DNA of 24,269 bases. Origin: a virus. Positions 1-24,269 of the stretch are shown here, in pieces. Each line of letters begins with the position of its first letter. Within the stretch, counting starts at the first letter, position 1. The position numbers and the translations under genes were made by a program. Location: the IMG/VR virus record IMGVR_UViG_3300034068_000074, positions 1 to 24,269 of that record. One strand, written 5' to 3'. A model generated the notes under the pieces. It had not been told where the DNA came from. It ran no database searches and saw only the letters and a program-made list of their open reading frames with translations.

Positions 1-191
1 CGCCAGCAATCATCCGCCAGCGCGTCCGATAGAACGCGTTTAAGGTGTTCTATCGTGAGTTCGGCATCCGCCGCCGCCGCGCGCGCGTCCGCCGCTTCGT
101 TTGCTAAATCAATCACACGCGCCAGCGCCGCCGCCAGTGCGGTATTGCCACTGGCGTACGCTTGACGCTCTTGTTCTTCGATTGTTAACAT
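1..191 (-). CDS. hypothetical protein, 3' end outside window
   Basis: Leftward reading frame open from an ATG at 191 to the window edge, giving 63 residues with no stop, so the C-terminus is missing. The start is MLTIEEQERQAYASGN. The rest is alanine-rich and predicted helical, with heptad-like spacing and alternating acidic and basic residues, which suggests a small helical or coiled-coil protein. On the coding strand AGGGGG lies about 5 bases before the ATG and serves as ribosome binding site. It is the fourth gene of a leftward run of small genes, 13 bases after the 26-residue membrane peptide. I do not recognise a family and give no function. That it is a gene rests on its start signal, tight spacing and the absence of a stop. 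Confidence 0.65.
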   Translation of the reverse strand, partial: MLTIEEQERQAYASGNTALAAALARVIDLANEAADARAAAADAELTIEHLKRVLSDALADDCW

Positions 192-204
192 GGTAACCCC
201 CTGA

Positions 205-285
205 TTAGATTGAAATAAGTAACGCGAGTAGAATCAACGCGCCGCAGAGCGCGCCGGCACCTAACCATGCGAGAGAATCGGTCAT
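205..285 (-). CDS. 26-residue single-pass membrane peptide
   Basis: A very small leftward ORF whose ATG overlaps the stop of the upstream gene in the arrangement TAATG (shared base 285), which implies translational coupling. The peptide begins MTDSLAWLGAGALCG and continues with an unbroken run of Leu, Ile and Ala to the stop. Residues about 5-26 are hydrophobic and long enough for one transmembrane helix, and the only charged residue is Asp3. The next gene starts 13 bases after the stop. Nothing identifies its role. A small membrane effector, a toxin-like peptide or a superinfection factor are only possibilities. Without the TAATG overlap it could be dismissed as a chance ORF; with it, and with downstream spacing typical of this operon, I consider it likely real. 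Confidence 0.55.
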   Translation of the reverse strand: MTDSLAWLGAGALCGALILLALLISI

Positions 286-560
286 TATTCGACCGGCTCC
301 AGTTCGTTGACGTAATGCTCGGCGATGTCATACCAGGAAACCTCGCGCAGAGCTGAATTGAACAGATCATTAAACATTCCAAAAGCCGGGATAACTACGC
401 CGGCCAGATCTGCATAGTAGGCTTCCATTTCATCAGCAAGATCGGAAACATCGCGCGATTCCTCCGCACGATCCGCCCAGTATTCCGATCCGCCGTCATT
501 GTCGATCCACAGATTGACTAGCCATGTCTCGTAATTTTTCCAGCCGTTATACTTTTCCAT
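285..560 (-). CDS. NGWxNYETW-family small phage protein (DUF7249-like)
   Basis: A 91-residue acidic protein beginning MEKYNGWKNYETWLVNLWID. The NGW-x-NYETW-x-V-x-LW-[IL]-DND signature at residues 5-22 is a recurrent, uncharacterised family in phages and bacteria, which I recall as DUF7249. The remainder is rich in Asp, Glu, Tyr and Trp and predicted helical, with no membrane segment. The start is preceded by AAGGTAA on the coding strand, and the stop overlaps the start of the 26-residue membrane peptide. It lies 16 bases downstream of the 58-residue gene in the same leftward cluster, so it is probably an early or middle gene rather than a virion gene. The family is recognised from the motif with fair confidence. 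Function is unknown and none is inferred. Confidence 0.85.
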   Translation of the reverse strand: MEKYNGWKNYETWLVNLWIDNDGGSEYWADRAEESRDVSDLADEMEAYYADLAGVVIPAFGMFNDLFNSALREVSWYDIAEHYVNELEPVE

Positions 561-576
561 TATCGTTTACCTTAGG

Positions 577-753
577 TTATTTGGCAGTGTTCGCGCAGTC
601 TTGCGCTATTGCAATCGCCTGTTCTGGCGTGACCCATGCGGCCAGCTGTGTTGCGCCCCAATAAACCGCAACATAACCGCCTGACATGCTCGCAAGGCGA
701 AAATTGCCGATTTTCTTCAGTTCTGCGCGGATCTGCTTGAGTGTCGGTTTCAT
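577..753 (-). CDS. 58-residue hypothetical protein, first gene of leftward cluster
   Basis: The protein starts MKPTLKQIRAELKKIGNFRL. The frame stays open upstream to 867, but I choose the ATG at 753 because GAGGAAAC lies just before it on the coding strand, and because the upstream part would run through the palindromic control region with implausible composition. The N-terminal third is basic and helical. The middle (SGGYVAVYWG) looks like a short beta hairpin and the C-terminus (TPEQAIAIAQD) a helix, so a compact alpha-beta fold is likely. It is the promoter-proximal gene of the leftward run. No family is recognised. A small DNA-binding or regulatory protein would suit the basic helix and position, but that is guesswork. 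Confidence 0.7.
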   Translation of the reverse strand: MKPTLKQIRAELKKIGNFRLASMSGGYVAVYWGATQLAAWVTPEQAIAIAQDCANTAK

Positions 754-771
754 TCTAGTTTCCTCTATGAG

Positions 772-788
772 CATGCGCGGCGCGCATG
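772..788. promoter_or_regulatory. 17-bp GC palindrome CATGCGCG-g-CGCGCATG
   Basis: Perfect 8-bp arms around one central G, 18 bases upstream of the start of the first leftward gene. A third copy of the half-site CATGCGCG stands at 870-877. The position suits an operator or a leader hairpin for the leftward operon. The dyad is seen directly; its function is inferred. Confidence 0.4.
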
Positions 789-843
789 GAGATAGGATTA
801 GAGCACGCTTAATAGCATTGGTGCAAGCTTTTTCTTTACGCAT

Positions 844-867
844 GGCAATATTGCCTATAATAGGCAA
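844..867. promoter_or_regulatory. two overlapping palindromes with TATAAT-like core
   Basis: GGCAATATTGCC at 844-855 is a perfect 12-bp palindrome. It shares its right half with TTGCCTAT-a-ATAGGCAA at 851-867, which is palindromic except for the central base. The second contains TATAAT on the + strand (856-861) and TATTAT on the - strand (862-857), so a repressor binding here would cover a -10 box in either direction. I could not find a convincing -35 on either strand. Likely operator of the control region. Confidence 0.45.
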
Positions 868-908
868 TTCATGCGCGGGCGTCTGTCATAGAGGAAACGC
901 GGCATATT

Positions 909-920
909 GGCAATATTGTC
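909..920. promoter_or_regulatory. second operator-like dyad
   Basis: GGCAATATTGTC matches the perfect palindrome at 844-855 in 11 of 12 positions, 65 bp to its right. It is probably another site for the same DNA-binding protein. Seen by eye only. Confidence 0.35.
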
Positions 921-999
921 ATTCTACTAAGCACTTCAAAATTGTAGATGTTATATAGTCCACACTGTAGCTGTGGGGCGGCTGCGATTTTCCGGGGGT

Positions 1000-1011
1000 G
1001 ACAATACTGCC
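1000..1011. promoter_or_regulatory. third, degenerate operator-like dyad
   Basis: GACAATACTGCC matches the 844-855 palindrome in 10 of 12 positions. A further half-site AGATTGCC follows at 1013-1020. It is the weakest of the three sites and is listed because the same motif recurs in a region with no gene. Confidence 0.25.
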
Positions 1012-1084
1012 TAGATTGCCCATGTCTGCCGTCCCGATGCCAACATGCCAGGCGCACGTTAGTGCTTACTAACCTGGCGCCAGA

Positions 1085-1131
1085 TGTGAGCGTTCACTAA
1101 CTGGACTGTTAGCTAGTGCTTGCTAACCTGG
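1085..1131 (+). repeat. 47-bp direct repeat, copy 1
   Basis: Identical to 1157-1203, offset 72 bp. It spans one complete 16-bp motif, the spacer TGGACTGTTA and a second motif. It shows that the array grew at least once by duplication of a larger unit. The palindrome CTGGCGCCAG also occurs twice (1074-1083, 1128-1137) between motifs. Confidence 0.85.
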
Positions 1132-1156
1132 CGCCAGATGTAAGTGCTTGCTAACT

Positions 1157-1203
1157 TGTGAGCGTTCACTAACTGGACTGTTAGCTAGTGCTTGCTAACC
1201 TGG
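1157..1203 (+). repeat. 47-bp direct repeat, copy 2
   Basis: Second, identical copy of 1085-1131. Perfect identity over 47 bp suggests a recent duplication or ongoing homogenisation of the array. Confidence 0.85.
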
Positions 1204-1362
1204 AAGTGAGTGCTTGCTACTGCTGCATTGCAGCATAAGTAAGCGCCCACTAACCTAGAAGTGAGTGCCCACTAACTTGCAGCTCAGAAGTGAGTGCCCA
1301 CTAACATGGGGGAGTGAGGGCCTTGCGCTGGCCGTGTATGTGTGTGCAGGTGCCGAAAACGA

Positions 1363-1428
1363 TTTTGAAAAATTAACCGACAATTAAATAAAAAAGCCTG
1401 TTATAATTATTTTTTATTTTTTATTGCG
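1363..1428 (+). promoter_or_regulatory. AT-rich tract with candidate promoter
   Basis: An almost pure A/T stretch follows the repeat array. It contains TATAAT at 1402-1407, and the best -35 candidate is CCGACA at 1377-1382 with a long 19-bp spacer. A 9-bp inverted repeat AATAAAAAA/TTTTTTATT (1387-1395 and 1410-1418) surrounds the -10. It could be the promoter of the rightward operon, a DNA unwinding element beside the repeats, or both. The stretch 1306-1362 shows nothing recognisable. Confidence 0.4.
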
Positions 1429-2091
1429 GTGTTTAATATGTACGCACCAATTGTCGGCTATGAAGGGCTATATGAAATGTCTGCTGAAGGTCGGGTGCGA
1501 AATGCGCGAACTTACCGAATCATGCCGGTTAAGTCGGGGCGCGTTACGCTAAGTAAGCAGGGTTTGCCTGCGGCGGTGCTAGTGGGCGAGTTAGCCGTAT
1601 CAACGGCTGCTGTTCCTGCGGCGCTAACTTTACCCCCACTAACCAGCCGTTTAGACGCGGCGCGTAGTTTTTACGGCGCTTGGGCAAACTCCGGGCATGT
1701 AGCTAAACATAACGGCGCGGCGGGGGAGTATTTGGTTTGCGCGGCGTTGGAGCAACACGGCGTGTCTGCGGCGTTGCCGGCGGTTAATACTGCGGAATAC
1801 GACGTTATTGGCGACTTTGGCCGGGGTAATTTTTTTACCATACAAGTAAAATCTACGTCGTGCGCTACGGAGGCTAGGCCGGGGGACACGCCAGCCTATA
1901 GGTTTAGGGGTCTACCGGCTAATCCGGATGCTTGCGACGTATATGCTTTTGTTGCGCTAGACACAGGTAAAGTTGTGTTTATGTTGGCGCAAAAGTTTAG
2001 CCAAGGAGGCAAAAATTTTAAGCGTGTGCATTTTGAAGCGGAAGCGTTAGTTTCTGTGCAAAATGTTTTGCAAACGTTGCACGCTAGGTAA
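1429..2091 (+). CDS. NUMOD4 plus PD-(D/E)XK nuclease, putative free-standing homing endonuclease
   Basis: 220 residues. Residues 6-45 (PIVGYEGLYEMSAEGRVRNA onward) fit NUMOD4, a DNA-recognition motif usually attached to HNH homing endonucleases. Residues 46-75 are an Ala/Leu/Pro-rich linker. Residues 92-190 resemble the PD-(D/E)XK family of the cyanobacterial intron enzyme I-Ssp6803I (PDDEXK_5): GAAGEYLV with E100, a YDVIGD strand with D125, and FTIQVKST with Q139 and K141. Together these give a complete E-D-QxK metal-binding core. No HNH motif is present. The start is GTG at 1429, with an in-frame ATG at 1438 equally possible and no clear Shine-Dalgarno. Position between the repeat array and small terminase is typical of mobile endonucleases. 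Codon use (TTA, TTG, GCG) differs from large terminase. A resolvase or DNA-processing role at the array is the main alternative. Confidence 0.75.
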   Translation: MFNMYAPIVGYEGLYEMSAEGRVRNARTYRIMPVKSGRVTLSKQGLPAAVLVGELAVSTAAVPAALTLPPLTSRLDAARSFYGAWANSGHVAKHNGAAGEYLVCAALEQHGVSAALPAVNTAEYDVIGDFGRGNFFTIQVKSTSCATEARPGDTPAYRFRGLPANPDACDVYAFVALDTGKVVFMLAQKFSQGGKNFKRVHFEAEALVSVQNVLQTLHAR

Positions 2092-2100
2092 GCCCTTAGC

Positions 2101-2571
2101 TTGCAGCCCAGGCATAGGTCAAATAGGCTAAATGGACAACCAATTTCAGGCCGTGGTATAACGGCGGCTATGTTTCGGTCACTACCACTGGCTATCCGAC
2201 CTAAAGTTCAGGCGACAGAGGCGCGTCTGGACGCCATATACAAAGCTGCATCTATGGGTTTAAAAGGGGATTCACTAGCACTGGCGTCTGGGATGCTGCC
2301 TTTAGAGTACCGACAATTGTGCCAATTTGACCCATTGGCCGAACTAGCGGCGCAGAAGGGCAAGGCGGACAACGAGCTGCGCGCAGCGCAGAGACTGAAC
2401 GAGGCGTCTGAAGGCGGCGACGCCAAGGCCAGCCTGGCGATACTCCAACACCTTCACGGCTGGACGGCCCGGCAGGAGATTAGTGTGGACGTCTATCAGA
2501 AGATCAGCGTCATCACGGCGCTTGAACAAGCCCGCGCGAGGGTGATCGAGGGGACGGTGGTAGATGGCTGA
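2101..2571 (+). CDS. terS: terminase small subunit
   Basis: 156 residues from TTG at 2101, which has AGGTAAG 8 bases upstream. An in-frame ATG at 2170 would give 133 residues and removes a poorly structured basic N-terminus. The small subunit recognises phage DNA and presents it to the motor. Residues about 40-75 form helices compatible with a helix-turn-helix (DAIYKAASMGLKGDSLALAS). The segment DAKASLAILQHLHGWT (107-122) is the pattern seen in many small terminases, a helix ending in a GW turn, followed by a helical oligomerisation tail. It overlaps the next gene by 8 bases, with large terminase one gene further on. Identification rests on this pattern and position; sequence divergence in this family is high. 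Confidence 0.7.
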   Translation: MQPRHRSNRLNGQPISGRGITAAMFRSLPLAIRPKVQATEARLDAIYKAASMGLKGDSLALASGMLPLEYRQLCQFDPLAELAAQKGKADNELRAAQRLNEASEGGDAKASLAILQHLHGWTARQEISVDVYQKISVITALEQARARVIEGTVVDG

Positions 2572-3466
2572 TAACAAGCTGGCACCCCAAAGCAAGAACA
2601 AGCTGCCATGGTATGAACAAGCGTTACCAATGGAGGGTCGCGCAACCTTTCTGCCCTTTCAAGACACGCTGCCGGGGTCAGTGATGAACCAGCGCAGCTT
2701 TGCGTTGCCCGGCGTTGTTGCCGGTGCTGTCAACGCAATCACCGCACCGGGGCGGGCCTACAGCGGCAGCGATCCGACCTTTAACCCCGAGGAAGAAGCG
2801 GCGAACTTTGCCATGAACGTAATGGGTGGCGGGGTGGGTGCGTCAAGGGCAGCACCCGCGCCTGCGGGTTCGTTGGGGATGAACGCATTTCATCGCACAG
2901 GTATTCCTTTTGAGGGTGCTTTTGAGCGTAACCGCCCTCAATCGCAGGCTTCGTTTTCAGGGCCAGAAGGTTTTTATTTTTCCCGGCACTCTAAAGACCC
3001 AACTACGGGCGTTTTTGGCCGCCATGTTATTCAAGCGGATGTTAAAGTTACAAAACCCGCGCCGGTATCACAAGTGTTTATTGGGCCTGGCAATATACCT
3101 ACCCCCCGCGCGGTGCTTCCGGTTACGCCCGTATGGGCTGCATTAAACAAGATAGATCCGGCACAGGGTGGGTATGTAATTGCGGATAGCGCGGCGGATG
3201 CAATAGCAGGCAAAAAAGCGCCGCGCTCAAATACTTACGCTGAATACGAACAACAGTTTTATACCGCGTTAATAAACAAAAAATTATTTAAGTTAGTGAA
3301 CCCAGAGGTATTAGAACCCTCCGACGTGTCTTTGCTTAAGTTGTATGGTTATGACGGTTTTGAATACAAACGCCCGCAAAACGCTACTTCTAGTATGCCA
3401 TCTCAGATTGTTGCGCTTGACCCCGAACAAATTGTTCGCAAAGCCGCTTGGACTGAGCCTAGGTAA
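2564..3466 (+). CDS. ADP-ribosyltransferase-like protein inserted between terminase subunits
   Basis: 300 residues, starting inside the end of the small terminase gene and ending TAATG with large terminase. Residues 1-105 are low-complexity, with a hydrophobic Ala/Gly stretch (ALPGVVAGAVNAITAPGRAY) like N-termini of virion-associated phage proteins. Residues 106-295 look like an ADP-ribosyltransferase of the polyvalent-protein or MuF type: AFHRTG (H110) as first strand, GFYFSRH (Y138) as second, GYDGFEYKR near 262-270, and SQIVALDPEQIV (Q281) at the end, where the catalytic Glu/Gln strand is expected. Such enzymes transfer ADP-ribose from NAD to host proteins or nucleic acids. From about 2890 the DNA shifts to T-rich, TTT/TTA-using codons, unlike the first 100 codons, which suggests a transplanted C-terminal domain. 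Catalytic activity is inferred, not shown. Confidence 0.65.
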   Translation: MADNKLAPQSKNKLPWYEQALPMEGRATFLPFQDTLPGSVMNQRSFALPGVVAGAVNAITAPGRAYSGSDPTFNPEEEAANFAMNVMGGGVGASRAAPAPAGSLGMNAFHRTGIPFEGAFERNRPQSQASFSGPEGFYFSRHSKDPTTGVFGRHVIQADVKVTKPAPVSQVFIGPGNIPTPRAVLPVTPVWAALNKIDPAQGGYVIADSAADAIAGKKAPRSNTYAEYEQQFYTALINKKLFKLVNPEVLEPSDVSLLKLYGYDGFEYKRPQNATSSMPSQIVALDPEQIVRKAAWTEPR

Positions 3467-4989
3467 TGCAATTACCGATCTATCAGTCTGAGGAAGAACA
3501 GCGGCTGATGGTCGAGCTGTGGTCGCCCGCGCTGGCGGATGACCCCGAAGCGTTTGTGTTGTTTGCCTTCCCATGGGGCCAGAAGAACACCCCACTGCAC
3601 AAGTTCAAAGGCCCGCGCAAGTGGCAGCGCGAGGTGCTGCGGGACATCAAAAAGCACATCGACGGCAACAAAGGCAAGATTCAGATGGACACCCTGCGAG
3701 AAGCGGTGTCATCTGGGCGCGGAATTGGCAAGTCAGCCTTAGTATCTTGGCTGGTGCTGTGGATGCTGACCACCCGCATCGGCGGCAGCGTCATCATCAG
3801 CGCCAACTCGGAGAACCAGTTGCGCTCGGTGACCTGGGCCGAGCTGACCAAGTGGTCAGCCATGTCTATCAACAACCACTGGTTTGAGATCAGCGCGACC
3901 AAGCTGGTGCCGGCGCAGTGGCTGTGCGAGCTGGTCGAGCGGGATCTTAAAAAGGGCACACGTTACTGGGCTGCCGAGGGCAAGCTGTGGTCGGCAGAGA
4001 ACCCGGACAGCTACGCGGGTGTGCACAACCAAGACGGCATGATGCTCATATTTGACGAGTCCAGCGGCATACCCAACCCGATATGGGAGGTGGGCGCTGG
4101 GTTCTTCACCGAGAACACGCCGGACAGGTACTGGTTTGCCTTTAGCAACCCGCGCCGCAACGAAGGCTACTTTTTTGAGTGTTTCCACGCTAAACGGGCG
4201 TTCTGGAACACTCGCAGCGTGGACGCGCGCACGGTGGAGGACACCGACAAGCAGGTCTACGAGCAGATTATTGCCGAATACGGCGAAGATAGCCCGCAGG
4301 CCAAAGTCGAGGTGTACGGTGAGTTCCCCGACGCGGGCGAAGATCAGTTCATCAAGCCCATGCTGGTCGAGGACGCCATGCAGCGGGAGCGGTGGAAGGA
4401 CACCACGGCGCCTATAATATTAGGTATCGACCCCGCGCGGGGCGGCGCGGACTCTACCGTGCTGGTGGTGCGCCAGGGGCGGGACATTGTGGCAATCAAA
4501 CGCTACTCGGGCGAGGACACCATGACCATTGTTGGGCGGGTGATTGACGCCATTGAGGAATACAAGCCAATTTTGTCCGTTATCGACGAAGGCGGGCTTG
4601 GATACGGCATACTTGACAGGCTCACAGAGCAGCGTTATAAGGTGCGAGGGGTAAACTTTGGCTGGAAGGCCAAAAACTCCATTATGTGGGGCAACAAGCG
4701 GGCTGAGATGTGGGGCACCATGAAGGATTGGCTGAAAACAGCGTCAATTCCAATTGATCGGCAGCTAAAAGCTGATTTGGTCGGCCCCATGAAGAAGCCT
4801 AACAGTAGCGGTACGATTTTCCTTGAAGGAAAGAAGGAAATGAGGAGTCGTGGTCTAGCCTCACCCGACGCCGCCGACGCGCTGGCGGTTACTTTTGCTT
4901 TTCCCGTCGCACACCGCGAGTATCGGGAGCCGACACGACGCACAGCGTCATCTCACGTTGGCGTAACCAACTCTTGGATGGGATCGTGA
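3466..4989 (+). CDS. terL: terminase large subunit (ATPase and nuclease)
   Basis: 507 residues, a normal length. This is the DNA-packaging motor that docks on the portal, pumps DNA and cuts concatemers. The N-terminal ATPase has a Walker A variant SGRGIGKSA (83-91) and Walker B MLIFDES (193-199) with D197 and catalytic E198, followed by a coupling-motif region (FAFSNPRR, 224-231). The C-terminal RNase H-like nuclease shows GIDPARGGADST with D322, SVIDEGGLGYG with D374, and SPDAADALAV with D468/D471, the expected acidic triad. The start ATG overlaps the upstream stop (TAATG). CTG and GAC codons dominate, which sets it apart from the preceding gene. All catalytic residues appear intact. Headful versus cos packaging cannot be decided here. 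Confidence 0.95.
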   Translation: MQLPIYQSEEEQRLMVELWSPALADDPEAFVLFAFPWGQKNTPLHKFKGPRKWQREVLRDIKKHIDGNKGKIQMDTLREAVSSGRGIGKSALVSWLVLWMLTTRIGGSVIISANSENQLRSVTWAELTKWSAMSINNHWFEISATKLVPAQWLCELVERDLKKGTRYWAAEGKLWSAENPDSYAGVHNQDGMMLIFDESSGIPNPIWEVGAGFFTENTPDRYWFAFSNPRRNEGYFFECFHAKRAFWNTRSVDARTVEDTDKQVYEQIIAEYGEDSPQAKVEVYGEFPDAGEDQFIKPMLVEDAMQRERWKDTTAPIILGIDPARGGADSTVLVVRQGRDIVAIKRYSGEDTMTIVGRVIDAIEEYKPILSVIDEGGLGYGILDRLTEQRYKVRGVNFGWKAKNSIMWGNKRAEMWGTMKDWLKTASIPIDRQLKADLVGPMKKPNSSGTIFLEGKKEMRSRGLASPDAADALAVTFAFPVAHREYREPTRRTASSHVGVTNSWMGS

Positions 4990-5243
4990 AGAAAAGCGTA
5001 TCTTTAGCTGTGGGTCGAGGCGAGAAGCTCCCGGTCAGCAAGGGCGCTGGTTTGACCGCGAAGGGTCGCGCTAAGTACAACAAAGCTACAGGCAGCAATC
5101 TAAAAGCCCCGGCGCCTAGCCCTAAGACCGCTGCCGACAAAGGGCGCAAAGCGTCATTTTGTGCCCGAATGTCTGGCGTGGTAGCCAAGGCCAAAGGCCC
5201 GGCTGAACGTGCAAAAGCCTCTCTTAAACGGTGGAAATGCTAA
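4986..5243 (+). CDS. small basic phage protein (DUF6321-like)
   Basis: 85 residues from GTG at 4986, which overlaps the large terminase stop as GTGA. A TTG at 4974 is possible but less economical. The protein is strongly basic and carries the conserved blocks GLTAKGRAKYNKATGSNLK, a KGRKASFCARM segment and a C-terminal KASLKRW. Many phages of different morphologies encode such a protein near the terminase or portal; I recall it as DUF6321. No membrane segment is seen. Lys/Arg richness and spaced aromatic residues suggest nucleic-acid contact. A packaging or head-assembly role is suggested by its neighbours only. It is followed at once by another small basic protein. Confidence 0.8.
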   Translation: MKKSVSLAVGRGEKLPVSKGAGLTAKGRAKYNKATGSNLKAPAPSPKTAADKGRKASFCARMSGVVAKAKGPAERAKASLKRWKC

Positions 5244-5386
5244 TGAAACCCGGACTCTACGCCAACATTAACGCTAAAAAAGCTCGCATTGCTGCGGGCA
5301 GCAAAGAAAAGATGCGTAAACCGGGCACGCCCGGCGCACCGACGGCTAAAGCGTTCAAACAATCGGCTAAAACGGCTAAAAAATAG
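5243..5386 (+). CDS. 47-residue basic protein between terminase and portal
   Basis: A short ORF whose ATG overlaps the preceding stop as TAATG and whose TAG overlaps the portal start as TAGTG, so it is wedged perfectly into the operon. It begins MKPGLYANINAKKARIAAGS and ends with a TAKAFKQSAKTAKK tail. More than a quarter of the residues are Lys or Arg and there is no hydrophobic segment. I recognise very similar short proteins (MKxGLYANI.. KPGxxGAPTAKAF..) beside terminase and portal genes of many uncultured and freshwater phages, without a known function. The exact overlaps on both sides and the family resemblance make it a confident gene despite its size. DNA binding is a guess from composition. 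Confidence 0.85.
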   Translation: MKPGLYANINAKKARIAAGSKEKMRKPGTPGAPTAKAFKQSAKTAKK

Positions 5387-7599
5387 TGGCCTATCAAGAC
5401 ACCGGCATTAATGAAGCCGGGGCAGTAGCCTCTGGCGGCACTAAGCGTGACCGTGACAACGGTGAGATGCTGGCGACCATGCGTACCCGCCTGACGATGG
5501 CGATTGCTGCCTATTCGGACAGCCGCGAGGATGAGCTGGACGACCTGCGCTTTCGTGCGGCCTCGCCCGACAACCAGTGGCAGTGGCCTGCCGATGTGCT
5601 GGCGACGCGCGGCTCGGTGCAGGGCCAGACGATTAACGCCCGACCCTGCCTGACCATCAACAAGCTGCCGCAGCATGTGCTGCAAGTGACCAACGACCAG
5701 CGGCAGAACCGGCCCAGTGGCAAGGTCATCCCGGCTGACGACAAGGCCGACATCGAGGTGGCCGAGATATTCAACGGTTTGGTGCGGCACATTGAGTATA
5801 TCTCGGACGCTGACGTAGCCTACGACACGGCCTGCGACAACCAGGTGACGTTCGGTGAAGGTTACTTCCGCATCCTGACTGAATACTGCGACGACGACAC
5901 TTTTGAGCAAGACTTGCGGATTGGGCGTATTCGGGACTCGTTTAGCGTCTATATGGATCCGACAATCCAAGACCCCTGCGGTTCGGACGCCGAGTGGTGC
6001 TTTATTAACCAGGAAATCACCAAAGACGAATACGAGCGGCAGTTTCCTGACGCCGCCACGTTGTCCAGCCTGCAATACGGCGTGGGCGACGGGCAGCTAA
6101 ACGCTTGGATCAACCAAGATACGGTGCGGATTGCCGAGTATTTTTACATCAAGCACGAATCCAAAAAACTAAACCAATACCCCGGTGGGGTCACCGCAAT
6201 GGCGGGGTCGCCCGAAGCCAAACAAATAGAAATGATGGGTTTGGCGGCTATAAAGACCCGAGATGTGGACGTTAGATCGGTCAAATGGTGCAAAACCAAC
6301 GGTTTTGAGGTGCTGGAAGAACGCGATTGGGCGGGCAAATATATCCCCGTAATCCGCGTAATTGGCAACGAATTTGAGATAGATGGCCGCATGTACGTCA
6401 GCGGGCTAGTGCGGAACGCCAAAGACGCGCAGCGCATGTACAACTACTGGGTTAGCCAAGAGGCCGAGATGCTGGCGCTGGCGCCCAAGGCACCGTTTAT
6501 CGGCTATGGCGGTCAGTTTGAGGGCTACGAGCAGCAGTGGAAAACGGCCAACATCAACAACTGGCCGTATCTGGAGGTCAACCCAGACGTTACAGACGGC
6601 CAAGGTGCTGTTTTGCCGCTGCCGGCTAGGGCACAGCCACCGATGGCCTCCAGCGGCCTGCTGCAAGCCAAAGCGGGCGCTGCCGACGACATTAAAAGCT
6701 CGACAGGCCAGTATGATAGCAGTCTAGGCGCCACCAGCAACGAGCGGTCGGGGCGGGCTATTCTGGCGCGGGAAAAGCAGTCCGACACCGGCACCTACCA
6801 TTATGTTGACAACCTAGCCCGTGCTATTCGTTACGCAACACGGCAACTGGTTGATCTGATACCGAAAATCTACGATACCCAGCGCATTGCGCGGATTATC
6901 GGCATGGACGGCGAAACCGACCAAGCCATGATTGACCCGACACAACCGATGCCGGTCAAGAAGATTCAAAACGAGCAAGGCATTGTTATCAAAAAGATTT
7001 ACAACCCCAATGTCGGCAAGTACGATGTTGCGGTGACTACCGGCCCGAGCTACATGACCAAGCGGCAAGAGTCGCTTGATGCCATGAGCCAACTGCTGCA
7101 AGGCAACCCGCAACTGTGGGCTGTGGCCGGCGACCTGTTCATCAAGCACATGGACTGGCCGGGCGCGCAAGAGATGGCAAAACGCTTTGCCAAGACGATT
7201 GACCCCAAGCTGCTGTCTGACGAGGACGATCCGGCGCTGCAAGCGGCCAACCAGCAGATGCAGGCAATGGGCCAGGAAATGCAACAGATGCAGCAAATGC
7301 TGCAAAATGTCAGTCAGTCAATGGAAGCGCAGACGCTGAAGGTCAAAGAATTTGAGGCCGAAGTTAAAGCCTACGACGCAGAGACTAAGCGGATTAGCGC
7401 GGTGCAGGCCGGAATGAGCGAAGAACAGATTCAGGATATTGCAATGGGTGTGGTTGCCGCCGCGTTGGAGTCGCAGGGTATGATGAACCAGATGCCCGAC
7501 ATGCGCGAAGAATCCATGCCAATGGAAATGATGCAGCTAGACCAGATGCCGCCGCCAGGTATGGAACAAATGCCGCCACCGCAAGGGATGCCACAGTGA
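5386..7599 (+). CDS. portal protein, P22-like
   Basis: 737 residues, close to the 725 of P22 gp1. The portal is the dodecameric ring at one capsid vertex through which DNA enters and leaves. The start is GTG, overlapping the previous stop. Residues about 25-220 match the P22_portal family pattern: a DDLRFRAASPDNQW block, then RPCLTINKLPQHVLQVTNDQ, NRPSGKVIPADD, CDNQVTFGEGYFR and SVYMDPTIQDPCGSDAEW. The centre contains GAADDIKSSTGQYDSSLGA and SGRAILAREKQSDTGT, also typical. Residues about 615-675 are a Gln/Met-rich coiled coil, and the last 37 residues are Met/Pro-rich. This matches the helical barrel and tail extension in the family. Nothing is missing, and the order terminase then portal is standard. 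Confidence 0.95.
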   Translation: MAYQDTGINEAGAVASGGTKRDRDNGEMLATMRTRLTMAIAAYSDSREDELDDLRFRAASPDNQWQWPADVLATRGSVQGQTINARPCLTINKLPQHVLQVTNDQRQNRPSGKVIPADDKADIEVAEIFNGLVRHIEYISDADVAYDTACDNQVTFGEGYFRILTEYCDDDTFEQDLRIGRIRDSFSVYMDPTIQDPCGSDAEWCFINQEITKDEYERQFPDAATLSSLQYGVGDGQLNAWINQDTVRIAEYFYIKHESKKLNQYPGGVTAMAGSPEAKQIEMMGLAAIKTRDVDVRSVKWCKTNGFEVLEERDWAGKYIPVIRVIGNEFEIDGRMYVSGLVRNAKDAQRMYNYWVSQEAEMLALAPKAPFIGYGGQFEGYEQQWKTANINNWPYLEVNPDVTDGQGAVLPLPARAQPPMASSGLLQAKAGAADDIKSSTGQYDSSLGATSNERSGRAILAREKQSDTGTYHYVDNLARAIRYATRQLVDLIPKIYDTQRIARIIGMDGETDQAMIDPTQPMPVKKIQNEQGIVIKKIYNPNVGKYDVAVTTGPSYMTKRQESLDAMSQLLQGNPQLWAVAGDLFIKHMDWPGAQEMAKRFAKTIDPKLLSDEDDPALQAANQQMQAMGQEMQQMQQMLQNVSQSMEAQTLKVKEFEAEVKAYDAETKRISAVQAGMSEEQIQDIAMGVVAAALESQGMMNQMPDMREESMPMEMMQLDQMPPPGMEQMPPPQGMPQ

Positions 7600-7958
7600 A
7601 ATGCAAAGACTTTATGGGGTTGTTGTTCTTAGCGCGAGATGTGACGCACTCTGTACACCTTAATACTCGCAGCTACGCAAAGCACGTAGCCTTGAACGTC
7701 TTTTACGACCGTATTGTAGGTGCTGCTGACGATTTTGCCGAAGCCTACCAAGGGCGGCATGGCTTGATCGGCCCGATCACGCTTATGTCGGCTAAGAAAA
7801 CAGCCAACATCCTTGAGTTTTTGGAAGATCAGTTGAAGGAAATCGAAGCGGTTCGATACGACGTTGTGGATAAGTCGGACAGTTCGTTGCAACAAATCAT
7901 AGACAATATCATCGAAATTTACTTACGCACGATATACAAATTGAAATTCTTAGCTTGA
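7596..7958 (+). CDS. DUF5856-like helical protein
   Basis: 120 residues from GTG at 7596, overlapping the portal stop as GTGA. A nearby ATG at 7601 is out of frame. The motifs LLFLARDVTHSVHLNTRSYA and FYDRIVGAADDFAEAYQGRH place it in the phage family I recall as DUF5856. The four predicted helices with spaced His, Asp and Glu give a ferritin- or Dps-like look. The last third (EFLEDQLKEIEAVRYD onward) is charged and helical. Its position directly after the portal hints at a head-associated role, but members also occur elsewhere in phage genomes. Metal or DNA binding is inferred from the fold impression only. Confidence 0.65.
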   Translation: MKCKDFMGLLFLARDVTHSVHLNTRSYAKHVALNVFYDRIVGAADDFAEAYQGRHGLIGPITLMSAKKTANILEFLEDQLKEIEAVRYDVVDKSDSSLQQIIDNIIEIYLRTIYKLKFLA

Positions 7959-7966
7959 GGTCAATC

Positions 7967-8239
7967 ATGTCAGCAAACTATAAAAGCATCAGCGCAAGCA
8001 ATCAAGTTAAGGTTGGCCTTACGATTTTGAAAGGCATTTTTGTTAGCGCCGCAAGCTCAACGCCGCTTATTACGGTCTATGATTCGGGCACCGCAAACAC
8101 GGGTGACCCGACGATATTGGGTGTGTTTGTTCCCGCAGCAGCGGGTATTTATACGTTCACCGCAAACGGCATCACGGCGAGCACGGGGCTTTACGTGGTT
8201 ATATCGGGAACGGTAGTAGCGACCATCATTTACGAGTAA
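7967..8239 (+). CDS. small beta-rich structural-type protein
   Basis: 90 residues. The frame is open from TTG at 7955, but ATG at 7967 has GAGG about 6 bases upstream and is preferred. The protein starts MSANYKSISASNQVKVGLTI and consists of alternating hydrophobic and Ser/Thr/Gly residues, with few charges after residue 20. That is typical of a beta-sandwich virion component such as a decoration protein or fibre-associated piece. A similar-looking protein is encoded at 17755-18090. It precedes the two fibre genes and may work with them. No named family is recognised. Confidence 0.7.
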   Translation: MSANYKSISASNQVKVGLTILKGIFVSAASSTPLITVYDSGTANTGDPTILGVFVPAAAGIYTFTANGITASTGLYVVISGTVVATIIYE

Positions 8240-8245
8240 ACAAAA

Positions 8246-9136
8246 ATGACCGTAGGTCTTTCTCCCGTTGCTGGCGCAGGTTGGCAGTTCTTTGATGCTA
8301 ACGGCGTCCCATTGTCCGGCGGCAAGTTATACACCTATGCTGCTGGCACTACGACACCGCAGACCACCTACACTAGCATTAGTGGTGTAGTAGCCAACGA
8401 AAACCCAATCATACTAAACTCAGAAGGTCGCGTTTCCGGCACTAACGAAGTTTGGTTAGACATAGCCGTAGCGTACAAACTAATATTAAAAACAAGCGCA
8501 GATGTTCAGTTGTGGAGCGCAGACGATCTTTCCGGTATAGCCGGTCTTGGCAGCGCGCTTCCAGTTGCTTCGGGTGGGACGGGCGTTTCTTCTAACACTG
8601 CGTATGCGGTTCTGTGTGGGGGGACTACCGCTACCAACCCGATTCAATCTATTGCATCGGTAGGGACTGCCGGGCAAGTGCTGACAAGTAACGGCGCTGG
8701 TGCTTTGCCAACAATGCAAGCGTCTTTTTTATCTGGCATGATTATCCTGTGGTCTGGAAGTGTGGCGTCTATTCCCACCGGATGGTTGTTATGTAATGGA
8801 TCATCCAGCACCCCCGACCTTCGGAATAGGTTTGTTGTAGGCGCAGGTTCTACTTATGCTGTGGACGCGACAGGCGGTAGCGCGAATGCAACTTTGCCAA
8901 GCCATACGCACACAGCTACATCTACTGTTACAGACCCTAGCCACTCGCATCTGTTCCCTGTTAGCGGCTCGGGTGCGGGAAATCCCGATAATACAAATTC
9001 TGGTTCGTCCACTGCGACAACATCAACTGCCGTTACTGGAATTACTGTTGCCACAAGTATTTCTACGGAAGGTTCATCCGCCACCAATGCAAACCTGCCG
9101 CCGTATTACGCGCTTTGCTACATCATGAAGTCTTAA
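8246..9136 (+). CDS. tail fibre with phage collar domain
   Basis: 296 residues. Residues 1-100 (GAGWQFFDANGVPLSGGKLY, then YTSISGVVANENPIILNSEG) resemble the capsid-binding N-terminal domains of podovirus tailspikes and fibres, which attach receptor-binding proteins to the virion. A short repetitive shaft follows (LPVASGGTGVSS; TAGQVLTSNGAG at 141-152). Residues 164-201 are a phage collar motif (GMIILWSGSVASIPTGWLLC, then TPDLRNRFVVGAG). The His-x-His motifs HTH (220-222) and HSH (233-235) are like those that bind metal in collar-type receptor-binding tips. The C-terminus LPPYYALCYIMKS is the usual end of collar proteins. Likely role: host receptor binding. The start is 6 bases after the previous stop, with no clear Shine-Dalgarno. 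Confidence 0.85.
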   Translation: MTVGLSPVAGAGWQFFDANGVPLSGGKLYTYAAGTTTPQTTYTSISGVVANENPIILNSEGRVSGTNEVWLDIAVAYKLILKTSADVQLWSADDLSGIAGLGSALPVASGGTGVSSNTAYAVLCGGTTATNPIQSIASVGTAGQVLTSNGAGALPTMQASFLSGMIILWSGSVASIPTGWLLCNGSSSTPDLRNRFVVGAGSTYAVDATGGSANATLPSHTHTATSTVTDPSHSHLFPVSGSGAGNPDNTNSGSSTATTSTAVTGITVATSISTEGSSATNANLPPYYALCYIMKS

Positions 9137-9143
9137 ATAAATT

Positions 9144-10397
9144 ATGGCCGACATAAAAATATCCGCGCTACCTGCCGCAACCACGCCTCTGGCGGGTACA
9201 GAGGTATTGCCAATTGTTCAATCTGGCGTAACAGTTAAAGTTGCGGTAAGCAATTTGACCGCAGGTAGAGCCGTTGCGCTCGGTGCAACAACAATTACCG
9301 GCGCAGCTACAATCAGTACAACCCTCGGTGTAACTGGCGTATCCACGTTTGCCGCAGGGTCAGCAGCACTTCCGGCACTTACAACCACTGGCGATACTGA
9401 TACGGGCGTGTGGTTCCCCGCCGCCAATACTGTTGCTGCCAGCACAGGCGGCACAGAACGTATTCGCATTAACTCCACTGGTAATTTGGGGATTGGTCTA
9501 ACAAGCTATAACTTGCCGTTGTCTGTTGTGGCTGACAGTAATGGGCAAAATGTTCAACTTAACGGAAGAACTGGCGATAGTTTAGGTCAAATGTTTTTCC
9601 GTAATTTTGGTGGGACTAATAACCTTGCTTCCATCGCATCGGATAGTTCTGGTGATTTGTACTTTGGTGCCGGGTCGCAAACAGCGCCGACTGTCCCAAC
9701 ACCGCGCATGTATATTCAAGCCGCTGGTAACGTGGGGATTGGGACAACAACGCCAGCGTATAAACTTGAGATAAGCACAGACTCCGCAGGTAAACCCGGC
9801 GTTGGCGGATTGTGGACGGTTGTTTCAGACGAGCGTATCAAAGCCAACATTGTTCCCGCAGACCTTGATCGTTGCTATGAAATTGTTAAGTCAGTTCCGC
9901 TTAAACACTTTGGCTTTGCTCCCGGCGTATATACCGACGACCAGATTCAAGATAAGCACAATCTTGGCTGGATAGCGCAGGACGTTCAAAAAGTATTCAA
10001 GAACGCGGTATCGGTTAAGCCGTTTACGTTAAAAACTGACATTCCTGATGGCGTTGAAGAATATGAAGAACAAGACTTTACGTTGGAGACTGTAGAAAAA
10101 ACAGAAACTAGCATACAAGTTATCAATGGCAAGGCAGTGCAAGTGTCGAAGGTTGTCAAATCCGAAAACAAGGTTCTGGTGTTTGATACCGTCGATGTGC
10201 TGGACGAAGCTGGTGCGGTGGTGATGGATGGCGACAAACCTTTAACTTACCAAATGCCCCGCATGATTATCAAGACACGCCCCAAAGTTCGCCACGATGT
10301 CATCAAGGATTGCCTTGACCTAAACAGCGGCCAGATGATCGCGGCCTTATACGGCGCGGTGCAAGCATTGATGGCAAAAGTAGAAACATTAAAATAA
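9144..10397 (+). CDS. tail fibre with C-terminal S74 intramolecular chaperone
   Basis: 417 residues. The N-terminus MADIKISALPAATTPLAGTE is the common adaptor start of podovirus fibres. Residues 40-225 are a Thr/Ala/Gly repetitive shaft with NLGIG and NVGIG motifs. From 226 begins a Peptidase_S74 domain: VVSDERIKANI with Ser228 as the presumed self-cleavage nucleophile and Lys233, then KHNLGWIAQDV and a terminal helix SGQMIAALYGAVQALMAKVE. In known members this domain trimerises the fibre and then cuts itself off. About 95 residues (291-385) of acidic, Val-rich sequence are inserted between the conserved halves of the domain. It follows the collar fibre by 7 bases, and the two probably form one adsorption apparatus or act as alternatives. 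Confidence 0.85.
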   Translation: MADIKISALPAATTPLAGTEVLPIVQSGVTVKVAVSNLTAGRAVALGATTITGAATISTTLGVTGVSTFAAGSAALPALTTTGDTDTGVWFPAANTVAASTGGTERIRINSTGNLGIGLTSYNLPLSVVADSNGQNVQLNGRTGDSLGQMFFRNFGGTNNLASIASDSSGDLYFGAGSQTAPTVPTPRMYIQAAGNVGIGTTTPAYKLEISTDSAGKPGVGGLWTVVSDERIKANIVPADLDRCYEIVKSVPLKHFGFAPGVYTDDQIQDKHNLGWIAQDVQKVFKNAVSVKPFTLKTDIPDGVEEYEEQDFTLETVEKTETSIQVINGKAVQVSKVVKSENKVLVFDTVDVLDEAGAVVMDGDKPLTYQMPRMIIKTRPKVRHDVIKDCLDLNSGQMIAALYGAVQALMAKVETLK

Positions 10398-10402
10398 CCG
10401 CA

Positions 10403-10434
10403 CTGGCGCGGAACGCCAGGGATTCCAAGGAATC
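10403..10434 (+). promoter_or_regulatory. two hairpins in the scaffold leader, second one covering the RBS
   Basis: CTGGCG-cggaa-CGCCAG (10403-10419) is followed by GATTC-CAAG-GAATC (10421-10434). The AAGGAA within the second is the Shine-Dalgarno for the scaffold ATG at 10440. Folding would hide the ribosome binding site. No T-tract follows, so a terminator is unlikely. Regulation is inferred. Confidence 0.4.
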
Positions 10435-10439
10435 AAGCC

Positions 10440-11210
10440 ATGTCTGAAGAAGTACTAGCGGAAGTACCCGCGCCGGAACAGGTTGCTACGGCAGCACCTG
10501 CGCCTGAGATAGCAGCGCCGGAAGCAGCGCCCGAGGGCGAAGTTAAGGACTCAAAGCTATTTAGCCAAGAGGACTTAGACGCAGCCATTGGTAAGCGGCT
10601 TGCCCGAGAACAGCGAAAGTGGGAACGCGAAGCAAGGTTGGCCGAAGCACCAAAGCCCGCCCCTGTGGAGCATGTTACGCCGGAACAGTTTACAACGACC
10701 GAGGAGTATGTCGATGCACTGGCATCTTCCAAAGCCGCGCAAATTGTCCACCAGCAACAGTACGCGAAACAGCAACAAGAGCTGCTTGGCAACTATCACG
10801 AAAAGGAAGAAGATGCGCGGGGCAAATACGAGGACTTTGAGCAAGTCGCGTACAACCCCAAGCTACCGATTACCAATGTGATGGCCCAGACAATTCAAGC
10901 CTCGGATAACGGCCCTGATATTGCATATTATCTCGGCACAAACCCCAAGGAAGCTGACCGCATATCCCGACTTGAACCGTTCTTGCAGGCCAAAGAAATA
11001 GGGCGATTGGAAGCAAAAGTTGCTTCTGAACCCGTTACAAAACGTACATCCAGCGCACCTGCGCCGATTTCACCTGTTACCGCGCGTGGAGGTCACGCCA
11101 GCGGTTTTGATACCACCGACCCAAGGTCAATTAAAACCATGACCACAAGTCAATGGATTGAAGCCGACAGAGCACGACAGTTGAAAAAGCAGGAAGCTAG
11201 GAACCGCTAA
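10440..11210 (+). CDS. scaffolding protein
   Basis: 256 residues (P22 gp8 has 303). Internal scaffold protein that guides coat assembly and leaves the procapsid. Residues 1-36 are Ala/Pro/Glu-rich and disordered. LFSQEDLDAAIGKRLAREQRK (40-60) is a helix typical of phage scaffolds, and residues 98-135 are a Gln/Glu/Lys-rich coiled coil. The C-terminal segment, with TTSQWIEADRARQLKKQEAR near the end, is basic and helical, like the coat-binding end of P22 scaffold. Its place immediately before the coat gene, 42 bases after the S74 fibre and 20 bases before coat, supports the call. The homology is by pattern; scaffolds diverge quickly. Confidence 0.85.
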   Translation: MSEEVLAEVPAPEQVATAAPAPEIAAPEAAPEGEVKDSKLFSQEDLDAAIGKRLAREQRKWEREARLAEAPKPAPVEHVTPEQFTTTEEYVDALASSKAAQIVHQQQYAKQQQELLGNYHEKEEDARGKYEDFEQVAYNPKLPITNVMAQTIQASDNGPDIAYYLGTNPKEADRISRLEPFLQAKEIGRLEAKVASEPVTKRTSSAPAPISPVTARGGHASGFDTTDPRSIKTMTTSQWIEADRARQLKKQEARNR

Positions 11211-11213
11211 CTA

Positions 11214-11223
11214 CTTTTAGGAG
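11214..11223 (+). promoter_or_regulatory. strong ribosome binding site of coat gene
   Basis: CTTTTAGGAG, 7 bases before the coat ATG, contains a full AGGAG core. The identical 10-mer precedes the next gene at 12449. Most other genes here lack such a site, consistent with a need for high coat output. Confidence 0.7.
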
Positions 11224-11230
11224 CTTTTTC

Positions 11231-12442
11231 ATGGCTAACAGCCTACTTACCATTGATATGATTACTCGGAAGTGTCTCGAAATTTTCGAGAACAACCTTG
11301 TAATTTCGCGTAACTGCAATAAAGAATACGACGACAGTTTTGCTGTCGAAGGCGCCAAGATCGGCTCGACCCTGCGGATTCGTCTGCCGGATCGCGCTTT
11401 GGTGACCGACGGCGCCGCCCTGCAAGTTCAGGACGACAACGAGCAATTCACCACGCTGACGGTTTCCAGCCAGAAGCATATCGGCATCAACTTCACCAGC
11501 GCCGAGCTGACCATGCAGTTGGACGACTTCGCGGAACGTGTTCTCAAACCGCGTATCAGCCAATTGGCGTCGAGTGTGGATGCTGACGTTGCCAACGCCT
11601 ACAAGTCTATTTTCAACACCGTAGGCACTCCGGGCACCACGCCGGCCACCGCGCTGGTTCTGCTGCAAGCGCAACAAAAGCTGAACGAATCGGCAGCCCC
11701 CATGTCGCCGCGTTACGCAACCGTAAACCCTGCCGCTAACGCTGGCCTGGTAAACGGCTTGAGCGGTTTCTTTAACCCGGTAGGCACGATTTCCCGCCAG
11801 TTCAAGACCGGCATGATGGGTGAGGGCGTTCTTGGCTACGACGAGATGAACATGTCGCAGTCGATTGTCAACCACACCACGGGCAGCCGCGCAGGAACCA
11901 TTCTGGTGAACGGTGCGGTCAGCACGCAAGGGCAAGCCACTATCAGCCTCGACGGTCTTACGGGTGCAACCGACACCGTGACTGTTGGTGATGTGTTTAC
12001 TATTGCTGGCGTGTTCGCGGTTAACCCGCAAACCCGTCTTAGCACTGGTAGCCTGCAACAGTTCGTTGTGACCGCCGCACAAACGGGCGTTAGTAATGCT
12101 TTGGCAAACGTGGCTATTTCGCCGCCGATGTACACGTCCAGCAATGCGTTGGCAACCATTGATGCGTTCCCGGCTGACAACGCTGCGGTGACGTTCGTGG
12201 GTGTCGCGTCTACCACTTACCCGCAAAACTTGGTGTATCACAAGAACGCGATCACGCTAGCTACGGCTGACCTCTTGCTCCCGCAAGGTGTTGATATGGT
12301 TTCTCGCCAGGTGCATAACGGTATCTCGATGCGGATTGTCCGTGATTACGACATCAATAACGACCGTATGCCTTGCAGGGTTGATGTGCTGTATGGTTTC
12401 AATACCATTCGCCCGCCGATGGCCTGCCGGATCTGGGGTTAA
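11231..12442 (+). CDS. major capsid (coat) protein, P22-like
   Basis: 403 residues (P22 gp5 has 430). Forms the icosahedral shell, with an HK97-type fold in this family. The N-terminus ANSLLTIDMITRKCLEIFEN and the following KEYDDSFAVEGAKIGSTLRI are recognisable P22 coat-family signatures. So are TLTVSSQKHIGINFTSAELT, a helix SQLASSVDADVANAYKSIFN, and a C-terminal GISMRIVRDYDINNDRMPCR block. The central part around residues 220-330 (ILVNGAVSTQGQATISLDGL onward) would correspond to the inserted I-domain of P22 coat, which is beta-rich. Codon use is strongly biased and unlike its fibre neighbours, as expected for the most abundant protein. Confidence 0.95.
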   Translation: MANSLLTIDMITRKCLEIFENNLVISRNCNKEYDDSFAVEGAKIGSTLRIRLPDRALVTDGAALQVQDDNEQFTTLTVSSQKHIGINFTSAELTMQLDDFAERVLKPRISQLASSVDADVANAYKSIFNTVGTPGTTPATALVLLQAQQKLNESAAPMSPRYATVNPAANAGLVNGLSGFFNPVGTISRQFKTGMMGEGVLGYDEMNMSQSIVNHTTGSRAGTILVNGAVSTQGQATISLDGLTGATDTVTVGDVFTIAGVFAVNPQTRLSTGSLQQFVVTAAQTGVSNALANVAISPPMYTSSNALATIDAFPADNAAVTFVGVASTTYPQNLVYHKNAITLATADLLLPQGVDMVSRQVHNGISMRIVRDYDINNDRMPCRVDVLYGFNTIRPPMACRIWG

Positions 12443-12448
12443 TTTAAA

Positions 12449-12458
12449 CTTTTAGGAG
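12449..12458 (+). promoter_or_regulatory. strong ribosome binding site, same 10-mer as coat
   Basis: CTTTTAGGAG, 8 bases before the ATG at 12467. Exact repeat of 11214-11223, so coat and the gene after it are both set up for strong, independent initiation. Confidence 0.65.
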
Positions 12459-12466
12459 ATGCAATC

Positions 12467-12889
12467 ATGGCACTAGCTTCAGTTGGTGGTGGCTATCAGT
12501 TCACTGATGGCAATCAAAGCGAACAAACAATTAGCGTCCAAGCAGCGCCGCAAACGGCAACCGCAACCGCTACGTTGACTGTCGCTCAAGTTACCGGAGG
12601 TCTTTTGGTGGGTAACCCGTCTACTACGGCGGCGTCCTACACTCTGCCTACGGCGGCTTTGCTCGACGCAACGATGACCAACATGAAAGTCAACAGCACG
12701 TTTTCGCTGCGGATTATCAATCTTGGCACCAGTACCGGCCTTATCACGGTGGTTGTTGGCACCGGCATTACCGCCGTTGGTAACCTCGTTGTTGCAATTA
12801 CGGGCAGCGCGGCAGGTGTTAGTGGCGCGGCAGAGTTTCTGTTCCGCAAGACCGGCGACGCAGCGTATAGTGTTTATCGGGTAGCTTAG
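12467..12889 (+). CDS. probable capsid decoration protein
   Basis: 140 residues, lying between coat and a strong terminator and sharing the coat gene's ribosome binding site sequence, so high expression is likely. The sequence is rich in Thr, Ala, Val and Gly (TATATLTVAQVTGG; GLITVVVGTGITAVGN) with very few charges, consistent with a small beta-sandwich. The start MALASVGGGYQFTDGNQSEQ is flexible and could reach into the capsid lattice. Many P22-like and other phages encode an unrelated small head-stabilising protein in this slot. I do not recognise the family by sequence. Decoration or head-fibre function is inferred from position and expression signals. Confidence 0.65.
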   Translation: MALASVGGGYQFTDGNQSEQTISVQAAPQTATATATLTVAQVTGGLLVGNPSTTAASYTLPTAALLDATMTNMKVNSTFSLRIINLGTSTGLITVVVGTGITAVGNLVVAITGSAAGVSGAAEFLFRKTGDAAYSVYRVA

Positions 12890-12895
12890 TAACAA

Positions 12896-12929
12896 CACCT
12901 CGCGGCGTAACAGCCGCGAGGTGGTTTTT
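12896..12929 (+). terminator. intrinsic terminator after coat and decoration genes
   Basis: A perfect 11-bp stem, CACCTCGCGGC (12896-12906) with GCCGCGAGGTG (12913-12923), closes a 6-base loop and is followed by TTTTT at 12925-12929. It lies 6 bases past the decoration stop, well placed to limit read-through from the highly expressed head genes into the neck genes. The next gene starts 10 bases later and uses AAGGA just after the T-tract. Confidence 0.85.
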
Positions 12930-12939
12930 AAGGAATACC

Positions 12940-13110
12940 ATGGTCATTTACATGCGGCACCCCGTTCACGGTACCAAGGTCGCTATTGCAGAGGCCGAAG
13001 CTGAAGCCGACGAAAAAGAAGGCTGGGAGCGATATGACGTGGGTGCGCTGTTAACACCTAGCGAATCAGTAAAACCTCGCGGTAGACCTCGTAAGGAGTT
13101 GGCGGCATGA
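12940..13110 (+). CDS. 56-residue protein with C-terminal AT-hook
   Basis: Starts at ATG 12940 with AAGGA about 5 bases upstream, directly behind the terminator, and ends as ATGA overlap with the adaptor gene. It begins MVIYMRHPVHGTKVAIAEAE, followed by an acidic stretch and GWERYDV, and finishes with KPRGRPRKELAA. KPRGRPRK (45-52) is an AT-hook, a minor-groove DNA-binding motif. Small proteins with an HPxHG start, a GW block and an RGRPRK tail are common in this slot in podoviruses, with unknown function. The acidic centre and basic tail suggest a protein that touches packaged or entering DNA at the neck. That role is inferred. Confidence 0.8.
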   Translation: MVIYMRHPVHGTKVAIAEAEAEADEKEGWERYDVGALLTPSESVKPRGRPRKELAA

Positions 13111-13817
13111 CTACTGCAAACGACCAGATTAATGGCGCTTTGAGGCTGATTGGTCAATTGGCCGAAGGTGAAACGCCATCGGCGGCAACTTCAGCCGACG
13201 CGCTGACGGCTATGAACCAGATGCTTGATAGCTGGTCGTCTGAGCGTTTGTCGGTGTTTTCCACGCAAGATCAAGTATTTACTTGGACGCAAGGTCTTAG
13301 CTCGCGCACGCTGGGGCCGACAGGCGACTTTGTGGGCAACCGTCCGGTATTGGTGGATGATTCGACTTATTTCCGCGACCCGTCAAACAACATCAGTTTT
13401 GGCATCAAGCTAATAAACCAAGCGCAGTACAACGGCATTGCGGTAAAAACAGTCACCAGCACCTATCCGCAGGTCATGTTTGTGAACATGACAATGCCCA
13501 ATATAGAAATGACGATCTATCCTGTGCCAACTAAGGCGTTGGATTGGCACATTATCAGCGTCAACGAGCTGGTTGAACCGGCTACGCTGGCAACGGTTTT
13601 GGTAATCCCGCCAGGCTATTTGCGTTGTTTCCGATTCAATTTGGCGTGCGAGATTGCGGCAGAGTTTGGCGTCGAGCCGCCGCCCTCGGTGCAGCGAATT
13701 GCTATGACAAGCAAGCGCAATATCAAGCGAATTAACAACCCCGACGACGTTATGAGCTTGCCGTACAGCATTGTGGCGACTCGCCAGCGGTTTAACATCT
13801 ACGCAGGGAATTACTAA
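13107..13817 (+). CDS. head-tail adaptor, P22 gp4-like
   Basis: 236 residues; the start overlaps the previous stop (ATGA). It begins MTTANDQINGALRLIGQLAE and continues with a helical bundle containing ALTAMNQMLDSWSSERLS. This is the pattern of P22 tail accessory factor gp4, which forms the ring beneath the portal. The middle part (DDSTYFRDPSNNISFGIKLI; MTIYPVPTKALDWHIISVNE) is beta-rich and is larger than in P22 gp4 (166 residues). The C-terminal helix PPGYLRCFRFNLACEIAAEF is also typical. The order adaptor then gp10-like protein matches P22. No membrane segment or catalytic motif is seen. Confidence 0.85.
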   Translation: MTTANDQINGALRLIGQLAEGETPSAATSADALTAMNQMLDSWSSERLSVFSTQDQVFTWTQGLSSRTLGPTGDFVGNRPVLVDDSTYFRDPSNNISFGIKLINQAQYNGIAVKTVTSTYPQVMFVNMTMPNIEMTIYPVPTKALDWHIISVNELVEPATLATVLVIPPGYLRCFRFNLACEIAAEFGVEPPPSVQRIAMTSKRNIKRINNPDDVMSLPYSIVATRQRFNIYAGNY

Positions 13818-15350
13818 TTGAAAACCCCGATTTTAGGCGGCAGTTATGTCGCCAGATCGGTCAACGCCGCCGATAACCGCATGGTTAACTTGTTTCCCGA
13901 AACGATACCCGAGGGTAGCGGCGGGAAAGAAGGAGGTTTTCTGTTGCGTTGTCCTGGCCTTCGTTTGCTGGCAACTGTCGGCACTGGGCCTATTCGTGGG
14001 CTGTGGGTAACCAATGGCATAGCATATGTAGTGTCTGGAAACGAGTTCTACAGCTTGAATACAAGCTACACGGCCACTCTACGCGGCACCGTGTCCGGGT
14101 CTGGCCCGGTCAGCATAGCCGACAATGGCACGCAGATATTCATCGCCTGTAACCCGTTGAGTTACATTTACAACACCTCCACGGCAGTGTTTGCACAAAT
14201 TACGGACGTTGACTTTCCTGGCGCCGGTTCGGTCGGCTACCTAGATGGTTACTTTGTATTTAACGAGCCAAATTCGCAAAAGTTTTGGGTAACCAGCCTA
14301 TTAGACGGCACTTCAATTGACCCGTTGGACTTTGCCAGCGCGGAAGGCTACCCCGACAATGTGATTGCGTTAATCGTAGACCACCGCGAGATATTCTTGT
14401 TTGGTAACACTAGCGTTGAGGTTTGGTATGACGCTGGAACGCCTGACTTTCCTTTGGCGCGGATTCAAGGCGCGTTTATGGAAGTGGGCTGCGAGGCTGC
14501 GTATTCGGTAGCCAAGCTCGACAACAGCGTGTTCTGGTTGGGTTCGGATGCTCGCGGTCGGGGAATAGTCTACCGAGCCAATGGCTACACGCCTGCGCGT
14601 ATCTCGACCAACGCCGTTGAATTTGCCATCCAAAGCTACGGCAACATCTCCGATGCTATTGGTTACACCTACCAGCAAGACGGGCATCCGTTCTATGTGT
14701 TGGTGTTCCCGTCTGCCGAAGCCACATGGGTTTACGATGTTTCTACGCAGTTGTGGCATGAGCGTGCGGCTTTTAAGAACGGTGAGTTTACAAGGCACCG
14801 CAGCAACTGCCAGATGTCGTATAACGACGAAATTGTGGTGGGCGACTACGAGGATGGGCGTGTCTATGCCTTTGATCTCGATGTTTACGCTGACAACGAC
14901 CAAACACAAAAATGGTTGCGGTCGTGGCGCGCATTGCCAGCAGGTCAGAATAACCTTAAACGCAGCGCGCATCACAGCTTACAACTTGACGCTGAGACAG
15001 GCGTTGGGCTTGCTCTATACCCCGGTTATGACGCTGAAAAGCTATTAACCGAAGCAGGGCTGTACATTACGACTGAAGCTGGCGACTATTTAACGACAGA
15101 CGCGTACACCGCTGCGCCCGGTTACGACCCGCAGGTAATGCTGCGCTGGTCAGACGACGCGGGGCATACCTGGTCAAACGAACACTGGAACTCGATGGGC
15201 AAGATTGGCGCTTACGGCACCCGCACCATCTGGCGCCGGCTTGGTATGACCGAGAAGATTAGAGACAGAGTTTACGAAGTGTCCGGCACTGATCCGGTTA
15301 AAATCGCCATTGTGGGCGCTGAATTGTTCGTTACGCCAACGAGTAGTTAA
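13818..15350 (+). CDS. packaged DNA stabilisation protein, P22 gp10-like
   Basis: 510 residues (P22 gp10 has 472). Forms the ring that plugs the tail and keeps DNA inside the head. The start is TTG, directly abutting the previous stop, and no ATG is near. The family signature is MKTPILGGSYVARSVNAADN followed by RMVNLFPE, then CPGLRLLATVGTGPIRGLW, FIACNPLSYIYNTST, YPDNVIALIVDHREIFLFGN and a C-terminal MLRWSDDAGHTWSNEHW. The repeated Trp/Gly blade-like beta strands match a beta-propeller fold. It ends TAATG with the next gene. Complete, with no frameshift seen. Confidence 0.9.
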   Translation: MKTPILGGSYVARSVNAADNRMVNLFPETIPEGSGGKEGGFLLRCPGLRLLATVGTGPIRGLWVTNGIAYVVSGNEFYSLNTSYTATLRGTVSGSGPVSIADNGTQIFIACNPLSYIYNTSTAVFAQITDVDFPGAGSVGYLDGYFVFNEPNSQKFWVTSLLDGTSIDPLDFASAEGYPDNVIALIVDHREIFLFGNTSVEVWYDAGTPDFPLARIQGAFMEVGCEAAYSVAKLDNSVFWLGSDARGRGIVYRANGYTPARISTNAVEFAIQSYGNISDAIGYTYQQDGHPFYVLVFPSAEATWVYDVSTQLWHERAAFKNGEFTRHRSNCQMSYNDEIVVGDYEDGRVYAFDLDVYADNDQTQKWLRSWRALPAGQNNLKRSAHHSLQLDAETGVGLALYPGYDAEKLLTEAGLYITTEAGDYLTTDAYTAAPGYDPQVMLRWSDDAGHTWSNEHWNSMGKIGAYGTRTIWRRLGMTEKIRDRVYEVSGTDPVKIAIVGAELFVTPTSS

Positions 15351-17587
15351 TGGCCGAACTTAACATCACCAATATCCCCGCGCCTCGGGTGCCGCTTATT
15401 GACGAGCGCACTGGCCTTATGGCGCGGGAATGGTATCGGTTTTTCCAAAATATATTTATTCTGACCGGCAGCGGCAGCAACGCAACCACGCTCGACGAAT
15501 TGCAATTAGGGCCACCCGTTCAAACTAACAGCGGCACAGTAACTAGCGTTACCGGCACACCCCCGGTTGTATCCTCCGGCGGCAATGCGCCGGTAATCAG
15601 TATGCCAGCGGCCACTACGTCAGTCGACGGGTATCTGACCAGCACCGACTGGAATACCTTTAACAACAAGGGCACCGTTTCAAGCGTGTCTGTTGTGTCG
15701 GCCAACGGTCTTGCCGGAACGGTAGCAACAGCAACAACTACGCCGGCGGTTACGCTTTCAACAACCGTTACCGGGGTGCTGAAAGGCAACGGCACTGCAA
15801 TCAGCGCAGCCACCAGCGGCACTGACTACGCGCCAGCGACTAGCGGCACTTCGATCTTGTATGGCAACGGCGCGGGTGGTTTTTCTAACGTCACCATAGG
15901 AACTGGCGTTGCTTTTACCACCGGGACGCTATCTGCTACAGGTTTGGGCGGCAATGTGGTTGGCCCGGCCAGTGCAACGGATAACGCAATTTCACGGTTT
16001 GACAGCACAACCGGAAAGCTAATCCAGAATTCAGTTACCACCATAGATGACACCGGCGCGGCTACGGGATTTACAACATTTGCGGCTTCTACTAGCGTTA
16101 CTACGCCTACAGTCCAAGCATCAAACTCTGCTGGCTTATCGCTTAAAAATGCATCAGGAACAACCCAAATTAATACGGGGGCTGGTGGTGGTGATAATGT
16201 TTCAATTAATGTTTCTACAAATTTAAACGGCGTAAACGCACAAATAGACATTAGCCCTACTGGAACTGGTCATGTTCACATAAAACCTAGCGGCACAGGT
16301 TCGATTGAAATTGCGCCTACAAATGTAGGAACAATTGACAACATGACCATTGGGGCAACAGCACCTAAAAATGGTAGTTTTGTAGATTTAAGTGTAACTG
16401 GAACACTTAGTTTTGATGCGGCGCAAGGAACAGCGGGGCAAGTTTTAACATCGGCTGGATCGGGCGCAACGCCGACTTGGACAACGCCGACCACTGGCAC
16501 CGTCACCAGTGTGGCTGCGTTGACGCTTGGCACCAGCGGCACCGACCTGACCAGCACCGTGGCAAACGGCACGACCACGCCGGTTATCACACTTCAAGTG
16601 CCCACCGCTTCCGCGTCTAATCGTGGGGCGTTAAGTTCGACCGACTGGAGTACGTTTAACAATAAAGGCAGCGGTAGCGTTACCAGCGTAGCGCAGTCCT
16701 TTACCGGCGGCTTGATTTCGGTTGCTGGCTCACCGATAACAACCAGCGGCACCTTGGCGTTGACCGTAGCTGGCACCAGCGGCGGCGTGCCTTACTTTTC
16801 TAGCGCGTCAACCTGGGCAACATCAGCGGCTCTTGCGGCCAGCGCGCTGGTTATCGGCGGTGGCGCTGGGGCAGCTCCAGCCACAACCACAACGGGGACA
16901 GGCGTAGTTACCGCACTTGGCGTTAATACTGGAACAGCAGGGGCGTTTGTAGTCAACGGTGGTGCGCTAGGCACACCGTCTAGCGGAACCGTTACCAACC
17001 TGACCGGCACAGCGTCGATAAATATCAACGGCACCGTAGGGGCAACAACAGCTAATACAGGTAAGTTTACCAGTGCAGCATTTCCGGGTACAACTTCCGG
17101 CACTGCAACCGTTGCGGCAACGGCTGTTGCGGGAACGCCGACGCTGACACTGCCGACTACTACGGGAACACTTTCTATAAATGGCCCGGCGTTTAGCGCG
17201 TATCAAAGTACGTCAACAGCCGTTACTACTTCAACAGTAACCAAGGTTCTTTTTGACGTAGAGTTATTCGATACCAATAGCAACTTCGCATCGTCTAGGT
17301 TTACGCCTACGGTAGAGGGCTATTATCAAGTAAACGCAAGGACTGGACTCAGTTCTTCAGTTCTTACTAGAGGCGTAGCACTAATACGTAAAAATGGCGT
17401 AACCGTTAATTCTATGGAAGATACCAATGGCGCAACCGCGTATTCTTCGATTGGCAGCGCACTGATATACATGAACGGGTCTACTGATTACTTAGAAATT
17501 TATATTTTTCTTGCTGGCGCTACCACAATATATGACGGTGGTGCGGCGCTCACTTGGTTTCAGGCAGCTATGGTAAGGGGCGCGTAA
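15350..17587 (+). CDS. long tail fibre or needle-position protein with C1q-like tip
   Basis: 745 residues, mostly Thr, Ser, Gly and Ala. The N-terminus NITNIPAPRVPLIDERTGLM followed by AREWYRFFQN (5-35) is a common virion-anchoring start. The shaft carries repeats: TDWNTFNNKG at 99-108 and TDWSTFNNKG at 431-440, GTVTSV at 62-67 and 383-388, and GTAGQVLTSAGSG (360-372), shared with the collar fibre. Residues about 613-745 have the strand pattern of a C1q/TNF-like jelly roll (FTPTVEGYYQVNARTGL; ALIRKNGVTVNS; YSSIGSALIYMNGSTDYLEI), a trimeric tip used by many fibres. P22 has its tail needle gp26 at this position. The length and tip suggest a receptor-binding or tail-plugging fibre instead. Confidence 0.8.
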   Translation: MAELNITNIPAPRVPLIDERTGLMAREWYRFFQNIFILTGSGSNATTLDELQLGPPVQTNSGTVTSVTGTPPVVSSGGNAPVISMPAATTSVDGYLTSTDWNTFNNKGTVSSVSVVSANGLAGTVATATTTPAVTLSTTVTGVLKGNGTAISAATSGTDYAPATSGTSILYGNGAGGFSNVTIGTGVAFTTGTLSATGLGGNVVGPASATDNAISRFDSTTGKLIQNSVTTIDDTGAATGFTTFAASTSVTTPTVQASNSAGLSLKNASGTTQINTGAGGGDNVSINVSTNLNGVNAQIDISPTGTGHVHIKPSGTGSIEIAPTNVGTIDNMTIGATAPKNGSFVDLSVTGTLSFDAAQGTAGQVLTSAGSGATPTWTTPTTGTVTSVAALTLGTSGTDLTSTVANGTTTPVITLQVPTASASNRGALSSTDWSTFNNKGSGSVTSVAQSFTGGLISVAGSPITTSGTLALTVAGTSGGVPYFSSASTWATSAALAASALVIGGGAGAAPATTTTGTGVVTALGVNTGTAGAFVVNGGALGTPSSGTVTNLTGTASININGTVGATTANTGKFTSAAFPGTTSGTATVAATAVAGTPTLTLPTTTGTLSINGPAFSAYQSTSTAVTTSTVTKVLFDVELFDTNSNFASSRFTPTVEGYYQVNARTGLSSSVLTRGVALIRKNGVTVNSMEDTNGATAYSSIGSALIYMNGSTDYLEIYIFLAGATTIYDGGAALTWFQAAMVRGA

Positions 17588-17751
17588 TGAACCTATACGA
17601 CAAAATAATTGCTCTGTATCCTGAACTCGCTACTTACGACTTTGCGTTTGGCGCAATAGCCCTTCGCAATGATTCTGATGGCAAGGGTGACTACATAGAG
17701 AAGTGGGAACATCCCACCCTGCCGCGCCCCACAAACGAACAATTAGAGTAA
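17587..17751 (+). CDS. XkdW-like small protein
   Basis: 54 residues from ATG 17587, whose A is the last base of the upstream stop (TAATG). Sequence MNLYDKIIALYPELATYDFA, then a YIEKWEHPTLPRPTNEQLE end. The pattern of a short N-terminal helix with YPE, a central strand, and a W-x(n)-PT-x-EQL end is that of XkdW-type proteins encoded directly after tail fibres in many phages; their function is unknown. The short insert NDSDGKGDY may be a loop. Position after the fibre gene suggests a fibre accessory or assembly factor, but that is inference. Confidence 0.75.
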   Translation: MNLYDKIIALYPELATYDFAFGAIALRNDSDGKGDYIEKWEHPTLPRPTNEQLE

Positions 17752-17754
17752 CCC

Positions 17755-18090
17755 ATGACCGTAACCGTAAAAGTGCTGATACCGGCCAAAACCGCAGAAG
17801 CCAGCCAAACCACGCAATACACTGCGTCAAACGTCACCACGATTATCGACAAGTTTACGGCGACCAACTACAGCGCCAGTTCCGCAACCTTGAGCGTCAA
17901 TCTGGTTACCTCGGGCGACACTTCGGGCAACCAGAACCTGATTACCAAGACCAAGACGCTTGCGCCAGCAGAGGTATATACTTTCCCCGAGATTGTCGGC
18001 CAGGTGCTGATGGCAAGCGGGTTTATCTCCACCATTGCCGGGACGGCCACGGCCATCAACATTCGTGCTTCAGGGCGGGAGGTTAGCTAG
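17755..18090 (+). CDS. beta-rich structural-type protein
   Basis: 111 residues, starting 3 bases after the XkdW-like gene. It begins MTVTVKVLIPAKTAEASQTT and is composed of alternating polar and hydrophobic residues with many Thr and Ser (SASSATLSVNLVTSGDTSG), ending IRASGREVS. It looks like a single immunoglobulin-like or jelly-roll domain and resembles in style the protein at 7967-8239. The stop overlaps the GTG of the hydroxylase gene. It is probably a minor virion or fibre-associated protein; no named family is recognised. Confidence 0.7.
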   Translation: MTVTVKVLIPAKTAEASQTTQYTASNVTTIIDKFTATNYSASSATLSVNLVTSGDTSGNQNLITKTKTLAPAEVYTFPEIVGQVLMASGFISTIAGTATAINIRASGREVS

Positions 18091-18632
18091 TGCGGCACTT
18101 TTGTAAGCTAGCGGGTAATGTAGATGTCATGCCGTCATTGCGTGAACTGGCGGTAAATAGCCATTTATGGAACCAAAACTCTTTACGCACTACGCACCCC
18201 AACAGCCCGCATACGCAAGTTGACGATATATGGTTATGGTTTAACAAGTTACAGCAGGACGTAGCCGCAACGATTGATGACATACAAACTTACCCATACC
18301 CAGCTTGGCAAAGCCTGTTAGGGCTGCGCGGGATTGTCTTGGATTTAATACGCCGCGTAGACGGCGTTCAATTGGGCCGGTGCATGGTAACTCGTATGCG
18401 TCCCGGCGCTACGATAACGCCGCATAAAGACGAGGGCACACCCGCTACGTTTTACACTCGGTATCAAATAGTTTTACAAAGCCTTCCCGGCGCGTTATTT
18501 ACTATAGGGGACGAAACCGTAAATTTTCAATCCGGCGATATTTGGTGGATTAACAACCGGGAAACACATTCGGTAATAAATAACAGCGGCGAAGATAGAC
18601 TTGTATGTATTGTTGATATTAAAAGCGCGTAA
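18090..18632 (+). CDS. aspartyl/asparaginyl beta-hydroxylase-like Fe(II)/2-oxoglutarate oxygenase
   Basis: 180 residues from GTG overlapping the previous stop (TAGTG). The C-terminal half is a cupin-type beta barrel with the metal triad HKD at 112-114 (H112, D114) and a distal His in NNRETH (H160), followed by R170, the expected 2-oxoglutarate contact. RYQIVLQSLPGALFTIGDET and NFQSGDIWWINNRETHSV match the Asp_Arg_Hydrox family. Members hydroxylate Asp/Asn side chains in proteins or act on small substrates. The N-terminal 80 residues are Trp-rich and less conserved. It is followed, with TAATG overlap, by an acetyltransferase gene; both use TTA/GCG-rich codons unlike the portal and terminase. 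The substrate is unknown; a virion or host protein is possible. Confidence 0.8.
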   Translation: MRHFCKLAGNVDVMPSLRELAVNSHLWNQNSLRTTHPNSPHTQVDDIWLWFNKLQQDVAATIDDIQTYPYPAWQSLLGLRGIVLDLIRRVDGVQLGRCMVTRMRPGATITPHKDEGTPATFYTRYQIVLQSLPGALFTIGDETVNFQSGDIWWINNRETHSVINNSGEDRLVCIVDIKSA

Positions 18633-19087
18633 TGATAACTGCCCAAATTGAACCTTGGCCAGCATTTATACATGAAGCGCAACCGCTTCTTCCGTTGCAT
18701 TGGGCGGAGTTAGCGTTAAACAAGGACAAGGTGCCGTTAGACCCGCAATACGATGTATACGCGGCTAGAGACACGGCGGGGCAAGTGCTAGTGGTAACTT
18801 TGCGCCAAGATGGTGAATTAGTAGGCTACTTTATAGGCTTTATAGCGCCGGGTTTGCACTATAAAACTTGTCTTACGTTAACAATGGATATTTTTTGGAC
18901 GCACCCTTCAATACGTAACGGGTTTGCGGGCGTTAAACTTTTTAGGCTTGTTGAAAAAGAAGCAAAACGTCGGGGTGTTCAACGCATGTTTTTTGGGTCT
19001 AAATTACACAAAGACGCGTCTAAACTATTTGAATTTTTAAAAATGCAGGCTACGGAAATTTATTATTCTAAGTGGCTAGGAGATTAA
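18632..19087 (+). CDS. GNAT-family acetyltransferase
   Basis: 151 residues. The ATG overlaps the hydroxylase stop (TAATG). Fold features in order: an N-terminal helix, strands with VLVVTLRQDGELVGYFIGFI (52-71), the strand TLTMDIFWTHPSIR, and the acetyl-CoA pyrophosphate loop R95-N-G-F-A-G100 leading into helix VKLFRLVEKEAKRRG. A final strand-helix part ends TEIYYSKWLGD. Very similar GNAT proteins ending in YxKWLG occur in tail or ejection modules of many podoviruses; their substrates are not known. It is probably an N-acetyltransferase acting on a protein or small amine. Coupling to the hydroxylase suggests a shared target. It sits 1 base ahead of the ejection genes. Confidence 0.85.
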   Translation: MITAQIEPWPAFIHEAQPLLPLHWAELALNKDKVPLDPQYDVYAARDTAGQVLVVTLRQDGELVGYFIGFIAPGLHYKTCLTLTMDIFWTHPSIRNGFAGVKLFRLVEKEAKRRGVQRMFFGSKLHKDASKLFEFLKMQATEIYYSKWLGD

Positions 19088-19088
19088 C

Positions 19089-19850
19089 ATGGTTGCAGCC
19101 GCAGTTATCGGTAGCGCAGTAGTAGGCGGTGTAATGTCCTCAGACGCGGCAGGCGATGCAGCCGAAGCCTCGGGGCGAGCATCAGATGCGTCCGTTGGGG
19201 AGCAGCGCCGGCAGTACGACATTAGCCGCGCAGACCAGGCGCCATACCTTGCGGCTGGCACTGGCGCGGTCAATCGGCTAGGCGCGGGCGTAGCGGCAGG
19301 GGGCGAGTTCGGCGCAACTATGCCGTTCGATTTCCGATACGACCAAAACACTGACCCCGGCTACGCGTTTCGTTTTTCCGAAGGCATGAAAGGGTTGGAA
19401 CGGAGCGCGGCGGCTAGGGGCGGCCTGCTATCGGGCGCTACGCTCAAGGGCGTAACACGCTACGGGCAGGACATGGGCAGCCAAGAATACCAAAACGCTT
19501 TTAGCCGCTATCTGACCGGCTTCAACGCCAGAACGGGCGAGCGCAACCAGCTCTACAACCGTTTAGCTGGCGTGGCGGGAACAGGTCAAACGGCCACTAA
19601 CCAGATCGGCGCGCAAGGTGCGAACATGGCGAGTAACATCGGCAACGCCTACATGAACAACGCGGCCAACCAAGGCAACGCAGCGATGGCGGCAGCGGGG
19701 ATACGTACTTCAGCCTTTGGCGGGGCGGCCAATGCGCTGGGCCGGATGTACGGTGGTAGGGGGTTCGCAAACCCCAATGCAGATTTTGATGCCTATAACG
19801 CCACGCCGTATCAAAACGATCCAATTTACGCAATGAGCGGGGGAGGTTAG
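19089..19850 (+). CDS. ejection protein 1 (P22 gp7-position DNA transfer protein)
   Basis: 253 residues. It begins MVAAAVIGSAVVGGVMSSDA, a hydrophobic Ala/Val/Gly stretch able to insert in membrane. Then QRRQYDISRADQAPYLAAGT, an FDFRYDQNTDPGYAFRFSEG block, SAAARGGLLSGATLKGVTRYG and GSQEYQNAFSRYLTGFNAR follow. I recognise this set of motifs from podovirus DNA transfer/ejection proteins encoded after the tail genes. The C-terminal third is Asn/Ala/Gly-rich. These proteins are packaged in the head and injected to build a channel for DNA entry in Gram-negative hosts. The three consecutive genes here mirror P22 genes 7, 20 and 16. Start ATG 19089 has AGGAG about 8 bases upstream, inside the preceding gene. 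Confidence 0.85.
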   Translation: MVAAAVIGSAVVGGVMSSDAAGDAAEASGRASDASVGEQRRQYDISRADQAPYLAAGTGAVNRLGAGVAAGGEFGATMPFDFRYDQNTDPGYAFRFSEGMKGLERSAAARGGLLSGATLKGVTRYGQDMGSQEYQNAFSRYLTGFNARTGERNQLYNRLAGVAGTGQTATNQIGAQGANMASNIGNAYMNNAANQGNAAMAAAGIRTSAFGGAANALGRMYGGRGFANPNADFDAYNATPYQNDPIYAMSGGG

Positions 19851-19855
19851 TAATC

Positions 19856-21109
19856 ATGGCTGAACTTAATTTTGGACTACTGACCCCGCCTGGCTCGCAA
19901 AACATAGGCAACGCGTTTGTGCAGGGCATGGATCAGGCGGCGGTGGCTAGGGCGCAAGAGAACCAGAACGCGCTGTCTCAGTACGCCTTGAGCAAAGCGA
20001 GGCGCGAGGACGAGCTTACCAATCAGATGTTGGCCGGTATGCAAGGTGCCGACACAATCGAAAAACAAGCCGACGTGTTACGCAGAGGCGGTAGATATAA
20101 AGAGGCAAACGAGCTTATAAACGCCGGTTTAGACCGCCAAATTAAACAAGGGACGCTAGCCGCGCAGCCCGGCACGGCGGCACGCGTTGCGGTTCAAACG
20201 GCAAGAGACAGACAAACGTTTGAAGGCCAAGCTATACGCGATTTAAGAATTAACCCCTCGGACGACAACATACGCGCGTTGGGGCAAGATGCCGTAATCA
20301 AAGGCATTTACACCCAAGACCAAGCAGATCAAAAGGTAGCGGAGTTTTTAGCTATACCTTTGGATCAGCGCGTCGCTAGGTTTAGCCAGTATGGCGCACC
20401 TGCGGTTGTGCCGCGTCAGCCTAACTTGGCGGCAGACTTGTTAATTCCAGGCCCGGACGGCACGCTGGTTCCTAATACGGCGCTGGTAGGAGTAAAAACG
20501 CGATTGGCGCGTGAAAGCCGTCCACCGCGTCCAGAGGCAGCGCCCCGCACGCAGCAAGTAACGATGAGCGACGGCACGCTGGGGATTATGAACATGGATA
20601 CCGGCGCAATTACGCCTAGTACTTTAGGTGGCGCACCAGTTAAAGGTAAACCCTCCGCGTTTGCTGAAAAGACTGCTGCACAGCAAAAACAATTAGGTAA
20701 AGACCTTGAGTTTGCAATTACTCAATTAACTGCCGTTACAAAAGACGGCGGTTTGATTGACCAATCTACGGGTAGCGGGGTGGGGCAACTTATAGACGCT
20801 GCGGCGGCTTTTGGTGGTAAAGCTATGCCCGGCGCAATTGCCGCAGGAAAACTCAAGCCAATTGCAGACTTAGCATTAAAATTAATTCCTCGGTTTGAAG
20901 GGCCACAATCTAACGCGGATACAAAGTCGTACAAGGAAGCCTCAGGTCAATTAGCTGATACTTCGCTGCCAAACCAAATTAGAAAAGAAGCAGGTAGAGT
21001 TGTTCTTGGTCTAGTGCAAGCGCGCAAAAATCAATTTGTAACTAGCGATATGGTTACCGAAGGCGCGCCGGCTGCAGGGGGGGTGGTTGACTTTGGGAGT
21101 TTAAAATAA
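19856..21109 (+). CDS. ejection protein 2 (P22 gp20 position)
   Basis: 417 residues, 5 bases after the first ejection protein, with TTAGTAATC leading to ATG. The N-terminus (GNAFVQGMDQAAVARAQENQ, QYALSKARREDEL) is helical and typical of internal virion proteins. Residues 60-130 are amphipathic helices. The centre (VTMSDGTLGIMNMDTGAITP) is a short beta unit also seen in other ejection proteins. The C-terminal 150 residues are helical, with SLPNQIRKEAGRVVLGLVQARKN cut from a longer helix. After about 20080 codons shift to TTA and GCG, so the gene may be a mosaic. The role as a component of the DNA ejection channel is inferred from order and composition. Confidence 0.75.
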   Translation: MAELNFGLLTPPGSQNIGNAFVQGMDQAAVARAQENQNALSQYALSKARREDELTNQMLAGMQGADTIEKQADVLRRGGRYKEANELINAGLDRQIKQGTLAAQPGTAARVAVQTARDRQTFEGQAIRDLRINPSDDNIRALGQDAVIKGIYTQDQADQKVAEFLAIPLDQRVARFSQYGAPAVVPRQPNLAADLLIPGPDGTLVPNTALVGVKTRLARESRPPRPEAAPRTQQVTMSDGTLGIMNMDTGAITPSTLGGAPVKGKPSAFAEKTAAQQKQLGKDLEFAITQLTAVTKDGGLIDQSTGSGVGQLIDAAAAFGGKAMPGAIAAGKLKPIADLALKLIPRFEGPQSNADTKSYKEASGQLADTSLPNQIRKEAGRVVLGLVQARKNQFVTSDMVTEGAPAAGGVVDFGSLK

Positions 21110-23394
21110 TGGATGTTCGCCTTCCTGACGGAACAATCATACAAAATGTGCCTGACGGCATAAGCAAAGCTGACTTAACTGCCAAGCTAAAAAACAACGG
21201 TTACGACGTAACTAAATTAGACGCTGCGCCGCCCGTTAGCCCAATATCCGCGCCACGGGGAGAAATTCCGGCGTGGGCGCAAAAATACCCAACACTGTAC
21301 GGTATTGCTGGCGCAACGCGGGAGACACTTGGCCCGTTACTAGAGATGGGCGGCATGATCGGCGGGGGTATAGCCGGCGGCGCAGCCGGAACCTTTGGCG
21401 CGGGGCCGGTAGGAACTGTTGCGGGCGGCGTAACCGGCGCGGGTTTGGGCTACAGTAGCGCCAAAGAAATCAATCGTCTAGCCGATATCGCTTTGGGTAA
21501 CATACCAGCACAAGCAGAAGGCGCGGTGCCTGCTATGCAGCGTGCGGCGGGTAACGTGGTTGAAGGCGCGGCAATGGAAACAGGCGGGCGGCTATTAGCG
21601 CCCGTAATAGCCGCCATCCCTCGCGTATTAGCCGGCGGTAAAGAAATAATTAACCGTTTGCGCGACCCTAAAGCGGCGGCTGTAGTAGACGCGGTAGAAG
21701 GCAGGGGTAAAGACATAGTTAACGCGTTGCGTTCGCCAACAGCGGTCATTGTGCCTGGAAGCGCGCCTACGCCGGGGGAAATTGCGGCCCCCGTAGGATC
21801 GACAAAATTTTCTGCGTTTGTTGAAAAATATAAACCTCAAAACGCGTCAGAATTTAGGGCTATGGAAGCGCAAACCGACGCGGCGCGGTTAGCGCAACAA
21901 GCCCGCGATACAAGTCGTTTTGCAACGGCAGCTAACAAAGCGCAAACTAAAATTGAAGCGGGGTTAACCGATGTAAGCCCCCGCGAGATTGGCGACGCAC
22001 TTATTAAGACAGCTAAAGAAGAACGAAAAACGGTAAAAACCACCGTTATTCAGCCGGCGTATAACCAAGCATTTAACGCAGCAGGTAACACTAAGATTGA
22101 CGTAAGCAATGTGGTTGCCAACGCAGAAAAAATCTTGGATCGTAAGTTGTCGGATTTTGCGCCCGAGACTACGCCCAATACCGTTCGTCAACTTCTAGGT
22201 TTTATACCCAAAGAACAGCCCACAGGCCCAGTGATATTAAGCGTGCAAGGTAAGCCGCTGACCACACCGGAAGTATTACCCGCTCAAGCGACGTTGCGGC
22301 AACTGGACGACGTACGAAAGGCCATAAACGCGGACATTGCGGCGGCAAAAAATTCTACCGCGCCGACGTCCGATATGACGTTGCGTAACCTGTATAAGTT
22401 ACACGACGAGATCGACGCTGCGGTAACCGGCAGCACTACGCTACCCGCGCAAGCAAAACAACTTTACGCAGATGCGTTGGCAAAATACCGCGCCGATTAC
22501 GTCCCGCGTTTTAAAACGGGCATTAACGCCAATTTGTTTAAACAAACCGCGTTAAACGAGCCAAAGCTAAATGCTGACGACGTAGTAAGCAAGTTTTTTC
22601 AGCCTAAAGGCGAACGCGAAGCGTCACAGTTTGTAACTTTGTTTGGGAAAAACCCCGACGCTATGCTATTGCAACGAACGGGCGTAGAGGATTTATACCG
22701 GCAAAAAGTGGTAGACGCGGTGACCGGCGAAATATCACTGGCTAAACACGCGGCGTTTATGCGTGATTACGCTCGTCCGTTAGACATTATGGACGCAGCG
22801 GGAATGAATCTTAAAACGCGGCTTGACGTTATACGAGCAGACGCGGCGCGTTTAGTCAAAATACAAGAAATGGCTGCTGCGAATAACATTAAATTACGTG
22901 ACCCGCTTCCTGCGGGCGCAAATGCTGACGCGGTGGCGCGGCGTGTGCAAGAGTTAACCAAAGGGTTATCGCCTCGACAATTAGCGGACGTGTCTGCGGT
23001 AGCCCGCGATATTGCACGCGAAAATGAATACTACATCTTAGCAGCCGCAGGAGGTGTAACTAAAGGCGGATCAAAATTAGCAACGGGGGAATTAAAAAAT
23101 ATTGGTATCCCTACCACGGCGCTATTGTCACGCGGCGTAGCTATTTTTAACTCTGTGGTTAAAAAATTATCCGGCAAAATTGACGAGAAACTGGCTACGG
23201 AGTTAGGCAGGGAATTATCTAATCCTGCGGTAACTGCAAATCTCATAGAAAAATCACTGGCTACAATGAAACCCCCACCCGGACGTGCATTGCGGGCAAC
23301 CCAACTAGTCTCGGATTCGGTTCGTCCCGGTATGGGCGCCGCAATAAACGCATTGCGCGGGGACGAAGAAAACCAAAACAACTTAGCCAGGTAG
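21109..23394 (+). CDS. ejection protein 3, large (P22 gp16 position)
   Basis: 761 residues; start by TAATG overlap. It begins MDVRLPDGTIIQNVPDGISK and ADLTAKLKNNGYD, a small N-terminal unit frequent in phage internal virion proteins. Residues 76-114 are an almost uncharged Gly/Ala segment (MGGMIGGGIAGGAAGTFGAG and on), a glycine-zipper able to form membrane helices. The rest is mostly helical with repeated charged heptads, as expected for a long channel-forming protein (P22 gp16 has 609 residues). No lytic transglycosylase motif was seen. Codon use is TTA/GCG-rich throughout. Ejection into the host envelope is inferred from position, size and the zipper. Confidence 0.8.
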   Translation: MDVRLPDGTIIQNVPDGISKADLTAKLKNNGYDVTKLDAAPPVSPISAPRGEIPAWAQKYPTLYGIAGATRETLGPLLEMGGMIGGGIAGGAAGTFGAGPVGTVAGGVTGAGLGYSSAKEINRLADIALGNIPAQAEGAVPAMQRAAGNVVEGAAMETGGRLLAPVIAAIPRVLAGGKEIINRLRDPKAAAVVDAVEGRGKDIVNALRSPTAVIVPGSAPTPGEIAAPVGSTKFSAFVEKYKPQNASEFRAMEAQTDAARLAQQARDTSRFATAANKAQTKIEAGLTDVSPREIGDALIKTAKEERKTVKTTVIQPAYNQAFNAAGNTKIDVSNVVANAEKILDRKLSDFAPETTPNTVRQLLGFIPKEQPTGPVILSVQGKPLTTPEVLPAQATLRQLDDVRKAINADIAAAKNSTAPTSDMTLRNLYKLHDEIDAAVTGSTTLPAQAKQLYADALAKYRADYVPRFKTGINANLFKQTALNEPKLNADDVVSKFFQPKGEREASQFVTLFGKNPDAMLLQRTGVEDLYRQKVVDAVTGEISLAKHAAFMRDYARPLDIMDAAGMNLKTRLDVIRADAARLVKIQEMAAANNIKLRDPLPAGANADAVARRVQELTKGLSPRQLADVSAVARDIARENEYYILAAAGGVTKGGSKLATGELKNIGIPTTALLSRGVAIFNSVVKKLSGKIDEKLATELGRELSNPAVTANLIEKSLATMKPPPGRALRATQLVSDSVRPGMGAAINALRGDEENQNNLAR

Positions 23395-23401
23395 CTAAAA
23401 C

Positions 23402-23635
23402 ATGGAAAACCAGCAAGTAATTAACGTGTTTCTTGGCGTCGGCATGACTGTCGTGGGCTGGTTTGCTAGAGAACTGTGGGCTGCGGTCAAGGAACTGAAA
23501 GCCGACTTAGCAAAGCTGCGCGAGGACTTGCCGAAAGAGTACGTTGCAAGAGACGATTACCGAGAGGACATACGGGAAATCAAAGCAATGCTGGCGAAGA
23601 TATTTGAAAAACTTGAAGGCAAGGCCGACAAATGA
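23402..23635 (+). CDS. membrane-anchored coiled-coil protein, holin/XhlA-like
   Basis: 77 residues. It begins MENQQVINVFLGVGMTVVGW with one hydrophobic helix (residues 7-28), then a charged coiled coil (ELKADLAKLREDLPKEYVAR; DDYREDIREIKAMLAKIFEK). Short proteins with this layout and a conserved YVxRDDYRxDIxEIKxML block are common at the end of phage structural modules, near lysis genes. XhlA-type hemolysins and holin partners look similar, but membership is unproven. The start is 7 bases after the ejection gene with no strong Shine-Dalgarno. The stop overlaps the 9-codon ORF that follows. Confidence 0.75.
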   Translation: MENQQVINVFLGVGMTVVGWFARELWAAVKELKADLAKLREDLPKEYVARDDYREDIREIKAMLAKIFEKLEGKADK

Positions 23636-23661
23636 AAAAACTACTTATGTTGGCTGCTTAA
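23632..23661 (+). CDS. 9-codon ORF (MKKLLMLAA), leader peptide or gene remnant
   Basis: ATG overlaps the previous stop (ATGA) and the TAA ends one base before the next ATG. The peptide MKKLLMLAA is exactly how many signal peptides and lipoprotein leaders begin. It may be a truncated exported-protein gene, such as a spanin, or a coupling ORF that carries ribosomes to the next start. Too short to prove. Confidence 0.3.
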   Translation: MKKLLMLAA

Positions 23662-23662
23662 T

Positions 23663-24269
23663 ATGGCCGTGAGAAAACCAAAAGTAGCGGTAAAAGCGGT
23701 TCAGCAGGAAAGCCCTGTTGACAAGGTTATTGGCTTGATTAAATGGGTTGATAACCCGTTTAAGTTGTTTACGCTTTTGGTTATCTCTACATTTTTCTTT
23801 GTCGGTTTCTTTGCTTGGGAAAGCAGGGAAGTTTTAAAGTCTGCAATTACCGCTAATGACAAGTTGGCTTCTCTAAAGTCTGATTCCGAATTGATGGATA
23901 TATCCAGTGCGCTAATCAAAGAATCTGGCGGCGAAGTTGCTGTGGTTCACCAAGCCAATCTGATGATTAACAAAAGAACTACCGTAATGGCCGTAGACAA
24001 GAACGGCAGGAATAAGTCGGTCGAAGGAACTGTCACCAGCATCTTTAACGAAAGCCCCGGCAGGAACAAGGCCGTTGTTGCAATGTTAAGCGGTGAAGTT
24101 CTTTGCGAGGACTTCAAGCCTTCCTCAAAGGTGGGTGAGTGGTTTGTGAAGAACGAAGTGACGTTTGTATGCCGTGGTTCAATACCGCCTGAGATTGGCA
24201 AATTGGTTGGCTATATCAGTGTTGGTTTCAAGAAAAAGCCTGATGATGTAAATTCAATGAAGGTAATAC
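23663..24269 (+). CDS. single-pass membrane protein, C-terminus outside window
   Basis: Open from ATG 23663 to the window edge, 202 residues without a stop. The basic N-terminus MAVRKPKVAVKAV is followed by KWVDNPFKLFTLLVISTFFF and one transmembrane helix (residues 34-52), suggesting an N-inside orientation. The large soluble part that follows contains ALIKESGGEVAVVHQANLMI, NKRTTVMAVDKNGRN, GEWFVKNEVTFVCRGSIPPE and LVGYISVGFKKKP. The alternating strands and the terminal IGxIxVG-like pattern recall a GAF-like sensor fold, which is only an impression. I have seen similar NPFKL membrane proteins in other phages, uncharacterised. Proximity to a holin-like gene suggests the lysis region, without proof. 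Confidence 0.75.
   Translation, partial: MAVRKPKVAVKAVQQESPVDKVIGLIKWVDNPFKLFTLLVISTFFFVGFFAWESREVLKSAITANDKLASLKSDSELMDISSALIKESGGEVAVVHQANLMINKRTTVMAVDKNGRNKSVEGTVTSIFNESPGRNKAVVAMLSGEVLCEDFKPSSKVGEWFVKNEVTFVCRGSIPPEIGKLVGYISVGFKKKPDDVNSMKVI

What the first reader, a model, noticed from the sequence alone, without database searches (positions are those of the whole stretch)
2564..3466. ADP-ribosyltransferase-like gene between the two terminase genes
The C-terminal 190 residues show the three-strand ART pattern (AFHRTG, GFYFS, SQIVALDPEQI). The gene overlaps small terminase by 8 bases and large terminase by 1, so it is made together with the packaging motor. The N-terminus looks like those of virion-associated proteins. 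A toxin or host-modifying enzyme carried in the virion, or a modifier of the packaging machinery, would both be new for this position.
Basis: partly seen in the sequence, partly recalled or inferred. Interest (0 to 1): 0.65.

Follow-up and report, generated by a model that had tools for sequence, protein, structure and literature searches.

The report
Swappable phage effector, ADP-ribosyltransferase version
A gene squeezed between two DNA-packaging genes of a short-tailed phage encodes a constant front part joined to a divergent ADP-ribosyltransferase; related phages keep the same front part but swap the rear part for about ten unrelated ones, as if the front were an address label for cargo carried in the virus particle.

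Summary
The gene is real and sits exactly as described (300 aa, 8-base overlap with the small terminase, 1-base overlap with the large terminase). Residues 107-300 are very probably a divergent ADP-ribosyltransferase (ART) of the phage 'ART-PolyVal' type: a profile of known phage ARTs scores it far above shuffles, H110 and Y138 are kept, and a modest-confidence model matches phage ARTs and PARPs. It misses Pfam's cut-off, and its third catalytic residue is unsettled. The stronger result lies outside the finding. Residues 1-106 are a constant leader found in about 80 virus contigs, one copy per phage. In close relatives the flanking DNA is 75-99% identical, while everything after residue ~106 is replaced: an ART here, LPD23 plus a peptidase-like domain or another ART elsewhere, about ten unrelated types overall. 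The gene lies among packaging genes in nearly every locus read, though not always between the terminase genes, and is absent from two complete relatives. It is therefore an exchangeable accessory effector, most likely packaged and ejected into the host (inferred), not part of the packaging motor. ARTs beside terminase genes were already reported (PMC9503650); the unnamed leader with polymorphic rear ends is a new variant of a known kind.

The parts
2564..3466 (+). Effector gene, 300 aa: constant leader plus divergent ADP-ribosyltransferase-like domain
   Evidence: identical or near-identical copies in L001 and L002, 81% identical in L003
2564..2881 (+). Constant leader module, aa 1-106 (LPMEGRATFLPFQDT...ALPGVVAGAVNAITAPGRA...EEAANFAMNVMGGG...AGSLGM); no match in Pfam, PHROGs or NCBIfam
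   Evidence: one copy in each of 16 records; third-position GC 0.66
2882..3466 (+). Swappable C-terminal cassette, aa 107-300: divergent ART-PolyVal-like domain; H110, Y138 and Q281 lie in predicted strands
   Evidence: third-position GC 0.41, dN/dS 0.32 against L003
2101..2571 (+). Putative small terminase subunit, flank kept at 75-99% nucleotide identity in relatives
   Evidence: Position; short C-terminal similarity to the annotated small terminase of phage DSL-LC05
3466..4989 (+). Large terminase subunit, flank kept at 84-100% nucleotide identity in relatives
   Evidence: Pfam Terminase_6N E 4.5e-05; phrog_2 E 3.7e-45
4974..5243 (+). DUF6321 small basic protein, a recurrent neighbour of the effector gene
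   Evidence: PF19846 E 1.4e-18
5386..7599 (+). Portal protein (phrog_156); packaging and head module
   Evidence: phrog_156 E 4.5e-129

Best explanation
The gene encodes an exchangeable host-modifying effector. A constant ~106-residue leader most likely brings the protein into the head with the other late proteins, and the C-terminal ART-like domain acts on host macromolecules after ejection with the DNA. Shown: the gene, the ART-like domain (by profile, motifs and a modest model), the constant leader, replacement of the C-terminus at a fixed boundary within closely related phages, and a location among packaging genes. Inferred: loading into the virion, ejection, NAD-dependent activity and a bacterial target.
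For: ART identity: Pfam ART-PolyVal E 0.008 over aa 109-290; a separate ART profile gives 16.1 bits against 4.5 for the best shuffle, and among 4447 ORFs the listed sequences that outscore it are ART-bearing proteins; profile-profile E 2e-5, probability 77%; model pTM 0.54, whose best viral match is a PolyVal ART, E 1.7e-5, and whose PDB matches are a cyanophage A4 pre-ejectosome chain, E 7.8e-3, then PARPs (Z up to 7.8). Swapping: terS, leader and terL align at 75-91% nucleotide identity in L004, L005, L009, L010 and L014, while the C-terminus has no nucleotide match there; 54 distinct C-termini fall into about ten groups; the leader has higher third-position GC than the C-terminus in 60 of 66 genes. 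Packaging context: terminase or portal genes are near neighbours in nine further loci read. The same leader lies inside 1615-2420-residue ORFs L091, L093 and L094. Purifying selection, dN/dS 0.32. Literature: phage ARTs near terminase and portal genes predicted to be head-packaged (PMC9503650); T4 Alt as a packaged ART (PMC5512222).
Against: No proteomics or activity data. The Pfam score, 17.4 bits, is below the 31.2 cut-off, and L003 has no Pfam hit. A profile dominated by the GTGEGAQ-type ARTs does not detect it. The model has mean pLDDT 57 and was built on an alignment containing known ARTs, so it is not independent. The leader matches no solved protein chain. The canonical catalytic Glu position is Gln.
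Confidence: 0.6

Rival explanations
1. Late-expressed effector that stays in the infected cell (host take-over, defence inhibition or superinfection exclusion) and is not packaged.
For: No virion evidence; the leader has no similarity to solved structural proteins; late gene position only shows timing.
Against: A constant leader carrying unrelated C-termini is hard to explain if no transport or loading is needed; the leader lies inside giant multidomain ORFs of the class predicted to be injected (PMC5512222).
Confidence: 0.18
2. Modifier of the packaging machinery, for instance ADP-ribosylating terminase or portal.
For: Start and stop overlap the two terminase genes, so expression is probably coupled.
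Against: Absent from the complete genomes of DSL-LC05 and MW202483, whose terS and terL genes overlap directly; elsewhere the gene lies before terL, between terL and portal, or after portal; the ART is replaced by a peptidase-like domain in sister phages.
Confidence: 0.06
3. A catalytically dead ART-like fold kept as a binding or structural domain.
For: Gln at the canonical Glu position and N in most relatives; sequence kept at dN/dS 0.32.
Against: H110 and Y138 are invariant in 20 aligned sequences; canonical phage ARTs vary at the same third position, so variation there is not a mark of inactivity; the other main C-terminal type keeps an HExxH site.
Confidence: 0.1
4. The C-terminus is not an ART; the motif resemblance is chance.
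For: Sub-threshold Pfam score and no hit for L003; weak hhalign score against the GTGEGAQ group, E 0.043.
Confidence: 0.06

Closest known systems
Polyvalent proteins of phages and conjugative elements (PMC5512222), with ART-PolyVal PF18760 and LPD23 PF18838
   Same: Same kinds of C-terminal domain (ART of the H-Y clade, LPD23 with a zincin-like peptidase motif), late-gene context, and the same leader inside three giant ORFs
   Different: Here one short protein with a constant leader and usually one effector, exchanged as a cassette within close relatives
MuF polymorphic toxins of temperate phages (PMC5576092)
   Same: Constant N-terminus tied to the packaging module, variable C-terminal effector domains including ARTs
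   Different: No MuF domain; no gene between it and terL that could be an immunity gene; no occurrence found in the bacterial genome collection
Phage ARTs beside terminase and portal genes (PMC9503650)
   Same: ART gene in the packaging neighbourhood, predicted to be packaged into the head
   Different: The passages read there do not describe this leader or the exchange of the ART for a peptidase-like domain at the same locus
T4 Alt
   Same: Works alike if the model holds: a packaged ART injected with DNA that modifies host proteins
   Different: Alt belongs to the R-S-E clade (PMC5512222); this one has the H-Y pattern and a different leader
Cyanophage A4 pre-ejectosome protein, PDB 9k3a chain B
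   Same: Best PDB fold match to the ART-like model, in a protein of a phage ejection complex
   Different: 1071-residue chain, 12% identity, no leader match; which part is ART-like was not examined

Membership tests
ART superfamily, H-Y (Tox-ART-HYD2/PolyVal) clade | Catalytic His in strand 1 and Tyr in strand 2 | tested here: met
   H110 and Y138 invariant in 20 aligned leader-ART proteins; both fall in predicted strands
ART superfamily, H-Y (Tox-ART-HYD2/PolyVal) clade | Third catalytic residue in strand 5 (Asp according to PMC5512222) | tested here: inconclusive
   Window has Q281 at the canonical Glu position and D264 in GYDG; L003 has N at the latter; relatives vary
ART superfamily, H-Y (Tox-ART-HYD2/PolyVal) clade | ART fold | tested here: inconclusive
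   Modest model, pLDDT 57, pTM 0.54; matches to PolyVal ARTs, PARPs and diphtheria toxin, but Z below 8 and the alignment was seeded with ARTs
ART superfamily, H-Y (Tox-ART-HYD2/PolyVal) clade | NAD-dependent ADP-ribosylation | not testable with these tools
   Needs purified protein
Pfam ART-PolyVal PF18760 as curated | Score above the gathering cut-off (31.2 bits) | tested here: not met
   17.4 bits; not filed as a curated member
Polyvalent proteins | Two or more disparate domains in one polypeptide | tested here: not met
   Window protein has one recognisable effector domain besides the leader; L017 has zincin-like and ART segments, and L091, L093, L094 are giant ORFs with ART segments
Polyvalent proteins | Late-gene, virion-gene neighbourhood in phages | tested here: met
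MuF polymorphic toxins | N-terminal MuF domain | tested here: not met
   No MuF hit in Pfam, PHROGs or NCBIfam scans of the protein
MuF polymorphic toxins | Constant N-terminus with variable C-terminal effectors | tested here: met
T4 Alt family | R-S-E catalytic pattern | tested here: not met
   The strand-1 motif carries H110, not Arg, and strand 2 carries Y138

The most novel reading that the evidence does not exclude
The unnamed ~95-106-residue leader is a self-sufficient virion-loading and ejection signal of short-tailed phages; phages exchange different effector cassettes behind it, and in principle any protein behind it would be delivered into the bacterial host.
Probability: 0.4. Interest if true: 0.72.

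Novelty: new variant of a known kind. Interest (0 to 1): 0.48.

Why it matters
If the leader is a loading signal, it gives a small defined tag to test how short-tailed phages choose which proteins to carry in the head, and a marker for finding new effectors: everything behind the leader is a candidate. Several C-terminal types already listed (for example those of L015/L016, L039/L042, L044/L059, L040/L061) have no family assignment. The exchange at a sharp boundary between two packaging genes also makes this a clean case of cassette swapping in phage genomes.

Tried and rejected
AlphaFold2 on the whole protein with 20 aligned sequences: pLDDT 34.6, discarded. ART-only and leader searches of the bacterial genome collection: 97 and 157 pattern matches, none confirmed. 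tblastn of the full protein or the ART part against phages and plasmids: nothing useful. DNA-pattern scan for GYDGFEY to find intermediates: gave one canonical phage ART, L189, and otherwise proteins without an evident ART; its own relatives scan gave only itself. A profile of the GTGEGAQ-type ARTs does not see the window ART, and a third iteration dominated by that subtype loses it again; I therefore rely on the canonical-ART profile and disclose this choice. PDB sequence searches with the ART, leader and canonical profiles gave nothing credible. Family search with PF18760 in the two relatives lacking the gene gave nothing, with no positive control in that run; the leader profile, which found all 16 controls, is the sounder test. 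No open paper on the cyanophage A4 pre-ejectosome structure was found. Considered and rejected: toxin-antitoxin pair (no partner gene between effector and terL); integral part of the terminase.

Full report
The observation. The window is a 24,269-base virus record with a P22-like set of late genes: putative small terminase, the gene in question, large terminase, DUF6321 protein, portal, weak scaffold match, major head protein, head-closure protein and DNA-ejection protein. The gene at 2564-3466 is exactly as described, with an 8-base overlap upstream and a 1-base overlap downstream, and the motifs and residue numbers are right. The small terminase is named by position and by a short similarity to an annotated one.

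Is the C-terminus an ART? Pfam gives ART-PolyVal at E 0.008 over aa 109-290, below the curated cut-off, and L003, the only other clearly distinct sequence of this subtype, has no hit. The domain is not close to the common GTGEGAQ-type phage ARTs. It is closer to the canonical ART-PolyVal group: a profile built from canonical phage ARTs and polyvalent proteins, with the window family left out, scores it 16.1 bits against 4.5 for the best of 500 shuffles. Among 4447 ORFs the listed sequences that outscore it are ART-bearing proteins, and profile-profile comparison gives E 2e-5 at 77% probability. That signal comes from the last part (LLKLYGYDGFEYKR...SQIVALDPEQI); the H and Y motifs lie upstream in the right order. 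Further iterations dominated by the GTGEGAQ subtype lose the signal. A model of aa 100-300 on a 61-row alignment reached pLDDT 57 and pTM 0.54, with several core strands at 70-80; H110, Y138 and Q281 fall in strands. Its best matches are PolyVal ARTs among viral models, E 1.7e-5, and in the PDB a cyanophage A4 pre-ejectosome chain and then PARPs, with Z up to 7.8. The alignment contained ARTs, so the model is consistent with an ART rather than independent proof. I put the ART fold at about 0.9 and an active enzyme lower, because the third catalytic residue is unsettled: Q281 occupies the canonical Glu place, relatives have other residues there (N, S, H or E among them), and D264 in GYDG is another candidate.

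The larger finding. Searching virus contigs with the whole protein returned three full-length relatives and eight that share only residues 1-106. In those eight (one is cut short by its contig end) the rest is a different protein; the three scanned (L007, L009, L011) carry LPD23 (PF18838, E 1e-10 to 5e-12, above cut-off) followed by a region with an HELQH motif, and an HExxH site is invariant in 13 aligned members. A profile of the leader then found 63 and 104 confirmed contig matches in two scans, 80 of the latter kept. Sixteen records checked whole carry exactly one copy each. After removal of duplicates, 54 distinct C-termini form about ten groups with no detectable mutual similarity by BLASTP. 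The largest are GTGEGAQ-type ARTs (24; ART-PolyVal in 17 of 22 scanned) and LPD23-zincin (13); others have little or no family match.

Swapping at a sharp boundary. In the close relatives the terS, leader and terL segments align with the window at 75-99%, 76-100% and 84-100% nucleotide identity. The segment after the leader aligns only in L001, L002 and L003, and not at all in L004, L005, L009, L010 and L014. L014 has a GTGEGAQ-type ART at the same place. In the window, third-position GC drops from 0.66 in the leader to 0.41 in the ART and returns to 0.74 in terL; the leader exceeds the C-terminus in 60 of 66 genes (not corrected for relatedness). The ART segment is under purifying selection against L003, dN/dS 0.32, compared with 0.05 for terL.

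Position and dispensability. The leader gene is near terminase or portal genes in nearly every locus whose neighbours were identified: between terS and terL (window group), before terL (L026, L035, L043, L061), between terL and portal (L011, L017, L060; after terL in L016), after portal (L054). In L007 and L008 it follows a different terminase. In L089, with another gene order, the neighbours are an endolysin and unassigned proteins. Complete genomes of DSL-LC05 and MW202483, with terL about 70% identical, have terS or its positional equivalent directly overlapping terL and no leader anywhere, with the same query positive in 16 of 16 other records. It is therefore an accessory gene.

How it most likely works. 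A constant leader joined to exchangeable enzymes is the design of systems in which the N-terminus decides transport and the C-terminus the activity, as in MuF polymorphic toxins (PMC5576092). The leader also sits inside three giant ORFs of 1615-2420 residues that resemble the polyvalent class predicted to be injected with DNA (PMC5512222). The simplest reading is that the leader loads the protein into the head and the ART acts on host macromolecules after ejection, as T4 Alt does. Loading, ejection, activity and target are inferred, not shown.

Comparison with the known. ARTs encoded beside terminase and portal genes and predicted to be packaged are reported in PMC9503650, so the claim that the position is new fails. 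The leader has no match in Pfam, PHROGs or NCBIfam, and I found no description of it in the papers read, although only passages of a few were read and the library holds open papers only. Other short phage ART proteins carry different leaders ahead of the ART, so this leader looks like one of several families built to the same plan. Hence 'new variant of a known kind'.

Noticed in passing
window 18090-18632 and 18632-19087: An aspartyl/asparaginyl beta-hydroxylase-like gene (PF05118, E 1.8e-13) directly followed by a GNAT acetyltransferase-like gene, both among late genes next to the ejection genes.
   Followed up: no
L043, L044, L046, L059 and others, last ~15 residues: A short tail (RKELLQQEFDKLDK) is shared by proteins with different C-terminal effector types, so some of these proteins have two constant ends.
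   Followed up: partly
L095-L174, start of the ART ORFs: Other short phage ART proteins carry several different leader families at the same place.
   Followed up: partly
L007 and L008, 4393-7023: The effector with this leader follows a large terminase of another family, while DUF6321 and portal downstream resemble the window: terminase exchange next to the cassette.
   Followed up: no
window 4974-5243; L011, L016, L031, L044, L061 and others: A DUF6321 small basic protein gene is a frequent close neighbour of the effector gene across the family.
   Followed up: no
L006, 4553-5954: terL and terS appear on opposite strands at their junction in this contig, perhaps an assembly chimaera.
   Followed up: no
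L017 5767-7731; L020; L035; L045: Leader proteins with two effector segments: LPD23-zincin-like plus a second ART (L017), a weak ParB-like addition (L020, E 0.014), and by eye an acetyltransferase-like end (L035) and a second ART-like segment (L045).
   Followed up: partly
window 1429-2091: Gene upstream of terS with weak NUMOD4 and PD-(D/E)XK endonuclease matches, possibly a homing endonuclease.
   Followed up: no

Follow-up and report, generated by a model that had tools for sequence, protein, structure and literature searches.

We found that a gene encoding a predicted Fe(II)/2-oxoglutarate hydroxylase (HYD) and a gene encoding a GNAT-fold protein stand side by side among the late genes of a short-tailed phage. 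The pairing is more than chance, and the functional coupling of the two genes is well supported: they are kept adjacent in many related short-tailed phages and also in some phages with another gene order, so the two proteins very probably work together. Both families are known. The module of a late podovirus GNAT with a coupled HYD is apparently undescribed: in the text covered by a full-text literature search, which had most subscription journals and preprints outside its scope, we did not find the two treated as a pair. GNAT-fold proteins beside podovirus ejection genes recur, and a HYD genetically tied to such a GNAT gives a concrete handle on them, with a defined chemistry (+16, perhaps +42 Da). 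Cultured carriers exist (PfAn1 on Pseudomonas fluorescens, DC33 on Limnohabitans), as do natural near-identical sequences with and without HYD.

The two genes and their neighbours in the window

The window, which means the whole stretch of DNA that was analysed, is a virus record of 24,269 bases. Pfam and PHROG scans of its ORFs showed P22-type structural genes: terminase, P22-like portal, P22-type coat, Phage_stabilise head-closure protein and putative ejection block. The genes around the pair are listed in Table 1.

Table 1. Genes around the hydroxylase-GNAT pair in the window.
Feature	Position	Strand	Basis or remark
XkdW-like ORF	17554-17751		upstream of the 111-aa ORF
111-aa protein, function unassigned	17755-18090	+	stop overlaps HYD start by one base
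Fe(II)/2-oxoglutarate hydroxylase (HYD), Asp_Arg_Hydrox family, 180 aa	18090-18632	+	PF05118, motif, model
GNAT-fold protein, 151 aa	18632-19087	+	PF00583, PHROG 1249, model
P22 gp7-like DNA ejection protein	19089-19850	+	PHROG 598 'DNA ejection', E 1.2e-40; directly after GNAT
Second protein of putative ejection block (gp20 position)	19856-21109	+	position; PHROG 33352, unknown function
Third large protein of putative ejection block (gp16 position)	21109-23394	+	position

The 111-aa ORF is also preceded by a 745-aa ORF. Its product matched no Pfam family (E up to 1) and no PHROG (E up to 0.1), and a relative of it precedes HYD in many loci and precedes GNAT in loci without HYD. A first-pass annotation of this DNA had placed the pair between the tail and ejection modules. 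The gp7-like gene downstream agrees with the ejection side, but the adjacent upstream 111-aa protein is not a recognised tail protein. The third large protein of the putative ejection block showed a weak match to PHROG 167, tape measure (E 1.9e-4).

HYD starts with GTG behind a GGGAGG, and the first base of the gene is the last base of the preceding stop codon. The one-base overlap of HYD with GNAT that had been noted at first was confirmed as TAATG, so that one-base overlaps occur at both ends of HYD. Between 17400 and 19300 the numbers of sigma-70-like promoters (3 vs 2.1) and terminators (1 vs 2.4) were near those expected by chance. The G+C content falls to 0.44 across part of the pair (18501-19000); because it is lower still at 23501-24000, we make no claim of a recent import of the pair.

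HYD matched the Asp_Arg_Hydrox profile PF05118 with 51 bits (cut-off 22.6; E 1.8e-13), and H112-x-D114, H160 and R170 were invariant in 21/21 aligned sequences including that of the window, which bears out the intact H-x-D...H site first reported. In this family the H-x-D...H residues are the iron ligands and the downstream Arg binds 2-oxoglutarate. The AlphaFold2 model (pLDDT 93.2, pTM 0.89) was nearest to the nucleoside-antibiotic hydroxylase 7v4m (Z 16.1, rmsd 2.9, 152 residues), followed by proline 3-hydroxylase type II (1e5r, Z 15.5), L-proline cis-4-hydroxylase (4p7w, 15.2) and human AspH (5apa, 14.3). HYD is therefore like the Asp/Asn beta-hydroxylase family in predicted fold, in H-x-D...H and in the downstream Arg, but differs from its relatives in having just 180 aa and in forming a phage subfamily coupled to GNAT. 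Among these solved fold neighbours are enzymes of free amino acids, of nucleosides and of proteins, and they do not decide between a protein and a small-molecule substrate. The PHROG families matched by HYD are named 'unknown function'. Asparaginyl beta-hydroxylases are mentioned in the available text of a cyanophage study (PMC3037559).

The GNAT protein matched PF00583 with 25.5 bits (cut-off 20.7; E 1.8e-5) and the acetyltransferase family PHROG 1249 (E 3.6e-7). Its AlphaFold2 model (pLDDT 90.1, pTM 0.86) aligned over the full length with GNAT enzymes; the best was 1z4e (Z 15.5, rmsd 2.8, 142 residues), with many others tied, and the neighbours included ribosomal-protein acetyltransferases (7n1l, Z 15.4; RimI 2cnm, Z 13.8) as well as polyamine and aminoglycoside acetyltransferases. 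The acetyl-CoA loop motif of GNATs is R/Q-x-x-G-x-G/A. In the window the loop R95-N-G-F-A-G100 keeps the Arg and the last Gly, and the middle Gly is replaced; among 22 GNAT sequences the complete motif was present in four, that of the window not being one of them, and the last G/A in 21. Thus the protein has the same full-length fold as GNAT acetyltransferases but only part of the loop, and acetyl transfer is plausible but not assured. Both genes are under purifying selection: in the 10 of 12 pairs of relatives with unsaturated dS, dN/dS was 0.04-0.16 (HYD) and 0.03-0.12 (GNAT).

Distribution of the pair in viruses and bacteria

Scanning viral contigs with the HYD alignment, we obtained 233 relatives and retained the best 80. 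HYD was present in 80/80 and GNAT in 79/80 of these; the only contig lacking GNAT ends inside HYD, and in another the GNAT is cut by the contig end. In all 74 of these contigs with room, a gp7-like gene follows GNAT directly. The HYD stop overlapped the nearest in-frame GNAT start by one base in 63 of 79 contigs and by 4 or 7 bases in five, and in 11 the start lay one base beyond; since the stop overlaps or abuts the start, translation of the two genes is probably coupled. The corresponding scan with GNAT gave 175 relatives, and among the best 80 of them 67 had HYD and 13 had not, the next gene after GNAT being gp7-like in 76/76 with room. Many contigs occur in both the HYD- and the GNAT-selected set, and the two are not independent of each other; 62 distinct GNATs are found among the loci used for the first tree. 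The pair is thus real, selected and co-inherited, but HYD is not universal.

A second genomic position was found in Limnohabitans phage DC33, where ORF8 and ORF7 are homologous to the pair of the window but lie between the large terminase (PHROG 2, E 4.2e-35) and a head-tail connector (PHROG 332 'head-tail adaptor', E 1.5e-179), which we read as a portal-type protein. The available text of the DC33 report describes ORF8 as an Asp/Asn beta-hydroxylase, listed under metabolic potential, and ORF7 as an N-acyltransferase domain with a remark on antibiotic resistance; the two were annotated separately there, without being connected (PMC12195039). The whole DC33 record holds a single GNAT match of this family. 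A scan with DC33 HYD gave 33 viral contigs with the order TerL-HYD-GNAT-small ORF-connector. GNAT directly follows HYD in 32 of them, and the last one ends inside HYD. A terminase precedes the pair in 31 of the contigs and a connector comes after it in 31; the remaining contigs do not include the sequence concerned. The pair is also present in L310 and L312-L314, whose terminase is very different (E 4e-11 to 1e-14). The active site and the Arg were found in 29 of the 33 HYD sequences by a strict pattern and in three more by a looser one; one ends before the Arg. Single-sequence searches with the gp7, gp20, gp16, gp10, adaptor, 111-aa and 745-aa ORF products of the window gave no match in the DC33-type loci, nor in two stretches of DC33 that make up all but about 11.5 kb of it. 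This slot without window-type neighbours indicates that the pair, and not its surroundings, is the conserved unit. The DC33 record (PQ492659, of which the stretch L281 is 25000-39048) also has a gene of about 9.4 kb, and its taxonomy line reads Inoviridae, although the genome measures 39 kb and encodes a terminase and a head-tail connector.

In bacterial and archaeal species genomes, a one-pattern scan, which was not exhaustive, gave nine contigs with relatives. The pair was present on six of them (HYD identity 35-58%), namely in Janthinobacterium sp. S3T4, Massilia sp. Root133, Paraburkholderia rhynchosiae and three MAG contigs; the remaining three had partial, weaker relatives without GNAT. 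Under a strict rule, four of the six pair-bearing contigs have a gp7-like gene directly after GNAT. In Massilia a gp7-like gene comes after the pair, which is itself preceded by a short ORF and by primase and helicase genes; in Janthinobacterium the structural gene behind the pair is another one (PHROG 8003). When the Janthinobacterium GNAT served as query, eight viral contigs were found, one apparently being the same element; five have HYD and three (32% identical) do not. Among 399 genomes from the order to which the Paraburkholderia contig belongs, a survey at E up to 1e-20 gave a single one, the contig's own genome. The two genes are thus not rarely together elsewhere in the HYD-selected, DC33-type and bacterial contigs, although such rarity had been named in advance by the first-pass annotation as the result that would speak against its proposal. 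The same annotation had suggested fibre proteins as a target. This is not supported, since the pair follows primase and helicase genes in Massilia and the terminase in DC33-type phages; fibres are not shared neighbours of the pair, which makes them unlikely clients.

The HYD of the window matched 8 of 50,697 phage records, five of these matches being P-HM2 (twice), BUCT-ZZ01 and Itty13 (twice). PfAn1 (HYD identity 34%) has the order HYD-GNAT-ejection gene and one GNAT match of this family in its whole record. In MW202665, HYD stands directly before an ejection gene (PHROG 21132), and the entire 40.6 kb record gave no GNAT match. GNAT of this family was also not detected in the stretches of P-HM2, BUCT-ZZ01 and Itty13, nor in those of S-SM2 and marine virus AG-345-E15, which were found with DC33 HYD as query.

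GNAT without hydroxylase, and the descent of the two genes

T7 gene 13 and P22 gene 14 stand where the GNAT does, immediately ahead of the first gene for an internal virion or ejection protein. P22 gp14 (DUF2824, PF11039) is likewise 151 aa long and directly upstream of gp7, as is the GNAT of the window; T7 gp13 (PF11090) has the same gene position. Both DUF2824 and T7 gp13 are, we assume, placed in the acetyltransferase clan of Pfam, and Pfam describes T7 gp13 as a probable scaffold. No HYD is annotated in the T7 and P22 stretches examined. The GNAT of the window had no match to PF11090 or PF11039 (E up to 1), and PF11039 was found in 0/274 genomes. Profile comparison by hhalign gave a probability of 0.1% for T7 gp13 and of 0.3-0.4% for P22 gp14, the P22 profile being very shallow (Neff 1.6). 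Homology to either protein was thus detected neither by BLASTP nor by hhalign nor by Pfam scans, including a reverse scan with P22 gp14, T7 gp13 and five relatives (E up to 10); in view of the shallow P22 profile, GNAT and gp14 may still be distantly homologous. The GNAT occupies the place of a gp13-like factor, without detectable membership of the gp13 family.

A similar position has been noted before. In the available text of the cobavirus study (PMC6775973), the GNAT of roseophage SIO1 (pc40) is proposed as a possible counterpart of T7 gp13, and the authors cite a suggestion of a function in virion morphogenesis. Phage JG068 has a GNAT-like gp29 shortly before the portal gp32, according to the part of its report that was available (PMC3765740), and the available part of PMC8954989 names no GNAT or acetyltransferase. 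In five Zobellviridae stretches we identified GNAT genes downstream of genes for tail tubular protein B, head closure or the adaptor region. Behind these GNAT genes come a protein that is coil-containing or hypothetical and a very large gene, together read by us as the ejection block. In MW202796 the GNAT follows a stabilisation protein, and in MW202640 it lies between terminase and connector. No HYD was detected in any of these Zobellviridae, MW202796 and MW202640 stretches. ORFs at 1617-3212 of L160 and 5526-7421 of L088 match PHROG 511 'internal virion protein'; the latter also matches a head-closure family, which suggests mixed annotation of PHROG 511.

Exchange of the pair could be followed in close relatives. 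Across HYD and GNAT, loci L062 and L066 are 95-100% identical. Identity in the upstream gene is 83-85%, rising to 96% over the final 100 bases, and successive bins of gp7 give 72-94%. The two genes of the pair have dS values of 0.062 and 0.049, compared with 0.42 for the upstream gene and 0.55 for gp7. We read this sequence pattern as exchange of the pair as a block. Among 12 locus pairs profiled for identity, a clear HYD-GNAT block appeared only in L062 versus L066 and the near-copy L072; a mild rise over the pair was seen in window/L001, L010/L024 and L036/L048, and none in L032/L071 or L017/L030.

Presence of HYD has also changed. L084 with HYD and L077 without it are 95.6% identical over 3276 bases before the missing HYD and 95.0% over 439 bases after it. 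In a quick GNAT tree, five distinct sequences without HYD need one change (support 77) and sit among sequences with HYD, which makes loss of HYD likely. In a wider GNAT tree (27 rows with HYD, nine without) HYD presence changes four times, the bootstrap range being 3-5 with five long rows dropped. The HYD clade of PfAn1, Massilia, Paraburkholderia, Janthinobacterium and relatives was rejected on the GNAT data (p-AU 0.0005, with long branches present), so in at least one group the GNATs differ in descent though the pairing stayed. For L157, the test of a GNAT exchange did not reach significance (p-AU 0.138), and correlations of gene distances were uninformative, being similar for all ten gene pairs (Pearson 0.73-0.93).

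Marker residues for a target of HYD were compared between 24 chosen loci with HYD and all 13 without (L057, L058, L060, L063, L067, L074-L080 and L082). No residue tracked the presence of HYD in the upstream protein, gp7, gp20, gp16 or gp10, the comparison for gp20 and gp16 including 5 and 5 sequences with HYD. GNAT residue 25 is Q in 13/13 loci without HYD, E in 23/24 with HYD, and A in the window. One residue of the head-tail adaptor is F in 6/6 loci without HYD and L in 14/15 with it. Both patterns probably rest on one evolutionary event.

Possible roles of the pair

The explanation that we prefer, at a probability of roughly 40%, is a two-gene late module of short-tailed phages, in which an optional HYD and a core late GNAT serve one late phage client. 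The GNAT would be the long-standing core, mostly in the T7 gene 13 or P22 gene 14 slot before the ejection genes, and HYD its optional partner. Both proteins might act on the same late client, be it the GNAT itself or some protein from the head-connector-ejection assembly; HYD would hydroxylate a side chain of this client, and GNAT would acetylate or chaperone it. In certain conditions only, this might tune how particles assemble or how DNA is delivered. The steps from being kept together to sharing a client, and from the fold to acetylation, are ones that we infer. Modification of ejection proteins, as first suggested, is possible but not general: its specific link to the pair is weakened by the DC33-type slot between terminase and connector, where either the client lies elsewhere in the head-connector-ejection assembly or gene position is no marker of the client. 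MW202665, with HYD beside an ejection gene and no GNAT, counts against the module reading. If the client is a virion protein, phage particles would undergo an oxygen-dependent modification, of which we know no example.

The pair might instead be directed at the host, modifying a host protein late in infection (e.g. of the translation machinery) and so raising late protein yield or blocking defence. Ribosomal oxygenases and Rim-type acetyltransferases are cellular precedents, and such acetyltransferases are among the fold neighbours of GNAT, but these neighbours are generic for GNATs. Host-takeover genes are often dispensable, as HYD is in one lineage, and phages whose neighbouring structural genes are unrelated still keep the pair. 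Against this, it lies among late structural genes in the window, in PfAn1, in DC33-type phages and in close relatives, and a PADLOC search with the two window and two DC33 proteins matched 0 families (E up to 0.01). We regard a host target as unlikely, though worth keeping in view.

A chemistry of small molecules or nucleic acids seems improbable to us. Here the substrate of HYD would be a DNA base, a nucleoside or a free amino acid, and GNAT would acetylate the product, for example in late DNA modification or detoxification. The top HYD neighbour 7v4m, with the proline 3- and cis-4-hydroxylases within 1 Z unit of it, fits such a role, as do the polyamine and aminoglycoside acetyltransferases near GNAT, and the DC33-type site beside the terminase would suit modification before packaging. 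But the protein hydroxylase AspH is not far below in Z, no accompanying pathway gene was recognised among the scanned ORFs of the window, which is part of a genome, and the PADLOC result speaks against this role too.

It is similarly doubtful that the two genes share no chemistry at all, with GNAT a catalytically idle morphogenesis factor like T7 gp13 and HYD an unrelated hitchhiking accessory gene. The acetyl-CoA loop off the full pattern in 18/22 sequences, the GNATs without HYD in similar slots of Zobellviridae and MW202640, and the probable scaffold role of T7 gp13 would agree with it. The pairing would not: in the loci examined, HYD of this subfamily hardly ever lacks GNAT beside it (MW202665 is the one clear exception, and two contigs end early), and the pairing persists across two separate slots and across GNATs that differ in descent.

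A stricter form of the preferred two-gene module, in which a complex of HYD and GNAT first hydroxylates one head-connector-ejection client and afterwards acetylates it, as an oxygen- and 2-oxoglutarate-dependent control of maturation or delivery switched by gain and loss of HYD, appears very doubtful.

Some other ORFs of the window are unusual in place or content. A Collar-domain ORF (PF07484, 8246-9136) and an ORF with an endosialidase-chaperone domain (Peptidase_S74, PF13884, 9144-10397) both lie between the portal and scaffold/coat genes, at a distance from the other tail-region genes. Immediately before the large terminase, a 300-aa ORF (2564-3466) has a weak below-cut-off match (E 0.008) to ART-PolyVal, the ADP-ribosyltransferase of polyvalent proteins. 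The ORF at 1429-2091 shows weak below-cut-off matches to NUMOD4 and PD-(D/E)XK endonuclease, and is perhaps homing-endonuclease-like.
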